Part shown: positions 1-64,000 of the stretch, in pieces
Position numbering within the stretch: position 1 is the first letter of the stretch
How the letters are laid out: each line of letters opens with the position of its first letter
NCBI RefSeq assembly: GCF_040537815.1
Contig: NZ_JBEWSZ010000001.1
Span: 1,302,001-1,366,000, forward strand
DNA from: Mesorhizobium shangrilense
Lineage (GTDB): Bacteria > Pseudomonadota > Alphaproteobacteria > Rhizobiales > Rhizobiaceae
Direction: 5' to 3'
DNA: 64,000 nt
Program-made: the position numbers and the translations under genes
Notes under the pieces: model-generated
Databases searched by the model: none
What the model saw: the letters and a program-made list of their open reading frames with translations, nothing else
What the model was told of the DNA's origin: nothing

Positions 1-663
1 AAGATCAGCGATGCCGAAATCGACTATCTGTGCGCGGCGGCAAGCGAATACTTCGCCGAGCCGGTCAGGCGTTCTGATATCGTCTGGACCTATTCGGCGG
101 TGCGCCCGCTCTATGATGACGGCGCCTCGAAGGCGCAGGAGGCGACGCGGGATTATGTTCTGAAAGCCGACGGCGGTGAGGGCGTTGCGCCGATCGTCAA
201 CGCCTTTGGCGGCAAGATCACCACCTACCGGCGGTTATCGGAATCGGTGCTCGAAAAGATCGAGGGCCTTCTTGGCAAGCGCGGCAAACCGTGGACGGCA
301 AATGCACCGCTGCCAGGAGGCGATTTCCCGGCCACCGGGTTCGATGCCGAGGTCACGAAACTGAAGGCCGCCTATCCGTTCCTCGATGCGCGCCTTGCCC
401 GCCGGTTGACCCGGCTTTACGGAACGCGGGCGCGGTTGCTGCTTGGGTCCGCCAGATCGAATGCCGACCTTGGCCGCAGCTTTGGCGAGGACCTCTACGA
501 GGCCGAGGTGCGCTATCTCGCCGAAAATGAATGGGCCGTCACCGCCGACGATGTGTTGTGGCGCAGGACCAAGCGTGGTCTGCATCTCAGCCGCGAGCAA
601 GCGGCGGCACTCGACGAGTTCATGCGGGGTATGAGCCGCCAGCACATCGCGGCCGCCGAATAG
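1..663 (+). CDS. glpD: Aerobic glycerol-3-phosphate dehydrogenase, C-terminal part
   Basis: This frame is open from the first base of the window to a TAG stop and encodes the last 220 residues of a protein of about 500. GlpD is a membrane-associated FAD enzyme that oxidises glycerol 3-phosphate to dihydroxyacetone phosphate and passes electrons to quinone. The segment shows the late FAD-domain features of the family: VRPLYDDG followed by the glycine-rich NAFGGKITTYRRLSE. A helical C-terminal domain follows, with ARRLTRLYGTRA and a late WRRTKRGLHLS motif. The next gene, 123 bases downstream on the same strand, is glycerol kinase, which makes GlpD's substrate. The N-terminal Rossmann motif lies outside the window. 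Confidence 0.93.
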   Translation, partial: KISDAEIDYLCAAASEYFAEPVRRSDIVWTYSAVRPLYDDGASKAQEATRDYVLKADGGEGVAPIVNAFGGKITTYRRLSESVLEKIEGLLGKRGKPWTANAPLPGGDFPATGFDAEVTKLKAAYPFLDARLARRLTRLYGTRARLLLGSARSNADLGRSFGEDLYEAEVRYLAENEWAVTADDVLWRRTKRGLHLSREQAAALDEFMRGMSRQHIAAAE

Positions 664-786
664 CGGATACCGACACCGAATCGGCAAACCCCGGGAAGGC
701 ATGATCTTTCTCTCTGCCGGTTGCATGGATGTCGGAACCGCCGCAAGAATCGATTCTGCTTTGGATCATGCACCGGGGGAGTGGGG

Positions 787-2280
787 ATGAGTGGCTTTGT
801 CCTGGCAATCGACCAGGGGACGACATCGACGCGGGCGATCCTGTTCGACGGCGAGATGACGATTGCAGGTAGTGGGCAGAAGGAATTCGCCCAGCACTAT
901 CCAGCTTCGGGCTGGGTCGAGCATGATCCCGAGGAGATCTGGGCGAGCGTCGTGACGACGGTGAAGGCAGCCCTGAGGAAGGCCGGACGCAAGGCTTCTG
1001 AAGTTGCCGCGCTCGGCATCACCAATCAACGCGAGACGATCGTCGTCTGGGACAGGGCAACCGGCAAGCCCATCCACAATGCCATCGTCTGGCAGGACCG
1101 GCGCACCGCGCCGCTGTGTCAGAAACTCAAGAAGCAGGGGCTGGAGAAGACATTCACCAGGAAGACCGGGCTGCTGCTTGACCCGTATTTTTCCGGCACC
1201 AAGATCGCCTGGATCCTGGACAAGGTGAAGGGAGCCAGGAAGCGCGCCGAAATGGGTGAGCTGCTGGCCGGCACCATCGATAGCTTTTTGATCTGGCGGC
1301 TGACCGGCGGCAAGGTTCACGCTACCGATGCCACCAATGCGTCGCGCACATTGGTCTACAACATCCGGGAAAATGCCTGGGACGACGAACTTCTGGCCAT
1401 CCTCAGGATACCGGCGAGAATGCTGCCGCAGGTGAAGGATTGCGCTGATGATTTTGGAAGCACTGAGAAAAGCCTGTTCGGGGCCGAGATAAGAATTCTC
1501 GGCGTGGCCGGCGACCAGCACGCCGCGACGATCGGCCAGGCCTGTTTCGAACCGGGGATGATGAAATCGACCTACGGGACGGGGTGTTTCGCGCTGCTCA
1601 ACACGGGCGGCGATCTGGTGCGCTCAAAAAACCGGCTGTTGACGACGATCGCCTACAGGCTGAACGGCAAGACCACCTATGCGCTTGAAGGCTCTATCTT
1701 TATCGCCGGTGCGGCCGTGCAATGGCTGCGTGACGGGCTGAAGGTCATCGGCAAGGCCGAGCAGAGCGGCAAATTGGCTGCGACCGCCGATCCGACCCAG
1801 AACGTCTACCTTGTGCCTGCCTTTGTCGGGCTTGGCGCGCCGCATTGGGACGCCGATGCGCGGGGCGCTATCTTTGGGCTGACCCGCAATTCCGGCCCGG
1901 CGGAATTTGCCCGCGCGGCGCTGGAGTCCGTCGCTTTTCAGACGTGTGATCTGCTCGACGCGATGCGCAAGGACTGGAAGGAGGCTTCGGCAAAGACCGT
2001 GCTTCGTGTCGATGGCGGCATGGTCGCGTCGGACTGGACGATGCAACGCCTGGCCGACATTCTTGATGCGCCGGTCGACCGCCCTACCATCCTGGAAACA
2101 ACCGCGTTGGGCGCAGCGTGGCTGGCTGGTTCGCAAGCCGGTGTGTGGCCGGCGGCCGGAACGTTCGCGAAAAAATGGGTGCTTGAGCGGCGGTTCAAGC
2201 CGGAGATGGACACGTCAGTCCGTGCAGCCAAACTTGCCGGTTGGCGAGATGCGATACGCAGGACCTTGAGCACACAATGA
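787..2280 (+). CDS. glpK: Glycerol kinase
   Basis: This 497-residue FGGY-family kinase phosphorylates glycerol to glycerol 3-phosphate in the cytoplasm. The N-terminus has the phosphate-binding [14 protein letters not shown], then [11 protein letters not shown] and WQDRRTAP. The C-terminal half has [13 protein letters not shown], the YGTGCF turn and [10 protein letters not shown]. Length matches the family (about 500). I chose the ATG at 787, after a GGGGGAGTGGGG purine stretch. The reading frame is open from 721, but the extra 22 residues have no family resemblance and end just before [13 protein letters not shown]. It follows glpD and ends just before a GC-rich hairpin, so glpD-glpK probably form one transcription unit. 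Confidence 0.96.
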
Positions 2281-2283
2281 AGA

Positions 2284-2305
2284 CCCGCGCCGTTTCCGGC
2301 GCGGG
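2284..2305 (+). terminator. Hairpin after glpK
   Basis: A perfect 8-bp stem (CCCGCGCC / GGCGCGGG) with a six-base loop starts 3 bases after the glpK stop. It is not followed by a real T-run, so it is a weak intrinsic terminator at best, or a hairpin protecting the mRNA 3' end. It may also serve the convergent BA14K gene. Confidence 0.5.
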
Positions 2306-2336
2306 GTTCCAAGTCGGTCAGATCAGCCAAGTTCGA

Positions 2337-2852
2337 TCAATAGGGCGAGCGGCACTGCTGACGTGGACCATTGTTCGGCTGGAAGGTATTGTCCGAGGCG
2401 CGATACGATCTGTAGCGATTGTAGCACCACTGCACATGTGAATTGCCTTGATAGACGCGATTCTGCTCATTGTTGACGATCGCGCCGCTGATGACCGCGC
2501 CCGCGGCGAAGGCGGCAAGCGGGAACCAGAAGTCGCCGTGGCGGCGGTAACCAGGGCGGTAGTAGCTATAGCCACGGTGTCCGTTCCAGTAGCCTCCACC
2601 GTTCTGGCGGTCGTAGGCGCGATTTCCGCCGAAATGTCGGTTGTCGCCGTGGTTCCTCTGACCGAAGTTGCGGTTATTGCGGAAATGGCGGTTCTTCAAC
2701 TGCGGATTAAAATCGACAGCCTGGACGTCGGATGGAGCGACGATAGGAGCCTGCGGCCCGAATATCGGTGCGGCTTCGGCAGGTATGGCGGCAGTGGCCG
2801 CGAATGAAATTGACAGAGTTGCGGCCAGCAAGCCCGACATGACCTTATTCAT
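2337..2852 (-). CDS. BA14K family envelope protein
   Basis: A 171-residue protein with an N-terminal signal peptide (about residues 1-28, ending near IPAEAA). A low-complexity middle rich in Asn, His, Arg, Gly and Tyr follows, then a short hydrophobic segment ([17 protein letters not shown]) and a C-terminal module containing [19 protein letters not shown] and ending CRSPY. That ending is the hallmark of the BA14K family, named after the 14-kDa immunoreactive protein of Brucella abortus, to which lectin-like activity has been attributed. Two conserved cysteines could form a disulfide. AAGGAG lies six bases before the second of two consecutive ATGs, so I start there. The ATG three bases earlier is the alternative. 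Its function here is unknown. Confidence 0.82.
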
Positions 2853-3085
2853 CATCTTCTCCTTGAAAGGGTGGTTTACGTCCCTTGCGGCTGGAAAACG
2901 GATAGAGGGTGCTATTGTTCCAGAAAAATGACCAAGTTGCTGATCTGTAATGTTTCTCGTGCTCGAATCTCTATTTGGAAGCTATTTCCCCGAATTATTG
3001 GCGAGGCCATTGCATCTTGGATGAACCGCTTCGCAAGGCGCAATGAGGCCGTGGAAATTCTCGGCGTGCAAGCGATCTTTTCCGG

Positions 3086-3114
3086 TTGACCGGCCGAACC
3101 ACTCTCCCTATGTT
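3086..3114 (+). promoter_or_regulatory. Sigma-70-type promoter for tRNA-Lys
   Basis: TTGACC, a 17-base spacer, then TATGTT. Transcription would begin near 3121 and give a 5' leader of about 30 nt before the mature tRNA. The 230 bases between here and the BA14K start hold no convincing gene. A 53-codon frame starting at 2932 has no recognisable features. Confidence 0.6.
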
Positions 3115-3150
3115 CCGCGCAATTTCGAGGGCAGCCTTTCGCGCCCACGG

Positions 3151-3226
3151 GAGCGCGTAGCTCAGCCGGTAGAGCAACTGACTTTTAATCAGTAGGTCAT
3201 GGGTTCGAATCCCATCGCGCTCACCA
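3151..3226 (+). tRNA. tRNA-Lys (anticodon UUU)
   Basis: A complete 76-nt cloverleaf can be drawn. The acceptor stem is GAGCGCG paired with CGCGCTC, followed by discriminator A and an encoded CCA. The D arm contains TAGCTCAGCCGGTAGAGC. The anticodon arm is ACTGA-CTTTTAA-TCAGT, with TTT at positions 34-36. The T arm contains GGGTTCGAATCCC. It converges on dprA, whose stop codon lies only five bases beyond the CCA, leaving no room for a dedicated terminator. Confidence 0.98.
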
Positions 3227-3231
3227 GAATT

Positions 3232-4365
3232 TCAAACATCCCCGAAGACCAGCGAGACATTTCCGCCGGCATGGCGCTCAAGTCGCCCGGCGAGGTCCAG
3301 TTCCAGCAGCACCATGAAAACCTGCGCGGGATGAAGACCGGTGTGGCGGATGATTTCGTCGACCGATACCGGGGTCGGACCGAGGGCCTCGACAACGCTG
3401 GCGCGCTCGTTCTCGCCGGGCGGCGGGGCCGAGAAATCGATGGGATCTTCAAGCGGCGTGGTTTTGGGCGCATGAAGGCCGGTTAGTGGCGCGATCGCGT
3501 CGGAAATGTCCGCGGCCTCGGTGACAAGGGTGGCGCCGTCCTTGAGCAGGCCGTTGGTGCCGGCGGCGCGCGGGTCGAGCGGCGAACCTGGAACGGCGAA
3601 GACAAGCCGGCCCATCTCGGTGGCTAGCCTGGCGCTGATCAGCGAACCGGAGCGTTGCGCCGCCTCGACCACGACCAGTCCCAGCGACATGCCGGCGACG
3701 AGCCTGTTGCGTCGTGGAAAATCCTGGGCGCGCGGTTGCCAGCCGAACGGCATCTCGGAAACGATGGCGCCGCCGTGCCCGGCGATCTCGTCGCAGAGGC
3801 CGACGTTTTCCGGCGGATAGGGCATGTCGAGGCCGCCCGCCAGCACACCGATCGTACCTGTGGAAATACTGCCCTGATGGGCCGCCGTGTCGATGCCGCG
3901 CGCCAGGCCTGAGACGATGCTGTAGCCGTGTCGGCCAAGATCCGTTGCAAGCGTGCGCGCCATCTTGATGCCGGCCAGCGAGGCGTTGCGGGCGCCAACG
4001 ATGGCAATGGCCGGCAAGCGGAACACCGCGCCTTCGCCCTTCACCGCGAGCAGCGGCGGCGGGTGGTCCATGTTCTTCAGCAGCGGCGGATAGTCGGGTT
4101 CGCCAATGCCGACGAAGCGGGCGCCGGCGCGTCGTGCGGCTTCCAGCTCGGCTTCGGCTTCAGCCACTGATGGAATGCGGGCAATACGGTTGGCACCGCC
4201 GGAAATCATCAGCTCGGGCAGTATTTCCAGCGCGGCCTCGGCGGAGCCGAATCGGTTGATCAGGTCACGAAAGGAGGCGGGACCGACATTCTGGGTGCGG
4301 ATCAGGCGTAGCCAGGCCAGCCGCTGCCGGTCGCTGAGGCGCGGCCCGACAAGCCGGTTGCTCAC
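3232..4365 (-). CDS. dprA: DNA-processing protein DprA
   Basis: DprA (Smf) binds incoming single-stranded DNA during natural transformation and loads RecA. The 377-residue protein has an N-terminal helical SAM-like region ([15 protein letters not shown]). The Rossmann core follows: [50 protein letters not shown], and a [10 protein letters not shown] segment. The C-terminus is a DprA winged helix ([20 protein letters not shown]). I start at a GTG that overlaps the plsY stop (GTGA). The frame stays open another 113 codons upstream, but that part lies inside plsY and looks like shadow translation. It is the last gene of a pyrB-pyrC-like-plsY-dprA cluster. Confidence 0.93.
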
Positions 4366-4949
4366 CCCTTGGCTCCGATCTTGCCTTCCGTGCCGGCGAG
4401 CAGCCGCGAAATGTTGGCACGGTGCTTGATGAAGACGATGATGCTCATGACCACGAACAGTCCGGCAATCTGCGGCGTGCTGAGAAAATAGAGCGCGATC
4501 GGCACGACAACCGCCGCCATGAGCGCCGCCAGTGAGGAGAAGCGAAAGAGGAAGGCGACAGCCAACCAGACGACGGCGAAGATCAGTGCCACCTGCCAGG
4601 CGAGGCCGATCAGCACGCCAAGATATGTGGCCACGCCCTTGCCGCCCTTGAAGCCCAGCCAGACCGGAAAGAGATGGCCAAGGAATGCGCCGAGGCCAGC
4701 CCACAGGCCTAGCTCCGGTGCATAATGACTGGCGATCAGGACCGCGACGGTGCCCTTCAGGGCGTCGAGCACCAGTGTGGCGGCGGCAAGGCCCTTGTTG
4801 CCGGTGCGCAATACATTGGTTGCGCCTATATTGCCCGAGCCAATCTCGCGCACATCGCCAAGGCCAGCTGCCCGGGTAATCAAAAGTCCGAACGGGATCG
4901 AGCCAAGCAGATAGCCGAACACAAGTGCCACGACGGGACCGTAGGTCAT
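4362..4949 (-). CDS. plsY: Acyl-phosphate:glycerol-3-phosphate acyltransferase
   Basis: PlsY is an inner-membrane enzyme that transfers an acyl group from acyl phosphate to the sn-1 position of glycerol 3-phosphate, the first step of phospholipid synthesis. The 195-residue sequence has about five hydrophobic segments and the three family motifs: [13 protein letters not shown] (residues about 38-50), [18 protein letters not shown] (about 92-109) and [18 protein letters not shown] near the C-terminus. Length is typical. The stop codon overlaps the GTG start of dprA, which suggests translational coupling. The gene lies 63 bases after the dihydroorotase-like gene on the same strand. Confidence 0.95.
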
Positions 4950-5012
4950 TGTTCCCCCTGGATCTCCCCTGGCCGACCGGATTGGAGTGCGAGGTGCTCC
5001 GTGTTCTTCGGT

Positions 5013-6299
5013 CTAGGCCGAAAATATTGTGCGGCCCGCAACCATCGTTTGCAAGACCCTGCCTTGCAGCCGCGCGCCCTCGAAGCAGGTGTTTTTCGAG
5101 CGCGAGCGAATGCCGCGTTCGCTAACAATCCACGGCTCGTTCAGGTCGACAACAGCAAGATCAGCCGATGCTCCCGGCTTGAGCGTCCCGCCGGGTAGGC
5201 CAAACAGCTTTGCTGGCGCGGTGGACAGCGTCTCGACCAGCCTGAGCAAGGTGACGTCATCATTGTGGTAGAGTCGCAGTGCCGCGCCCAGCAGCGTTTC
5301 GAGCCCGATGGCGCCGGCCGCGGCGTCGGCGAAAGGCAGGCGCTTGGTGTCGACATCCTGCGGGTCATGCGAGGAGACAATGATGTCAATCGTGCCGTCC
5401 CTGACTGCCTCGATCATCGCCAGCCTATCCTCTTCGGCGCGCAGCGGCGGCGTCAGGCGGAAGAAAGTGCGGTATTCACCGACATCGTTCTCGTTGAGCG
5501 ACAGATTGTGGATCGACACGCCCGATGTGACACTGGCGCCGTCGGCTTTCGCGCGCGCCATCGAGGCAGCGGCCATCGCCGTAGAGATCTTGGCCGCGTG
5601 ATATGAGCCGCGCGTCAACCGAGCGAGCGCAAGGTCGCGCTCCAGCGGGATGGATTCGGCTTCACGCGGAATGCCGGCAAGGCCGAGCCAGCTCGCATAA
5701 AGGCCTTCATTCATCACGCCGGCCGAGGCGAGGGCGGCATCCTGCGTTTCATGCACGATCATGGCGCCGAAATCGCGCGCATAGGTGAGCGCCCGGCGCA
5801 TCACCAATGCACTGGCGATGGTGTGTCGCCCGTCGGTGAAGGCGACGGCGCCGGCCTCCCGCAGCAGGCCGAACTCGGTCATATCGCGCCCGTCGAGACC
5901 CTTGGTGATCGCCGCGGCGGGGAAGATGTTGACGCTTGCGGTGTCCTTGGCGGTGCGCAGCACGAATTCGACCAGCGCGACATTGTCGATCACCGGATCG
6001 GTGTCGGGCATCATGACGATAGACGTTACGCCGCCGGCGGCCGCGGCAACGCTGGCGGAAGCGATGGTTTCGCGATGCTCCCCACCCGGTTCGCCGATGA
6101 AAACGCGCCCGTCGACAAGACCAGGGATGATCGCCTTGCCGGAGCAATCGATGATGGTCGCACCTTCCGGAGCGCCCTGGTTCAACGCTGCCTTGCCTGC
6201 AGCGGCGATCTTGCGCCCATCGACGATGACGGTGCCAACTTCGTCGAGACCGCGCGAAGGGTCGACGATACGAGCGCGCTCAAAGACTGTCGTGCTCAT
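5013..6299 (-). CDS. Dihydroorotase-like protein, probably non-catalytic (PyrC'/PyrX type)
   Basis: A 428-residue amidohydrolase-superfamily protein with the overall layout of a class I dihydroorotase: an N-terminal beta sandwich, then a TIM barrel with [20 protein letters not shown] and a C-terminal [16 protein letters not shown]. The zinc ligands are missing. Where active enzymes have D-x-H-x-H after GLVD, this protein has D63-G-R65-V-F67. The HxST histidine is replaced (AKIST), and the TDHAPH region reads SSHDPQD. In Pseudomonas, such inactive homologues encoded next to pyrB are structural partners of aspartate transcarbamoylase. Here the ATG overlaps the pyrB stop (ATGA), which fits that role. 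Automated pipelines would call it pyrC. A catalytic dihydroorotase should be encoded elsewhere. Confidence 0.85.
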
Positions 6300-7261
6300 G
6301 CGCCGCTGCCCTCTTGGTTGCGGCGAGGGTCGAGCAGTGCCTCCATCACCGCCATGCGCACGGCGACGCCCATCTCAACCTGTTCCTGGATGACGCTTTG
6401 CGGACCATCAGCGATTTCAGAGGCGATCTCGACGCCGCGGTTCATCGGGCCGGGATGCATCACCATCGCGTCGTCCTTTGCCGCCTTCAGCTTTTCAGCG
6501 TCGAGCCCGAAATAGCGGTAATATTCGCGCACCGAAGGCACGAGGGCGCCTTCCATGCGTTCGCGCTGCAGGCGCAGCATCATCACGACGTCGGCGCCCT
6601 TGAGGCCTTCCGCCATCGAGCGGGTGACGATGACGCCCATCTTTTCGATGCCGGTGGGCAGAAGCGTCGAAGGGGCGACGACACGCACCTGCGCGCCGAG
6701 CGCGTTGAGCAGCATGATGTTCGAGCGTGCCACGCGCGAATTCAGGATGTCGCCGCAGATCGCCACGATCAGTTTCGAAAGCGGGCCTTTGGCGCGGCGG
6801 ATGGTCAGAGCGTCAAGCAGTGCCTGTGTCGGGTGCTCATGGGCGCCGTCGCCGGCATTGACCACCGAACAGCCGACCTTTTGCGCCAGCAGTGCCGCCG
6901 CACCCGCCGATTGGTGGCGGATGATCAATATGTCCGGTCGCATGGCGTTCAGCGTCATCGCCGTGTCGATCAGCGTTTCGCCCTTCTTCACCGAAGAGCT
7001 GGCCACCGACATGTTCATGACGTCGGCGCCAAGCCGCTTGCCGGCAAGCTCGAAGGACGACTGGGTGCGGGTGGAGGCTTCGTAGAAGAGGTTGATCTGC
7101 GTCCGGCCGCGCAGCGTCGAGGTCTTCTTTTCCGACTGTCGGGAGATGGCGACCGCCCGGTCCGCGCGATCGAGCAAAAGCTCTATATCGGCGGGGGAAA
7201 GATCGCGGATGCCCAGAAGATGGCGGTGGGGATAAAGCGGCAGGGACGAAGCGTCAGTCAT
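6296..7261 (-). CDS. pyrB: Aspartate carbamoyltransferase catalytic subunit
   Basis: PyrB condenses carbamoyl phosphate with aspartate in the second step of UMP synthesis. The 321-residue protein has the carbamoyl-phosphate loop [20 protein letters not shown] (residues about 59-78), SVKKGET, the substrate motif [12 protein letters not shown], the late MLRLQRERM and [11 protein letters not shown]. The N-terminus ([11 protein letters not shown]) is typical. It heads the minus-strand cluster and faces the AidB-like gene across 157 bases that must hold both promoters. Its stop overlaps the start of the dihydroorotase-like gene, so the two products are probably made together and may assemble into one complex. 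No pyrI regulatory subunit is visible. Confidence 0.96.
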
Positions 7262-7418
7262 CTCAAGGCGCTGCTATAGGGTGAGGTTTCGGCGGCTGCA
7301 AGCACCAGCTTTGGATTGCGGCCTTTCTCCCCGGTATTTTCATCGCGCGCGCAACGTGGCTTGGGCTATAAACCGCCGATGGCTTCGGATTCGTGGCCTG
7401 TGACGATAGGGATAAGGC

Positions 7419-9047
7419 GTGACCGACGACGTGACGAACCAGCCGCCGCCGTTGACGGGCGGGAATGCCTGGCGGGGCGATCCGTTGCTGATCCAGCTTG
7501 CCGAGCGCTTTTCCGATTCGGTGCGCAAGGACCTCGATGGCCTCGGCCGCTTCGTGCTGACCCAGGAGGCGCAGGAATTGGCCCGGCTCGCCAATGCCGA
7601 GACGCCAAAACTCCGAACCCATGACAGGCAGGGCCGGCGCATCGACCTGGTCGAGTTCCATCCCGCCTACCATGCGCTGATGCGCCGTTCCGTCGCGAAC
7701 GGGCTGCATTCATCGATCTGGGAAAATGGCGATGCCGAGATCGGCCGCCGCCATCAGGTGCGCGCGGCCCGCTTCTACCTCACCGCCGAGTTGGAGACCG
7801 GGCATCTGTGCCCGATCACCATGACCAGCGCGTCGCTGGCGGCGCTGATGGCCAGCCCGAAACTGTTTCGCGAATGGGCGCCCCGTGTCACGACGCGCAA
7901 ATACGACCAGAGCCAGAAGCCGCCGGTCGAAAAGACCGGCCTGACGCTGGGCATGGGCATGACGGAAAAGCAGGGCGGCACCGATGTGCGCGCCAACGTC
8001 ACCAAGGCCGAGCGCGCCGGCGGTGGCTTCTATCGCCTGACCGGCCACAAATGGTTCATGTCGGCACCGATGTCGGATGCGTTCCTGGTGCTCGGACAAG
8101 CGCCGGAAGGACTCTCGTGCTTCCTTGTTCCCCGTGTTCTTGGCGACGGATCGGGCAACGGCTTCCGCTTCCAGCGGCTGAAGGACAAGCTTGGCAACCG
8201 CTCCAACGCCTCTTCGGAAGTCGAATTCGTCAACACCATAGGCGAGATGGTCGGCGAACCGGGCGCAGGCGTGAAGACGATCATGGACATGGTGACGCTG
8301 ACCCGTCTCGACTGCGCCGTGGCGTCATCGGCGCTCATGCGCGCCGGGCTGGCCGAGGCTGTGCATCACACCCGTCACAGGCAGGTGTTTGGCACCAATC
8401 TGATCGAGCAGCCGCTGATGCAGCGGGTGCTTGCCGACATGGCACTCGACGTCGCCGCGGCAACCGCCTTGTCGTTCCGGCTGGCGCGCTCATTCGACGA
8501 GGCGGCCAGCGATCGCGGCGAGGCGGCGTTTGCCCGCGCCATGACGCCGGTCGTCAAATACTGGGTCTGCAAGATCGCGCCGCCGCTGCTTTATGAGGCG
8601 ATGGAGTGCCTGGGGGGCAACGGCTATGTCGAAGAGGCGCCGCTTGCCCGCTATTATCGCGAGGCTCCGGTCAACGCGATCTGGGAAGGATCCGGCAACG
8701 TCATGGCGCTCGACGTGCTGCGCGTGCTCAACCGTGCGCCGGGACTGTTCGAGGACGTGCTGGCAGGCATTGATCGTGACCTCGGCGCCGGCGGCCGTGG
8801 CACCATCGGCGTGCTCAAGGCCGCGATGCAGGTCGCTGGAACCGATGAGGGCTCGGCCCGGTTGCTCACCGAGCAGCTGGCGCTGTCGGCGGCGGCGGCG
8901 GAACTGCGCAGGCTGGGGGCAGGGCGGATCGCCGACGCTTTCGTCGAGACGCGGTTGGCCGGGCAGTGGCGCAACACCTATGGCATGCTCGATTCGCGTC
9001 ACGATGCGCGCATGATCATCGACACGCTCTATCCGCCAACGAACTAA
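7419..9047 (+). CDS. aidB: Acyl-CoA dehydrogenase-family flavoprotein, AidB-like
   Basis: A 542-residue protein that agrees over its whole length with E. coli AidB, the flavoprotein of the adaptive response to DNA alkylation. Visible landmarks are FHPAYHALM, LCPITMTSASLAAL, GMGMTEKQGGTDVRANVT, LTGHKWFMSAPMSDAFLVL, RLKDKLGNRSNASSEVEF, and AMECLGGNGYVEE followed by NAIWEGSGNVMALDVLRVL. Length equals AidB (541) and is longer than ordinary acyl-CoA dehydrogenases (about 380-400). The start is a GTG preceded by GGATAAGG. No ada or alkB gene is nearby and I see no ada-box-like element, so a role in alkylation defence is inferred from family only. An acyl-CoA substrate cannot be excluded. Confidence 0.88.
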   Translation: MTDDVTNQPPPLTGGNAWRGDPLLIQLAERFSDSVRKDLDGLGRFVLTQEAQELARLANAETPKLRTHDRQGRRIDLVEFHPAYHALMRRSVANGLHSSIWENGDAEIGRRHQVRAARFYLTAELETGHLCPITMTSASLAALMASPKLFREWAPRVTTRKYDQSQKPPVEKTGLTLGMGMTEKQGGTDVRANVTKAERAGGGFYRLTGHKWFMSAPMSDAFLVLGQAPEGLSCFLVPRVLGDGSGNGFRFQRLKDKLGNRSNASSEVEFVNTIGEMVGEPGAGVKTIMDMVTLTRLDCAVASSALMRAGLAEAVHHTRHRQVFGTNLIEQPLMQRVLADMALDVAAATALSFRLARSFDEAASDRGEAAFARAMTPVVKYWVCKIAPPLLYEAMECLGGNGYVEEAPLARYYREAPVNAIWEGSGNVMALDVLRVLNRAPGLFEDVLAGIDRDLGAGGRGTIGVLKAAMQVAGTDEGSARLLTEQLALSAAAAELRRLGAGRIADAFVETRLAGQWRNTYGMLDSRHDARMIIDTLYPPTN

Positions 9048-9128
9048 GCCCAATCAGAAGCGTAGCGATACTGGCCGCGAAAGCCCCACGATTGGTGCTG
9101 CAGCCCTCCCTGTGAATTGCCGTTAACC

Positions 9129-9143
9129 TTAACAAATGGTTTA
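9129..9143 (+). promoter_or_regulatory. CtrA-like site upstream of a membrane-protein pair
   Basis: TTAA, seven bases, TTTA. This differs by one base from the alphaproteobacterial CtrA consensus TTAA-N7-TTAA, and another TTAAC lies just before it (9123-9127). It lies 57-71 bases upstream of the start at 9200. CtrA sites are AT-rich and short, so chance occurrence is a real possibility. Confidence 0.35.
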
Positions 9144-9199
9144 GATTGCAGTGGCGAGCCGCAAAGCCCACTGTCTCAGGATACCGAGGCAGGAACGGC

Positions 9200-9754
9200 A
9201 TGCGTCACGTATTGACCTCTCTTTTGGCTTTGCACTGGGCGCTTGTTTTCGCCTTGCTGGCGTTCATCTGCATCGATGGGAGCCGTGGCGTCTCGGCCGC
9301 GCTCGGCATGCTGGGTGTCACCACACTGAGCCCCGGCCTGGCCGATCTCGAGAACGCGGTCGTCGTGGCGCCGCTCGCGACCGCTCTGATGGTGGTTGCC
9401 GTGTTGTTTTGCTGGGCATTTCTCGAAACATTGATCAGCACGATAAGTCTCGATGCCGCTGACAGCGTCATGAGGATCGCATTCATCTCGGCCTTCGGCT
9501 TGCTGTCGGTGATTCTGGTGGGCGGCGCCGCGCAAGGCATCAATGGGCTGTTCATGGTCATCGCCATCCAGATGGCGGCGCTTCTGGCGTCCTATGTCGC
9601 CATGCTCGCCGAGCGGCGTGCGGCATCTCCGGCCACTGTTCCAGGCAAGGGCGAAACCCGCGCGGCGCATGTGATGGCGAAGGGCGCGGCGCATGCCTCC
9701 TTGCTCTCCCGAATTTCCGGTCGACCGGACACGAACCGGAAGGATGGTCGCTGA
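9200..9754 (+). CDS. Conserved hypothetical membrane protein
   Basis: A 184-residue protein with four predicted membrane segments: near residues 4-24 (TSLLALHWALVFALLAFIC), about 52-75 (VVAPLATALMVVAVLFCWAF), about 90-112 (MRIAFISAFGLLSVILVGGA) and about 115-135. A basic cytoplasmic tail of about 50 residues follows. I do not recognise the family. The ATG at 9200 follows AGGAACGG. The frame is open back to 9146, but the residues before this ATG are polar and unlike a leader. Its stop overlaps the start of the next gene (TGATG), so the two small membrane proteins are probably co-translated. No function can be assigned. Confidence 0.75.
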   Translation: MRHVLTSLLALHWALVFALLAFICIDGSRGVSAALGMLGVTTLSPGLADLENAVVVAPLATALMVVAVLFCWAFLETLISTISLDAADSVMRIAFISAFGLLSVILVGGAAQGINGLFMVIAIQMAALLASYVAMLAERRAASPATVPGKGETRAAHVMAKGAAHASLLSRISGRPDTNRKDGR

Positions 9755-10095
9755 TGCGCTATTTGTTCGCGCTGTGGGCGGCCCCCCTCATTTTGTTCTG
9801 GGGGTGGTTCTTCCTGTCGCTCAACGACATCAATTTCGGCTATGTCATGTTGAGCCGGCAACTGCATGATCTGGTGTTCCAGCTCTATGGGCAGATGCTG
9901 GGTATCGACCCCGCAATCATCCCCGGCATGGTCGCCAGGGCGTGCATTTTCGACGGGTTGTTGCTGATGGCGCTGTGGGCGTTCCGCCGCCGGCGCAACA
10001 TTGCCGGTTGGGTCAAGAGGCAGTGGGCGGGCCCAGTTCCGTCCGAGCGGCTGCATCAAGCGACTGAAGGCGGTCGAGAACACCCTGCAGGATAA
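9754..10095 (+). CDS. Small membrane protein, probably DUF6105
   Basis: A 113-residue protein with one N-terminal membrane segment ([20 protein letters not shown]), a conserved-looking amphipathic middle ([22 protein letters not shown]) and a second membrane segment ([17 protein letters not shown]) followed by RRRR. The pattern resembles small rhizobial proteins catalogued as DUF6105, recalled without a search. It starts inside the stop of the preceding membrane protein. The last 27 codons overlap the 3' end of ruvX on the other strand by 83 bases, and this tail (from about [10 protein letters not shown]) is probably less conserved. No known function. Confidence 0.7.
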
Positions 10096-10519
10096 AGGCA
10101 GCCGCCGCCGAATCGATCTTGCCGGCGCGTTTCCTGCGTGAAAAATCCATCTCGATCAGCGTCCTTTCGGCCGCGACCGTCGACAGCCGCTCATCCCACA
10201 GAACGAATGGCAGGTCGGTCATGCCAGCCATGTTGCGCACAAAGGCGCGGGATTTCTGGGCGCGGGGGCCTTCCGATCCGTCCATGTTGATGGGCAGGCC
10301 AAGCACGATGGCGCCGGCATTCTCCTTGTGAAGCACATCGAGCAACACCGCGGCATCCAAGGAGAACTTCTTGCGCATGATCACCGGGCGTGGATGGGCA
10401 AAGGAGAAGCCCCGGTCTGAAATCGCAACGCCGATCGTCTTGTCGCCCAGATCAAGACCGGCCAAGGTCTTGCCACCGCCGAGCCGTGCCGGCAATTCCT
10501 CGATCGTGATGATGCTCAA
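10013..10519 (-). CDS. ruvX: RuvX/YqgF family Holliday-junction resolvase-like nuclease
   Basis: A 168-residue RNase H-fold protein of the YqgF family, implicated in 16S rRNA 3'-end maturation and proposed as a Holliday-junction resolvase. Family motifs are present: [17 protein letters not shown] (with the catalytic Asp), [34 protein letters not shown] (Glu) and [16 protein letters not shown] (Asp). The start is uncertain. The frame runs open to 10702 with no ATG near the domain. I chose the TTG at 10519, preceded by GAGGGAAAG, which gives the usual rhizobial N-terminus [12 protein letters not shown]. It converges on, and overlaps, the small membrane gene. Confidence 0.9.
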
Positions 10520-10637
10520 CGGCTTTCCCTCGACTGCGACGCCGCGCCCGCATTCGAACGGGCAAAGATAATGGATGTCATTGATTTGCGTCGCTGGCGT
10601 TCTATCCTCTAGCCCAGCAAAAATCGAGGACGTCTTC

Positions 10638-11345
10638 ATGAAGCTCACCTGGTATGGCCATTCCGCATTCCGCATCGAAACCGCTGGGGCGAAAATCCTC
10701 ATCGATCCCTATCTGATCGGCAATCCATCGTGGACGGGCGGCTGGGAAGAACCGGCGGAAGGGATCACGCATGTCCTGCTGACCCACGGCCACAGCGATC
10801 ACATCAGCGGCGCGGTGGAAGTGCTCAACAAGAGTGGCGCCCAGCTCGTCGCCAATTTCGAGATCTGCATGTACCTGGTCGGCAAGGGCGTCAACGGCCA
10901 GAAGATCAATCCCGGCAATATTGGCGGCACAGTTGACTGCGGCGCTTTCACCACGACTTTCGTCCAGGCGCTGCACTCATCCTCGTTTGGCGAAGAGGGT
11001 GGCAAGAATGTCTATCTCGGCAACCCGGGTGGGCTTGTCCTGCATTTTCCGGAGGACGAGACGCTCTACCACATGGGCGACACGGACATCTTTTCCGACA
11101 TGGCGCTCATCAACGAACTGCACGAACCCAAGATCGGCATCGTGCCGATCGGGGACCGGTTTACCATGGGCGGCGCGGTGGCAGCGCTCGCCTGCCGGCG
11201 CTTCTTGAAGTTCGACACGGTCATTCCCTGCCATTTCGGCACGTTTCCGATGATCGATCCCACCGCCGAAAAGTTCGTGGCCGGCATGGACGGATCGGGC
11301 GCCAAGGTGGCTTTGCCGAAGATCGGCGAGACGATCATCATCTGA
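10638..11345 (+). CDS. Metal-dependent hydrolase, UPF0173 (metallo-beta-lactamase fold)
   Basis: A 235-residue protein of the YtkL/UPF0173 group. It begins with the family's typical [14 protein letters not shown] and has ILIDPYL, the metal-binding THGHSDH (HxHxDH), [20 protein letters not shown] and PCHFGTFP. These cover the expected metal ligands of a two-metal hydrolase. The natural substrate of this family is not established. The ATG at 10638 follows GAGGACG. The frame extends upstream to 10575, but those 21 residues overlap the 5' part of the ruvX region. It diverges from ruvX, with 118 bases between the two starts. Confidence 0.9.
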
Positions 11346-11465
11346 GACGGACAAAGTAGAAGAAAACCATGGATTCGAGGGACACTCCGTGTGTGTCGCC
11401 ATGGGTTTGAAATTGCCATGGCGAAGACGATGCGCTGATCAAATCGGCGTGCTAGCTTCGTTTTC

Positions 11466-12323
11466 ATGGGGACTATCAAACGAGTAGCGTCGTTCTTCCG
11501 TAGACAGCGGCCCGTATTCCAACGGCTCGAACTGCATGTTGCGCATGGCTGCAACCTGTCGTGCGAAAGCTGCTCGCATTACTCCAACCACGCGCACGCC
11601 GGTATCGTTTCTCTCGAAGACGCCGACCGCTGGATGGCACTGTGGAGCCAGCGCGTCTCCGTCACGTGCTTCTCCCTGCTGGGCGGTGAACCCACCATCC
11701 ATCCGCAATTGCCTGAATTCGTCGGGCTGGTGCGGCGGCATTGGCCGAAAACCCAAATCGAGATCGTCAGCAACGGCTTCTTCCTGCACCGCCATCCGAC
11801 ACTGCCCGCTGTCCTGGCCGCGGATCCCGATGCCTGCCTGTTCGTTTCCATCCATCACGATTCCGATGAATATCGCGAACGGCTGAAACCGGTCTTCGAC
11901 TTGCTGGAGAGATGGCGGCGAGACCACGGTTTTGTCGCCAGGATTCGACCGTCGCACAAGCAATGGACGCGGCGCTACACCGGTTTTGGCGACGGCATGC
12001 TGCCATTCGAGGATGGTGACCCACGGGCCAGTTGGGAGATCTGCCCAGCCCGCCACTGCAAGCAGCTGTATGACGGGCGCATCTGGAAATGCGCTCCGCT
12101 GGCCTATCTGCCGATGCAGAAGGCCAGATACCGCCTCTCCGAAAAATGGAACGCCTATCTGGGTTATCGGCCGCTGGAGCCCGGCTGCTCCGACGCCGAA
12201 TTGCGAACCTTTGCCGCGCTGGAGGACGAGGCGGCATGCGGCATGTGTCCGGGCAGCGAGCGGCTGTTCGAATTGCCCGTTCCGCTGCGCCAGCCTAAAA
12301 GCCGGGCTAGCACTTCGGCGTAG
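11466..12323 (+). CDS. Orphan radical SAM protein
   Basis: A 285-residue protein. Near the N-terminus C29-x3-C33-x2-C36 ([10 protein letters not shown]) is the signature that binds the radical-SAM 4Fe-4S cluster. [10 protein letters not shown] is the SAM-binding GGE motif, and EIVSNGFFL follows. The C-terminal part has further cysteines ([19 protein letters not shown] and CGMCPGSE), suggesting an auxiliary cluster as in SPASM or twitch-domain proteins. Peptide or sugar-modifying enzymes and cofactor-maturing enzymes share this layout. No small precursor peptide or partner enzyme lies next to it: 73 bases downstream comes gatC. Substrate unknown. Confidence 0.8.
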
Positions 12324-12396
12324 GCTGTCGCACGATGCAGTTGCGCGGCACGCGCCGCGCCGCTATAGCGCCACTTGGTTTTCCAGAGGCAGAAAC

Positions 12397-12684
12397 ATGT
12401 CCGTTGATCTTCAGACAGTGAAGCGCGTCGCGCGTCTCGCCCGCATCGCGGTGAGCGAGGAGGACGCGGAGCGCATGACCGGCGAATTGAACGCCATTCT
12501 GGGCTTCGTCGAGCAATTGAACGAGGTCGACGTCTCCGGTGTCGAACCGATGACATCGGTCACGCCGATGGAGATGAAGAAGCGCCAGGACGTTGTCACC
12601 GACGGCGGCAAGGCTGCCGACATCGTTGCCAACGCGCCGGCGACGGAAGAGAATTTCTTCCTGGTTCCCAAGGTGGTGGAGTAG
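12397..12684 (+). CDS. gatC: Asp-tRNA(Asn)/Glu-tRNA(Gln) amidotransferase subunit C
   Basis: GatC is the small stabilising subunit of the GatCAB amidotransferase, which converts misacylated Glu-tRNA(Gln) or Asp-tRNA(Asn) to the correct amide form. The 95-residue protein has the family features [36 protein letters not shown] and the C-terminal [11 protein letters not shown]. Length is normal. The ATG at 12397 follows AGAGGC. The frame is open much further upstream inside the radical SAM gene, which is shadow coding. An acetyltransferase gene separates it from gatA. gatB is not in the window. Confidence 0.95.
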
Positions 12685-12690
12685 GCCGCG

Positions 12691-13149
12691 GTGGCAATCG
12701 AGATCGCCATCGAAACGCCGCTGCAGGATGATGTGCGCGGGTTGGTGAACGAACTCAACGCCACGCTGCTCGAACTGACGCCGCCGGAGCACTGCTGTCA
12801 CATGACCGTCGAGCAGATGGCTGACAAAGACACGACCGTTTTCATCGCTCGCGACAATGGACTTGCCATTGGCTGTGGCGCGTTGAAGCGGCATGATGAC
12901 GTCGTGGGCGAGGTGAAGCGCATGTACACGCGGCCTTCGCATCGCGGCCAGAAGATAGGCGCGCGGATCGTGGAGCGCGTCGAGGCGCTGGCGCGTGACG
13001 AAGGTCTGAAGCGCCTGGTGCTGGAAACCGGCGATCGCCACCCTGCTGCGTGGACCGTCTACGAACGCGCCGGCTTTTCGCGCTGCGGACCGGTGCTGGA
13101 TTATCCCGATTCCGAGTGGTCGGTGTTTTACGAAAAGAGTCTTGCCTGA
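12691..13149 (+). CDS. GNAT family N-acetyltransferase
   Basis: A 152-residue single-domain acetyltransferase. The acetyl-CoA binding loop is visible as [18 protein letters not shown] (about residues 81-98, the R/QxxGxG/A motif), preceded by EVKRMYT and followed by [21 protein letters not shown]. It begins with GTG six bases after the gatC stop and ends in TGATG overlap with gatA, so it is translated within the gat operon. Its substrate is unknown. Tight coupling to amidotransferase subunits may reflect only operon packing, though an effect on tRNA amidation or free amino acids is conceivable. Confidence 0.88.
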
Positions 13150-14714
13150 TGAGCGACCTGACCCATCTGACGATTTCGCAGGCCCGCGCCAAGCTGCGTG
13201 CCAAGGAAATCACCGCGACCGAGATCACCGAGGCGTATCTGGCGGCGATCGATCGCGCCAACCCTGCGCTCAATGCCTATGTCGCGGTGACCGGTGACAA
13301 GGCCCGCGACATGGCCAGGGCATCCGACGCGAAGCTCGCCAAGGGCGAGGGCGGCGCCCTGGAGGGCATTCCGCTCGGGATCAAGGATCTGTTCGGCACC
13401 GAAGGTGTCCACACCCAGGCCTGTAGCCACGTTCTCGACGGTTTCAAGCCGCGTTATGAATCGACCGTCACCGCCAATCTCTGGGCCGACGGTGCGGTCA
13501 TGCTGGGCAAGCTCAACATGGACGAGTTCGCCATGGGCTCGTCCAACGAGACATCCTACTATGGCCCTGTCATCAATCCGTGGCGGCGTTCGCGCACGGA
13601 CACGGTGGTGATGCCGGTCACGCATCAGGGCGATGGCGGCTTCGTCTCGGCGGGCGGCACAAAGACCACGCGCACGCTGGACAATGCGCAACTGGTTCCC
13701 GGTGGTTCGTCCGGCGGCTCGGCTTCGGCGGTCTCCGCCTTCCTGTGCGCCGGCGCCACCGCCACCGACACCGGCGGTTCGATCCGCCAGCCCGCCGCCT
13801 TTACCGGCACGGTTGGCATCAAGCCGACCTATGGCCGCTGCTCGCGCTGGGGCATCGTCGCCTTCGCCTCGTCGCTCGACCAGGCCGGGCCGATCGCACG
13901 CGACGTGCGCGACGCGGCGATCATGCTCAAGTCGATGGCTTCAGTCGATTCGAAGGACACCACTTCGGTCGACCGGCCGGTGCCGGACTATGAGGCTGCG
14001 ATCGGCAAGCCGATCAGGGGCATGAAGGTCGGCATTCCCAAGGAATACCGTGTCGACGGCATGCCCGAAGAGATCGAGGCGCTGTGGCAGAAGGGCATTG
14101 CCTGGCTGAAGGACGCCGGCGCCGAGATCGTCGATATTTCGCTTCCACATACGAAATACGCACTGCCGGCCTACTACATCGTGGCGCCTGCGGAAGCCTC
14201 GTCAAACCTCGCCCGCTACGACGGCGTCCGCTATGGATTGCGCGTGCCCGGCAAGGACATCGTCGACATGTACGAGAAGACCCGCGCCGCCGGTTTCGGC
14301 CGCGAGGTCAAGCGCCGTATCATGATCGGCACCTATGTGCTGTCGGCCGGCTATTACGACGCCTACTATCTGCAGGCACAGAAGGTGCGGAACCTGATCA
14401 AGCGTGATTTCGAGAATGTGTTCGCCGCCGGTGTCGATGTCATCCTGACCCCGGCGACGCCGTCGGCGGCATTTGGCGTCGCTGACGAGGACATGGCATC
14501 GGATCCGGTGAAAATGTATCTCAACGATATTTTCACGGTGACCGTGAACATGGCAGGCCTGCCCGGCATCTCCGTGCCCGCCGGGCTCGATCCCAAGGGC
14601 TTGCCGCTTGGGCTTCAGATCATCGGCCGGCCTTTCGATGAGGAAACGCTGTTCCAAACCGCTCAGGTCATCGAGCAGGCGGCGGGGACGTTCCAGCCGG
14701 AGAAGTGGTGGTAG
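13149..14714 (+). CDS. gatA: Glutamyl-tRNA(Gln) amidotransferase subunit A, with a 33-residue insertion
   Basis: GatA hydrolyses glutamine and delivers ammonia to GatB. The 521-residue amidase-signature protein keeps the catalytic triad: K79 ([11 protein letters not shown]), the cis-serine S187 ([11 protein letters not shown]) and nucleophile S211 ([12 protein letters not shown]). In typical bacterial GatA, such as that of Staphylococcus, these are K79, S154 and S178. The constant shift of 33 shows an insertion between NPW and VPGGSSGG (about residues 146-180, including [16 protein letters not shown]). I recall the same insert in Mesorhizobium GatA. The start follows the GNAT gene with TGATG overlap. 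The frame is open earlier (13050), but that part belongs to the GNAT gene. Confidence 0.96.
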
Positions 14715-14740
14715 GCTCCCGAAGCTGACGAGGCGAGGGG

Positions 14741-15544
14741 ATGTTCTTCCACCTTTCCAAGATCTTCTGGTTCTTCATCCAGCCACTGAACCTGTCGATC
14801 TTTCTGCTCCTGGCGGGGATGGTCGCGGTCACGTTTGGCCGACGGCGATTGGCAGTCACCGGCAGTGTGCTGGCCTTTCTGGTCCTAGCGCTGTCGGCCT
14901 GGACGTCGCTTGGCGCGCTGATGCTGAACCCGCTGGAGCAGCGCTTTCCGCGCGCATCATTGCCCGAAAAGGTCGATGGAATCGTCGTGCTCGGCGGCGG
15001 CTTCGAGGGCGCCATCAACCTGGTGCGGGGCGGCTACGAGTTGAACGCCGGCGGCGACCGCATGGTCGAGACGGCTGTGCTGGCGCGGCGCTTCCCCGAG
15101 GCGAAGATTGTCGTGTCCGGCGGCAGTGGCGAACTGATCCTGGACGGCGAGGGCGATGCGACCACGGCGCCCCGCCTGCTCGGCGCCCTGGGGGTATCAG
15201 CCGATCGGCTGATCCTCGAGAGCAGATCCCGCAACACCTACGAGAATGCCGTCTTCACCCGTCAGATGGTGGCACCGAAACCAGGAGAGACCTGGCTGCT
15301 GGTGACCTCCGCCTTCCATATGCCTCGTGCCAAAGCCTTGTTCGACAAAGCCGGCTTTGCGACGGTTCCGTGGCCGGTCGACTACCGCACCTCCGGTCGG
15401 GAAGGCGTCGGCTTGTTCCGGGACAATGCCGCCGATTCGCTGCAGGCCACGACCATGGCGATCCGCGAATGGATCGGCCTTTTCGCCTATTGGCTGTCGG
15501 GTCGTATCGACGAGCCCTTTCCGGGCCCAGGTGACATTGGTTGA
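14741..15544 (+). CDS. YdcF/ElyC family (DUF218) membrane protein
   Basis: A 267-residue protein with two N-terminal membrane segments (FFIQPLNLSIFLLLAGMVAV and a stretch near residues 42-62), followed by a DUF218 domain. Domain landmarks are GIVVLGGGFEG, ETAVLARRFPEAKIVVSGG, LILESRSRNTYENAVF, WLLVTSAFHMPRAKALF and a C-terminal ATTMAIREWIGLFAYWL. E. coli ElyC, of this group, affects the undecaprenyl lipid carrier and peptidoglycan synthesis at low temperature. That role is only a guess here. It lies 26 bases after gatA on the same strand and ends 27 bases from a convergent hydrolase gene. Confidence 0.87.
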   Translation: MFFHLSKIFWFFIQPLNLSIFLLLAGMVAVTFGRRRLAVTGSVLAFLVLALSAWTSLGALMLNPLEQRFPRASLPEKVDGIVVLGGGFEGAINLVRGGYELNAGGDRMVETAVLARRFPEAKIVVSGGSGELILDGEGDATTAPRLLGALGVSADRLILESRSRNTYENAVFTRQMVAPKPGETWLLVTSAFHMPRAKALFDKAGFATVPWPVDYRTSGREGVGLFRDNAADSLQATTMAIREWIGLFAYWLSGRIDEPFPGPGDIG

Positions 15545-15571
15545 CAAGCCCCGTCGGTGCGGCGGCTGCGA

Positions 15572-16267
15572 TCAGGTGGGCAGCGGCACGACTGCTTCCG
15601 CGCGCAGGGCGTCGAGGACAAACTCAGTCTTGGTAACCCACCCCAAAGCGTGTTCGAAATTCCACAGCGTTGACTGGCGATTGAAGTCCGGCCCGGAATG
15701 GTTCATCGCGTCCTCGATCAGGATCGGCCAGAATTCCCGCGAGTAAGCATCGCGCGCGGTCGCGTCGACGCAGATGTTCGTCGCGACCCCTGTGAAGAGC
15801 AGGTGACTGATGTCGCGAGCCCGCAGGGACGCTTCGAGATCGGTGTTGCAAAATCCGCTGTAGCGGGATTTTCGAATGACCAGGTCGTCCGGTTCAGGCT
15901 TCAACTCATCGACGATCTGCCAGTCCCAGCTGTTGTCTATCAGAAGCCGGCCGTGAAGCTCCGGCCGCTCGCGCATCATGACCCTCCCCAGTTCCTTGTG
16001 ATAGTTCGGAGATGAAGGGTCTCCGCCGTCGCTGAGGTCGGGCTTGTAGGACATTTGCAGGTAGACCACGGCGACGCCGGCGCGACGGGCCGCCGTGAGG
16101 AGGCGCTTGTTGGCGTCGATAGCGGTAGCCGCTCCGGATATGTCTATTCCGGCCAGATCGAACATGCCGCCCTTCGAGGCAAAGGCATTTTGCATATCCA
16201 CAACCACGATGGCTGTCCGGGCGGGCGTGAGACTGAGCGATTCCGGCCTGGCAGTTATCGTCAGCAT
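15572..16267 (-). CDS. rutB: Isochorismatase-family hydrolase, RutB-like
   Basis: A 231-residue cysteine hydrolase that agrees along its length with E. coli RutB, the ureidoacrylate amidohydrolase of pyrimidine ring breakdown. The catalytic triad is D24 (VVDMQNAFA), K133 (IRKSRYSGF) and C166 (GVATNICVDATARD). Other RutB-like landmarks are TARPES at the start and SWDWQIVDEL. The ATG at 16267 follows GAGGAGGAAG. The frame continues 12 codons upstream without a better site. None of the other rut genes (rutA, C, D, E, F, G) is adjacent, so either they lie elsewhere or this enzyme acts on another ureido or amide compound. Confidence 0.82.
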   Translation of the reverse strand: MLTITARPESLSLTPARTAIVVVDMQNAFASKGGMFDLAGIDISGAATAIDANKRLLTAARRAGVAVVYLQMSYKPDLSDGGDPSSPNYHKELGRVMMRERPELHGRLLIDNSWDWQIVDELKPEPDDLVIRKSRYSGFCNTDLEASLRARDISHLLFTGVATNICVDATARDAYSREFWPILIEDAMNHSGPDFNRQSTLWNFEHALGWVTKTEFVLDALRAEAVVPLPT

Positions 16268-16500
16268 GGCTTCCTCCTCCGCGACATCGGCAATACGCGC
16301 CAATGGGTAATACCTGTTCTCTCACGGCTTTTGTGAAGCGGCGTGTCGGCATCGTCAATGGCCGCTTGTGGTCCTGCGAACAATGTCGCTGCAGGACCAA
16401 ACAAGGTCGGCGGGCGCTGCGCCGCGATTTTCAAAACAGCGGAAACATTGCGGGAATTCCTATATGTAGTCCTTGATATGACTCCCGGAGACAGCCGCGC

Positions 16501-17904
16501 GTGTTCCTTTCGGTTTTCGACCTGTTCAAGATCGGCATCGGCCCGTCGAGTTCCCACACTATGGGGCCGATGACGGCTGCCGCCCGTTTCCTGGACGAAA
16601 TCCTCAATGGTGACTGGCCGCGCCCCGCTGGCGTCAAGGTGGATCGCGTCGGCGCCAGCCTGCATGGCTCGCTCGCCTATACAGGCATTGGCCACGGTAG
16701 CGACCGCGCCGTTGCGCTTGGCCTCGCCGGCCTAACACCGCAGACGGTCGATCCCGACCAGGCCGACGGCATTGCGGCACGCATTGCCGCCGACAAGCGG
16801 ATTTCGCCGCCCGGCCATCCGTCCTATCGCTTTGATCCGGCCACGGATCTTGTCCTTGACCGCAAGACGCCGCTCACCGGCCACGCCAATGGCATGGCGT
16901 TTTATGCCTATGATGCTGGCGACCGGTTGCTGCTCAAGCGCATCTATTATTCGATCGGCGGCGGCTTCGTGGTTTCCGAGGAAGAATTGCAGCGGATGAA
17001 GGCCAAGGGGTCGGTGACGACCGAAGGCAAGAAGGTTCCGTACCCGTTCAAGAACGCGGTCGAGATGCTGGCGATGGCGGGCAAGAGCGGGCTTTCCATC
17101 GCCGACATGAAGCGCGTCAACGAGGAAACGCAGATGTCGCGCGAGGAACTCGACGCCGGCCTCGACGGAATCTGGAGCGCCATGAAGGGCTGCATTGACC
17201 GCGGCCTGTCGCAGGACGGTATCATGCCGGGTGGCCTGAAGGTGCGCCGCCGGGCGCGCATGCTGCATGACAAGCTGCAGGAGCAGTGGCAGCAGAACAA
17301 ACCCAACCCGTTGCTCGCCAATGACTGGCTGTCGATCTACGCTATGGCGGTCAATGAGGAGAACGCCGCCGGAGGACGTGTCGTCACCGCGCCGACGAAT
17401 GGTGCAGCAGGTACGCTGCCGTCTGTGCTGCGCTACTGGCTGCATTTCCATCCCGAGGCCGACCAGCCCAGCATCCGCGATTTCCTGCTGACAGCTGCCG
17501 CCGTTGGCGGCATCATCAAGACCAATGCCTCGATCTCCGGTGCCGAAGTCGGCTGCCAGGGCGAGGTGGGTTCCGCATCGGCGATGGCGGCGGCCGGTTT
17601 GTGTGCCGTCATGGGCGGCACGCCGGAGCAGGTCGAGAATGCCGCCGAGATCGCCTTGGAACATCATCTCGGCATGACCTGCGATCCGGTCGGCGGGCTG
17701 GTGCAGGTGCCCTGCATCGAGCGCAATGCGCTCGGCGCGGTCAAGGCGGTGACCGCCGCTTCGCTCGCCATCAAGGGCGACGGCATTCATTTCGTGCCGC
17801 TCGACGCGGCGATCGAGACGATGCGCCAGACCGGCCTCGACATGAACGAGAAATACAAGGAAACCAGCCTTGGCGGGCTCGCCGTCAACGTCGTGGAGTG
17901 CTGA
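16501..17904 (+). CDS. sdaA: L-serine dehydratase (4Fe-4S type)
   Basis: A 467-residue single-chain L-serine ammonia-lyase that converts L-serine to pyruvate and ammonia. The N-terminal domain starts [20 protein letters not shown], the catalytic domain contains [19 protein letters not shown], and cysteines C352 ([12 protein letters not shown]), C394 (GMTCDPVGG) and C405 (QVPCIERNA) are the expected iron-sulfur ligands. The C-terminus ends in Cys (VNVVEC), as in E. coli SdaA, where the terminal Cys occupies the active-site iron. The start is a GTG with GGAGA upstream. The 233 bases between this gene and rutB hold the two diverging promoters but no gene that I can see. Confidence 0.95.
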
Positions 17905-17989
17905 GCGCCAATGCAAGTCCTGTGACTGGCACTGTGGAGAACCCCGTCAGGCCGTTGACGGCTTCGCTCGCGAGACTAAAGCTTGGGCG

Positions 17990-18427
17990 ATGTCTCTCAA
18001 CCTCATAAAACTCTGCGTCGGTTGCGACAGTGTCGAGGATCTTGAGGAGTGGATCGCCTTCCGCCTCGATGAACGGCGGCGTGCCGGCGAGCCGGTGGAG
18101 CAGTACCACACCACGCGCATGGTGCCGACGCGCGCTGCGGAAATCATCGATGGCGGATCGCTCTACTGGGTGATCAAGGGCAACGTCCAGTGCCGCCAGC
18201 TGATCACCGATATCCGCCCCTTTACCGATGACGAGGGCATAGGCCGCTGCCACCTCATTTTCGATCCGCAGGTTGTGCGCACTGACTGGCAGCCGCGCCG
18301 CGCTTTCCAGGGATGGCGCTACCTGAAGCCGTCCGATGCGCCGCTCGATCTCGGCCAGGGCAACGCCGGGCTGGCCGAGATGCCGCCGAAACTGCGCCGC
18401 GAGCTTGCCGATCTCGGCCTGCTCTAG
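17990..18427 (+). CDS. DUF1489 family protein
   Basis: A 145-residue soluble protein beginning MSLNLIKLCVGCDSVEDLEEW, with HTTRMVPTRAAEIIDGGSLY and a C-terminal WRYLKPSDAPLDL. This matches the DUF1489 family, common in alphaproteobacteria and usually near this length. No catalytic motif is evident and the function is unknown. The ATG at 17990 is chosen because the upstream part of the open frame overlaps sdaA. It lies 85 bases after sdaA and 102 bases before the VWA gene on the same strand. Confidence 0.85.
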   Translation: MSLNLIKLCVGCDSVEDLEEWIAFRLDERRRAGEPVEQYHTTRMVPTRAAEIIDGGSLYWVIKGNVQCRQLITDIRPFTDDEGIGRCHLIFDPQVVRTDWQPRRAFQGWRYLKPSDAPLDLGQGNAGLAEMPPKLRRELADLGLL

Positions 18428-18529
18428 CTCGCAATGCGGCCAGCAGGAGTTTGCCCGCAACCGGTCTGGCCCTCATGTTGCGTCATGCTGGACTTGCAAG
18501 CGACGCGACAACGCCACATCTTGAATTTC

Positions 18530-19261
18530 ATGAGTGACAAGAGCCAGCCGATATCCAAGAGGGTTAACGCCGCGCCGACCAAACCGCGTTCCGACGCGGG
18601 CGAGATCGAAGCGTTCGTGCGTCAGGCGAGAGCCTTGGCCACGGCCGGCAATGGTACCGGCAGGCTGATTCTCTCACTCGACGCGACGATGAGCCGGCAG
18701 CCAACATGGGATCTCGCCTGCGCATTGCAGGGCGAGATGTTCGATGCCGCCGGCAAGGCTGGAGCGCTCAGCGTCCAGCTGGTCTATTTCCGTGGCCTTG
18801 GCGAATGCCGCTCGTCCGCCTTCGTCTCCAACACGGATACGCTCAAGCAGTTGATGACGCGGATCGATTGCCGCAGCGGCCACACCCAGATCGGCAAGAT
18901 TCTCACCCATACGCTGAAACAGGCGGCATCGGCCAAGGTCAATGCGCTGGTTTATATCGGCGATGCAATGGAGGAGGATGCCGGCGACATTGCCGAGAAG
19001 GCTGGCAAGCTCGGTCTGCTCGGCGTTCCTGTGTTCGTCTTTCAGGAAGGCCATGATTCTGGCGCAGAGAAGGTATTCAAGGACATTGCGCGGTTGTCCA
19101 AAGGGGCATGGTTTCGATTCGATCGACGGTCCGCCGCGACCCTGGCCGGGCTGCTTTCAGCGGTTGCCGTGTTTGCGACTGGCGGATTGGAGGCGCTGGA
19201 GGCCAGGGACAGGCCGGAAGACCGGCTGATGATCGAGCATCTGCGGGGCGGCGGGACATAA
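18530..19261 (+). CDS. VWA-domain protein
   Basis: A 243-residue protein. After a polar N-terminus (residues 1-43) it folds as a von Willebrand A-like domain: GRLILSLDATMSRQPTW carries a MIDAS-type motif (D51-x-T-x-S55), followed by LVYFRGLGECRSS, SGHTQIGKIL and ALVYIGDAMEEDAGDIAEKA, which contains the late MIDAS Asp. A single hydrophobic stretch near residues 212-226 (LAGLLSAVAVFATGG) could anchor it. The ATG at 18530 precedes MSDKSQP. A TAATG overlap couples it to the next gene, a membrane J-domain protein. MIDAS proteins of this size often work with a chaperone or ATPase partner. The actual role is unknown. Confidence 0.78.
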   Translation: MSDKSQPISKRVNAAPTKPRSDAGEIEAFVRQARALATAGNGTGRLILSLDATMSRQPTWDLACALQGEMFDAAGKAGALSVQLVYFRGLGECRSSAFVSNTDTLKQLMTRIDCRSGHTQIGKILTHTLKQAASAKVNALVYIGDAMEEDAGDIAEKAGKLGLLGVPVFVFQEGHDSGAEKVFKDIARLSKGAWFRFDRRSAATLAGLLSAVAVFATGGLEALEARDRPEDRLMIEHLRGGGT

Positions 19262-19959
19262 TGGGCGCAATCATTGCAATCGTTGCATTGCTGCTGGTGC
19301 TTTTCGGCTTCGCCACAGTTTTCCTGCGCGCTGACCCGGCCGCACTCGCGGGTGGGTTGAAAACGCTAGGGCCGGCACTGCTGGCTGTCTTCGGCGGCGC
19401 GGTGCTTCTGGTGGGGCGCGAAGGCATTGGCGGCGCGATGCTGCTGGCGGCAGCCGCTTGGTACGGCTCCATGCGCATGGGCAGGCCCGCGGCGAGATTG
19501 GCGCCGGGCAAGCGTTCGACGGTGCGTACCGCCGCGCTTGAAATGGAACTCGATCACGACACTGGCGGCCTGGAGGGCCTCGTGCTGGCCGGCCACCATG
19601 AAGGCAAGATGCTTGGCGCGATGGCCCTTGCGGAATTGCAGCAGCTCTATCTTGAACTCTCCGGCGATCCGGAGAGCCGGCAATTGCTAGAGACGTATCT
19701 TGACGGCAGATTTCCCGTCTGGCGCAAAAACGCTGACACGAACGGTCGCGAAGGGCTGGGTGTTGCGCCAAGTTCTGGCGCCATGACTAAGGAGGAGGCC
19801 TACAAGGTCCTTGGTCTTGAAGCGGGGGCCGCCGCGGCGGATGTCCGCAAGGCGCACCGCCGCCTGATGCAGCGCCTGCACCCCGATATCGGCGGCACGT
19901 CTTTCCTGGCGGCGCGGATTAACGAAGCCAAGGACGTCTTGCTCTCCAATCACAACTAG
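19261..19959 (+). CDS. Membrane-anchored J-domain protein
   Basis: A 232-residue protein with two N-terminal hydrophobic segments (residues about 3-21 and 35-62), a middle region of about 100 residues (ALAELQQLYLELSGDPES), and a C-terminal J domain (about 173-232) containing EEAYKVLGLEAGAAAADV, the HPD motif in RLHPDIGGT, and INEAKDVLL. N-terminal anchor plus C-terminal J domain is the arrangement of mitochondrial Tim14/Pam18 and its alphaproteobacterial relatives. Such proteins stimulate DnaK ATPase at a membrane. The start overlaps the VWA stop. It converges on the D,D-carboxypeptidase gene with 47 bases between the stops. Confidence 0.87.
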   Translation: MGAIIAIVALLLVLFGFATVFLRADPAALAGGLKTLGPALLAVFGGAVLLVGREGIGGAMLLAAAAWYGSMRMGRPAARLAPGKRSTVRTAALEMELDHDTGGLEGLVLAGHHEGKMLGAMALAELQQLYLELSGDPESRQLLETYLDGRFPVWRKNADTNGREGLGVAPSSGAMTKEEAYKVLGLEAGAAAADVRKAHRRLMQRLHPDIGGTSFLAARINEAKDVLLSNHN

Positions 19960-20006
19960 TCTCCTTCAACGCAGAACTTTTTCCGGGAGATGACTTCCAC
20001 GCCGCC

Positions 20007-21440
20007 CTATTGCTGGACGGCGTAGCACTCGATTTTCTTCTTCTTCAAAGCGGTGCAGGCTTTCCACGCGGCATCCTTCGACCCGAAGCCGCCGAACCGT
20101 GCGCGGTAATAGGTCGTGCCGTCCTTCTCGAAGGCAGCGGTGAAACCCGAAGCGTTGGCGAGCACCGAAGGCGCCTGCTTGGTTGTCTTGTCGAGGAAGG
20201 CCTGTGCCTCGGACTGCTTCGGCGAGGAAGCGACCTGGATGGCCCAGCCCGACGGCACCGACGCGGTGTTGACCGGATCGACAGCGGGAGTGGGTTCAGA
20301 AGCATAGGCAGCCACAACCTGCGCCGTCGCGACCTTTGGCGCCGAGACGATGACTGTCTTCACTTTCTTGGTGGGAACAACCTGTTTGGTTTCTTCGACC
20401 GCGGCATTATCGTCGGCGTTGTCATCATTCTGAGCAACTGTCGCGTCGTCGGCTACGGCGTCGGCCGCATCGGCGCTAGCCACTGCCATAGGCTTGTCGT
20501 CGGGCGTTGGCGCATCGTGCTTGGGCAGGAGCACCTTTGCCAAGGCCTTGATCGGATTGTCGCCGGTGGCCTTGGCGACCAGCATGCCGTCGCCGCGCGT
20601 CGATGCTCTCGGCAGGTAGGTGGTGATCAGATGCGCCATCTCGTTGTCGCGGCTACCGCCCGATGTTCCCCCCATGACCACGGCCACGATGCGGCGATCG
20701 CCATCGGCAACAGAGGAGACAAGATTGAAGCCGGATGCCCGTGTATAGCCGGTCTTGATGCCGTCGACGCCCTTGATGCGTCCCAGCAGGCGGTTATGGC
20801 CGTTGATGCGCTGGCGTCCGTAGAGAAAGGATCGCTGCGAGAAATAGCTGTAATATTGGGGGAAATGCTCCCTGAGCGCGATGCCGAGCGTGGCCATGTC
20901 GCGCGCGGTGGTGAACTGACCCGGATCGGGCAAGCCGTTGGCATTGCGGAAGACCGTGCCGTTCATGCCAAGCTGCCGGGCCTTGGCGGTCATCATGCGG
21001 GCGAAAGTGGTTTCGTTGCCGCCGAGCATTTCGCCCAGCGCGGTCGCCGAGTCGTTGGCCGACTTGGTGACCATCGAGAGGATCGCGGTTTCGACCGTGA
21101 CCGAACCGCCGGGCTTCACACCGAGTTTCGTCGGCGCTTCGCCGGACGCCTTGGCCGAAAAAACGACTGGCGAGTTCTTGCCGACCTTGCCCTTCGCCAG
21201 GGCTTCAAACGTCAGGTAAAGCGTCATCATCTTGGTGAGCGAGGCGGGATAACGCCGCCCGTCGGCGTCCGCCGAATACAGCACCTTGCCGGTCTTGGCG
21301 TCGACAACGATGGCCGCTGACCTAGCCGCCAGGGACGACGTGGCATCCGCAACAACGAATGATATCGCCAGGGCGACGACCATGATCGTTTTGAAGGAGG
21401 ACGCGGATTTGGAGAAGATGCCCGACAACGCCTGACGCAC
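20007..21440 (-). CDS. D-alanyl-D-alanine carboxypeptidase with C-terminal SPOR domain
   Basis: A 477-residue periplasmic penicillin-binding protein of the S11 family. Residues 1-39 are a signal peptide ending SLAA. The three active-site motifs are S67-LT-K70 (YPASLTKMM), S127-A-N129 (VTKSANDSA) and K229-T-G231 (VDGIKTGYTRAS). An acidic, alanine-rich linker (about 310-370) leads to a SPOR domain (about 400-477; GWAIQVASSPKQSEAQAFL, YRARFGGFGSKDAAWKAC), which in other proteins binds denuded glycan strands at the septum. It therefore probably trims stem peptides at the division site. Expression is likely from its own promoter in the 289-base gap shared with the phasin gene. Confidence 0.92.
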   Translation of the reverse strand: MRQALSGIFSKSASSFKTIMVVALAISFVVADATSSLAARSAAIVVDAKTGKVLYSADADGRRYPASLTKMMTLYLTFEALAKGKVGKNSPVVFSAKASGEAPTKLGVKPGGSVTVETAILSMVTKSANDSATALGEMLGGNETTFARMMTAKARQLGMNGTVFRNANGLPDPGQFTTARDMATLGIALREHFPQYYSYFSQRSFLYGRQRINGHNRLLGRIKGVDGIKTGYTRASGFNLVSSVADGDRRIVAVVMGGTSGGSRDNEMAHLITTYLPRASTRGDGMLVAKATGDNPIKALAKVLLPKHDAPTPDDKPMAVASADAADAVADDATVAQNDDNADDNAAVEETKQVVPTKKVKTVIVSAPKVATAQVVAAYASEPTPAVDPVNTASVPSGWAIQVASSPKQSEAQAFLDKTTKQAPSVLANASGFTAAFEKDGTTYYRARFGGFGSKDAAWKACTALKKKKIECYAVQQ

Positions 21441-21520
21441 TGGTAGTTCCCTTGAATTTTTCGTTGCATTGGAGGCGGCAAAGGGTCCTGCCTCGCTTCA
21501 GGTCAAACTACGCGGGCAGC

Positions 21521-21543
21521 GTTACCAATCCGTTTATGGTAAC
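21521..21543. repeat. Inverted repeat in the carboxypeptidase-phasin intergenic region
   Basis: GTTACCA and TGGTAAC, perfect 7-bp arms around a nine-base centre. The size fits a dimeric repressor site. It lies 81 bases upstream of the carboxypeptidase start and about 150 bases before the phasin promoter start point, so it could serve either gene. I do not recognise the regulator. Confidence 0.35.
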
Positions 21544-21636
21544 CGCCGCGTTCACCATTTTCTTCGGGCTTGAACCTCTCTTTATTCGAATCTTAGGCAT
21601 TGCCGGGCGGACCAGAGGCTCTGCTCCGTTGGAATG

Positions 21637-21680
21637 TTGACTTTTTGTGCGATGCACAATATATTAAGTGCATTGCACAA
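21637..21680 (+). promoter_or_regulatory. Phasin promoter with two PhaR-type operators
   Basis: TTGACT (21637-21642), a 17-base spacer, and TATATT (21660-21665) form a strong sigma-70-type promoter. TGCGATGCACAA (21648-21659) fills most of the spacer. TGCATTGCACAA (21669-21680) begins just after the -10 box and covers the start point. Both match the consensus I recall for the PHB regulator PhaR of Bradyrhizobium, TGCRNYGCASMA, at every position. The copies are 21 bases apart, two helical turns. With flanking bases they also form an inverted repeat. Binding would block RNA polymerase, as expected for a phasin gene held silent until PHB granules bind PhaR. Confidence 0.7.
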
Positions 21681-21729
21681 AGCAGCCCGATCAGGGCGCA
21701 TCTCAGGCAACCGTCAAGGGAATCAGGAA

Positions 21730-22059
21730 ATGACCCAGACCTACGAAGATTTCAGCAAATACGGCAAAGAGTTCGCCGACACCGGACTGAAGAGCTTCGC
21801 TTCGCTTTCCAAGGGTGCGCAGGCCATCGCCACCGAGGCCGGCGAATACACCAAGAAGAGCTTCGAAGCCGGCAGCGCAGTTGTCGAGAAGATTCTTTCC
21901 GCCAAGTCGCTGGACAAGGCGATCGAAATCCAGTCCGACTACGCCAAGCAGTCCTACGAGGCGTTCGTCGCCGAGGCCACCAAGATCGGCGACCTCTACG
22001 CCGAACTCGCCAAGGAAGCCTACAAGCCCTTCGAATCGATCGTCGCCAAGGCGAAGTAA
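21730..22059 (+). CDS. Phasin
   Basis: A 109-residue, largely helical protein of the phasin family, which coats polyhydroxybutyrate granules and controls their size. It begins MTQTYEDFSKYGKEFADTGL, and amphipathic helices rich in Ala, Lys and Glu follow (SLSKGAQAIATEAGEYTKKS; DYAKQSYEAFVAEATKIGDL), ending KPFESIVAKAK. The ATG at 21730 follows CAGGAA. The longer open frame from 21634 would begin upstream of the promoter and is rejected. The gene stands alone between a promoter with two PhaR-type sites and an intrinsic terminator. No PHB synthase or depolymerase gene is in the window. Confidence 0.9.
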   Translation: MTQTYEDFSKYGKEFADTGLKSFASLSKGAQAIATEAGEYTKKSFEAGSAVVEKILSAKSLDKAIEIQSDYAKQSYEAFVAEATKIGDLYAELAKEAYKPFESIVAKAK

Positions 22060-22103
22060 ATTCCTTCAGCAATGTGACATCGGCCTATTCCGGCCTGAAT
22101 ACG

Positions 22104-22135
22104 AACCCGGTCGCCATCGCGCGGCCGGGTTTTTT
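22104..22135 (+). terminator. Rho-independent terminator of the phasin gene
   Basis: AACCCGG pairs with CCGGGTT across a 14-base loop, followed by six T residues. It lies 45 bases after the phasin stop, with clpS further downstream on the same strand. Confidence 0.85.
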
Positions 22136-22297
22136 CATGTCAATTTCACGCCGGGGGCTCATCTCCCCTTCACGATTGCGAAAATCGGCCAAGTTTGGCC
22201 ACCTAGCCATATTGTCAGCTAAACAGAAGGGCTTAAAATCGTTCATCGAACACCTACATGTCGATCTCGCATGGGGATTCGAAAGAGGCAGGAATAC

Positions 22298-22666
22298 GTG
22301 ACGATTGGTTTGACTGCCACGAGACATGTGGCGCGTATGCAGAACGGCAGCGGCGACGGCAATGAAGCCGGGCGTGGCACCGCCGTCATCACGCGCACCA
22401 AAACCAAGACCAAGAAGCCTAGCCTTTATCGGGTCCTCATCCTCAACGACGACTACACGCCCATGGAATTCGTGGTTCACGTGCTGGAGCGTTTTTTCCA
22501 GAAGGACCGCGAAGCCGCCACACGCATCATGCTTCATGTCCACAATCATGGAGTGGGCGAGTGCGGGGTCTATACATTCGAGGTGGCCGAGACCAAAGTG
22601 TCCCAGGTCATGGATTTCGCCCGACAGAATCAGCATCCGCTGCAATGCGTGATGGAGAAGAAGTGA
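22298..22666 (+). CDS. clpS: ClpS adaptor for ClpAP
   Basis: ClpS binds the N-domain of ClpA and delivers N-degron substrates. The protein is 122 residues from this start. The core contains [20 protein letters not shown] (with the substrate-pocket Asn-Asp-Asp), [20 protein letters not shown] and a C-terminal PLQCVMEKK. The N-terminal tail is long, basic and disordered-looking ([10 protein letters not shown]). The start is uncertain. GTG at 22298 has AGGCAGGA before it. ATG at 22337 ([12 protein letters not shown]) and ATG at 22271 are alternatives, and the homologues I recall have about 117 residues. clpA starts six bases after the stop, so the two are co-expressed. Confidence 0.92.
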
Positions 22667-22672
22667 GGTAAC

Positions 22673-25141
22673 ATGCCGGCTTTCTCCCAAGGCCTGGAAA
22701 AGGCGCTTCACCAAGCGCTGACGCTCGCCAATGAGCGGCACCATGAATACGCAACCCTGGAGCATCTGCTGCTCGCGCTCATCGACGACACCGAGGCGGC
22801 CGCCGTCATGCGTGCCTGCAACGTCGATCTCGATGAACTCAAGCACACTGTTCTGACCTATATCGATACCGAACTGGACAACCTGGTCACCGGTTACGAC
22901 GAGGATTCCAAGCCGACCGCCGGTTTCCAGCGCGTCATCCAGCGCGCGGTGATCCACGTGCAGTCATCCGGCCGCGAGGAAGTGTCCGGCGCCAACGTGC
23001 TCGTAGCGATCTTCGCCGAGCGCGAGAGCCATGCCGCCTATTTCCTGCAGGAACAGCAGATGACCCGCTACGACGCGGTCAACTACATCTCGCATGGCAT
23101 CGCCAAGCGCCCCGGCGCGTCGGAGACACGCTCGCCGCGTGGTGCCGATGACGAGCAGGGCGGCCAGAACGGCGCCGAGCCGCAAGAGGAAGGCGGCAAG
23201 AAGAAGCAGCAGCAGGACGCGCTGACGGCTTATTGCGTCAACCTCAACAACAAGGCCAAGGCCGGCAAGATCGACCCGCTGATCGGCCGCGAGTCCGAGA
23301 TCAACCGCACCATCCAGGTGCTGTGCCGCCGCTCCAAGAACAACCCGCTCTATGTCGGTGATCCCGGCGTGGGCAAGACGGCGATCGCCGAGGGCCTCGC
23401 CAAGCGCATCGTCGAGGGCGATGTTCCCGAAGTGCTGCACAACGCCACCATCTTCGCGCTCGACATGGGCACGCTGCTGGCCGGCACGCGTTATCGCGGC
23501 GATTTCGAGGAACGGCTGAAGCAGGTCGTGAAAGAACTCGAGGATTATCCGGGTGCCGTGCTGTTCATCGACGAGATCCACACGGTGATCGGGGCAGGGG
23601 CTACCTCAGGCGGCGCCATGGATGCATCGAACCTGCTGAAGCCGGCTCTGTCTTCCGGTGCGATCCGCTGCATCGGCTCGACCACCTACAAGGAATTCCG
23701 CCAGTTCTTCGAGAAGGACCGCGCTCTGGTGCGGCGCTTCCAGAAAATCGACGTCAACGAGCCGACCATCGAGGACGCCATCGAGATCATGAAGGGTCTG
23801 AAGCCCTATTATGAGGAATTCCACAAGGTGAAGTTCACCAATGAGGCGATCAAGGCCTCGGTGGAACTGTCGGCGCGCTACATCAACGACCGCAAGCTGC
23901 CGGACAAGGCGATCGACGTCATCGACGAGACCGGTGCCTCGCAGATGCTGGTGCCGGAGGGCAAGCGCAAGAAGGTTATCGGCATCAGGGAGATCGAAGC
24001 GACGATCGCCACCATGGCGCGTATCCCGCCGAAGACGGTTTCCGCCGATGACGAGCAGGTTCTGCAAGGTCTCGAAGTCGAGCTGAAGCGTGTCGTCTAT
24101 GGCCAGGATACCGCGATCACCGCGCTGACCTCGGCCATCAAGCTGGCGCGTGCCGGCCTGCGCGAACCGGAGAAGCCGATCGGCTCCTACCTGTTCTCCG
24201 GGCCAACCGGCGTCGGCAAGACGGAAGTGGCAAAGCAGCTCGCGGCGTCGCTTGGCGTCGAGCTGATCCGCTTCGACATGTCCGAATACATGGAGCGTCA
24301 CACCGTCTCGCGGCTGATCGGCGCGCCTCCCGGCTATGTCGGCTTCGACCAGGGCGGTCTTTTGACGGACGGCGTCGACCAGCATCCGCACTGCGTGCTG
24401 CTGCTGGACGAAGTCGAGAAAGCGCATCCGGATCTGTTCAACATCCTGTTGCAGGTGATGGACCACGGCAAGCTGACCGACCATAACGGCAAGCAGATCG
24501 ACTTCCGCAATGTCATCCTGATCATGACCACCAATGCGGGCGCTTCCGATGCGCAGCGCGCGGCGATCGGTTTCGGCTCGACGAAGCGCGAAGGCGACGA
24601 TGTCGAGGCGATCAACCGGCTGTTCACGCCGGAGTTCCGCAACCGTCTCGATGCGATCATTCCGTTCGGCTCGTTGCCGGTGCCGGTCATCCACCAGGTG
24701 GTGCAGAAGTTCGTCATGCAGCTCGAGGCTCAGCTCTCGGAACGTGGCGTCACCTTCGACCTGTCGCCGGATGCAATCGCTTGGCTGGCCGACAAGGGCT
24801 ATGACGAGCGCATGGGTGCGCGGCCGCTCGGTCGCGTCATCCAGGAGCACATCAAGAAGCCGCTGGCCGACGAGGTTCTGTTCGGCAAGCTCAAGAAGGG
24901 CGGCACGGTGCGTGTCACCGTCGAGAAGAAGGAAACCGGCGAGACCGGTCTGAAGCTCGAGTCGCTGGCTGACGAGGCTCCGGTGAAGCCGAAGAAGGAA
25001 GAACCGGAGGACGGACCGAAGCCGAAGAAGGCCGTGGCGAAAAAGCCCGCCGCCAAAAAGGTGGTAGCGCAGAAGCCGGAGCCCAAGGGCAAGGATGGCG
25101 GCAAGCGCAGCCTCGTGCCGCAACTGCCCAGAAAGAACTGA
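22673..25141 (+). CDS. clpA: ATP-dependent Clp protease ATP-binding subunit ClpA
   Basis: An 822-residue AAA+ unfoldase that feeds substrates to ClpP. It has an N-domain (residues 1-140, starting [20 protein letters not shown]), an acidic and glutamine-rich linker (about 150-180), AAA-1 with Walker A GDPGVGKT, Walker [10 protein letters not shown] and the [20 protein letters not shown] sensor region, and AAA-2 with GPTGVGKT and [12 protein letters not shown]. An extra tail of about 48 residues rich in Lys, Pro and Ala ([14 protein letters not shown]) follows the usual C-terminus (family about 750-760). GAGG precedes the ATG. A strong hairpin terminator follows 14 bases after the stop. clpP is not in the window. 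Confidence 0.96.
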
Positions 25142-25155
25142 TTGTACCAACAGGC

Positions 25156-25184
25156 AAAAAAAGCCCCGGAGACGGGGCTTTTTT
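25156..25184. terminator. Rho-independent terminator of clpS-clpA
   Basis: An A-run and GCCCCG, the loop GAGA, then CGGGGC and six T residues: a stem of about 12 bp counting the A-T pairs. Because an A-run precedes it, the structure could work in both directions. The 170 bases after it, up to 25354, show no gene. Confidence 0.92.
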
Positions 25185-25354
25185 CATTGCGACAATGGGG
25201 AGGCAGCACATCAGCCCGGCCTCCATGACCTGGAGGTCGGCACGTCGCTTCTAAAGCGCGCGCAAACGCAATCCGCCAGCGGCTTCAGTCGGATATCGCG
25301 CCCGACCGTATTCGAGCAACGCTCCAATCCACTTTTCGAATAGGTGGGGTTGTT

Positions 25355-26386
25355 TTGGCCAGGACGGCCTTCTCTTTGTCGATGCCCTGCTTTCACGCCG
25401 AATTAACCTCCCTTGGGCATTTTTCGGCGATGGTCTTCTTACCTGCAGAACGAACGATTTTGACGGTCGCTTTGGCGCTGACTGGCGTTTGCCTGTTCCT
25501 GGTTTGGGAGAAAGGCGTCGTTGTGGCGCTTGGCGGGTACAGTTTCTCCGTCGGCTTCGCCGTTGTCATGATCGCTATTGGCCAATTCTATCGGCATGTC
25601 CGCAAGGCCGAACGGATTGCGATCACCACCCATATTCTGGCGTTGTTCGTTGCCTATTCGATACCTGCTTCACTTCTCAATCTATTGCTGTTGCCACGGC
25701 CCTCGGCGCCTATCGACGCCACTCTGGTTTGGATGGATTCCTGGCTTGGCTATTCCTGGCCGAGCGCCTGTGCGTGGATTGCACAATACCCGCACCTCTC
25801 GGATATCCTTAGGCAGATCTACACCTTGACGCTGGCCCAAATCCTGTTTGCTTTTTTCTTTCTTGGCATAGCAAATGATCGACGGCGACTGCATGCGGCA
25901 GCACTTGGGACAGTGTTTGCGTCGCTGGCCACCATTTTTTGCTGGGCGCTGTTTCCATCCAGCGGAGCCTCCGCTTACTGGACCCTGGCGCCGGAGGTTG
26001 ATCGCGTCGTTCGACCGATAGTCAATTCCGCTTATGGCGCTGAATTGAATCGTCTGCTCGTTGAAGGTGTAAAGGATATCTCCGGCCTGAAAACGGCGGG
26101 ACTTGTGGGATTTCCTTCGTTCCATACGGCTATGGCATTGATCTCGCTGATCGCAGTTTGGCCATATTGGCCCATGCGCCTGGCACTGGTTCTCATCAAT
26201 GTCGCGCTGCTGCCGGCGATACTCATCCATGGCGGGCACAATCTGATGGACGTCCTTGGCGGAATCTTGATTACTATCGCCTCTTGGAGGCTGGGGGTTC
26301 TGGTCTTCGAGGCGCAGGAACGCGTCACGCTCAAGCTTGCGTCAGGCAAGGCTGTGAATGCATGTCCGGAAGCAACCGTCGCCTGA
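25355..26386 (+). CDS. PAP2-superfamily membrane phosphatase or phosphotransferase
   Basis: A polytopic membrane protein of up to 343 residues with about six to eight hydrophobic segments. Two PAP2 motifs are clear near the C-terminus: GFPSFHTAMA (the catalytic SxHxxx element) and HGGHNLMDVLGG (the second catalytic His and Asp). An upstream KR-type motif is not obvious. The layout resembles the PAP2_3 or inositol-phosphotransferase-like branch, which acts on lipid phosphates or transfers phospho-head groups. The start is uncertain: TTG at 25355 (GGTGGGG before it), ATG at 25382 or ATG at 25430 are possible, and the last would start directly before the first membrane helix. Base composition is slightly lower in GC than its neighbours. 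Confidence 0.75.
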   Translation: MARTAFSLSMPCFHAELTSLGHFSAMVFLPAERTILTVALALTGVCLFLVWEKGVVVALGGYSFSVGFAVVMIAIGQFYRHVRKAERIAITTHILALFVAYSIPASLLNLLLLPRPSAPIDATLVWMDSWLGYSWPSACAWIAQYPHLSDILRQIYTLTLAQILFAFFFLGIANDRRRLHAAALGTVFASLATIFCWALFPSSGASAYWTLAPEVDRVVRPIVNSAYGAELNRLLVEGVKDISGLKTAGLVGFPSFHTAMALISLIAVWPYWPMRLALVLINVALLPAILIHGGHNLMDVLGGILITIASWRLGVLVFEAQERVTLKLASGKAVNACPEATVA

Positions 26387-26413
26387 GACACCCTTGATTG
26401 CGTTGATTAGCCA

Positions 26414-26845
26414 TCAACCAACCAGCGCCCTGCGTATCTTGTCCGCGTTCTCGGCGAGCACCTCAGGCTTTTCCATATTGCCGGTATGCGGCCTCAGCGC
26501 GATGCCTTCAAAGCGCGGGATGACGTGGACATGGAGATGATAGACGGTCTGCCCCGAGGCCGGCTCGTTGAACTGCAAGACGGTGGCGCCATCGGCGCCA
26601 AATGCCTTCTTGACCGCCAGCGCCACTTTCTGAACAACCGTGAAGAGGGGCCCCAGCGTTGCCGGGTCGGCATCCAGAAGGTTGCGTGACGGCGCCTTGG
26701 GGACGACCAGTGTGTGGCCTGGTCCCTGTGGCATGACGTCCATGAACGCCACCACGGACTCATCCTCGTAGACGCGGTGCGACGGGATTTCACCGCGCAG
26801 GATCTTGGCGAAGATGTTCTGTGGGTCGTAAGGGGTCTCGGCCAT
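26414..26845 (-). CDS. HIT family nucleotide-binding hydrolase
   Basis: A 143-residue HIT protein, probably a nucleoside phosphoramidase-type hydrolase of the HINT branch. The histidine triad H103-L-H105-V-H107 sits in VYHLHVHVIPR. Other landmarks are FAKILRGEIPSHRVYED, VVAFMDVMPQGPGHTLVVPK and QFNEPASGQTV. Length is typical. It converges on the PAP2 gene (27 bases between stops). The 193 bases upstream, between its start and the stop of the next minus-strand gene, contain no open frame that I would call and no strong repeat. Confidence 0.93.
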   Translation of the reverse strand: MAETPYDPQNIFAKILRGEIPSHRVYEDESVVAFMDVMPQGPGHTLVVPKAPSRNLLDADPATLGPLFTVVQKVALAVKKAFGADGATVLQFNEPASGQTVYHLHVHVIPRFEGIALRPHTGNMEKPEVLAENADKIRRALVG

Positions 26846-27038
26846 GACGTGCTCCGGATTGTGGCTCAGTATCCGATGTAGCGAAGCCTCTTATGGGCGG
26901 CAAGACGATCAGGCGAGATCAACCGCGCCTGCTTCGACGAGGGCAACACGAGGCTAGCTGGCCAGCCCGAGAGGTGTGAGGCGCGAAGTGGAGAGTTGGG
27001 ACGGCACTCCGTCCATTGAAACAACCCCTTAGAGGAGT

Positions 27039-28262
27039 TCACTCCTCGCCTGTCGGGTCCGATTTGCGGAACGGGGTGTGCTCTTCAAGATATTCGCCCA
27101 TGCGTTCCACTTCACGCCGCTCACGCCTCAGATAATCGGCCACGGCGTTGCGTAAGCCGGGATGGGCGATGTAGTGCGCCGAGTGCATGGTCACCGGCCG
27201 GTAGCCGCGGGCGAGCTTGTGTTCACCTTGCGCGCCCGCTTCGACCACCTTCAGTTTGCGGTCGATGGCGAAATCGATGGCCTGATGGTAGCAGACCTCG
27301 AAATGCAGGAAGGGGTGATCTTCGATGCAGCCCCAATTCCGCCCATAGAGTGCGTCGGAACCGATGAAATTGATGGCGCCTGCAATATACCGGCCGTTGC
27401 GCCTGGCCATCACCAGCAGGATGTCGTCGGCCATGCGCTCGCCGATCAGCGAGAAGAACTCGCGATTGAGGTAAGGGCGCCCCCATTTGCGGCTGCCGGT
27501 GTCCGTGTAGAAGGCGAAGAAGTCGTCCCAGGCCTTTTCGGTGAGATCCTTGCCAGTCAGCCAGTCGATCGAGATGCCGGGGGCGAGTGCCTCGCGCCGC
27601 TCCTTCTTCATGGCCTTGCGCTTGCGTGATGCTAGCGTGGCGAGGAAGTCGTCGTAGGTCGAAAACCCTTCGTTGAAGAAATGAAACTGCTGGTCGGTGC
27701 GGTGCAGGAACCCCGCGGCCTCCAGCGTGGCGACGTCGGCTTCCTGCGCGAAAGTGACGTGTGCCGAGGACACGCCGAGCTTTTCCGTCACCGCCTTCAG
27801 CCCAGCGGCCAGGCCGGCCTTGACGGTGTTGCTGTCCTCGCCCTTGCTCACCAGCAGGCGAGGGCCGGTCACCGGCGTAAACGGCACCGCGCATTGCAGT
27901 TTTGGATAGTAACGGCCGCCGGCCCGCTCAAACGCATCCGACCAGCCATGATCGAACACATATTCGCCCTGGCTGTGCGATTTCAGGTAGCTGGGAATGG
28001 CCCCCAGCAGCTTGCCCTCGGCGGTTTCGAGCCTCAGGTGATGGCCCTGCCAGCCAGTGCGCCGGACGGCACAACCAGAGTCCTCGAGCGCACTCAAGAA
28101 AGCAAATGAAACGAGCGGGTTATAGGAATTGTCCGCATCATCGCGCGTGGTGCCGCCGAAACTGTTCCATTCGTCAAGGGTGAATGCGCCGATACCCGCG
28201 GCGACGCGGATCGCATACTCCGCGTTCGCCGTTTGCCTGTCGCCGTCGTCGCCTTGATCCAT
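27039..28262 (-). CDS. GNAT-fold acyltransferase, DUF482 (peptidogalycan type)
   Basis: A 407-residue protein of the COG3146/DUF482 family, related to the FemAB and GNAT folds. Landmarks are WNSFGG, NPLVSFAFLSALEDSGC, LLGAIPSYLKSHSQGEYVFD, YYPKLQCAVPFTPVTGPRLL, FLATLASRKRKAMKKERR, KWGRPYLNREFFSLI, YGRNWGCIEDHPFLHFEVCY, and GAQGEHKLARGYRPVTMHSAHYI split over two blocks. Proteins of this family are annotated as N-acetyltransferases or peptidogalycan biosynthesis proteins, without a proven substrate. The ATG at 28262 is the only nearby start. It is separated by 57 bases from the glycerophosphodiesterase gene upstream on the same strand. Confidence 0.85.
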   Translation of the reverse strand: MDQGDDGDRQTANAEYAIRVAAGIGAFTLDEWNSFGGTTRDDADNSYNPLVSFAFLSALEDSGCAVRRTGWQGHHLRLETAEGKLLGAIPSYLKSHSQGEYVFDHGWSDAFERAGGRYYPKLQCAVPFTPVTGPRLLVSKGEDSNTVKAGLAAGLKAVTEKLGVSSAHVTFAQEADVATLEAAGFLHRTDQQFHFFNEGFSTYDDFLATLASRKRKAMKKERREALAPGISIDWLTGKDLTEKAWDDFFAFYTDTGSRKWGRPYLNREFFSLIGERMADDILLVMARRNGRYIAGAINFIGSDALYGRNWGCIEDHPFLHFEVCYHQAIDFAIDRKLKVVEAGAQGEHKLARGYRPVTMHSAHYIAHPGLRNAVADYLRRERREVERMGEYLEEHTPFRKSDPTGEE

Positions 28263-28319
28263 GAGGCTTATTTAAGCTCCATCCGAGCCGCTACAAGTCA
28301 CGTTTCAGGCAAGCTCACG

Positions 28320-29066
28320 TCATACCACTTTGGCAACGTCGGGCTCGAATCCTTCGAACGTCATCTGGTCGGCATATTTGAACGTCAGGTCGATCGCCGG
28401 CTGATCATGCACCGTCCAGGTGATCACCGGCATCTTGAGCTTTTCGCGAACGAAACTGACGAAGGCGTTCGGCAGGTCGCCGGCCGCGTAGGACGTAAAG
28501 GCAATGTCGTGCGCCAGCATGGCGAAATGCCCCTCGATCAAATGGTTGTCTTTGCCGTAGGCGGTCAACCCCGCGGGAATGCCAGGCGCGTGTTTGGGGA
28601 AATCGCGAAGCAGCCAGTGATCAAACGACATGATCGCCGCCTTGCCCTTGTAGCGCTTCAGCATCTTGCCGACGCGCGCCACGAGGCCGTCGTCGCGGCC
28701 AGGAATTCCCTTCAACTCGATGACCATCGGTACGCGGCCATCGACCAGATCTAGAGCTTCCTGCAGCGTCGGCACGTGATCCGATGTGCCGCCGACCTTG
28801 AGCGCGGTAAGCTCCGCCGCGGTCCGTTGCCAGACAAAGCCATCAACGCCGGTCAGCCTTCGCAAGTCGTCGTCGTGAATGATGACGGGAACGCCATCCG
28901 ACGAGAGATGCACGTCGCATTCGATGGCATAGCCACGCTCGGCTGCCGCGGCGAAGGCTGAAAGCGTGTTCTCCCAGCGCGTCTTGTTCATATCGTGAAA
29001 ACCGCGATGAGCGACGGGCCGGGCAATCAGCCAGGATAGATCTGTCATGGTCGTTCCCAGGCTCAT
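28320..29066 (-). CDS. Glycerophosphodiester phosphodiesterase
   Basis: A 248-residue TIM-barrel enzyme of the GDPD family that would release glycerol 3-phosphate from deacylated phospholipids. The active-site set is visible: H20-R21 (PVAHRGFHD), ENTLSAF, E49-x-D51-x-H53 (AIECDVHLSSDGVPVIIHD), and the metal-binding E of VIELKG. No signal peptide is seen, so it should be cytoplasmic. The ATG at 29066 overlaps the RidA stop (ATGA). ATG at 29048, with GGGAACG upstream, gives MTDLSWLIARP and is equally credible. G3P produced could feed PlsY or GlpD, both encoded here. Confidence 0.92.
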   Translation of the reverse strand: MSLGTTMTDLSWLIARPVAHRGFHDMNKTRWENTLSAFAAAAERGYAIECDVHLSSDGVPVIIHDDDLRRLTGVDGFVWQRTAAELTALKVGGTSDHVPTLQEALDLVDGRVPMVIELKGIPGRDDGLVARVGKMLKRYKGKAAIMSFDHWLLRDFPKHAPGIPAGLTAYGKDNHLIEGHFAMLAHDIAFTSYAAGDLPNAFVSFVREKLKMPVITWTVHDQPAIDLTFKYADQMTFEGFEPDVAKVV

Positions 29067-29527
29067 TCGATTTCGAAGATCGCTTCGATTTCCACTGCGG
29101 CATTAAGCGGCAGGGAGGCCGTGCCGACTGCGGAGCGTGCATGTTTGCCACACTCACCGAGTGCGGCCACGAGAAAATCGGAGGCACCGTTCGCAACCAG
29201 ATGCTGCTCGACAAAATCAGCGGTCGAAGCGACGAAAACGGTGATCTTGACCAGCCGACGAATCTTCTCGAGGTCGCCAAGCGCGGCCTTGGCCTGTGCC
29301 AATATGTTGATCGCGCAGTATTTTGCCGCTTCCTTGCCGGTTGCTGTGTCGACGTCGCGGCCGAGCAGGCCGGTGGCCTGGAGCTTGCCGTCCTTGAGCG
29401 GCAACTGCCCGGCGGTGAACAGCAGATTGCCGGTCTGGCAATAGGGCACGTAGTTAGCGGCAGGTGCCGCCGCGACGGGAAGCGTCACGCCCAGATCGCT
29501 TAGCCGCTTTTCGATTGTTTCGCTCAT
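29063..29527 (-). CDS. RidA family (YjgF/YER057c/UK114) protein
   Basis: A 154-residue member of the larger RidA subgroup (150+ residues rather than about 130). Family features are YCQTGNLLFTAGQLPLKDG, a middle LAQAKAALGDLEKIRRLVKI and the ending ARSAVGTASLPLNAAVEIE, which includes the arginine that contacts the carboxylate of the imine substrate in RidA. RidA enzymes hydrolyse reactive enamines and imines released by PLP-dependent dehydratases. Such enzymes are encoded elsewhere in this window (55173-56147), and sdaA makes the same kind of intermediate chemistry. It is coupled to the glycerophosphodiesterase by ATGA overlap and diverges from eipB with 139 bases between them. Confidence 0.92.
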   Translation of the reverse strand: MSETIEKRLSDLGVTLPVAAAPAANYVPYCQTGNLLFTAGQLPLKDGKLQATGLLGRDVDTATGKEAAKYCAINILAQAKAALGDLEKIRRLVKITVFVASTADFVEQHLVANGASDFLVAALGECGKHARSAVGTASLPLNAAVEIEAIFEIE

Positions 29528-29666
29528 GGTATTTCCCTATTGCTTGATCTCGCGGCTTTGGCCGGGGCCGAAATTGCTATTTTTGCCTCGCTTCCGCCAC
29601 GACTTTTTTTAAGCTGGACCATCTTTCCCCGCGGGCTGCCATCAGCCACGATGATCGGAGCACCTC

Positions 29667-30497
29667 ATGCGCGCAACGCGCCGCCTCGTATTCCCCGCCA
29701 TCCTGCTGTCGGCGGCTTTGTCGATGGGGCCCGCTTTCGCCGCACCGGCGCTGCAAGCGCATCGTGCCGTCTATGACCTTTCACTGAACAAGGCGTCCGA
29801 CCGCTCCGGCATCACTGGCATCACCGGGCGCATGGTCTATGAGTTCAATGGTTCGGCCTGTGAAGGCTATACGGTGAAATTTCGCTTCGTGACCCAGATC
29901 GTCACCAACGAAAACACAAGGTTGACCGATCAGCAGACGACCACTTTCGAGGATGCCGAAGGCAAGACCTTCTCATTCGTGACAAAGTCCTTTGTCGACC
30001 AGAACCTCGACAAGGAGGTCAGAGGCACCGCGACGAAGGATGCGAAAGGGCTGAAAGTCGACATCGACAAGCCCGAAAAGAGCAGCATGGAACTGGCCGC
30101 CACCCAGTTTCCGACCCAGCATCTGGTCGAACTGATCGGCAAGGCCGAGAAGGGCGAGAATTTTTACGAAACCAATTTGTTCGACGGTTCGGAGGATGCC
30201 AACAAGGTGATGACCACCACGGTCATCGTCGGCAAGAAGACCGAAGCCGACAAGACCGACCCGGAGGCGCCGGCTTTGGCGAAGCTTTCCACCGACAAAT
30301 ACTGGCCGGTGGACATCGCCTATTTCGATGATACCGCCAAGACTGGCGAAGAGGTGCCGGAATACCGGATCAGCTTCAAGCTGCATGAAAACGGCATCAC
30401 GCGCGATCTCGTCATGGACTACGGCGATTTCTCGATGACCGGCAAGCTGGTGAATCTATCGCTGTTCGATCAGACGAAGCCTTGCCCGGTGAAATAG
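29667..30497 (+). CDS. eipB: Cell envelope integrity protein EipB (DUF1849)
   Basis: A 276-residue periplasmic protein with a signal peptide (residues 1-26, AALSMGPAFAAPAL). The mature part has the DUF1849 beta-rich pattern: HRAVYDLSLNKASDRSGITG, C65 in GSACEGYTVKFRF, FPTQHLVELI and a C-terminal C273 in TKPCPVK. In Brucella EipB the two equivalent cysteines form a disulfide that closes a beta-spiral. Loss of EipB there sensitises cells to envelope stress. Length and cysteine placement agree. It diverges from ridA and is followed, 48 bases later, by a PlsC-like acyltransferase. Confidence 0.92.
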   Translation: MRATRRLVFPAILLSAALSMGPAFAAPALQAHRAVYDLSLNKASDRSGITGITGRMVYEFNGSACEGYTVKFRFVTQIVTNENTRLTDQQTTTFEDAEGKTFSFVTKSFVDQNLDKEVRGTATKDAKGLKVDIDKPEKSSMELAATQFPTQHLVELIGKAEKGENFYETNLFDGSEDANKVMTTTVIVGKKTEADKTDPEAPALAKLSTDKYWPVDIAYFDDTAKTGEEVPEYRISFKLHENGITRDLVMDYGDFSMTGKLVNLSLFDQTKPCPVK

Positions 30498-30545
30498 CTT
30501 CTCCATATCCAATCATCGTCTGATTAACCACGGCGCGGGCTTGCC

Positions 30546-31925
30546 GTGCTCCGTGACTTGAACACGCCGCAATTGGCTCTCACCTTTCCCTCCGTATCGC
30601 ACGTTGTGCGCGATCTCAGAGGGGGGAGCAGGTTGGGCAGGATCGATGTGTTCGTGGCGCCGCGACCCAATTCGGCGCTGATCAAGATCATGACAGTGGT
30701 CAACCGGATCGTCATGCTGCGCGGCGTTCCCGGGTTTCGCGACCTGTTGCCATTCAATCGCCTGGCCGGCTTGCGTGGCATTGCCAATGTCCGTCATTTC
30801 GATTTTCCCATTGGGGAACAGCGGCGACTGAAGGCCGCCTGCGGAGAAGGTAAGGCGACGTTCATCACGCCCAATCATCCCGAGTTCTTCACGGACTGGA
30901 TGATCGACAAGGAGGTTGTGTCGCGGGTCAGCCCGCTCACCGCGTCCTGGGCAACGAATGGCGTCGTCAACGGCCTTGGCCGGATGATGCAGAAATTCTG
31001 GTTGGCCAACAATCTGATCGCGCAGATACCCGGTAACAGCGGGGCGGCCAAGGAGTACTCCGTCGACTGGGCGATGAAAGGCCATGGCGTGCTGCTGCAC
31101 CCCGAAGGCGGCGTCGGCTGGCATGGCAATTTTGTCGCGCCATTGCTGCCGGGAGCGGTAGAGATGGGGCTGGACGCCCTGAAGCGCGGCCGTGAAAGCG
31201 ATCAGCATTTCAAGGCCTGGATTGCTCCCGTCGTCTGGAAGCTGACCTTCACAAAAGACGTTGGGTCTGCGTTGGCGCGAGAATGCAGCCATGTCGAGCG
31301 AAGCCTGAAAATCGAACGCATTGCCGCCGATACGCTGCCGGAGCGTATCCATCATATCTATACAACCCTGCTTTCGCGCGACGCGTCCGCGTACGGCGTC
31401 CCGTCTGATCAGCATGCCTCCTATGCGGAACGCCAGCACGACCTCGTGCTCGAATTGGGCCGCCGCCTTGGGCAGGAGATATCCGTCGATGCCAACTCCG
31501 TCGACTTCTCTGAATTGCTGCGTCGGTCGCGGCGCTGGCTGAAGGAAAACGCTGATGACGGTCAGAAGCGGGTTCGCAAGCTGATGGAAACGATCCAGCG
31601 GCTCCAGCGCGTCGGGCCGTGGGCATGGGCCAAGCCGCTGACCACGCAAGAGGAGGTGGCGGAGCATCTGAAACGTATCCGCAACGACTATTGCAAGGGC
31701 ACGCTTCGCGACACGCTCAACCATTTCGCGCCGCAGCCGGCTGGGCCGCGCTGTGCCCATATCCGGGTCCCCGAGCCCTTGGGATTGCATGCTTATGATG
31801 GCTCGATCGATGATGCTCTTGTTGAGTTGCGCCGACGGATGCAGGAAGCCGTAACAGGCATCGTGACCGAGCTTGAGGCTGCCGGAGGCTTCATTTCCTA
31901 TCCGAATCCCTTCTATCATCGTTAG
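30546..31925 (+). CDS. PlsC-like glycerol-phosphate acyltransferase homologue
   Basis: A 459-residue protein whose central part resembles the phospholipid/glycerol acyltransferase fold. TFITPNHPEFFTDW stands in for the NHx4D motif but has five residues between His and Asp. GVLLHPEGGVGWHGN corresponds to the FPEG motif, with His before PEG. The C-terminal 250 residues are helical and polar (RRLGQEISVDANSVDFSELL; RKLMETIQRLQRVGPWAWAK) and are not part of the standard fold. No clear membrane helix is present. The start is uncertain: GTG at 30546 is the first in-frame site. Lipid remodelling is plausible but the substrate cannot be read from the sequence. Confidence 0.7.
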   Translation: MLRDLNTPQLALTFPSVSHVVRDLRGGSRLGRIDVFVAPRPNSALIKIMTVVNRIVMLRGVPGFRDLLPFNRLAGLRGIANVRHFDFPIGEQRRLKAACGEGKATFITPNHPEFFTDWMIDKEVVSRVSPLTASWATNGVVNGLGRMMQKFWLANNLIAQIPGNSGAAKEYSVDWAMKGHGVLLHPEGGVGWHGNFVAPLLPGAVEMGLDALKRGRESDQHFKAWIAPVVWKLTFTKDVGSALARECSHVERSLKIERIAADTLPERIHHIYTTLLSRDASAYGVPSDQHASYAERQHDLVLELGRRLGQEISVDANSVDFSELLRRSRRWLKENADDGQKRVRKLMETIQRLQRVGPWAWAKPLTTQEEVAEHLKRIRNDYCKGTLRDTLNHFAPQPAGPRCAHIRVPEPLGLHAYDGSIDDALVELRRRMQEAVTGIVTELEAAGGFISYPNPFYHR

Positions 31926-31979
31926 TTCATACGACTGGCCACGGTTTCATCTGGCGAGACGGGGAGTGCGGCAAGCTTC

Positions 31980-32261
31980 ATGGCTGTCTATGTCGACGCG
32001 GCGATCTGGAAATGGGCCGGTCATCGCTGGTGTCACCTGATGGCCGACGAGACCGACGAGTTGCACCGCTTTGCCGGAGAGCTCGGCGTCAAGCGCTCGT
32101 CATATCAAGGGCCGCCGAAGACATCGGCGCCACACTATGACATAACCGGCTTCGAACGTGATCGCGCTGTGAGGCTTGGCGCGATCGAATGCAGCCGCGA
32201 GGAGATCGTCGAGATCTTCAGGCGGGTGAGGGTGCCCAACGGGAAGGGGAACCGGCCATGA
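31980..32261 (+). CDS. DUF4031 family small protein
   Basis: A 93-residue protein beginning [20 protein letters not shown], then [21 protein letters not shown] and an ending in which a histidine precedes [16 protein letters not shown]. This is the DUF4031 pattern, a small conserved domain of unknown function with Asp, His and Cys residues that could bind metal. The ATG at 31980 follows GGGGAGTG at a longish spacing. Its stop overlaps the start of a LysE-type exporter (ATGA), a coupling that may mean a shared task or only close packing. Confidence 0.82.
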
Positions 32262-32869
32262 CGCTGACCGCATTTCTGGCCTACTGCGCAGCGATCACCG
32301 TTGCCGCGGCCACACCTGGCCCGGCAATGTTCGCGGTCATTACCAATGGCGTTTCGCGCGGGTTCGTCAGGGCGTTCATGGCCGGAATTGGCGTCGCCGC
32401 CGGCGATGCGGTGCTGGTCACCCTGGCGCTGCTTGGACTGGTGGCGCTGGCCCAGACTTTCGAGTGGGTTTTTCACCTGTTGAAATATGCGGGCGCGGCC
32501 TATCTGGTTTTTCTCGGCGTCAGGATGTGGCGCGCCGCCGCCAGTCAATCGGCCGAATCGCAGACACCGCAGGCGAAATTGTCGCGATCGTTTTTCCTCG
32601 GCGCATCCATTGCGCTGGGCAACCCGAAGGCGATCCTGTTTCACGCCTCGATCATGCCGCTGATCCTGAACCTCAACACCCTGACCTTCGCCGACGGGCT
32701 GCTGGTGGTCGCCGTGGTGATCAGCGTCAATATCTTGACCATGAGCCTTTACGCCGCGCTTGCGGGTCGGGCTTCCAACTGGTTCAAGACGCCGAGGCGC
32801 ATGCGGCTGATGAACAGGTTCGCCGGCAGCGCCATGATCGGCACCGGAGCGCTGATTGCCGCACGCTAG
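32258..32869 (+). CDS. LysE/RhtB family amino-acid exporter
   Basis: A 203-residue inner-membrane protein with about six hydrophobic segments. Landmarks are [20 protein letters not shown] near the N-terminus (the GPxxxxV element), [35 protein letters not shown] and [20 protein letters not shown]. These are typical of the RhtB branch, which exports homoserine, threonine or related amino acids. The ATG overlaps the DUF4031 stop. The frame is open upstream to 32189, but that stretch is shadow coding of the DUF4031 gene. The substrate cannot be inferred. Confidence 0.9.
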
Positions 32870-32889
32870 GCGTTAAAGCGCCGCCCCGC

Positions 32890-32918
32890 TTGCGTTTGTC
32901 GGACTTCCCCTCTATATG
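32890..32918 (+). promoter_or_regulatory. Promoter of rpsB
   Basis: TTGCGT, a 17-base spacer and TATATG. A start near 32925 gives a leader of about 120 nt before rpsB. The spacing and context, 20 bases after the exporter stop, make this the natural rpsB-tsf promoter. Confidence 0.6.
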
Positions 32919-32933
32919 CGCGCTCATTCCACA

Positions 32934-33020
32934 CACGGACTTTGGTGTCTGCCCGGGAGAAATCCGGCTGAGACCTCCGGTGGCGTTCGAGGACTTCGTC
33001 CAAAAATGCCTGTGTCCGTG
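32934..33020 (+). promoter_or_regulatory. Structured 5' leader of rpsB (candidate autoregulatory RNA)
   Basis: CACGGAC (32934-32940) can pair with GTCCGTG (33014-33020), enclosing about 73 nt that contain GC-rich elements such as GCCCGGGAGAAATCCGG. The closing stem ends 25 bases before the rpsB ATG. Ribosomal protein S2 represses its own mRNA through a leader in several bacteria. Whether this is the alphaproteobacterial version cannot be decided without covariation. Confidence 0.4.
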
Positions 33021-33045
33021 GAGGCTAACCGGAAAGGAACTAAGA

Positions 33046-33828
33046 ATGGCTCTGCCTGATTTCAGTATGCGCCAGCTTTTGGAAGCTGGCATTCACTTCG
33101 GCCACCAGACTCACCGCTGGAACCCGAAGATGGCGCCTTACATCTACGGCGCTCGCAACAACATCCACATTATCGACCTCTCGCAGACGGTGCCTTTGCT
33201 GCACCAGGCGCTGAAGCAGGTTTCCGATACCGTCGCCAAGGGCGGCCGCGTGCTGTTCGTCGGCACCAAGCGCCAGGCTTCGGACATCGTTGCCGACGCT
33301 GCTCAGCGCTCGGCCCAGTATTATGTCAACTCGCGTTGGCTCGGCGGCATGCTGACCAACTGGAAGACGATCTCGAATTCGATCCAGCGTCTGCGCAAGC
33401 TCGACGAGATGCTGGCCGGTGAGGCGCAAGGGTTGACCAAGAAGGAACGCCTGAACCTCGACCGCGAGCGCGAGAAGCTCGACAAGGCGCTGGGCGGCAT
33501 CAAGGACATGGGCTCGACGCCGGACCTGATGTTTGTCATCGACACCAACAAGGAAGCGATCGCGATCCTCGAGGCCAAGCGTCTCGGCATTCCGGTCGTC
33601 GCCATCATCGATTCGAACTGCGATCCCGACAAGATCGACTTCCCGATCCCCGGCAATGACGACGCGGCTCGCGCCATTCAGCTGTACTGCGATCTGATCG
33701 CCAAGGCTGCGATTGACGGCATCGCCCGTCAGCAGGGTGCGCTCGGCGTCGATATCGGCGCTTCGGTCGAAGCTCCGGTGGAACCGGCGCTTGATCCGGC
33801 TCCGTCGACCGAGACCCCGCAGGCTTAA
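33046..33828 (+). CDS. rpsB: 30S ribosomal protein S2
   Basis: A 260-residue S2 protein. Landmarks are [82 protein letters not shown] and [20 protein letters not shown]. The tail is Pro and Ala rich ([19 protein letters not shown]), as often found in rhizobial S2. The ATG at 33046 is preceded by AAAGGAAC. The frame is open far upstream through the exporter gene and is not used. tsf follows 109 bases later, the usual rpsB-tsf order. Confidence 0.98.
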
Positions 33829-33833
33829 ACGGC

Positions 33834-33853
33834 GAGGGCCGGTCCCGGCCTTC
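33834..33853 (+). terminator. Hairpin between rpsB and tsf
   Basis: GAGGGCCGG and CCGGCCTTC can form a nine-pair stem with one G-U pair. The two-base centre would open to a larger loop. It is followed by a U-rich stretch (ATCTTTCTAATATTTT) rather than a clean T-run. This looks like a partial terminator that lowers tsf relative to rpsB, or an RNA-processing site. Confidence 0.4.
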
Positions 33854-33937
33854 ATCTTTCTAATATTTTGGCACGCTAAACGGACGCATCATCGAGATTC
33901 GATGGTGCGTCGGTGCATTTAAAACAAAGAGGCGACA

Positions 33938-34858
33938 ATGAGCATTTCGGCTGCACAGGTCAAAGAACTCCGCGACTTGACCGGCGCGGGCATGATGGAC
34001 TGCAAGGCGGCGTTGACCGAGACCAACGGCAACATGGAAGAGGCCGTCGACTGGCTGCGCAAGAAAGGCATTTCCAAAGCCGACAAGAAGGCCGGCCGCA
34101 CGGCTGCCGAAGGCCTGATCGGCGTCGACAATGGCGTGCGTGAGGCCGCTGTGGTCGAGGTCAACTCTGAGACCGACTTCGTTGCCCGCAACGCGGCTTT
34201 CCAGGAAATCGTCGCCAACGTTGCCAAGGTCGCGCTCGCCTATGGCACGACCGAGGCTGTCGCTGCCGCAAAGTACCCGGGTTCGGACAAGTCGGTTACC
34301 GACACCATCAAGGACGCTGTCGGGACCATTGGTGAGAACATGGGCTTCCGCCGCTCGGCCAAGCTGACCGTTCCTCACGGCGCGGTCGCTACCTATGTCC
34401 ACAACGCGGTTGCTGATGGTCTCGGCAAGCTCGGTGTGCTGGTGGCCATCGAAACTACCGGCAATGCGCAGGCTGCAAACGCCTTCGCTCGCCAGGTCGC
34501 CATGCATGTCGCCGCCACCAACCCGCTGGCGCTGACCGCGGAGCAGATCGATCCGGCAGCGGTCGAGCGCGAGAAGGCGATCTTCGCCGATCAGGCACGT
34601 CAGACCGGCAAGCCGGAAGCGATCATCGAGAAGATGGTCGAGGGCCGCTTGCGCAAGTTCTACGAGGAAGTCGTGCTCTTGAAGCAGGCCTTCGTGCTCA
34701 ATCCCGACATCACTGTCGAGCAGGCGCTGAAGGATGCCGAGAAGGAAATCGGCGCTCCGGCCAAGATCACCGCCTATCTACGCTTCGCGCTGGGCGAGGG
34801 CATCGAGAAGGAAGAGACCGATTTCGCGGCGGAAGTCGCGGCTGCGGTCAAGAAATAG
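33938..34858 (+). CDS. tsf: Translation elongation factor Ts
   Basis: A 306-residue nucleotide-exchange factor for EF-Tu. The N-terminal UBA-like domain has [20 protein letters not shown] and [11 protein letters not shown]. The core contains [20 protein letters not shown] (the EF-Tu-contacting TDFV) and [14 protein letters not shown], and the C-terminal part has [28 protein letters not shown] precedes the ATG. Length is typical. It ends 22 bases from the convergent LysR gene, and no obvious T-run hairpin lies between them. Confidence 0.98.
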
Positions 34859-34880
34859 CCCTGCAAAGGGGTTAGCCAGT

Positions 34881-35807
34881 TCAGGCAACACGGCCGGGCG
34901 TCCGCAAGGATGCCTGGCCGATTTCGTTTGCGGTGTCGATGAAAGCCCTGAGCTTGGGGGCCATGGCCGCCCGGCGCGGAAAGTAGAGAAACAATCCCGG
35001 TTCATCGATCGAAGCGTCACGCAGCACTTCGACCAGCCGCCCGGCTTCGATATCAGCCCGCACCAGCGGCTCGAACAGATAGGCTAGCCCGATGCCGGCC
35101 AGCGCCATCTCATGCGCCGAGAGCGGATCGGTGACGACGACGCTGCCACGCGCCTCGACGCTGACCTCCTTGCCCTGATCGGAAAGGTCCCAGCGGTAGA
35201 GCGCGCGCGATCGCAGCAGCCGATAACCTATGCAGTTGTGGCTGGACAGCTCAGCCAAGGTTCGCGGCTTGCCGTGGCGGTCGATATAGGCCGGGGAGGC
35301 GACAATGATCGTCCGGAATGATTGGGTGAGCCGCACCGTCACCATGTCCTCGGCGATCATCTCGCCCAGCCTTATGCCGGCGTCGAAGCCTTCGCCGACG
35401 ATATCGCTCAAGCGCTCGTCGGTCGCGATCTCGACGGTCACATCGGGATAGCGCTGCGCCATCGCCGCCAGGATGGGCATGAGCGCCAGAGGCAGTGCAA
35501 GGCGCGGCACGTTGAGCTTGAGCAGCCCGCTCGCTCTGCCTTTCACGGAGCGAATACGCTCGATCCTGTCAGTGATGTCTTCCAGTGCCGGTTCCGCCGC
35601 GGCCACCAGCGCTTCGCCGGCTTCAGTAAGCGCGACGCTGCGCGTGGTGCGGGCAAACAGCGGTTGGCCGATCCGCTCTTCCACAAGGCGCACGGCATGG
35701 GAGACGGCCGAAGGGCTCATGCCAAGTTCCGCCGCGGCCATCGCAAAGCCGCCGCGCCGTGCCACGGCGACGATAACAGGGAGATGGCCAAGCAGGTCGC
35801 GGTCCAT
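34881..35807 (-). CDS. LysR family transcriptional regulator
   Basis: A 308-residue LysR-type regulator. The N-terminal winged helix reads VAVARRGGFAMAAAELGMSP then SAVSHAVRLVEERIGQPLF and TTRSVALTEAGEAL. The effector domain follows from about residue 90 (SGLLKLNVPR, FDAGIRLGEMIAEDMV). It belongs to the DsdA/GcvA-like group that often controls a neighbouring oxidoreductase. It diverges from an aldo-keto reductase gene with 114 bases between. That gap contains TGCATGATATCGCA (35811-35824), an imperfect dyad right before the regulator start that could be part of its operator. Ligand unknown. Confidence 0.93.
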   Translation of the reverse strand: MDRDLLGHLPVIVAVARRGGFAMAAAELGMSPSAVSHAVRLVEERIGQPLFARTTRSVALTEAGEALVAAAEPALEDITDRIERIRSVKGRASGLLKLNVPRLALPLALMPILAAMAQRYPDVTVEIATDERLSDIVGEGFDAGIRLGEMIAEDMVTVRLTQSFRTIIVASPAYIDRHGKPRTLAELSSHNCIGYRLLRSRALYRWDLSDQGKEVSVEARGSVVVTDPLSAHEMALAGIGLAYLFEPLVRADIEAGRLVEVLRDASIDEPGLFLYFPRRAAMAPKLRAFIDTANEIGQASLRTPGRVA

Positions 35808-35921
35808 TCATGCATGATATCGCATAGCTCATTCAAATAATGCAATCTTATCAAGCAAAGTGAGCGGGAGCATCTAGACGCTGCACCAGAGCCATTCGGC
35901 GAAGCAGCAAGGAAGCGATCC

Positions 35922-37028
35922 ATGACCATGTCCCATTACACCCTCGGCAACAGCGGGCTGCGCGTCACCCGTCTGGCGCTCGGCACCATGACCTTCGGCA
36001 CCGAATGGGGCTGGGGCGCAGACAAGGAGACGGCGCGCGCCATGGTCGACACTTATGTCGAGGCAGGCGGCAATTTCTTCGATACAGCCGACGCCTACAC
36101 CGGCGGAACCTCCGAGACCTGGCTTGGCGAGTTCATCGCCGAACGCGGTCTGCGCGACAAGGCTGTGATCAGCACCAAGTTCAGCATGAATCTGGAGCAG
36201 GGCAATCCAAATGCCGGTGGCAACGGCCGCAAGAACATCATCCGCGCCGTCGAGAGCTCGCTGAAGCGTCTCGGCACCGACTATATCGATCTCTATATCC
36301 TGCACTGCTGGGACAGGCTGACTTCGCCGGAAGAGGTGATGCGTACGCTGGATGATCTGGTGCGCGCGGGAAAGATCCGGCATGTCGGCCTCTCCGACGT
36401 CCCGGCCTGGTATGCGAGCAGGGCGCAATCCACGGCTGAACAGCGCGGCTATGAACCGGTTTCGGCGCTGCAGCTCGAGTATTCGCTGGCGGAGCGCAAC
36501 ATCGAGCATGAATTCGTGCCGTTCGGCACGCGCTACGGCGCCGGCATCATGGTCTGGAGTCCTCTGGCCAGCGGGCTGCTCAGCGGGAAATACCGCTCCG
36601 ATACGATCAACAAGGCCGGCGGTCGGCTGGAGACGATGCGCGGCTCTGCCAATCCGGGCTTCCAGAAATTCACCGACCGCAACTGGGCAATCGTAGCCGA
36701 ACTGGAGAAAGTTGCCGGCGAGCTCGGTCACGGCATGGCGCAGGTCGCCTTGAACTGGGCGGCGACAAGGCCCGGTGTCGCGTCGGTGATCATCGGTGCG
36801 ACCAGGCTGGACCAGCTCAAGGACAATCTCGGCGCGCTGGATTTCGAGATACCGCAGGAGCTTCTGGCAAGGCTCGATGCGGTCAGCCGGCCGGTCACGC
36901 CGTTCCCCTATTCGTTCTTCGGCCCAGAGATCCAGGGCGGCCTCACCGGAGGCCAGGCTGTCGGCGACAAGCCTGCGGGCTACTTCCCGGACTTGCTCAT
37001 GGCAGGCGCTTTTGCCGGCGTGAGTTAA
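35922..37028 (+). CDS. Aldo/keto reductase
   Basis: A 368-residue NADPH-type oxidoreductase with the AKR (beta/alpha)8 barrel. The catalytic tetrad can be placed: Asp and Tyr in FDTADAYTGG, Lys in VISTKFS and His in LYILHCWDR. The cofactor end contains MVWSPLASGLLSGKY and VIIGATRLDQLKDNL. It resembles the YajO/IolS-type AKRs. AAGGAAG lies six bases before the ATG at 35922, and a second ATG follows at 35928. The divergent LysR gene is the probable regulator. A strong hairpin follows 26 bases after the stop. The physiological substrate is unknown. Confidence 0.93.
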   Translation: MTMSHYTLGNSGLRVTRLALGTMTFGTEWGWGADKETARAMVDTYVEAGGNFFDTADAYTGGTSETWLGEFIAERGLRDKAVISTKFSMNLEQGNPNAGGNGRKNIIRAVESSLKRLGTDYIDLYILHCWDRLTSPEEVMRTLDDLVRAGKIRHVGLSDVPAWYASRAQSTAEQRGYEPVSALQLEYSLAERNIEHEFVPFGTRYGAGIMVWSPLASGLLSGKYRSDTINKAGGRLETMRGSANPGFQKFTDRNWAIVAELEKVAGELGHGMAQVALNWAATRPGVASVIIGATRLDQLKDNLGALDFEIPQELLARLDAVSRPVTPFPYSFFGPEIQGGLTGGQAVGDKPAGYFPDLLMAGAFAGVS

Positions 37029-37053
37029 CAAAAGGCGAGAGAATTTCCCGCGT

Positions 37054-37079
37054 GGGCGCCGCGTGACATCGCGGCGCCC
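37054..37079 (+). terminator. Hairpin after the aldo/keto reductase gene
   Basis: A perfect 10-bp GC stem, GGGCGCCGCG and CGCGGCGCCC, with a six-base loop. The tail is TTCGTGT, so the T-run is weak. It separates the reductase from pyrH. Confidence 0.65.
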
Positions 37080-37161
37080 TTCGTGTATCGGAACCCTGTG
37101 TTTTGGGTGGCGCTCGCGCAAATGCCGGCCCGGATGCGTCACGCAAAACGATGAGGACCAG

Positions 37162-37884
37162 ATGACGGTGAAGCCCCTCTACCGACGTGTCTTGCTGAAA
37201 GCGTCGGGCGAAGCGTTGATGGGTGAGCAGCATTTCGGGATCGACGTGTCGGTTGTCGATCGCATCGCGTCCGATATCGCCGAGGCCCGTGCCCTGGGCA
37301 TCGAGGTCGGCGTCGTCATCGGCGGCGGCAACATTTTTCGCGGCGTGGCGGTTGCCTCCAAGGGGGGTGACCGGGTGACCGGCGACCACATGGGCATGCT
37401 CGCCACTGTCATCAATTCGCTGGCGTTGCGCACCTCGTTGAACAAGATCGGCGTCGACGCCGTGGTACTCTCGGCGATCGCGATGCCTGAGCTTTGCGAG
37501 AGCTTTTCGCAGCGGCAGGCGACCGCCTACATGAATCAGGGCAAGGTCGTCATCTTTGCCGGTGGCACGGGCAATCCCTTCTTCACCACTGATTCGGCAG
37601 CAGCTCTTCGCGCGGCGGAAATCGGCGCCGACGCGCTGTTCAAGGGCACTCAGGTCGATGGTGTCTATTCGGCCGATCCCAAGAAAGATCCCAGCGCGAC
37701 GCGTTTCGAGCGCATCAGCCATGCCGAAGTCATAAATCGCGGGCTTTCCATCATGGATACAGCAGCGATTGCACTTGCGCGCGAAAACAACATTCCGATA
37801 ATCGTCTATTCGATCCACGAAAAAGGTGGTTTTGGCGATATTCTGAGGGGTGGCGGCCGCTGTACGGTCGTCGCGGACAGTTGA
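37162..37884 (+). CDS. pyrH: Uridylate kinase
   Basis: A 240-residue UMP kinase of the amino-acid-kinase fold that makes UDP from UMP and ATP. Landmarks are YRRVLLKASGEALMG, VGVVIGGGNIFRG, GDHMGMLATVINSLAL, VIFAGGTGNPFFTTDSAAAL and FKGTQVDGVYSADPKKDP. The ATG at 37162 follows GAGGACC. The frame is open from 37063, but the extra 33 residues include the terminator region and have no family match. It starts the conserved pyrH-frr-uppS-cdsA block and complements the pyrimidine genes at 5-7 kb. Confidence 0.97.
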   Translation: MTVKPLYRRVLLKASGEALMGEQHFGIDVSVVDRIASDIAEARALGIEVGVVIGGGNIFRGVAVASKGGDRVTGDHMGMLATVINSLALRTSLNKIGVDAVVLSAIAMPELCESFSQRQATAYMNQGKVVIFAGGTGNPFFTTDSAAALRAAEIGADALFKGTQVDGVYSADPKKDPSATRFERISHAEVINRGLSIMDTAAIALARENNIPIIVYSIHEKGGFGDILRGGGRCTVVADS

Positions 37885-37888
37885 TCCG

Positions 37889-37933
37889 GAGCATAGTTGC
37901 GAAAACGAGAGACCAGTTTTCGCAATCTGGCTC
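37889..37933 (+). repeat. Imperfect palindromic element between pyrH and frr
   Basis: The core is a perfect 10-bp stem, TTGCGAAAAC and GTTTTCGCAA, with a nine-base loop. Outer bases GAGC and GCTC extend it to an 18-position stem with four mismatches. Its general form (GAGC, GAAAAC, GTTTTC, GCTC) resembles the short palindromic elements scattered in rhizobial intergenic regions. I see no second copy in this window. It begins five bases after the pyrH stop. Confidence 0.5.
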
Positions 37934-37992
37934 GAACGCGGGGTTCTCCCCTGAAGCAGTGAATCCGGGGCAGCCGGGTCGAGGAGACAATT

Positions 37993-38547
37993 ATGAGTGG
38001 TGAGTACGAAGACCTCAAGCGGCGCATGGATGGGGCGATCGCTGCGTTCAAGCACGACCTGGCTTCGCTTCGGACCGGTCGTGCGTCGAGCAACCTGCTT
38101 GATGCAATCCAGGTGCAAGCCTACGGCACCAGCATGCCGATCAACCAGGTGGCCAACGTCTCTGTGCCTGAGCCGCGCATGATTTCGGTGTCGGTATGGG
38201 ACAAGTCGATGGTCAGCGCTGTGGACCGTGCCATCCGTGAATCCAATCTTGGCTTCAATCCGATCGTGGACGGCACCAATCTCCGGATTCCGTTGCCCGA
38301 GCTCAACGAGCAGCGCCGCAAGGAACTGGTCAAGATTTCGCACGGCTATGCCGAGAATGCCCGGGTCGCCGTGCGTCACGTGCGCCGCGACGGCATGGAC
38401 TTCCTGAAGAAGGCTGAGAAGGACGGCGATATCAGCGAGGACGATCAGCGCAAGCGGTCCGATCAGGTCCAGAAACTCACAGACGAGACGATCAGCACCA
38501 TCGACCATCTGCTTTCCGATAAGGAAGCTGAAATCATGCAGGTTTAG
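37993..38547 (+). CDS. frr: Ribosome recycling factor
   Basis: A 184-residue RRF that, with EF-G, splits post-termination ribosomes. It shows [20 protein letters not shown], then [54 protein letters not shown] and the C-terminal domain I helices ([20 protein letters not shown]). GAGGAG precedes the ATG. Length equals the family. It sits 108 bases after pyrH and 33 bases before uppS on the same strand. Confidence 0.97.
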
Positions 38548-38580
38548 GGTCCGGCCATCGGCTGGCCCGAAAGCGAAAAC

Positions 38581-39315
38581 ATGGCAACGCCCGCGCATGT
38601 CGCGATTATCATGGACGGAAATGGACGCTGGGCCAAGGCGCGCGGCCTGCCGCGGCTTGCCGGCCATCGCGCCGGTGTCGAGGCGTTGCGCAAGACGGTG
38701 CGGGCAGCGCCTGGCCTCGGCATCTCCTTCCTGACTGTTTACGCCTTTTCGTCCGAGAACTGGTCACGGCCGAAGGCTGAAGTCAGCGACCTGATGGGGC
38801 TGCTGAAACTCTTCATCCGCCGCGATCTCGCTGAACTGCACCAGAGCGGCGTACGGGTGCGAATCATCGGCGACCGGGCAGGGCTGCAGGCCGACATCAG
38901 AGGCCTTCTCGACGAGGCCGAATCGCTGACGATCCACAACACCTCGCTGACGCTGGTCATCGCCTTCAACTATGGTGGGCGTGATGAGATCGTGCGGACC
39001 GCGCGCAAGCTCGCGCAGGCCGTGGCGCGCGGCGAGATCGACAGCGAGGCGATCACCGCCGAGAGCTTTGCCGGCTGTCTCGACACGCAAGGTATTCCCG
39101 ATCCGGAGCTGGTTATCCGAACCAGCGGCGAGCTCCGGCTATCGAACTTCCTTCTGTGGCAGGCCGCCTATAGCGAGCTCGTCTTCCTGCCCTGCTACTG
39201 GCCCGATTTCAGCCGTGAGCACCTCGCGGAGGCCTTGCGCGACTTTGCCGGCCGCGAACGCCGCTTCGGCGGACTGGGCCCGCAAGACGTCGCTTCGCGG
39301 CCGGCCGCCGGATGA
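38581..39315 (+). CDS. uppS: Undecaprenyl diphosphate synthase
   Basis: A 244-residue cis-prenyltransferase that builds the C55 lipid carrier for peptidoglycan and O-antigen. Landmarks are [20 protein letters not shown] (catalytic Asp), [35 protein letters not shown] and the C-terminal [20 protein letters not shown]. The start is ATG 33 bases after frr, with GAAAGCG upstream. Its TGA overlaps the cdsA ATG. It supplies the carrier for the envelope block that follows. Confidence 0.97.
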
Positions 39316-40127
39316 GCAATCTTCAGCTGCGTGTCATTTCGGCTGTCGTGCTTGCTATTGTTGCGCTTGGCTTGACCTGGCTTGGTGGATTGCCGTTCCG
39401 GCTGTTATGCGCCGTGATCGCCGGCGTGATCTTCTACGAATGGACGCGCATGAGCCGTCCTGCCGGCGGTGGCGGGCTTGGCGCGCTTCCGGAAGCGCTT
39501 GTGCTGGTTTTCATAGGCGCCCTGATTTCAGGCCTGTCCGCACCCTTGCTGCTGCCTCTTGTCGCGACCGTGGTCGTCATCACCGCTGTTGCTGCCCACG
39601 TACGAGGGGCAGGGCAATGGGATGCCTCCGGCGTTGCCTATGCAGCTTTTTCCGGCCTGTCGCTTGCCCTGCTGCGTGACGGCGACCGATCCGGCCTCAT
39701 CGCCATCCTGTTCCTGTTCGCCGTGGTCTGGGCGACCGATATCTTCGCCTATTTCGTCGGCCGCTCTGTTGGCGGACCCAAACTGGCGCCGTCGATCTCG
39801 CCTGGCAAAACACGAAGCGGCGCAGTTGGCGGCGCTGTCGGTGGCGTTGTCGCGGGGCTCGTCCTTGCTGCCGTTGCCGGGGCCGGCAACCTGGCGCTGC
39901 TTGGCCTTGTGGCACTCGTGCTTTCGATCGTGGCACAGGCTGGCGATCTTTTCGAATCATGGGTCAAGCGCCGGCACGGCCGCAAGGATTCGGGTACACT
40001 GATACCCGGTCACGGCGGCGTCATGGACCGGGTCGACGGGCTTGTCGCAGCAGCCTTCGCCCTGTACCTCATTGGATGGATTTCGGCGACCGCCGATCAT
40101 CCGGCACACGGGCTGTTTCCGGCTTGA
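39312..40127 (+). CDS. cdsA: Phosphatidate cytidylyltransferase
   Basis: A 271-residue polytopic membrane enzyme that makes CDP-diacylglycerol from phosphatidic acid and CTP. Several membrane segments fill residues 1-200. The family signature is at the C-terminus: [18 protein letters not shown] followed by [16 protein letters not shown], preceded by [13 protein letters not shown]. The ATG overlaps the uppS stop. In many proteobacteria dxr lies between cdsA and rseP. Here 103 bases of non-coding DNA occupy that place. Confidence 0.95.
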
Positions 40128-40230
40128 GTGGCACCGTTCCAAGATTAGGCGCACAGGCGCCATGGATTCGCCTCGATTGATGTGACAGTCGCGGCGTGGC
40201 CTGCGCCGCGGAAGAATTTGAGGGCATGAC

Positions 40231-41373
40231 TTGAACGATATTCTTCACGCGGTTTTCAGCACGGAGAGCTTTATCCTCGGCACGCTCGTGCCCTTCCTCT
40301 TCGTTTTGACGGTGGTGGTGTTCGTCCATGAGATGGGGCACTATCTGGTTGGCCGCTGGTGCGGCATAGGCGTGAGGGCCTTCTCGATAGGCTTCGGCCC
40401 GGAGATATTCGGTTTCAACGACCGCCATGGCACGCGCTGGAAACTCTGCGCCATACCGCTCGGCGGATACGTAAAATTTGTTGGCGACATGAACGCCACG
40501 TCGAGTCAGCCTAGTTCCGAGGATATCGAAACGCTGACCGACGAAGAGCGCAAGGTGGCGTTCCACACGCAGCCGATCTGGAAGCGCGCGGCGACAGTGG
40601 TCGCCGGGCCGCTGTTCAATTTCCTGCTGACGATCGCGGTCTTTGCCGTGCTGTTTGCCGCCTACGGCCGCTATGTCTCGGAGCCGATGGTGGCCGAGGT
40701 CACGGCTGAAAGCCCGGCGGCGAAGGCCGGAATTCTTCCTGGCGACCGATTCGTCAGTGTCGATGGAAGCAAGGTCGAGACCTTCGCCGACGTCCAGCGC
40801 CTGGTTTCGGGGCGCGCCGGCGACATGATCACCTTCGTCATGCTGCGCGACGGCAAGGAAGTCACCGTGACGGCGACGCCGCGGTTGATGGAGCAGGACG
40901 ACGCGCTGGGCAACAAGGTCAAGGTGGCGGTGATCGGCGTCGTCAACAACAAGGAACTCGGCCAGCCCCGGCTGATCACCTACAGTCCCGCCGGCGCATT
41001 GACGGCCGCGGTCGAGGAAACCGGCCACATCATCCAGCGCACTGGCCAGTTCCTGCAGCGGTTTGTCGTTGGGCGTGAAGACAAATGCCAGCTTGGCGGC
41101 CCGGTCAAGATCGCGGACATGGCAGGCAAGGCGGCAAAGCTGGGCTTCGAATGGCTGGTGCAACTGGTCGCGCTGCTCTCTGTCGGCATAGGTATTTTAA
41201 ACCTTTTGCCGATTCCCCCCCTCGACGGCGGGCATCTCTTGTTCTACGGCGTGGAGGCAGTCATACGGCGGCCAGTGTCGGAGCGGATGATGGAAATGGC
41301 CTATAGGGCCGGCATGATTCTCGTGCTGTGTTTTATGGGTTTCGTTTTCTGGAACGATCTGTTTGGATGCTGA
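40231..41373 (+). CDS. rseP: Site-2 intramembrane metalloprotease RseP
   Basis: A 380-residue inner-membrane protease. The zinc-binding H33-E-M-G-H37 (FVHEMGHYLVGRWCG) lies in the first membrane helix. A single PDZ domain covers about residues 145-215 (AEVTAESPAAKAGILPGDRF), and the C-terminal LLPIPPLDGGHLLFYG supplies the third ligand. It would cleave anti-sigma factors or leftover signal peptides. E. coli RseP has two PDZ domains and about 450 residues, so this is the shorter alphaproteobacterial form. The start is a TTG with GAGGGC upstream. No ATG is available near the first helix. Confidence 0.94.
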   Translation: MNDILHAVFSTESFILGTLVPFLFVLTVVVFVHEMGHYLVGRWCGIGVRAFSIGFGPEIFGFNDRHGTRWKLCAIPLGGYVKFVGDMNATSSQPSSEDIETLTDEERKVAFHTQPIWKRAATVVAGPLFNFLLTIAVFAVLFAAYGRYVSEPMVAEVTAESPAAKAGILPGDRFVSVDGSKVETFADVQRLVSGRAGDMITFVMLRDGKEVTVTATPRLMEQDDALGNKVKVAVIGVVNNKELGQPRLITYSPAGALTAAVEETGHIIQRTGQFLQRFVVGREDKCQLGGPVKIADMAGKAAKLGFEWLVQLVALLSVGIGILNLLPIPPLDGGHLLFYGVEAVIRRPVSERMMEMAYRAGMILVLCFMGFVFWNDLFGC

Positions 41374-41494
41374 AATCATGAAGAAATTTGGCTTTGATAC
41401 GGCCAATGTTGAGACGGCGTTTACCATGCGTGGGGATATGCGTGACGCGAAAGCCACGCATCAGGGTTAAGTAAATACAAATTAACCAGAAGCC

Positions 41495-41522
41495 TTGCGT
41501 GTAGGGAAAATCCGGTTAATAC
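41495..41522 (+). promoter_or_regulatory. Candidate promoter upstream of bamA
   Basis: TTGCGT, a 16-base spacer and TAATAC in the 218-base gap between rseP and bamA, the longest gap in the envelope operon. It would allow extra transcription of bamA and the lpx genes. Two TTAA elements lie just upstream (41466 and 41482), but their spacing does not fit a CtrA site. Confidence 0.4.
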
Positions 41523-41591
41523 GGTAGGGGAAATGACCGCACGTCCGGTTTTCTCGCCGTGGGGACTTCGAGAAAAAGGTTATAAAGCCCG

Positions 41592-43961
41592 ATGAAGGCA
41601 GCATCCAAGTTTCTGAGCGCCGCGTCCGCGGTTGCCATGTCCGCGGCTCTGGTCGTGCCTGGCGCGCTCGCTGTTCAGTTTGTTGCCACATCCGCCGCCG
41701 AGGCGGCCGTTGTCAGCAGGGTTGAGGTTAGCGGCAATCAGCGCATGGACGCCGAGACCATCCGCAATTACATCATGATCAAGCCGGGCAAGCCGTTTTC
41801 CAGCGCCGATATCGACGCCGCCGTGAAGGCTCTCTTTGGCACCGGTCTGTTCTCGGATGTGCAGATCAACCAAGTCGGTTCGACCCTGGTCGTCAAGGTT
41901 GCCGAATATCAGGTCGTCAACCAGGTCCTGTTCCAGGGCAACAAGAAGCTCAAGGACAACGCGCTTCAAGCCGCCGTGCAGTTGAAGTCGCGCGGCACGT
42001 TCTCGCAGGCTGCCCTTGATTCCGACGTCGAGGCGGTGAAGGCCGCGTACAAGCGCATTGGCCGTGACGACGCCGCTGTGACGACGCAGGTCATGCAGCT
42101 CGGCGATAACCGCGTGAATGTTGTGTTCAACATCAACGAGGGCGGCCGCACCCAGATCACAGCGATCAATTTCGTCGGCAACAGCGCCTATTCGAGCCGC
42201 CGCCTGTCGGACCTGATCAACACCAAGCGCTCATCCTGGCTGTCCTTCGTGCTGCGTGATGACGTTTATGACGAGGACAAGCTGCGCGCTGACCAGGAGC
42301 TGCTGCGCCGCTTCTACTACAATCACGGCTATGCCGACTTCCAGGTCGTGTCCGCCGTCGGCGAGCTCGACAGCGCCACGAACAAGTACACCGTCACCAT
42401 CACCGTGCAGGAAGGCGATCGCTACAATTTCGGCGATATCAGCGTCGAGAGCACGATCCCTGAAGTCGACGGCAAGGCGCTGCAGTCGGTGGTCGAGACG
42501 CAAAAGGGCGATGTCTACAACGCCAAGAAGGTTGAGGACTCGATCATCGCGCTGACCGAAAAGGTCGCGGGTTCTGGCTACGCTTTTGCGCAGGTGACAC
42601 CGCGCGGCGACCGTAATTTCGAAAATCACACCATTTCGGTTGTCTATACGATCGATCAGGGCACCAAGGCCTATGTCGAGCGCATCGAAATCCGGGGCAA
42701 TGATCGTACGCGCGACTATGTCATTCGCCGCGAGTTCGACGTCAGCGAAGGCGATGCCTTCAACCAGGTTCTCATCCAGCGCGCGAAGAAGCGTCTTGAA
42801 GCCCTTGGGTATTTTGAAAAAGTCGACATTTCGACGGTCCCGGGCTCCCAACCCGATCAGGTCGTGCTGGTCGTCGACGTCGTCGAGAAGTCGACCGGTG
42901 AGTTCTCGATCGGCGCCGGCTATTCGACCGGTGGTGACACACCCGGCCCGTCAGTCGAAGGTTCGATCACCGAGCGCAACTTCCTCGGTCGTGGCCAGTT
43001 CATCAAGCTCTCGGCGGGCGGCGGCAAGAACTCGCGCGACTACGGTCTGTCCTTTACTGAACCCTATTTCCTCGGGCGGCGCATTGCGGCGGGCTTCGAT
43101 ATCTTCAATCAGACGAGGAATTACGATCACTACAACACTGAGACGCTGGGTGCGACCGTGCGGTTCGGTCTGCCAATTACCAACAGCATCTCGACACAGC
43201 TGGCGTATAATATCGCGCAGGAGAAGTATTCGTTTGCGGACGGCTGTTTGACAAATGGGGCTCTCGATCCCTCGCTGTGTACGGTGTCCCAGGCGATCCA
43301 GCAGGGCGTGGCAGAAAGCCCGTGGCTCAAGTCGTCGGTCAGTGTCGGACTGGTCTACAACACCATCGATGACATGAAGAACCCTCACGAAGGCCTCTAC
43401 GCCAATACGAGCGTGGAAGTGGCTGGTCTCGGTGGTGACGCGAAGTTCGTGAAGCTGACCGCGCGCGGAAGCGTTTATCAAACGCTGTCTGAACAACTCG
43501 ATCTGGTCGGGCTCGTGTCCGGCGGCGCCGGATATGTCGAAGGTTATGGTAGCAATGGGCTGCGCATTTTCGATCAGTTCCAGAGCACAGACCGCATGAT
43601 CCGTGGTTTTGCTTATGGTGGTATCGGCCCGATTGCCAATGATAACAGCGGTGATCACTTAGGCGGCACGACCTATTTCAATGCTTCGGCCGAGGCACAG
43701 TTTCCGATGCCGGTAATTCCGGAGAGCTTCGGTCTTCGCGGCGCGGTGTTTGCCGATGCGGCAACCCTCTATGGCAGCAAGCTTGCATCTGGTTTGGTGT
43801 TGCCAGGGTCAGCAGATATGCAATTGCGTGCTTCGGTCGGCGTCGGTCTGATGTGGGCGTCACCCTTTGGCCCGATCCGCATCGACTATGCGATCCCGAT
43901 CAAAAAGCAGCCGACCGACAATGTGCAGGAATTCAACTTCGGCATAGCGACCCGTTTCTGA
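41592..43961 (+). CDS. bamA: Outer-membrane assembly factor BamA
   Basis: A 789-residue outer-membrane protein that inserts beta barrels. A signal peptide covers about residues 1-37 (VVPGALAVQFVATSAAEA). Five POTRA domains follow to about residue 430 (SRVEVSGNQRMDAETIRNYI; VNQVLFQGNKKLKDNALQAA; INFVGNSAYSSRRLSDLIN; VERIEIRGNDRTRDYVIRRE), then a 16-strand barrel (TERNFLGRGQFIKLSAGGGK; RGFAYGGIGP; GVGLMWASPFGPIRIDYAIP). It ends in Phe (FGIATRF), the usual outer-membrane signature. Length is typical. It lies between rseP and lpxD, as in most proteobacteria. Confidence 0.97.
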   Translation: MKAASKFLSAASAVAMSAALVVPGALAVQFVATSAAEAAVVSRVEVSGNQRMDAETIRNYIMIKPGKPFSSADIDAAVKALFGTGLFSDVQINQVGSTLVVKVAEYQVVNQVLFQGNKKLKDNALQAAVQLKSRGTFSQAALDSDVEAVKAAYKRIGRDDAAVTTQVMQLGDNRVNVVFNINEGGRTQITAINFVGNSAYSSRRLSDLINTKRSSWLSFVLRDDVYDEDKLRADQELLRRFYYNHGYADFQVVSAVGELDSATNKYTVTITVQEGDRYNFGDISVESTIPEVDGKALQSVVETQKGDVYNAKKVEDSIIALTEKVAGSGYAFAQVTPRGDRNFENHTISVVYTIDQGTKAYVERIEIRGNDRTRDYVIRREFDVSEGDAFNQVLIQRAKKRLEALGYFEKVDISTVPGSQPDQVVLVVDVVEKSTGEFSIGAGYSTGGDTPGPSVEGSITERNFLGRGQFIKLSAGGGKNSRDYGLSFTEPYFLGRRIAAGFDIFNQTRNYDHYNTETLGATVRFGLPITNSISTQLAYNIAQEKYSFADGCLTNGALDPSLCTVSQAIQQGVAESPWLKSSVSVGLVYNTIDDMKNPHEGLYANTSVEVAGLGGDAKFVKLTARGSVYQTLSEQLDLVGLVSGGAGYVEGYGSNGLRIFDQFQSTDRMIRGFAYGGIGPIANDNSGDHLGGTTYFNASAEAQFPMPVIPESFGLRGAVFADAATLYGSKLASGLVLPGSADMQLRASVGVGLMWASPFGPIRIDYAIPIKKQPTDNVQEFNFGIATRF

Positions 43962-43976
43962 TCGGCGGGCAAGAGT

Positions 43977-44003
43977 GCTTCCGGACCATTTTGGTCCGGA
44001 AGC
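43977..44003 (+). terminator. Perfect hairpin between bamA and lpxD
   Basis: A 12-bp perfect stem, GCTTCCGGACCA and TGGTCCGGAAGC, with a TTT loop, begins 16 bases after the bamA stop and ends 34 bases before the lpxD start. No T-run follows. It more probably acts as an mRNA-stabilising or attenuating hairpin that sets bamA above the lpx genes than as a full terminator. Confidence 0.55.
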
Positions 44004-44037
44004 AAGTGTCCCGACCTAGCTGGATAATGCTTCTGGA

Positions 44038-45096
44038 ATGACCGATCCGGTGTTCTTCGCGCCCTCACGCCGGTATACGGCGGGCGAAGTCGCGAATCTG
44101 ACCGGCTCCGTGCTTGTCGATTCCGACCACTCCCAAGTATCGATCGAGGCTCTGGCGCCCGCGAGCGAAGGCGGAGAGAACGCGCTTGTCTTCGTTGACG
44201 GCAGGCGCAACTCCGCGCTCATGCCGTCCCTGCGTGCGGCAGCCGTCCTGTGTCCCGCCGAATTTGCCGGCAAGGCGCCCGCGGGCATCGCGGTTCTCAT
44301 CCATCCACGCCCGCAGCAGGCTTTTGCGTTTGTTGGACGCCTGCTTTTTCCGACAGCAGCGACACCGGGGCCGATCACCAGCGAAACCGGCGTTTCGCCA
44401 CAGGCGCATGTCGATCCGACTGCCCATATAGAGGCGGGCGTGATCATCGAAGCCGGCGCCGTCGTTGGACCTCGCGCGTCCATCGGCAGCGGAACCGTCA
44501 TCGCCCCCAACGCAGTCATAGGCCCGTCCTGCCAGATCGGCCGCGACGGCTATATCGGCCCGGGTGCCAGCATCCAGTACGCCCTGATCGGCAATCGCGT
44601 GATCATCCATGGCGGGGCCAGGATCGGTCAGGATGGCTTTGGGTTCGTTGCCGGCGCCAAGGGCCCTGAACGTGTCCCGCAGATCGGGCGCGTCGTCATC
44701 CAGGACGATGTCGAGATTGGTTCGAACACCACGGTCGATCGCGGCGCGATGTCCGATACGGTCATCGGCCAGGGCAGCAAGATCGACAATCTGGTGCAGA
44801 TCGCCCATAACGTTCGCATCGGTCGCAATTGCATCGTGGCCGGGCTTTCGGGTATTTCGGGCTCCGTAACCGTGGGTGACAACGTCACCATGGGCGGTGG
44901 TGTCGGGCTTGCGGATCACCTGACCATCGGGACAGGGGCCAAGCTTGCCGCGAGAAGTGGGTTCATGAGCAATGTTCCCGCTGGCGAGATTTGGGGGGGA
45001 TACCCTGCGCAGCCAATGGCGGAAGCCATGCGGGAGATAGCCGCGCTGCGTAAACTTGCCAGAGCGCGCAAACAGGGTGACGGAGGCAATGGCTGA
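44038..45096 (+). CDS. lpxD: UDP-3-O-acylglucosamine N-acyltransferase
   Basis: A 352-residue left-handed beta-helix enzyme that adds the N-linked acyl chain in lipid A synthesis. After an N-terminal UDP-binding domain (residues 1-115), hexapeptide repeats run from about 125 to 300 ([40 protein letters not shown]). They include [20 protein letters not shown] and the catalytic His in [15 protein letters not shown]. The ending [12 protein letters not shown] is helical. Its last eight bases overlap the fabZ start. Start ATG at 44038, after the bamA hairpin. Confidence 0.96.
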
Positions 45097-45556
45097 TATG
45101 GTAGCGGCGACGACGCTCGAAGCGGTCGACATAATGGGGCTGATGAAGCTCCTGCCGCATCGGTATCCGTTCCTGATGATCGATCGCATCATCGACATCG
45201 ATGGCGACGAATCCGCTATCGGCATCAAGAACGTGACCATAAACGAGCCGCATTTCCAAGGTCATTTCCCCGATCAGCCGGTAATGCCGGGCGTGCTGAT
45301 CGTCGAGGCGATGGCGCAGACGGCCGGAGCCATCTGCATCCGCAGCCTTGGCGCTTCAAAACCTTCGCTGGTCTATTTCCTGACCATAGACAATGCCAAG
45401 TTCCGTAAACCGGTCGTTCCTGGTGACCAACTGAAGATTTATGTGAAGAAAATCAAGAAACGCGGCAACCTTCTCAAATTCGCCTGCGAGGCTCTGGTCG
45501 ACGGCGCCAAGGCCGCCGAAGCGGATATCTCGGCGATGATGGTGACGAGCGACTGA
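45089..45556 (+). CDS. fabZ: 3-hydroxyacyl-ACP dehydratase FabZ
   Basis: A 155-residue hot-dog-fold enzyme that dehydrates beta-hydroxyacyl-ACP in fatty-acid elongation and so competes with LpxA and LpxD for the same acyl donor. The signature is [35 protein letters not shown] (catalytic His) and [11 protein letters not shown] (catalytic Glu). CGGAGGC precedes the ATG at 45089, which lies inside the end of lpxD. The frame is open from 45056, but those codons are inside lpxD. lpxA begins eight bases after the stop. Confidence 0.96.
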
Positions 45557-45564
45557 CGATCGAA

Positions 45565-46404
45565 ATGCTTATGAAGATTCAGACATTCATCCATCCTTCC
45601 TCTGTCGTCGAGACAGGCGCTCAAATAGGCGAGGGCGCTCGCATCGGGCCGTTCTGTCACATCAGTGCGGACGCAGTCATCGGCGACGGCGTCGAACTGG
45701 TCAGCCATGTCTCGGTGATGGGCGCGACAACCATTGGTGCCGGCACCAAGGTCTATCCGATGGCGATACTGGGGGGACCACCGCAGAACACCAAGCACAA
45801 GGGCGGTCGCACCACGCTGGTCATCGGCAAGAATTGCACGATCCGCGAAGGTGTCACCATGCACCTCGGCACGGATTCCAGCCGTGGCGAAACGACGATC
45901 GGCGACAACGGCAATTTCCTCGCCTATGCCCACATCGCTCATGACTGCATCGTCGGCAACAACGCGACTTTCGCCAATGGCGCGACCCTGGGCGGCCACT
46001 GCGAGATCGGCAACAACGTCTATATCGGTGGCCTGACCGCCGTTCATCAGTTCGTGCGCGTCGGCGACAATGCCTTTCTGGGCGGTTGCTCGGCAATTGT
46101 CGGTGACGTCATTCCCTATGCGATCGCGGTCGGCAATCGCGCCAGCTTGCGCGGATTGAATATCATCGGGTTGAAGCGCTCCGGCCTGCCGCGTTCCGAA
46201 ATCCACCTGCTGCGCAAGGCCTACCGGACGATCTTCGATCGCAGCCGCACCGTTGGCGAGAACATTGAATTCGCCAGGGCTGAATTCGGTTCGTCGCCGA
46301 CAGCCATGAAGATCGTCGATTTCATCTCCAGCCGCGGCAAGCGGCACTATGCCGTTCCGTCGCTCAAGGGTGGCGATGGCGACGATGCCGATGACGAAGA
46401 CTGA
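45565..46404 (+). CDS. lpxA: UDP-N-acetylglucosamine acyltransferase
   Basis: A 279-residue trimeric beta-helix enzyme for the first step of lipid A synthesis. Hexapeptide repeats extend from IHPSSVVETGAQIGEGARIG to about residue 190. The catalytic His is in FLAYAHIAHDCIVGNN, and AILGGPPQNTKHKGG and the LNIIGLKRSGLPRSEI segment are typical of LpxA. A helical C-terminal domain follows. Two ATGs (45565 and 45571) are possible. The second gives MKIQTFIHPS. The acidic tail (GDGDDADDED) overlaps the lpxI start. Confidence 0.96.
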   Translation: MLMKIQTFIHPSSVVETGAQIGEGARIGPFCHISADAVIGDGVELVSHVSVMGATTIGAGTKVYPMAILGGPPQNTKHKGGRTTLVIGKNCTIREGVTMHLGTDSSRGETTIGDNGNFLAYAHIAHDCIVGNNATFANGATLGGHCEIGNNVYIGGLTAVHQFVRVGDNAFLGGCSAIVGDVIPYAIAVGNRASLRGLNIIGLKRSGLPRSEIHLLRKAYRTIFDRSRTVGENIEFARAEFGSSPTAMKIVDFISSRGKRHYAVPSLKGGDGDDADDED

Positions 46405-47293
46405 GGTCGCCGGAACGGGTCTCGTACTCGCGCCGGGCGACAGGGTCGGCATCATCGCCGGCGGCGGTAGCCTGCCAGTCGAAGTCGCTGCAGGCCTGGC
46501 AGAGGGCGGACATCCGCCGGTCATCATCCTGATCGAAGGCCAGGCCGACCGTCAGTCCGACCTGTCGTCCTATGAGCATGAAAGCCTCGCTCTGGAAGAC
46601 ATTGGCGCGCTGGTCGCATTGCTGCGGCGCCGGAAGATCAGCCATCTGGTTCTTGCTGGCGAGATCAAGCGCCGGCCGCGGCTGGTCGATATGCGGCCGA
46701 GCCTTAGCTTGCTGGCCGTGATACCTTCCGTGGTCATGGCGCTTGCGCGCGGCGATGACGGCCTGTTGAAGATCCTGACCCGGAGGCTGGAGGCGCGGGG
46801 CGTCAAGGTCGTCGGCGCGCATGAGGTCGTGCCCCGACTTGTCGCGACCGAGGGGCCGCTGACCAAGGCATTGCCGCGAAAGTCGGACTGGCGCGATATC
46901 GAGGCAGCATACGCGGCGGCAAAGGCCATCGGCGCGCTGGACATTGGCCAGGCGGCCATTGCGATCGGCGGCCGCGCGATCGCCCTGGAAGGCATCGAGG
47001 GCACGAGCGGACTGCTTGAGCGCACCAAGCAGTTGCGCGGCCATGGCAGGCTGGCTGGCAAGACGCGCGGTGTCCTGGTCAAATGCGCCAAGCCTGGTCA
47101 GGAGTTGCGCGCCGATCTGCCCTCCATCGGCCCGCGGACGGTCGAGGCGGCGCATGCCGCCGGGCTTGCCGGCATTGCCGTCGAAGCCGGTCGTTCGCTG
47201 GTCCTCGAAGGTCCCGTCGTCGTCGAGCGCGCCAATGCGCTCGGCCTGTTCGTGGTCGGCCTGCCTGCCGCGGAGCTGACGCATGGCAGCTGA
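46385..47293 (+). CDS. lpxI: UDP-2,3-diacylglucosamine pyrophosphatase LpxI
   Basis: LpxI replaces LpxH in alphaproteobacteria and hydrolyses UDP-2,3-diacylglucosamine to lipid X and UMP. The protein has about 302 residues. The N-terminal domain has VGIIAGGGSLPVEVAAGLAE and ISHLVLAGEIKRRPRL. The C-terminal domain has AIAIGGRAIALEGIEGTSGL, RGVLVKCAKPGQELRADLPS and the ending AGIAVEAGRSLVLEGP. The start is ambiguous: ATGs at 46376, 46385 and 46391 all lie inside the end of lpxA. I use 46385 for its distance from AGGGTGG. It sits between lpxA and lpxB and overlaps lpxB by 11 bases. Confidence 0.94.
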   Translation: MPMTKTEVAGTGLVLAPGDRVGIIAGGGSLPVEVAAGLAEGGHPPVIILIEGQADRQSDLSSYEHESLALEDIGALVALLRRRKISHLVLAGEIKRRPRLVDMRPSLSLLAVIPSVVMALARGDDGLLKILTRRLEARGVKVVGAHEVVPRLVATEGPLTKALPRKSDWRDIEAAYAAAKAIGALDIGQAAIAIGGRAIALEGIEGTSGLLERTKQLRGHGRLAGKTRGVLVKCAKPGQELRADLPSIGPRTVEAAHAAGLAGIAVEAGRSLVLEGPVVVERANALGLFVVGLPAAELTHGS

Positions 47294-48455
47294 GAAGCCC
47301 CTGAAGATCGCCATCGTGGCCGGTGAGGAGTCCGGTGACGTGCTCGGCGCCGACATCGTGCAAGCCCTGAAGCGCATGACCGGACGCGAGGTGCAACTCG
47401 TCGGCATCGGCGGGCGGCATCTACGGGCACTTGGATTGGTGCCACTGTTCGAAGGGGCCGAGATCGCCCTGATGGGGCTCAGCGCCATCCTGCGCGATCT
47501 GCCGCGCCTGATGCGGCGGATCAACCAGACGGCAAGTGCTGTCGCCGGCGAAAAGCCCGACTGCCTCATCACCATCGACAGCCCGGACTTTTCGCTGCGC
47601 GTCGCCAGAAAGGTCCGCACGGCCAATCCGTCGATCCCGATCATCCACTATGTATGCCCGAGCGTCTGGGCCTGGCGGCCGGGCAGGGCGGCGGCGATGA
47701 AGCCCTATGTCGATCACATTCTCTGCATCCTGCCTTTCGAGGTGAAGGAACTCAGCCGTCTGAACGGCCCGCCTGGCACCTATGTCGGGCACCGCCTTGC
47801 GCACGATCCGGGCGTGCTGGGCGCTGCCAAGGCGCAGAGCTTGCCGCGCGACTTGTCGGGTGATCGTGTCAGGACGCTGCTGGTGCTGCCGGGCTCGCGG
47901 CGCGGCGAGGTGAGCCGGCTAATTGACCCGTTCGGCGAGACTGTCTCGATACTACGCGCGCGCGGACACCGCTTGCGTCTGCTTTTGCCGACGGTGCCGC
48001 ATGTCGCCGACCTGGTCAGGACTTCGGTCGCGCGCTGGGACGAGAAGCCGGAGATCATCCTCGATCCCGAACGCAAATGGCAGGCCTTCGGCAAGGCGGA
48101 TGCTGCGCTGATCGCGTCGGGAACGGTGTCGCTGGAACTGGCGTTGTCTGGAGTGCCGATGATCTCGTGCTACCGGCTTGATCCGGTCATGCGAGTGGTT
48201 CAGGGGCTGGTCACCATCTGGAGTGCCGCCTTGCCCAACCTGATCGCCGATCAGGCGATTGTGCCTGAGCACTACAACCAATATGTGCGGCCGCGCTATC
48301 TGGCGCGCCAGCTTGAAAGTCTCTTTTCAGACACCGCCTATCGCGCCTGGCAAAAGGACGGCTTTGCCGAAGTCGCGAGGCGCATGGCCACCGACAAGCC
48401 GTCCGGCGAGATCGCGGCAGGCGTTGTGCTTCGCCATATAAAAAAGGCGCCCTGA
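47283..48455 (+). CDS. lpxB: Lipid-A-disaccharide synthase
   Basis: A 390-residue GT19 glycosyltransferase joining UDP-2,3-diacylglucosamine with lipid X to make the lipid A disaccharide. Landmarks are IAIVAGEESGDVLGADIVQA, LMGLSAILRDLP, CLITIDSPDFSLRVAR, HYVCPSVWAWRPGRAAAM, YVGHRLAHDP, LLVLPGSRRGEVSRL and LIASGTVSLELALSGVPMI. It starts inside lpxI and is the last gene of the operon. Its final codons (KKAP and the stop) lie inside the terminator hairpin. Confidence 0.96.
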   Translation: MAAEKPLKIAIVAGEESGDVLGADIVQALKRMTGREVQLVGIGGRHLRALGLVPLFEGAEIALMGLSAILRDLPRLMRRINQTASAVAGEKPDCLITIDSPDFSLRVARKVRTANPSIPIIHYVCPSVWAWRPGRAAAMKPYVDHILCILPFEVKELSRLNGPPGTYVGHRLAHDPGVLGAAKAQSLPRDLSGDRVRTLLVLPGSRRGEVSRLIDPFGETVSILRARGHRLRLLLPTVPHVADLVRTSVARWDEKPEIILDPERKWQAFGKADAALIASGTVSLELALSGVPMISCYRLDPVMRVVQGLVTIWSAALPNLIADQAIVPEHYNQYVRPRYLARQLESLFSDTAYRAWQKDGFAEVARRMATDKPSGEIAAGVVLRHIKKAP

Positions 48456-48468
48456 AAGGCGCCTTTTT
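48441..48468. terminator. Bidirectional terminator shared by lpxB and gltA
   Basis: AAAAAGGCGCC and GGCGCCTTTTT form an 11-bp stem with a six-base loop. The A-run and T-run make it work on both strands. The lpxB TGA lies across the loop and the first base of the right arm, so the coding sequence runs into the terminator. gltA converges and stops 21 bases away. Confidence 0.93.
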
Positions 48469-48488
48469 CAATCAAGAGAACTCTCCGA

Positions 48489-49817
48489 TCAGCGCTTGGC
48501 GATCGGCACGTAGTCACGCTCCGGCGCGCCGGTATAGAGCTGGCGCGGACGGCCGATCTTCTGGCGCGGATCCTCGATCATTTCCTTCCACTGCGCGATC
48601 CAGCCGACGGTGCGGGCGACCGCGAACAGCACGGTGAACATGGTGGTGGGGAAGCCCAATGCCTTCAGCGTGATGCCGGAATAGAAGTCGACATTCGGGT
48701 AGAGCTTCTTCTCGATGAAATAGGGATCGGTCAGAGCGATCTTTTCCAGCTCCATGGCGATGTCGAGCAGCGGATCGTCCTTGATGCCGAGTTCGCCCAG
48801 AACTTCATGCGCTGTCTTCTGCATGATCTTGGCACGAGGATCGTAGTTCTTGTAGACGCGGTGGCCAAAGCCCATCAGCCGGAACGGATCGTTCTTGTCC
48901 TTGGCGCGGGCGATGAATTCCGGGATGTGATCGACATGGCCGATCTCGCCCAGCATGTTCAGCGCCGCTTCATTGGCGCCGCCGTGAGCCGGGCCCCACA
49001 GGCAGGCGATGCCTGCGGCGATGCAAGCGAACGGGTTGGCGCCCGACGAGCCGGCAAGGCGGACCGTCGAGGTCGAGGCGTTCTGCTCGTGATCGGCGTG
49101 CAGGATGAAGATGCGCTCCATTGCGCGTGCCAGCACCGGGTTGATCTTGTATTCCTCGCACGGCACGGCAAAGCACATATGCAGGAAGTTGGCGGCGAAG
49201 TTCAGCTCGTTCTTCGGATAAATGAAGGGCTGGCCGATGTGGTATTTGTAGGCCATGGCCGCGATCGTCGGCATCTTGGCAATCAGCCGCATGGAGGCAA
49301 TCATGCGCTGGTACGGGTCGGAGATGTCGGTGGAGTCGTGGTAGAAGGCCGACAGGGCGCCGACCACGCCGCACATGACAGCCATCGGGTGCGCATCGCG
49401 GCGGAAGCCGGTGAAGAAGCGCGACATCTGCTCGTGCACCATGGTGTGGCGCGTCACGCGGTAGTCGAAATCGTCCTTCTGCGCCTTGGTCGGCAATTCG
49501 CCGTAGAGCAGGAGATAGCAGACCTCGAGGAAGTCACCATGTTCGGCCAACTGGTCGATCGGATAGCCGCGATGAAGGAGGATGCCGGCGTCGCCGTCGA
49601 TGAAGGTGATTTCCGACTCGCAGCTTGCCGTCGAGGTGAAGCCGGGATCGTAGGTGAAGGCGCCGGTGGTGCTGTAGAGCGTGGCGATGTCGATGACATC
49701 GGGACCGACAGAGCCGCTTCGCACCTTGAATTCATGAGTCTTGCCCGCGAATTCAAGCTTTGCCGTAGCCTCTTGGGTTTTGCCGCCAAATTCCAGTTTT
49801 GTCGCAGCTTCGGTCAT
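48489..49817 (-). CDS. gltA: Citrate synthase, with a duplicated N-terminal motif
   Basis: A 442-residue type II citrate synthase, the entry enzyme of the TCA cycle. Landmarks are [78 protein letters not shown] (catalytic His), [18 protein letters not shown] (second catalytic His) and NVDFYSGI (catalytic Asp). Residues 5-16 ([12 protein letters not shown]) and 17-29 ([13 protein letters not shown]) are a tandem repeat of the family's usual first strand, so the protein carries about 13 extra residues. AAGGAG precedes the ATG. The gene is convergent with lpxB. Confidence 0.96.
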
Positions 49818-50000
49818 TGCAAACTCCTTCTTGTTTCCTCATGCCGGCAAAGGCAAATTCTGCAAAGCGACACGTCGAAATCACCGGAATGCGCGTATTC
49901 GCCACCGCATTTTGGGGGGTGCGTGCCAGATTGGGCCAAGGCCTAATGTTGCACTGCGAAACGCGCCTTTCAATGCCAATCTTCTTGGGCCAGTTTGCTC

Positions 50001-51425
50001 CTAATCGATTTGATCCGCTATGCGCGCCAGGCTCTCCTCGCGCCCGAGCACTGCAAGCACGTCGAACACTCCCGGCGAAGTGCTTTTCCCGGTCAGTGCA
50101 GCGCGCAACGGTTGGGCCACAGCCCCTAACTTGTGACCGCCGGCCAGTGCGTAGTCGCGAATCGCGGCCTCCACCGTGGCCGCCGTCCAGTCGCCCGTAA
50201 GCGCGTTCAAAGCTTCGTGAGCGCCCCGTAGAATCTTGCGGGCGTCGTCATTGAGCACCAGTGCGGCCTTGTCGTCGATCGGCAGCGGCCGTGTGGCAAA
50301 CAGGAAGGCTGCGCCATCGACCAGTTCGACCAACGTCTTGGCGCGCTCCTTCAAGCCCGGCAATGCGGTCAGCAGTTGCGCCTTGTTGTGGTCGTCCAGG
50401 CGTGCGGCCATTGCCGGACCGCCCTCGAGATAGGGCAAGGTGGCAATGAAGATATCGAACAGTTCGGCATCGGCCATGCGACGCATGTGCGCGCCGTTGA
50501 TCGCCTCGAGCTTGGCGAAGTCGAAGCGGGCAGCGCCCTTGTTGACGTCGCCGATGTCGAACCAGGAGATCATGTCCTTGATGGACATGATCTCGTCATC
50601 GCCGTGGCTCCAGCCGAGGCGCGCCAGGTAGTTGAGAAGAGCCTCGGGCAGATAACCCATGGCACGATAGGCTTCGACGCCGAGCGCACCATGCCGCTTC
50701 GACAGCTTGGCGCCATCGGCGCCATGGATCAGCGGGATGTGCGACATCGACGGCACGTCCCAGCCCATGGCGTTGTAGATCACGGTCTGGCGGGCGGCAT
50801 TGGTCAGGTGATCGTCACCACGGATGATATGGGTGACGCCCATGTCGTGGTCATCGACGACGACGGCATGCATGTAGGTCGGATTGCCGTCCGAGCGCAG
50901 GATGATGAAATCGTCGAGATCCTTGTTGGGGAATCGTACCTCGCCCTGCACGCGGTCGTGCACCACGGTTTCGCCCTCAGTCGGCGCCTTGATGCGGATG
51001 GCGCCCTTGACGCCGGGAGGTGCCTCGGACGGGGCGCGGTCGCGCCACTGGCCATTGTAGCGCGGCGGCAGACCCTTGGCACGCGCCGCCTCGCGCATCG
51101 CCTCGAGCTCGGCGGGTGTCTCGTAGCTGTAGTAGGCCTTGCCCATGCGCACGAGCTCTTCTGCCACCTCGCGGTGGCGCGGCGCGCGCTCGAATTGCGA
51201 CACGGCCTCACCATCCCAGGAAAGGCCGAGCCAGGTGAGCCCATCGAGAATGGCCGCCGTCGCCGCGTCGCTGGAACGTTCGCGGTCGGTATCCTCGATA
51301 CGCAGCACCATCGTGCCGCCGGTATGCTTGGCATACAGCCAGTTGAACAGCGCCGTGCGGGCGCCACCAATATGCAGGTAGCCGGTGGGCGAGGGAGCAA
51401 AGCGTGTGATGACCTTGTCGGACAT
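50001..51425 (-). CDS. gltX: Glutamyl-tRNA synthetase
   Basis: A 474-residue class I synthetase. The HIGH-type motif is in [20 protein letters not shown], followed by [11 protein letters not shown]. The KMSKS-type loop is [11 protein letters not shown], and the anticodon-binding domain fills about residues 330-474. Because GatCAB genes are present (gatC and gatA in this window), this enzyme or a paralogue is expected to misacylate tRNA(Gln). Rhizobia often have two GltX proteins. The ATG at 51425 gives the standard N-terminus. The 183 bases between this gene and gltA hold no gene that I can see. Confidence 0.96.
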
Positions 51426-51526
51426 GGGACTCTCGGAAGGCGTGTGAGGCTTGTCTGGTTTCGCGGACTTTCGCGCGTTGCGCGTTCATGTAGCATAGGA
51501 GGTCGAGGGCGCAAGGGGCAGACCCG

Positions 51527-53989
51527 ATGGCTGGAGGAAGCCGGGGTACCGACGAGAGCGAGGATGCCGTCACCGGCGTCAGCGAATGGTTACTATTTGC
51601 ACCCACCGTGGCGGTTCCGCCGACGCCGGTGGCGCCACCCCTATCGCGTCCCGGTGACGATCGTGCGCCTCCTGCCATACCCTCGGCAAATCCAGTTCCG
51701 GAGGCCGGTGCTGTCGTGCGTTTGCACCGGCAGTTCGGCCGCCTTTCGTTATCCGGTTTCCGCGGCATGGTGGTGTCCGCAGCCAACCTTGAGCTTGATC
51801 GCGGCGTTGCCTTTCTGTTGGTGCCGGTATTCCTTGCACTCGGCGTGATCGGATACTTTTCGCTGGGTGAGGAACCCGGTTTTCCGAAGATTGTCGCTGT
51901 CGTTTTCCTGGCGGCATCATGCGCATTCGTCTCGCGATCCTACCGCAAAACCCATTTGTGTTTCATGATGGCGCTGCTTTGCGCGCTGGGTGTGCTTGCC
52001 GCCAAGGTTGAGACATGGCGCGCCGGAACGCAGATCCTCGGTTCCGAAATCTCGACGCGACTGACGGGGCGTGTCGTCTCGCTCGACCAGATGCCGAATG
52101 GCCGCGTCCGGCTGACGATCGATGTTCTCTCGACGACAAGACCGACCCTGCGCTACGCGCCCGAACGGGTCCGCCTTTCCGCGCGAAAAATACCCTCCGA
52201 CATGACCGCCGGTTCCCAAGTCGCGGGCTATGTTCGGCTGTTGCCACCCACCGGTCCGGTCCGTCCGGACAGTTATGACTTCTCGTTTGACAGCTATTTC
52301 ACCGGCATTGGCGCCAGCGGCTTCTTCCTCAGCAATCCGACGATCGTTCCTTCCGACGATATGCCGTTTGCGGCGCGGCTTGGGTCGTCGATCGAAAACG
52401 CGCGCGAAACCATCGCCGATCATATCCGCACCAGCATCGGTGGCGCCGAGGGCGAGATTGCCGCCGCGCTTATCGTCGGCGTTCGTGCCGGAATCCCCGA
52501 AGAGATCAACGAGGCGATGCGGCGCACCGGCATCTATCATGTCATCTCCATTTCAGGACTTCACATGGCGCTGGTTGCCGGCACGATCATGCTGCTGCTG
52601 CGCGGTTCATTCGCCTTGTTTCCGGATTTCTCCTCGCGCCGTCCGGTCAAGAAATACGCAGCCGCGGCCGCGCTTGTCTCGATCGCCGCCTTTCTCGTGA
52701 TTTCCGGCATTGTGGTCGCGGCTGAGCGCAGTTTCATCATGCTTTCGGTCATGCTTGTCGCTGTGCTGTTCGATCGGGCGGCATTGACCATACGCAATCT
52801 CGCAATCTCAGCCATTGCCGTTATCGTCGTCTCGCCGCACGAGGTGGTCGGCCCCAGTTTCCAGATGTCCTTTGCGGCGACCGCTGCTCTCGTTGGTGCC
52901 TATGCCGGCTGGTCCGACTATCGCGCGCGCAAGGTCAGCACGCCGCCGCCGCGACGATCTCTGCCCGGCTTCCTCATGCGAAAACTGCTGCTGGCGACCG
53001 GAGGCCTCGCCATGACGTCCATCATAGCTGGAAGCGCGACGGCACTCTTTGCGATCTGGCATTTCCAGCGGGTGTCACCGTTCAGCCTGTTTGCCAATCT
53101 GGCCATCATGCCGATCGTGTCGGTGATCGTCATGCCCTTTGCGGTCTTCAGTTCGCTGGCCATGCCATTCGGAGCGGATGGGCCGTTCCTCTATGTCATG
53201 GGCAAGGGGCTGACAGCGATGATCGCGCTGTCAGCCTGGTTCTCTGAACGTTCGCCGATCGACGCGGTCGGGTTGATTTCGCTGCAATCGGTCTTGCTGG
53301 TGACAGTCGCCCTGATCATCGCGACGATGGCGACAACCTGGCTGCGGCTGGCGTCACTGCCTTTCGCGCTTGCCGGCCTGCTGACGATTTCCGACACGCG
53401 CGCGCCGGATGTACTGATTTCGGAAGATGCGCGGCTGGTGGCGTTGCCGATCGGCGGTGGCGAACTTGCAGTGAGCCGCGAGCGCCCCAACGAATTCACG
53501 GCGGACAACTGGAAGCGTGCGCTGCAATCCGAAACCATCATCAAGCCGGAGAGCTTCGGCCAAAGCGATCCACAATTCGACATCGCTGATGCCGCTGATC
53601 TGCCGCCGGGCGCGCCATTCTCATTCTATTGCAGTGACGATCTATGCGTTGCCCGACACCCGTCCGGCGCGATCGTTGTTTATGTGGAGGATCGCAAGAA
53701 AGCTTGGAAAGCCTGTCGTTTTGCTGATCTGATCGTCATCAACGACGCGACAGGCTACGACCCTTGCCGCAATCCGACGGTCCTCGTCGTCACCAAACGA
53801 CAACTCGCCCGCACGGGAAGTGCCGCCGTCTTCTTCGACCCGCAATCAGCGACTTCGCGACCGAAAATAAGCTTCGCGGTCGACAGACCGTACCGGCCTT
53901 GGCACCAGCAACGAAAATTCTCACGCGAGGCGAGGGGGCTGCCGCCCTATCGCAAGCCCGACAAACCCGTTGCTGCGCCGGCTCAATAA
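51527..53989 (+). CDS. comEC: ComEC/Rec2 family DNA-uptake channel
   Basis: An 820-residue inner-membrane protein that would carry single-stranded DNA into the cytoplasm during transformation. A Pro-rich N-terminal segment (1-80) precedes hydrophobic helices and a DUF4131/OB-like domain (about 170-265; [19 protein letters not shown]). The Competence domain follows: [20 protein letters not shown], then [20 protein letters not shown] and a long helix series to about 625. The last 190 residues are soluble and lack the HxHxDH metallo-beta-lactamase motif of Gram-positive ComEC. The ATG at 51527 is the first in-frame start. A later start near residue 80 (MVVSAANLE) is possible. It overlaps the lexA stop by seven bases. 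Confidence 0.9.
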
Positions 53990-54705
53990 CGCCGGATCAG
54001 TCCGACGAGCTTGCCTTGCACCTTGACGCGGTCGGGTCCGAAGATCCGGGTTTCGTAGGCAGGGTTGGCGGCCTCCAAGGCGATCGAGGCGCCTTTGCGG
54101 CGGAAGCGTTTCAGCGTCGCTTCTTCATCGTCGACCAGCGCCACGACGATCTCGCCGGGACTTGCGGTGTCGGCGTTGCGGATGATGACAGTATCGCCGT
54201 CGAAGATGCCAGCCTCGATCATCGAATCGCCCTTGACCTCCAGCGCATAGTGGTCGCCGCCCATGATCATGTCTGGCGGCACCGAGATGGAATGGGTCTG
54301 GTGCTGGATGGCATCGATCGGCACACCGGCGGCGATGCGGCCCATCACCGGGATGGATATCGCGGAGACCGCGTCATCGTCATTGCCAGCGGAAGGCATG
54401 CGGGTGGGGGCTGGCTTGATCTGTCGACCCAGGCTGCCCTGGATGACGCTCGGTGAAAATTTGCGCGCCGCGTTGAGGCCGGGTGCAATGGAATCGGGAA
54501 GACGCAGCACTTCCAGCGCACGAGCCCTGTTGGGTAGCCGGCGAATGAACCCGCGCTCTTCCAGCGCAGTGATCAGCCGGTGAATTCCGGACTTGGAAGC
54601 GAGGTCGAGCGCTTCCTTCATTTCGTCGAACGACGGGGGAATTCCGCTTTCCTTCAGCCGTTCATGGATGAACATCAGAAGTTCATGTTGCTTGCGCGTC
54701 AGCAT
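53983..54705 (-). CDS. lexA: SOS-response repressor LexA
   Basis: A 240-residue repressor and self-cleaving protease. The N-terminal winged helix is [20 protein letters not shown], then [20 protein letters not shown]. The cleavage site is A126-G127 (GRIAAGVPI), nucleophile S161 ([11 protein letters not shown]) and general base K199 (EEATLKRF). Alphaproteobacterial LexA is typically about 235-240 residues, longer than in E. coli. I start at ATG 54705. The TTG at 54717 would add four residues. The promoter carries a perfect SOS box, so lexA is autoregulated. It converges on comEC, with a 7-base overlap of the stops. Confidence 0.97.
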
Positions 54706-54770
54706 GGCGGCCCCCAAGGGATTCGAAGACGGGATCTGAAACCAGAATCAGAAAAACAAACCCAGAACAA

Positions 54771-54799
54771 ACACTATCTGTTCCAGTTGTGTTCCGCAA
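54771..54799 (-). promoter_or_regulatory. lexA promoter with SOS box
   Basis: On the minus strand TTGCGG (54794-54799), a 17-base spacer and TAGTGT (54771-54776) form a sigma-70-type promoter. GAAC-N7-GAAC, read on the plus strand as GTTC CAGTTGT GTTC at 54780-54794, fills the spacer. It matches exactly the direct-repeat SOS box of alphaproteobacteria. LexA bound here would block its own transcription. Confidence 0.85.
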
Positions 54800-55172
54800 C
54801 CGTTTAAAGTTTAATGAATATGTTCAGAGGGTGGAAACCATGCAATGCCCGCGACGGTTACCACGACAGCGGGCCGTGGTTCCAAATTTTGGCTTGGCCA
54901 AATTGAAATCATTTCGTTTTTTGCCTCTTGCGCAACCGTACAGCAGTCCTCGCCTCGTCGCCCGGACAACGGAAAATAATCCATTTGCGAAGCGGTTTGC
55001 CTCGCGGGTTGCCTAGCCCGCACGTGAACGAAACGAAGCCAAACTGCCAACCATTGGCAATTGCGGAATCTCATTTCCGGTCTGCCGCAAGTGGCCCCTT
55101 GGGCAGAGAGACTGCTCCGCCTCGAGTGGGCGAACATCAGGCTCATCGTCTTGGGTGAACCAGGGCGGGATT
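54800..55172. other. Intergenic region with inverted repeats, no gene seen
   Basis: About 370 bases lie between the lexA promoter and the 3' end of the dehydratase gene. A 111-codon minus-strand frame (54811-55146) is rich in Arg, Ser and Cys without family features, and I do not call it. ACCACG and CGTGGT flank a nine-base loop near 54860-54880, and a near-palindrome around TTTTGGCTTGGCCAAA lies near 54888-54903. These could belong to a small RNA or a regulator site. Confidence 0.4.
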
Positions 55173-56147
55173 TCAGGCAGGCGGGATTGCCCCGGCCAGC
55201 ACTTGCGCATAGGCGCCGGCATCAATGTTTCCGCCTGAAATAACGCAGACGATATTGCCGGTCGCGTGCTCGCTGCAAAGGGCGGCGGCCAGCGATGCGG
55301 CGCCCGCGCCTTCGGCCACGATCTTTGCGGTCGAGAACAGGAGCCGCATCGCGTCCGTTACCTGCTCAAGGCTGACGGCAATGGCTCCGTCGATAGACTG
55401 GTTCGCCAACGGCCATAGCGCGGGCACCAGGGACGGTCCGCCAATGCTCTTGATGAAGGACGGTCGTGTCTTGATCTCGACAATGCGCCCGGCTGCCAGT
55501 GCGGCGGTGACTGGAGCCGCGTTCTCGTCCTCGACCGCAAAGACCTTCGCCTGCGGCCGCAGTGCCTTGAGCGCGCTTGCGACCCCGGTTGTCATGCCGC
55601 CGCCGCCATAGGGTGTCAGCACGCAGTCGACCTCCGGCAGATCCTCGACGATCTCCAGGCCGATCGTGCCATTGCCCGCCAGCACCGCCTGATCGGTGAC
55701 GGGATTCACGAGGAGTTCATCGGTGTCCGGTTGTTCAACGCCGGTGATGTAGCGCCACCAGGTCTCATGGGAGACGAAACGCACCTCTCCGCCGAGGCGG
55801 CGAACCCCGTCAATCTTGGTTCGTGGGGCGTCGGAATACATGTAGGCGGCCATTGGAACGCCAAGCGCTCTTGCTGCCCAGGCCATGCCATAGGCCATGT
55901 TGCCGGAACTGACGGTCGCGACGCCATGCCTCAGCGCCTCCGCGTCGCGAGAGAGCAAGGCATTGAGCGCCGGCCTGACCTTGAAGGCCCCGATGGGCGA
56001 CAAGGTCTCGAGCTTGAGGAATATCCGTTGATCGGCCCGGCCAAGATCGACCCGCAGCAATGGCGTTCGCGGCAACCAGGTAGCCAGCCGGTCGCCGGCG
56101 GCAGCGATCTCGTCAAGCGTTGGACGGCGCGGAGGCGCTGAAATCAT
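55173..56147 (-). CDS. PLP-dependent threonine/serine dehydratase-family enzyme
   Basis: A 324-residue fold-type II PLP enzyme. The PLP lysine is in SPIGAFKVRPALNAL, SSGNMAYGMAWAARALGVP is the substrate-binding Asn loop, PYGGGGMTTGVASAL is the phosphate-binding glycine loop, and CVISGGNID closes the site. It lacks the C-terminal ACT-like regulatory domain of biosynthetic IlvA (about 500 residues), so it is a catabolic-type dehydratase or related lyase or racemase. It starts inside the stop of the GntR regulator gene (ATGA) and so belongs to the kynurenine-region regulon. No standard tryptophan pathway needs such an enzyme, so the substrate is open. Confidence 0.85.
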   Translation of the reverse strand: MISAPPRRPTLDEIAAAGDRLATWLPRTPLLRVDLGRADQRIFLKLETLSPIGAFKVRPALNALLSRDAEALRHGVATVSSGNMAYGMAWAARALGVPMAAYMYSDAPRTKIDGVRRLGGEVRFVSHETWWRYITGVEQPDTDELLVNPVTDQAVLAGNGTIGLEIVEDLPEVDCVLTPYGGGGMTTGVASALKALRPQAKVFAVEDENAAPVTAALAAGRIVEIKTRPSFIKSIGGPSLVPALWPLANQSIDGAIAVSLEQVTDAMRLLFSTAKIVAEGAGAASLAAALCSEHATGNIVCVISGGNIDAGAYAQVLAGAIPPA

Positions 56148-56917
56148 CCGCCGACAGCTTTCAGGCTGCCAGCACGCGCCGCGTATTTGTTTGCACCGAC
56201 GTCTTCGCTGTGGACATAGACATGCAGCGTGTAGCCGACGTGAGCGGTCATCAGCGCCTTTGCCCGTTCGACGTCACGATCGAGCGCCGCTTCCATGATT
56301 GCAGTGTGGTGTTCGATTGCAATCGCCTCACGCAGCGCGTCCATTGCCTCTTCGTAGCCATCCTTGAGGCCGGCGGCGGCCCGCAACGTCGGCGCGAGCC
56401 CAAGAAAGCGATGGTGCCGGCGCAGTTGATCCGAGATTGTCGAGCGGAATCGCAACAGCCAACTCGATGTTGCGGCACTCAGCAGGGCCGCGTGGAAAGC
56501 TTCATGGTTCTCGTCCCATCTGTCGACGGCCGCGTCGGAAGGATCATCGACCGCGGTCTTGCAACGCGACAGCCGGTAATGGGCGGTGACCACCGCATCT
56601 TCCCACGCACTGCCACCTTTCTCGATCGATTCCAGGAACAGGGGGATCTCAACAACCATTCTTGCGCGTGCCAGATCCTCAAGTTCGGCCCGCGACACGG
56701 GCGCGACGGCAAAGCCGCGGTTGCTGATGGCCGTGACCAGGCGTTCAGCTTCGAGCCGAGACAATGCTTCGCGCAGCGGCGTCCAACCGACGCCATAGAT
56801 GCCGCGCAGCGCACTCAGCTTGAGCGGTGCGCCCGGCATGAGCCGCGTGGTGAGGATGTCCCGCCGCAGCAGCTGATAGGCCGCCTCCGTCTTTGTCGAG
56901 TTCTTCTGGTCCTGCAT
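56144..56917 (-). CDS. GntR family regulator, FCD (FadR) subgroup
   Basis: A 257-residue regulator. The N-terminal winged helix contains AYQLLRRDILTTRLMPGAPL, then WTPLREALSRLEAERLVTAI and NRGFAVAPVSRAELEDL. The helical FCD domain (about 90-225) has the expected metal-binding residues in DENHEAFHAALLSA, AIEHHTAIMEAALDRD and AHVGYTLHV. I start at ATG 56917 (MQDQKNSTK). The frame is open to 57283, but that stretch crosses the divergent transporter promoter and its first codons. It is transcribed with the dehydratase and away from the ABC importer. The two dyads in between are its likely operators. Confidence 0.92.
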   Translation of the reverse strand: MQDQKNSTKTEAAYQLLRRDILTTRLMPGAPLKLSALRGIYGVGWTPLREALSRLEAERLVTAISNRGFAVAPVSRAELEDLARARMVVEIPLFLESIEKGGSAWEDAVVTAHYRLSRCKTAVDDPSDAAVDRWDENHEAFHAALLSAATSSWLLRFRSTISDQLRRHHRFLGLAPTLRAAAGLKDGYEEAMDALREAIAIEHHTAIMEAALDRDVERAKALMTAHVGYTLHVYVHSEDVGANKYAARAGSLKAVGG

Positions 56918-56948
56918 CGCGGTCCATTCATCATCTGGTGTGGGCAAA

Positions 56949-56989
56949 ATTATATATGATACGGAAGCATGGCAAGAATTATATATAAT
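56949..56989. promoter_or_regulatory. Paired operator-like palindromes between the GntR gene and the ABC importer
   Basis: ATTATATATGAT (56949-56960) and ATTATATATAAT (56978-56989), differing by one base. The second is a perfect palindrome. They are 29 bases apart, start to start. The run of A and T stands out against the GC-rich surroundings. The second dyad ends two bases before the -35 box of the importer promoter, and the first lies 32 bases from the regulator start, so one protein could control both directions. Confidence 0.65.
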
Positions 56990-56991
56990 GT

Positions 56992-57020
56992 TTGACATGC
57001 GCGGAGGGACTGACCATGAT
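56992..57020 (+). promoter_or_regulatory. Promoter of the ABC importer-kynureninase operon
   Basis: A perfect TTGACA (56992-56997), a 17-base spacer and CATGAT (57015-57020). Transcription would start near 57027, about 47 bases before the first gene. Confidence 0.6.
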
Positions 57021-57073
57021 CGCCGCAGTTGCCGTCCTATAGCGGCGCTAATCAAATCTGGGAGGAAATGATG

Positions 57074-58057
57074 ATGAAGTCGAAGTCCGCTTGGCTGTCG
57101 GGATTGGCCCTGGCTGGCGCGCTGATGGTCAGCGCCGGGAGTGCCGCCGCCGATCAGATCCGCATCGGCATCGCCAATTTCGGCGAGCATCCGCAGCTGA
57201 ACGCCGCCATCGCCGGTTTCAAGAAGGCGCTCACCGCGAACGGCTTCGTCGAGGGCAAGGATGTCGTCTACTCCGAAAGCCACACCAATTTCGATGCGTC
57301 GCTGGTTCCGCAGATGATCGCCAAGCTGCAGGCGGAGCAGCCCAAGCTGATGTACACCATCACCACGCCGGTCTCGCAGATCGCCAAGAAGGCGCTTGCC
57401 GGCTCGGGCATCCCGATCGTCTTCGCGGCAGTGACCGATCCGGTCGCGGCCAAGCTCGTTCCGTCATGGGACTCTGGTGACGAAGGCATGACTGGCGCCA
57501 CCGATCTCCAGGATGTCGCAGCGGTGATGGCTTTCACCAAGAAGCTGCTGCCGAACGCCAAACGCTTTGGCGTGCCTTACAATCCGGGCGAGGCGAACGA
57601 CGTCGCGCTGCTTGAAAAGATCAAGGAAGCGGCGCCCGCGGCAGGGTTCGAAGTCGTCGAGGTCGGTATCGACAACGTCAACGACATCCAGCAGCGCATC
57701 GCTTCGCTGGCAGGCAAGGCCGACGTGATCTACGGACCCACATCGAACCTCATCCAGCCGGCGATCGCGGCTGTCTCGGCAGCAGCGCGTCAGGCCGGCA
57801 TCCCCGTGGTCAATGCGGACGACAATGCGGTGCGTAGCGGTGTCGTGCCGGCGAGCTTCGCGGTCAACTACGAGCAGGTTGGCGTCAACGCGGGCAACAT
57901 CGCGGCGGAAGTCCTGAAGGGCAAGGACCCGAAGGCGATCCCGCCTTCGCGCCCGGCCTACAAGGACCACGCAGCGCTGATCTCGAAGAAGGCGATGGCC
58001 GCGTTCGGCATCGAAATCCCGGCTTCGCTGGCGGATTGCGGCTGCATCGTCGACTGA
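57074..58057 (+). CDS. ABC importer substrate-binding protein, TrpX-like
   Basis: A periplasmic binding protein of about 327 residues in the ABC_sub_bind family (COG2984), which includes the tryptophan-operon-linked TrpX proteins of Firmicutes. A signal peptide covers about residues 1-25 (GLALAGALMVSAGSAAA). Two alpha/beta lobes follow: IRIGIANFGEHPQLNAAIAG, then ITTPVSQIAKKALAGSGIPI, GVPYNPGEANDVALLEKIKE and IYGPTSNLIQPAIAAVSAAA. Three ATGs stand in a row (57068, 57071, 57074) behind GGAGGA. I take the third for spacing. The kynurenine genes downstream suggest tryptophan, kynurenine or anthranilate as ligand, which is an inference from context. Confidence 0.9.
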   Translation: MKSKSAWLSGLALAGALMVSAGSAAADQIRIGIANFGEHPQLNAAIAGFKKALTANGFVEGKDVVYSESHTNFDASLVPQMIAKLQAEQPKLMYTITTPVSQIAKKALAGSGIPIVFAAVTDPVAAKLVPSWDSGDEGMTGATDLQDVAAVMAFTKKLLPNAKRFGVPYNPGEANDVALLEKIKEAAPAAGFEVVEVGIDNVNDIQQRIASLAGKADVIYGPTSNLIQPAIAAVSAAARQAGIPVVNADDNAVRSGVVPASFAVNYEQVGVNAGNIAAEVLKGKDPKAIPPSRPAYKDHAALISKKAMAAFGIEIPASLADCGCIVD

Positions 58058-58122
58058 CATCGAGCTTCATCAAGCAGGTGGCGGCACCTTGAAGGGGCCG
58101 CCACCGTTTTCGGGAGGGCCTG

Positions 58123-58902
58123 ATGCTCGAGATCCGATCCGCACGCAAGGTTTTCTACAAGGGCCAGGCCGACGAGAAGGTCGCGCTCGATGGCCTCGAC
58201 CTGTCCCTCGCCACCGGCGATTTCGGTGTCGTCATCGGTTCGAACGGGGCCGGCAAGAGCAGCATGCTCAACGCCATTTCTGGTGCCCTTGTCCTCGATT
58301 CCGGCAGAATACTGATCAATGGCGCTGATGTTACCGACATGCCGGTGCACAAGCGCGCCACGAAATTGGCCCGTGTTTTCCAGGATCCGATGCGCGGCAC
58401 CGCTGCCAGCATGACGGTGGCGGAGAACATGCTGCTGGCCGACCTGCGCAGCCACAAGCGCACCCTGCGGCAAGGGCTTAACCCCACCCGGCTCGCATCC
58501 TACAAGGAGCGCCTCTCGATACTGGGCCTTGGCCTTGAAAATCGGCTGGATACCCGCGTCGACCTGCTCTCGGGTGGGCAGCGACAGTCACTGTCGCTGA
58601 TCATGGCCGTCGGCGGATCGCCGGACCTGCTGTTGCTTGATGAACATACGGCGGCACTCGACCCGCGCACCGCGGAGATCGTCATGCAGGCTACGGTGCG
58701 TGCCGTAAATGCACTAAAGCTTACCACCCTGATGGTGACCCACAACATGCAGCACGCCGTGGACTATGGCAGCCGCGTGATCATGCTCGACGCGGGCCGG
58801 GTCCGCCTGGAAGTCGCCGGTGAGGCGAAAGCCGGGGTTACGGTCATCGACCTCATCGGCCATTTCTCCGTCAAGACCGACCGCATGTTGTTGGCGAGCT
58901 GA
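58123..58902 (+). CDS. ABC importer ATP-binding protein
   Basis: A 259-residue ATPase of the COG1101 type that pairs with ABC_sub_bind proteins. Walker A is GSNGAGKSS, the Q-loop is in LARVFQDPMRGTAASMTVAE, the signature is LLSGGQRQSLSL, Walker B is LLLLDEHTAALDP and the switch His is in MVTHNMQHAVDYG. The PMRGTA segment after the Q-loop is typical of this branch. GGGAGG precedes the ATG. It lies 65 bases after the binding-protein gene and five bases before the permease. Confidence 0.94.
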   Translation: MLEIRSARKVFYKGQADEKVALDGLDLSLATGDFGVVIGSNGAGKSSMLNAISGALVLDSGRILINGADVTDMPVHKRATKLARVFQDPMRGTAASMTVAENMLLADLRSHKRTLRQGLNPTRLASYKERLSILGLGLENRLDTRVDLLSGGQRQSLSLIMAVGGSPDLLLLDEHTAALDPRTAEIVMQATVRAVNALKLTTLMVTHNMQHAVDYGSRVIMLDAGRVRLEVAGEAKAGVTVIDLIGHFSVKTDRMLLAS

Positions 58903-58907
58903 TCATC

Positions 58908-59831
58908 ATGGATTTTGTTCAGGAAATTCTGACGAGCTTCGTCTCGATCATTCCCGTCACCTTGGCGCAAAGCCTCTTGCTGGCCTTCGTCGTGCTTGGG
59001 ATCATGATCCCATTTCGGATGCTGAACTTTCCAGACCTCACCAGCGAGGGAGCGTTCCCACTGGGTGGCTGCGTCTGCGGTGTGCTTCTTGCCGCCGGCA
59101 CATCACCGTTGATAGCCATCGCCGTCGCCCTTGCGGCGGGCTTTGTGGCGGGCTGTTGCACGGCCTTCATCCATCTGCGCTTCCGCATCCACACGCTGCT
59201 TGCGGGCATCCTGATGATGACGATGCTCTACAGCATCAACCTGCGTATCATGGGCAAGTCCAACCTCTCCGTCTTTGGTTCACCCACCGTATTCGACTGG
59301 GTGCCGTTCGCCCGGCCAGGTTTTCCGGCCAGCAAGATCGTTGTTGCAGGCCTGATCGCGTTTGCTGTCTTCCTGCTGCTCAACATGTTCTTCAAGACCG
59401 AGAAAGGCACGGCGGTCCGCGCAGTGGGCGCCAATCCCGACATGGCCGAAGCGCAGGGCATCAATGTCTGGGCGGCCACGATTGGCGGTGTCGGCTTGGC
59501 GAGCGCGTTCTCGGCGACCAGCGGCGCGCTGATGGTGCAGTCGCAAGGCTTTGCCGACGTCAATATGGGTCTCGGCATTCTCATCAACGGTCTTGCCGCC
59601 CTGATGATCGGCGAGGCCATTATCGGCAAGCAGACCGTGCGGCGCCAGTTGCTGGCGCCCTTTGTCGGAGCGATCGTCTACTACCAGCTGGTGTCGTTCT
59701 GCCTTGCCGCGGGAATGCCGCCACCGGATCTCAAGCTCGCCACCGGCCTGTTCGTGCTTGCCATGCTGGCACTGCCAAGCCTGAAGCGCAGCCGAGGGCC
59801 TGCGCTCGCGCGGGAAACCATTCGCGAATAA
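58908..59831 (+). CDS. ABC importer permease, TrpY-like
   Basis: A 307-residue membrane protein with about eight hydrophobic segments, in the branched-chain-type permease fold (COG4120). Landmarks are SLLLAFVVLGIMIPFRMLNF, PDLTSEGAFPLGGCVCGVLL, AGILMMTMLYSINLRIMGK, the EAA-like TAVRAVGANPDMAEAQGI and GLGILINGLAALMIGEAIIG. It is the only permease of the operon, so it should form a homodimer. It sits between the ATPase gene and kynU, with 17 bases to the latter, consistent with one transcript. Confidence 0.93.
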   Translation: MDFVQEILTSFVSIIPVTLAQSLLLAFVVLGIMIPFRMLNFPDLTSEGAFPLGGCVCGVLLAAGTSPLIAIAVALAAGFVAGCCTAFIHLRFRIHTLLAGILMMTMLYSINLRIMGKSNLSVFGSPTVFDWVPFARPGFPASKIVVAGLIAFAVFLLLNMFFKTEKGTAVRAVGANPDMAEAQGINVWAATIGGVGLASAFSATSGALMVQSQGFADVNMGLGILINGLAALMIGEAIIGKQTVRRQLLAPFVGAIVYYQLVSFCLAAGMPPPDLKLATGLFVLAMLALPSLKRSRGPALARETIRE

Positions 59832-59848
59832 CCAAGGACTGACTGATC

Positions 59849-61096
59849 ATGAGTGCAATTCCCGATCTCGCTGCGATCGAGGCGATGGATGCGGCCGATC
59901 CCCTGCGTTCGATGCGTGACCGCTTCATCCTGCCGAAGGGGGTAATCTATCTCGACGGCAACTCGCTGGGTGCGGCGTCACACGCTGTTTTCGATGAGCT
60001 TCAGAAGGCTTCCACCCAGGAATGGGCTCAGGACCTCATCCGAGCGTGGAACACGGCCGGCTGGTTCGACACCCCGACAACCCTAGGCGATCAGCTCGGC
60101 CGCCTGATTGGTGCCGCCGCCGGCCAGACGGTGGTCTGTGACACGACGTCGATCAACATCTACAAGGTGTTGCATGCTGCGTTGGCGATGCGGCCGGACC
60201 GGTCGGTCATCGTTGCCGAGGGCGACAGTTTTCCCACCGATCTCTACATGGCCGAGGGCGTTGCCTCGACCCGGCCGGGCGCGGTGCTGCGCCTCGAAGG
60301 CGTCGACGCACCAAGCATCGAGGAGCTGATCGACGAGCGTGTCGCGGTCATCCTGGTCAACCACGTCAACTACAAGTCAGGCGAATTGCGCGACATGGTG
60401 GCGCTGACGCGCCGGGCGCATGAGGTCGGGGCGCTGATCGTCTGGGATCTGTGCCACACCGCCGGGGCGCTGCCGGTCGAACTCGACCGGGCCAATGCCG
60501 ATTTCGCCGTCGGCTGCACCTACAAATACCTCAATGGCGGCCCGGGCGCGCCAGCCTTCATCTATGCGGCCAAGCGGCATCTTGCGGAGGTCCGCCAGCC
60601 GCTCAGCGGCTGGTGGGGACATGCACGGCCTTTTGCCTTCGAGCGGGGTTATGTGGCCGGCACCGGCATTCGCCGGTTCCTGTGTGGCACGCAGCCGATC
60701 CTGTCGATGCGGGCACTGAAAGGCGCGCTCGACATCTGGGATGATGTCGACATGGCGGCCTTGCGCAAGAAGAGCATCGCGCTGACCGACCTGTTCATCC
60801 AACTCGTCGAAGCGAAATGCGGCGCTTTCGGCCTCACGCTGGAGAGCACCCGCGATGGAAGCCGACGCGGCAGCCAGGTGTCGTTCCTTCACGACCACGG
60901 CTATCAGGTCATGCGGGCACTGATCGACCGCGGCGTGATCGGCGATTTCCGCGCGCCGTCGACCATCCGCTTCGGCTTCACGCCACTGTATGTCAGCTAC
61001 AGGGATGTGTGGCAGGCGGTTGAGGTGCTGGAAGACATCCTGCGCACCGGCGCCTGGAAGGATCCACGTTTCGCCACCAAGGAAGCCGTGACCTGA
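59849..61096 (+). CDS. kynU: Kynureninase
   Basis: A 415-residue PLP enzyme that cleaves kynurenine to anthranilate and alanine. Landmarks are VIYLDGNSLGAASHAVFDEL, NTAGWFDTPTTLGDQLGRLI, CDTTSINIYKVLHAAL, AEGDSFPTDLYMAEGVA, D200 and H203 in IVWDLCHTAGALPVEL, and the PLP lysine K226 in VGCTYKYLNGGPGAPAF. RPSTIRFGFTPLY-like residues (APSTIRFGFTPLYVSY) close the C-terminal domain. Length is typical. It is the last gene of the importer operon, so kynurenine cleavage and solute uptake are co-regulated. A hairpin follows 19 bases after the stop. Confidence 0.96.
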   Translation: MSAIPDLAAIEAMDAADPLRSMRDRFILPKGVIYLDGNSLGAASHAVFDELQKASTQEWAQDLIRAWNTAGWFDTPTTLGDQLGRLIGAAAGQTVVCDTTSINIYKVLHAALAMRPDRSVIVAEGDSFPTDLYMAEGVASTRPGAVLRLEGVDAPSIEELIDERVAVILVNHVNYKSGELRDMVALTRRAHEVGALIVWDLCHTAGALPVELDRANADFAVGCTYKYLNGGPGAPAFIYAAKRHLAEVRQPLSGWWGHARPFAFERGYVAGTGIRRFLCGTQPILSMRALKGALDIWDDVDMAALRKKSIALTDLFIQLVEAKCGAFGLTLESTRDGSRRGSQVSFLHDHGYQVMRALIDRGVIGDFRAPSTIRFGFTPLYVSYRDVWQAVEVLEDILRTGAWKDPRFATKEAVT

Positions 61097-61114
61097 GGCG
61101 AGGAGAGGTCGTTT

Positions 61115-61140
61115 CAGCCTCGCTTGAGATGGCGAGGCTG
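61115..61140. terminator. Terminator between kynU and the convergent kynA
   Basis: CAGCCTCGC and GCGAGGCTG form a perfect 9-bp stem with an eight-base loop, followed by TTT. It lies between two convergent genes and could act on both strands, though the T-run is short. Confidence 0.65.
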
Positions 61141-61180
61141 TTTGGCGGGCCGGCCCATTACGTCGAATGGGCCTTGGGCG

Positions 61181-62017
61181 TCATAACCTTGTGCGAACCT
61201 TCCAGAGTTCGGGAAACAGTTCGACCTCCAGCATCTTCTTCAGATAGGACGCACCAGACGTGCCACCGGTGCCGCGTTTCATGCCGATGATGCGCTCGAC
61301 CGTCGTGACGTGGTTGAAGCGCCAGCGCCTGAAATAATCCTCGAAATCGACCAGCTTCTCGGCCAGTTCGTAGAACATCCAGTAGCGCTGCGGATCGCGA
61401 TAGACGGACTGCCAGGCGACCAGGACTTCTTCGTTCTCGGTGCGGGTTTCACGCCAGTCCGTGCGCCTGGCATCGGCGCCGATGTCAAACCCGTTGCGGC
61501 CAAGCAGCAGGATCGCTTCGTCGTAGAGCGAAGGCGCCGCAAGAATCGCCTCCAGCTTTTCGGTCAGGTCCGGCCTGTGCTTGTGCGGGCCGAGCATGGC
61601 GAGGTTGCGATTGCCGGCCATGAACTCGATGGCGCGGTACTGCCAGGACTGGAAGCCCGAGGACTGGCCGAGAGAATCGCGGAACTCGGTGTATTCGCTG
61701 GGCGTCATCGTCCTCAGCACGTCCCAGGCATTGTTCAGCTGCTCGAAGATGCGGGCGACGCGCGACAGCATCTTGAAGCTCGGCTCGAGCCGGTCGGCGC
61801 GGATGGAGCGGATCGCGGCGCCGATCTCATGCAAAGCGAGCTTCATCCACAATTCCGACGTCTGATGCTGGATGATGAACAGCATCTCGTCGTGCGCTGA
61901 CGACAGCGGCGCCTGGGCGTCGAGGATCTTCTCCAGGTGCAGATAGTCGCTGTAGGACATGCGCTCCTTGAACGACATCTCAGCGCCTTCGGACGAAGGA
62001 TCGTATGGCTCGCTCAA
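61181..62017 (-). CDS. kynA: Tryptophan 2,3-dioxygenase
   Basis: A 278-residue haem dioxygenase that opens the indole ring of tryptophan to give N-formylkynurenine. Landmarks are [20 protein letters not shown] (H51, substrate side), [32 protein letters not shown] at the end, and the probable haem-ligand H236 in [20 protein letters not shown]. The start is a TTG that overlaps the stop of the CoA-ligase gene and gives [12 protein letters not shown], the usual family beginning. The ATG at 61978 would remove this conserved part. It forms an operon with the ligase and converges on kynU. Confidence 0.95.
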
Positions 62018-63639
62018 TGGATTTTCTCCGTGCGCAACCGGAAGCGCTGTATCTTGCCGGTCTGGGTCTTGGGCAGGGCGGCAATGAATTTGACTGATCG
62101 CGGATATTTGTAAGGGGCGATCGTCGCCTTGACGTGGTCCTGCAGGCGCTTGATGGTCAATGCATCGGGCGCCACGCCTTGCACGAGCACGACATACGCC
62201 TCGACGATCTGGCCGCGCTCGACATCCTCGGCGCCGATCACCGCGCATTCAGCAACATCCGCGTGCGACAGCAGCGCCGCCTCGACCTCGGGCCCGGCAA
62301 TGTTGTAGCCGGCGCTGACGATCATATCGTCGGATCGCGCGGCGAAGTGGAAGAAACCGTCCTCGTCCTGCGTGAAGGTGTCGCCGGTGAGGTTCCAGCC
62401 GTCGCGGACATATTCCTTCTGCCTGGTATCGGCCATGTAGCGGCAACCGGTCGGCCCGCGCACCGCGAGCCTGCCTGTCATGCCGCGCGGCAGTTCGTTC
62501 ATCTCATCGTCGACGATGCGCGCCTCGTAGCCGCCTACCGGCTTGCCGGTCGACGCAGGTTTCATGTCGTCGAAGCGGTTGGAGATGAAGATGTGCAGCA
62601 TTTCGGTGGCGCCGATGCCGTCGAGGATCGGCTTGCCGGTCTTTTGCGTCCACTCTTCGAAGACTGGCGCTGGCAGCGTCTCGCCGGCCGAAACGGCGAC
62701 GCGCAGCGATGAGAGGTCAGCGCCTTCGTCCATGGCCTTCAACATCGCGCGGTAGGCGGTGGGTGCGGTGAAGGAGACCGTCGCCTTATAGGTCTCGATG
62801 ATGTGGATCATGTTGGGCGGCGTCGCCTGTTCCAGCAACGTTGCCGCCGCGCCGAAGCGCAATGGGAAGATGGCCAGGCCGCCAAGGCCGAAGGTGAAGG
62901 CGAGCGGTGGCGAGCCGACAAAGATGTCGTCTGGCGTCACCTGGAGAATTTCGCGCGCATAGGCGTCGGCGATGATCAGGAGGTCGCGGTGGAAATGCAT
63001 CGTCGCCTTCGGCACGCCGGTCGTGCCCGAGGTGAAGCCGAGCAGGGCGACGTCGTCGCGGCCGGTGTTGACGGCGGTGAAGATCACCGGCTTGTCGAGA
63101 GCTGCGCGATCGAGTTCTGCATCATGGTTGGCGGTGCCGTCGAAGCCGATGACCTGTTTGAGGAATGCACTGTCCTTGGCGCATGCGGTCATCTCATCCA
63201 TCAGCCTGGTGTCGCAGAGAGCAACCGTGATTTCCGCCTTGTCGACGATCTTGGCAAGCTCGCCGGCGCGCAGCATCGGCATGGTGTTGACAACCACGGC
63301 GCCGACCTTGGTGGCAGCCAGCCAGCAGGCGACCATGGCGGGATTGTTGGCCGAGCGGATCAGCACCCGGTTGCCCGGCTTGATGCCATAGTTCTCGACC
63401 AGCGCATGGGCCAGCCGGTTCGTCCAGTCGGACAATTCCTTGTAGGTGCGGCGGCGGCCGTTGCCGATCAGCGCCGTATGGTCGCCCAGGCCTTTTTCAA
63501 CCAGCCTGTCCGTCAATTCGACACCGGCGTTGAGGCGCTCGGGATAGTCGAAGCCGTCAAGCAGGAAATCCGGCCACTGCTCCGGCGGCGGAAGGTTGTC
63601 ACGCGTAAAGGTGTCCACATGCGCTGATGGCCCGAGCAT
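62014..63639 (-). CDS. Aminobenzoate/benzoate-type CoA ligase
   Basis: A 541-residue member of the adenylate-forming family. Motifs are [20 protein letters not shown] (P-loop), [38 protein letters not shown] with [20 protein letters not shown], and [14 protein letters not shown] with the catalytic Lys. The [14 protein letters not shown] and [20 protein letters not shown] segments are characteristic of benzoate- and 2-aminobenzoate-CoA ligases. Given tryptophan dioxygenase as its operon partner and kynureninase next door, anthranilate is the most probable substrate. The ATG at 63639 gives [20 protein letters not shown]. No anthraniloyl-CoA monooxygenase is in the window. Confidence 0.9.
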
Positions 63640-63961
63640 TTTCGCGACTTTCCCCTGTCGTTATGGCCGCGGCACGAGGTTGCCCGGCTCCATTCTGCGT
63701 CTACTGTTTTAGGTGGAAGGTCGGTCCTGCCGGCCCCGGATCCGAGCGCGACGCCATTGGCACAGCCGTGGCTGAGCGACGGTATGTGGGTCTATCGGAT
63801 GGCACAGTGAGATCTCCCGTTCTCGACTGAACATGACACAGCATCGCACTTGCCGAAATTTGTTTCAAGCCTAAAGGTTTTTGTCCCGAAGCATTGACGC
63901 CATCGGATTCGATGCTCATTGCTACGCGACTGAACGATGCGCTTTTTGGGGGAGGGTGCCG
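63640..63961. other. Divergent intergenic region
   Basis: About 320 bases between the CoA-ligase start (minus strand) and a new gene start at 63962 (plus strand). No copy of the ATTATATAT dyad is found here, so the catabolic operon may be regulated separately from the importer. TTGACG at 63893 has no good -10 partner. I see no RNA gene or repeat. Confidence 0.5.
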
Positions 63962-64000
63962 GTGCACGAACATCGAATCACCGATTGGGACAATGCCTAT
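63962..64000 (+). CDS. Start of an unidentified protein, possibly an alpha/beta-hydrolase (kynurenine formamidase-like)
   Basis: GGGGGAGGG, a strong ribosome-binding site, lies six bases before a GTG that opens a frame reading MHEHRITDWDNAYA-like residues up to the window edge (13 codons seen: MHEHRITDWDNAY). ITDWDNAY resembles the beginning of rhizobial alpha/beta-hydrolases of the arylformamidase group, which start with DWD-AY. That enzyme would hydrolyse N-formylkynurenine, the one missing step between KynA and KynU. The identification rests on very few residues. Confidence 0.45.
   Translation, partial: MHEHRITDWDNAY

Follow-up and report, generated by a model that had tools for sequence, protein, structure and literature searches.

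A probable kynurenine ABC importer encoded beside kynureninase in Mesorhizobium shangrilense and related bacteria

Background

Which ligand does a TrpXYZ-like ABC importer carry when its genes run directly into a kynureninase gene? The question is raised by a stretch of 64,000 nucleotides from Mesorhizobium shangrilense (here called the window), for which an earlier note had proposed an importer for kynurenine or tryptophan, encoded within a catabolic gene cluster. From comparative sequence analysis, we conclude that the ABC importer encoded here probably takes up kynurenine, perhaps N-formylkynurenine, and feeds kynureninase (KynU).

Gene content of the locus

All genes named in the earlier note are open reading frames where it had placed them, and all match the expected families. 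A PLP-fold enzyme and a GntR/FCD regulator also lie within its range, but went unnamed in its reasoning. The features are as follows.

55173..56147, minus strand: PLP fold-type II enzyme (PALP; serine/threonine dehydratase or serine-racemase-like), overlapping gntR by 4 bp
56144..56947, minus strand: GntR/FCD transcriptional regulator (PF00392 and PF07729), divergent from the importer
56949..56960, no strand assigned: operator-like site ATTATATATGAT, from motif search and alignment
56978..56989, no strand assigned: operator-like perfect palindrome ATTATATATAAT, which shortly precedes the -35-like box
56992..57020, plus strand: sigma-70-like promoter TTGACA-17-CATGAT of the importer-kynU operon, a consensus match conserved in the alignment
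57071-58057, plus strand: periplasmic substrate-binding protein (SBP; PF04392, 195.9 bits), TrpX-like but under the TrpX cut-off
58123-58902, plus strand: importer ABC ATPase (PF00005)
58908-59831, plus strand: importer ABC permease (PF02653)
59849-61096, plus strand: kynureninase, kynU (TIGR01814, 374.8 bits, passing the curated cut-off of 246.4; solved kynureninase 1qz9, E 4.6e-140)
61181..62017, minus strand: tryptophan 2,3-dioxygenase, TDO (TIGR03036, 430.3 bits, scored on 61181-61999 and passing the curated cut-off of 390.7; 2nox, E 3.7e-107)
62014-63639, minus strand: aryl-CoA ligase (TIGR02262, the benzoate/anthranilate-CoA ligase subfamily, 369.9 bits, just below the cut-off of 375.25; 4wv3, E 1.9e-86)
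63962..64000, plus strand: first 39 bases of an alpha/beta hydrolase gene, candidate N-formylkynurenine formamidase (AFM); the whole gene is L001:13963-14793, equivalent to window positions 63962-64792

The intergenic gaps measure 65 bp between SBP and ATPase, 5 bp between ATPase and permease and 17 bp between permease and kynU, and TDO starts at TTG 62017 in a TTGA overlap with the ligase stop. SBP, ATPase, permease and kynU apparently form one operon, and ligase and TDO another. The start of the GntR/FCD gene, read by eye, is uncertain (TTG 56947, or an in-frame ATG at about 56917). In 28 of 80 loci the PLP fold-type II gene goes along with the importer, beside gntR in 17 and after kynU in 11.

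A route to anthraniloyl-CoA

By its family, KynU is expected to split kynurenine into anthranilate and alanine. The aryl-CoA ligase, whose nearest solved chain (4wv3) is an anthranilate-CoA ligase, is most likely an anthranilate (2-aminobenzoate)-CoA ligase by sequence and would make anthraniloyl-CoA. HGG-W and GHSAG are the oxyanion and nucleophile motifs of the animal-type kynurenine formamidase, an alpha/beta hydrolase. The alpha/beta hydrolase whose gene begins at the end of the window carries HGGYW and GHSAGG, aligned with the solved kynurenine formamidase 4e11 (E 1.6e-17), and is a candidate N-formylkynurenine formamidase that would deformylate N-formylkynurenine once it is imported. Its NCBIfam name is "hormone-sensitive lipase", and its best two solved relatives are esterases/lipases, kynurenine formamidase being the third.

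Anthraniloyl-CoA would then be attacked by an ACMR-type enzyme, a fused FAD/OYE oxygenase-reductase whose gene lies elsewhere. In relatives this is a fused FAD_binding_3 and Oxidored_FMN protein, named salicylyl-CoA 5-hydroxylase/oxidoreductase in NCBIfam. The homologue in the window's genome lies about 2.4 Mb from the cluster and is 54% identical to that of Aminobacter, which lies near the importer. The chain from tryptophan to anthraniloyl-CoA drawn in the earlier note is thus supported on paper by TDO, KynU and the anthranilate-CoA-ligase-like enzyme, and can be extended, also on paper, by the candidate formamidase just past the window and the ACMR-type homologue. In many species, TDO would be the entry to the same route from tryptophan.

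Linkage of the importer to kynurenine genes

The proposal of the earlier note required importer and kynU to be adjacent in related genomes, and mostly they are: kynU directly follows the permease gene in 70 of 80 named loci and lies elsewhere in the locus in three more, while the other seven (Nitratireductor, Thalassospira) have no kynU nearby. Among 151 genomes sampled from the family, 15 loci encode an SBP of at least 55% identity; kynU lies no more than 10 kb away in 12 of them, and three are unlinked. All 17 sampled genomes with the SBP also carry kynU, a gene present in 81 of the full 151 (Fisher p 1e-5, kinship disregarded). A binomial estimate for the linkage, which assumes a 5 Mb genome and also ignores kinship, gives 7.5e-27. 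The linkage between importer and kynU is far above chance.

Four more distant loci (SBP 54-57% identity) have the importer beside kynurenine genes in other orders.

L126 and L127: importer-AFM, divergent from gntR-kynU-TDO
L128: AFM-importer, near ACMR and a ligase-TDO-kynU row
L136: ligase-TDO-kynU-RidA-thiolase-importer, with TDO in one row with the importer

At L135 (SBP 58%) the importer is unlinked to kynurenine genes. In a tree of 46 SBPs, which is a sketch with unsettled bootstrap and flagged long branches, arrangements B, C and F each fall on one branch, arrangement A takes 6 changes and the unlinked state 5. The second PF04392 importer of the genome (C1:3229069, L003) has no match to kynU, TDO or AFM in its 19 kb; its neighbours are an AMP-ligase, a thiolase and a class-III aminotransferase.

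These arrangements bear on the idea that the importer serves another amino acid, either one like tyrosine or an aromatic one made by plants, and that its neighbourhood was inherited without functional meaning. The unlinked copies in Nitratireductor and Thalassospira would agree with it, as would an acidic residue and a Tyr at two specificity positions, which resemble the tyrosine binder CD0873. However, gene order shifts between lineages while the kynurenine genes stay by the importer (L126, L127, L128, L136 and the window's group), and we regard this explanation as very improbable.

Genomes without canonical TDO

Fifty genomes were searched for TDO; 23 have a canonical enzyme, 24 only a divergent homologue and three none, and the remaining 30 of the 80 loci contain TDO themselves. 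Canonical TDO is therefore present in the genome for 53 of the 80 importer loci and apparently absent for 27, where "canonical" is our own split and Pfam's own cut-off gives a TDO-family match in 47 of the 50 genomes. Two of the 24 divergent homologues were scored against TIGR03036 and fail (125.2 and 123.1 bits, cut-off 390.7); queried with the window's TDO, seven give 79-81 bits, against at least 400 for canonical enzymes. Formylkynurenine might nonetheless be a product of the divergent Rhizobium form. A search for IDO, which could be an overlooked supplier of formylkynurenine, matched in none of the 27 genomes, and the control also matched nowhere.

In 25 of these 27 genomes, importer, kynU and AFM stand in a row. 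Since some relatives seemingly without canonical TDO keep the importer, its probable role is to scavenge kynurenine from the environment, and the Rhizobium group without canonical TDO would rely on external kynurenines. One formamidase gene of R. leguminosarum is reported to increase six- to ten-fold in the rhizosphere of pea (PMC3333776). We give about even chances to the fuller proposal of a dedicated SBP-dependent importer for kynurenine and/or N-formylkynurenine, with which rhizobial hosts lacking canonical TDO scavenge kynurenines made by other organisms or by tryptophan oxidation in soil and root exudate. With a formamidase belonging to the importer row, N-formylkynurenine itself would then be a natural substrate.

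The imported kynurenine could also be salvaged, at least in some species, with KynU giving anthranilate for tryptophan synthesis, plus alanine, instead of fuel to be burned. The cluster adjoins trpD-trpC in the window's genome and in 13 of the 80 loci, all Mesorhizobium, which would suit such a use. Four of the 27 genomes without canonical TDO (G007, G010, G012, G013) show neither ligase nor ACMR at strict thresholds (1e-60, 1e-100), which may have missed weaker homologues. In the other 23, however, the ligase (76-78%) is kept at another place in the genome, next to ACMR (about 77%) and oriented divergently from it, and the window has a ligase inside its own cluster. Salvage is accordingly improbable in our estimate.

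The substrate-binding protein

The description of the importer as TrpXYZ-like stands as far as the PF04392 family and the nearest named family, TrpX, are concerned; membership in TrpX itself does not, as the SBP reaches 183.5 bits against the NCBI cut-off of 390 (NF041285, tryptophan ABC transporter SBP). Its best solved relatives are CD0873 (6HNI, E 6.1e-46) and VC_1101 (3LKV, E 8.2e-44). Read by eye, the protein has a Sec-type signal sequence and no lipoprotein signal.

The amino-acid clamp of S. suis TrpX consists of T108, A127, T129, D152 and N233 (residue roles from PMC6816091 and PMC9382623). By alignment and spacing, T99, A120, T122, D145 and N226 of our SBP match it, each in 81 of 81 sequences. 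All five are also kept in L126-L128, and at least two are changed in each of the distant unlinked homologues L129, L130 and L131. The SBP would thus hold the alpha-amino and carboxyl groups like other aromatic amino acid SBPs and accept an aminobenzoyl side chain. Anthranilate is unlikely as a ligand because the alpha-amino-acid clamp is complete.

In SP1069, Gln-284 is the position that accepts the indole of tryptophan (PMC6816091); Tyr267 takes this place in 81 of 81 SBPs, and it could crowd kynurenine as well. At the place of CD0873 Glu263, an acid (D250) is found in 77 of 81, with Val in L041, L042, L044 and L047; in L126 and L127 the position is Ser. Given this variation, D250 was rejected as the single kynurenine-recognising residue. 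Conserved differences from CD0873, which may or may not line the pocket, are N36, T98, S225, Q229 and N248.

The pocket has to be weighed against a role in importing tryptophan, or aromatic amino acids in general, where TDO and formamidase would make kynurenine, KynU and ligase would finish the route, and kynU adjacency would be operon convenience. TrpX is, after all, the nearest named family, and relatives of known structure bind Trp, Phe and Tyr (PMC6816091). TDO lies within the importer locus in 36 of 80 cases, canonical TDO accompanies 53 of 80 loci, and L136 has TDO, kynU and importer in one row, so that tryptophan import would be useful there too. Conversely, the SBP falls far under the TrpX cut-off, the Gln that admits tryptophan is replaced by Tyr throughout, 25 of the 27 loci without canonical TDO keep kynU and AFM in the importer row, and in the window the importer shares its row with kynU, whereas TDO and the ligase occupy the opposite strand. 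We therefore judge a tryptophan importer unlikely, though the least unlikely of the alternatives. The choice left by the earlier note between kynurenine and tryptophan is narrowed toward kynurenine or N-formylkynurenine by the 27 loci without canonical TDO and by Tyr267.

Regulation

The operator-like motif has two matches in 64 kb, where 0.12 are expected, and in 73 of 80 loci a site with at most two mismatches lies within the 250 bp that precede the SBP gene. The promoter consensus was found once against 1.2 expected and so has no numerical support; a loose pattern of it is present in 73 of 80 loci. Allowing two mismatches, there are no further ATTATATATAAT sites in the window, only the same two in L001 (ligase-hydrolase gap included), and none in L122-L125, short loci from four Rhizobium genomes that carry ligase and ACMR. 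A single regulon for the whole route was rejected, as the sites are confined to the importer side. Since they are lacking at the ligase/ACMR loci, the regulator probably controls importer-kynU only, and the GntR/FCD protein would probably act as a repressor through the paired ATTATATATAAT-like sites beside the promoter.

A similar site pair, spaced 31 bp and with a mismatch in one of its copies, precedes another ABC operon of the genome, sugar-type according to translations read by eye, and the ATTATATATAAT-like site was thus rejected as a unique mark of the GntR/FCD regulator. A T-box or other RNA leader upstream of the importer was rejected on an Rfam search, which gave no match to any known leader in 50000-64000.

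Comparison with known systems

If the proposed role is correct, it provides a testable ligand for a PF04392 branch whose nearest named family is TrpX, and would make kynurenines a genuine currency of soil and rhizosphere. A kynurenine SBP would also be a ready biosensor part for a neuro- and immunoactive metabolite. We know of no SBP-dependent kynurenine importer in print; there was none among the top-listed literature matches, with most subscription journals outside the coverage.

With TrpXYZ of streptococci (NF041285; SP1069/3LFT), the system shares the PF04392 SBP, the SBP-permease-ATPase make-up and the five clamp residues; it differs in scoring far under the family cut-off, in Tyr for Gln, in having no T-box-type Rfam match (50000-64000) and in its linkage to kynurenine catabolism. 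CD0873, the tyrosine-binding SBP of Clostridioides difficile, and VC_1101 have Tyr at the same specificity position, and the acid at the place of CD0873 Glu263 is found in most of our SBPs; the absence of a lipoprotein signal here, and Val or Ser for the acid in some members, set our group apart.

The aerobic 2-aminobenzoyl-CoA (anthraniloyl-CoA) pathway uses a fused monooxygenase/reductase. It is matched here by the anthranilate-CoA-ligase-like gene and the fused protein in relatives, whereas the NCBIfam name of that protein points to salicylyl-CoA and its gene is remote from the cluster in the window's genome.

A known parallel is the KynR-KynU-permease-alpha/beta hydrolase cluster, without KynA, of the Acinetobacter baumannii complex, which allows growth on kynurenine that is lost on deletion of the cluster (PMC9162365). 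Both systems combine KynU, a transporter and a human-type formamidase, the last being a candidate in our locus. There, an amino-acid permease and an Lrp/AsnC-type regulator are used; here, we find an SBP-dependent ABC importer, a GntR/FCD regulator and a CoA-ligase route for anthranilate.

Gene content and layout of the cluster

The window (C1:1302001-1366000 of an 8.35 Mb genome) carries the following genes from position 55173 to its end. SBP denotes the substrate-binding protein of the importer and TDO tryptophan 2,3-dioxygenase.

55173-56147, minus strand: PLP fold-type II enzyme, dehydratase or racemase-like (closest solved structure serine racemase 5cvc, E 3.2e-49)
between the PLP-fold enzyme and the SBP, minus strand: GntR/FCD regulator (gntR)
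57071-58057, plus strand: SBP (PF04392)
58123-58902, plus strand: ATPase
58908-59831, plus strand: permease
59849-61096, plus strand: kynureninase (kynU)
61181-62017, minus strand: TDO
62014-63639, minus strand: aryl-CoA ligase
from 63962, plus strand: alpha/beta hydrolase, candidate formamidase

The four plus-strand genes from SBP to kynU are separated by only 65, 5 and 17 bp. On the minus strand, ligase and TDO overlap by the sequence TTGA, which covers the stop of the first and the start of the second; the ligase-TDO pair thus resembles a single transcript. The hydrolase (276 residues) lies just beyond the window, with its first 39 bases inside, and is divergent from the ligase at a distance of 322 bp from the ligase start. 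Its alignment to a solved kynurenine formamidase, which we take to be the Drosophila protein, has an E value of 1.6e-17 and brings the HGGYW and GHSAGG motifs into register. Among solved structures, two esterase/lipase chains outscore this formamidase, and the NCBIfam family name is hormone-sensitive lipase. We weighed the gene neighbourhood above the lipase name and read the protein as a candidate formamidase.

Linkage of the importer and kynU

The closest named relatives of the SBP are from Mesorhizobium, at 95% identity and below. From one scan, the best 80 of 109 SBP relatives (76-95% identity) were taken as named loci, a set that is biased to close kin and counts E. oleiphilus and Sinorhizobium sp. 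A49 twice each. In 70 of these 80 loci kynU directly follows the permease (same strand, within 400 bp); it is found elsewhere in the locus in three and is absent from the locus in seven. The complete cluster is flanked by trpD-trpC-moaC-moeA and by the genes 53983-54717 and 51527-53989 (lexA and comEC, as judged from their translations) in 13 of the 80, all Mesorhizobium, and the window is alike. In the window and these 13 loci (window region 51527-64000 and L002:842-4375), the kynurenine cluster looks as if inserted beside tryptophan synthesis genes.

As a less biased sample, 151 genomes from 109 genera of the family were drawn evenly. The SBP (E <= 1e-60) was found in 17 and kynU (E <= 1e-40) in 81 of them, and all 17 SBP-bearing genomes contain kynU; up to 14 SBP and 12 kynU candidates were scored per genome, so that weak paralogues may escape. 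Fifteen genomes have an SBP at 55% identity or more, and in 12 of them kynU lies within 10 kb: on the same strand and about 1.8 kb downstream in nine, which leaves space for the ATPase and permease, divergent at about 0.9 kb in two (G113, G199), and 9 kb off in one (G173). It is unlinked in three (G090, G109, G186), as it is from two SBPs of 39-43% identity (G118, G057) and from a second copy in G158 (40%). The gene content, gene order and importer-kynU linkage described in the earlier note are thus confirmed, and the linkage is conserved among relatives. At E <= 1e-80 the SBP is a narrow family, with matches in 4 of 385 genomes of the class and 9 of 398 of the phylum (overlapping draws that both include the window's own genome, up to five candidates per genome scored).

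The importer's neighbours vary in order, yet remain kynurenine-pathway genes. An SBP-ATPase-permease-kynU-formamidase row with no TDO in the locus occurs in 26 of the 80 named loci, whose labels are Rhizobium or "Rhizobiales bacterium". L126 and L127 (SBP 56 and 54%) have SBP-ATPase-permease-formamidase divergent from gntR-kynU-TDO. In L128 (57%), a formamidase-SBP-ATPase-permease row adjoins a fused FAD/OYE oxygenase-reductase of the anthraniloyl-CoA type (ACMR), with a ligase-TDO-kynU row several kb off. L136 (57%), from a different family of the class, reads ligase-TDO-kynU-RidA-thiolase-SBP-ATPase-permease. The importer and its gntR adjoin ACMR in L053, L057, L062 and L138, where TDO and kynU are several kb distant. 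Linkage to kynurenine genes was absent at L135 (58%) and at the seven Nitratireductor/Thalassospira loci.

Several further genes accompany the importer. The PLP fold-type II enzyme is present in 28 of the 80 loci; it adjoins gntR in 17 and lies 3' of kynU on the opposite strand in 11 from Ensifer, Sinorhizobium, Shinella and Ferirhizobium. One idea is that a racemase of this fold might open access to D-kynurenine. A second, Liv-type ABC importer, absent from the window's arrangement, separates kynU from TDO in 18 of the 80 loci (annotated in L017:14234-18952, recognised by its SBP in the other 17), and its cargo may be anthranilate or another aromatic acid. The window's genome also carries a second PF04392 importer (L003, G000:C1:3220000-3239000). 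Its row includes genes for an AMP-dependent ligase, a class-III aminotransferase and a thiolase-like protein and makes a candidate uptake-and-degradation cluster, unrelated to the present one.

The binding pocket of the SBP

According to excerpts of two papers (PMC6816091, PMC9382623), five residues in this SBP family grip the amino acid and two positions (Glu263/Ala and Tyr279/Gln) fix the side chain: Ala and Gln in the tryptophan binder, Ala and Tyr in the phenylalanine binder, Glu and Tyr in the tyrosine binder. The corresponding clamp of the window SBP (T99, A120, T122, D145, N226) is identical at each position in 81 of 81 sequences. This conservation suggests that the ligand is an alpha-amino acid and disfavours anthranilate. 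The side-chain positions are D250 (77 of 81) and Y267 (81 of 81). The Ala/Gln pair is absent, and the tryptophan signature is thus missing. By the NCBI rule the SBP is ruled out as a TrpX (NF041285), scoring 183.5 bits at a cut-off of 390.

The four sequences with Val in place of D250 (L041, L042, L044, L047) represent a second importer-kynU form, with an aldehyde dehydrogenase gene after it in L041; E. oleiphilus and Sinorhizobium sp. A49 hold both forms. The linked SBPs of L126-L128 (54-57%) keep the five clamp residues and Y267, with Ser at 250 in L126 and L127, and each of the unlinked homologues L129-L131 (39-43%) has at least two clamp residues altered. Unlinked Nitratireductor and Thalassospira SBPs likewise keep the clamp, D250 and Y267, and the pocket alone is therefore no proof of kynurenine. 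Its mode of action is, we think, that of the aromatic amino acid SBPs, with the side-chain pocket shifted.

Tryptophan dioxygenase and the likely substrate

TDO (PF03301) was searched in 50 genomes, 44 with a TDO-less locus and six with TDO in the locus (L004, L017, L019, L053, L057, L062); each of the other 30 of the 80 loci contains a TDO at least 83% identical. By the Pfam cut-off 47 of the 50 genomes matched and three (G010, G012, G013) did not, in a search whose control matched in 2 of 14 genomes. Two score groups emerge: a best piece of at least 133 bits in 23 genomes, which we designate canonical TDO, and of 64-73 bits in 24. Queried with the window TDO, the 23 canonical forms scored at least 400 bits and seven extracted divergent forms 79-81. 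Four divergent homologues that were aligned keep the histidine-bearing segments and lack the GTGGxSG segment; two scored 125.2 and 123.1 bits against TIGR03036 (cut-off 390.7). Next to these Rhizobium proteins of about 275 residues (L117:5623-6450, L121:5947-6777 and kin), the annotated genes are nramp plus those for a peptidase and an efflux adaptor (L117) and tetR (L121).

Thus defined, canonical TDO is missing from the genomes of 27 of the 80 loci (assemblies of unstated completeness). Searched as another possible source of formylkynurenine, IDO gave no match in these 27 genomes, in a search that had no positive control. The importer, kynU and formamidase form one row in 25 of the 27 loci (exceptions L041, L042); L066 has the same row plus a canonical TDO in its genome. 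A CoA ligase orthologue (76-78%) and ACMR (about 77%) are present in the same 23 of the 27 genomes, adjacent and divergent in all 23 by coordinates. One stop occurs in 11 of the 23 ligase matches, and in L122, the sole one located, it is the natural C-terminal end. On paper, these 23 genomes could thus convert kynurenine to anthraniloyl-CoA and beyond, but, lacking canonical TDO, would not form kynurenine from tryptophan via the known enzyme.

This pattern is better explained by an importer of kynurenine or formylkynurenine than by one of tryptophan. The earlier note had proposed kynurenine or tryptophan as the ligand, and its reading is partly supported and can be sharpened: the tie to kynurenine genes holds, the loci in genomes without canonical TDO narrow the choice towards kynurenine or formylkynurenine, and the tryptophan half lacks its signature in the pocket. 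We infer both the ligand and the direction of transport; confidence in a kynurenine-class importer is moderate.

Regulation

Two AT-rich near-palindromes lie in the 123-bp gap that separates gntR from the SBP gene, at a spacing of 29 bp, and a TTGACA box directly follows the second. They are the sole matches in the 64 kb with two mismatches allowed (0.12 expected). In 73 of the 80 loci the 250 bp ahead of the SBP gene include such a site (at most two mismatches), and 73 likewise show a loose TTGAC-17/19-YATSMT pattern there. The site is absent from the Rhizobium ligase/ACMR loci inspected (L122-L125). The distribution fits importer-kynU being switched separately from ligase-TDO, presumably with a role for the GntR/FCD regulator. 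A similar site pair occurs once more in the window's genome, before a different ABC operon, and the motif may therefore serve more than one regulator.

Comparison with known systems

Among the top-ranked literature matches, none dealt with an ABC importer of kynurenine. The nearest published system in logic that we encountered is the Kyn cluster of Acinetobacter, which, in the excerpts of PMC9162365, combines KynU with an amino-acid permease and a formamidase of the human type, has no KynA, and on deletion leaves the strain unable to grow on kynurenine. Set against that description, the rhizobial cluster has an SBP-dependent importer where Acinetobacter has a permease and probably burns anthranilate via the CoA ester.
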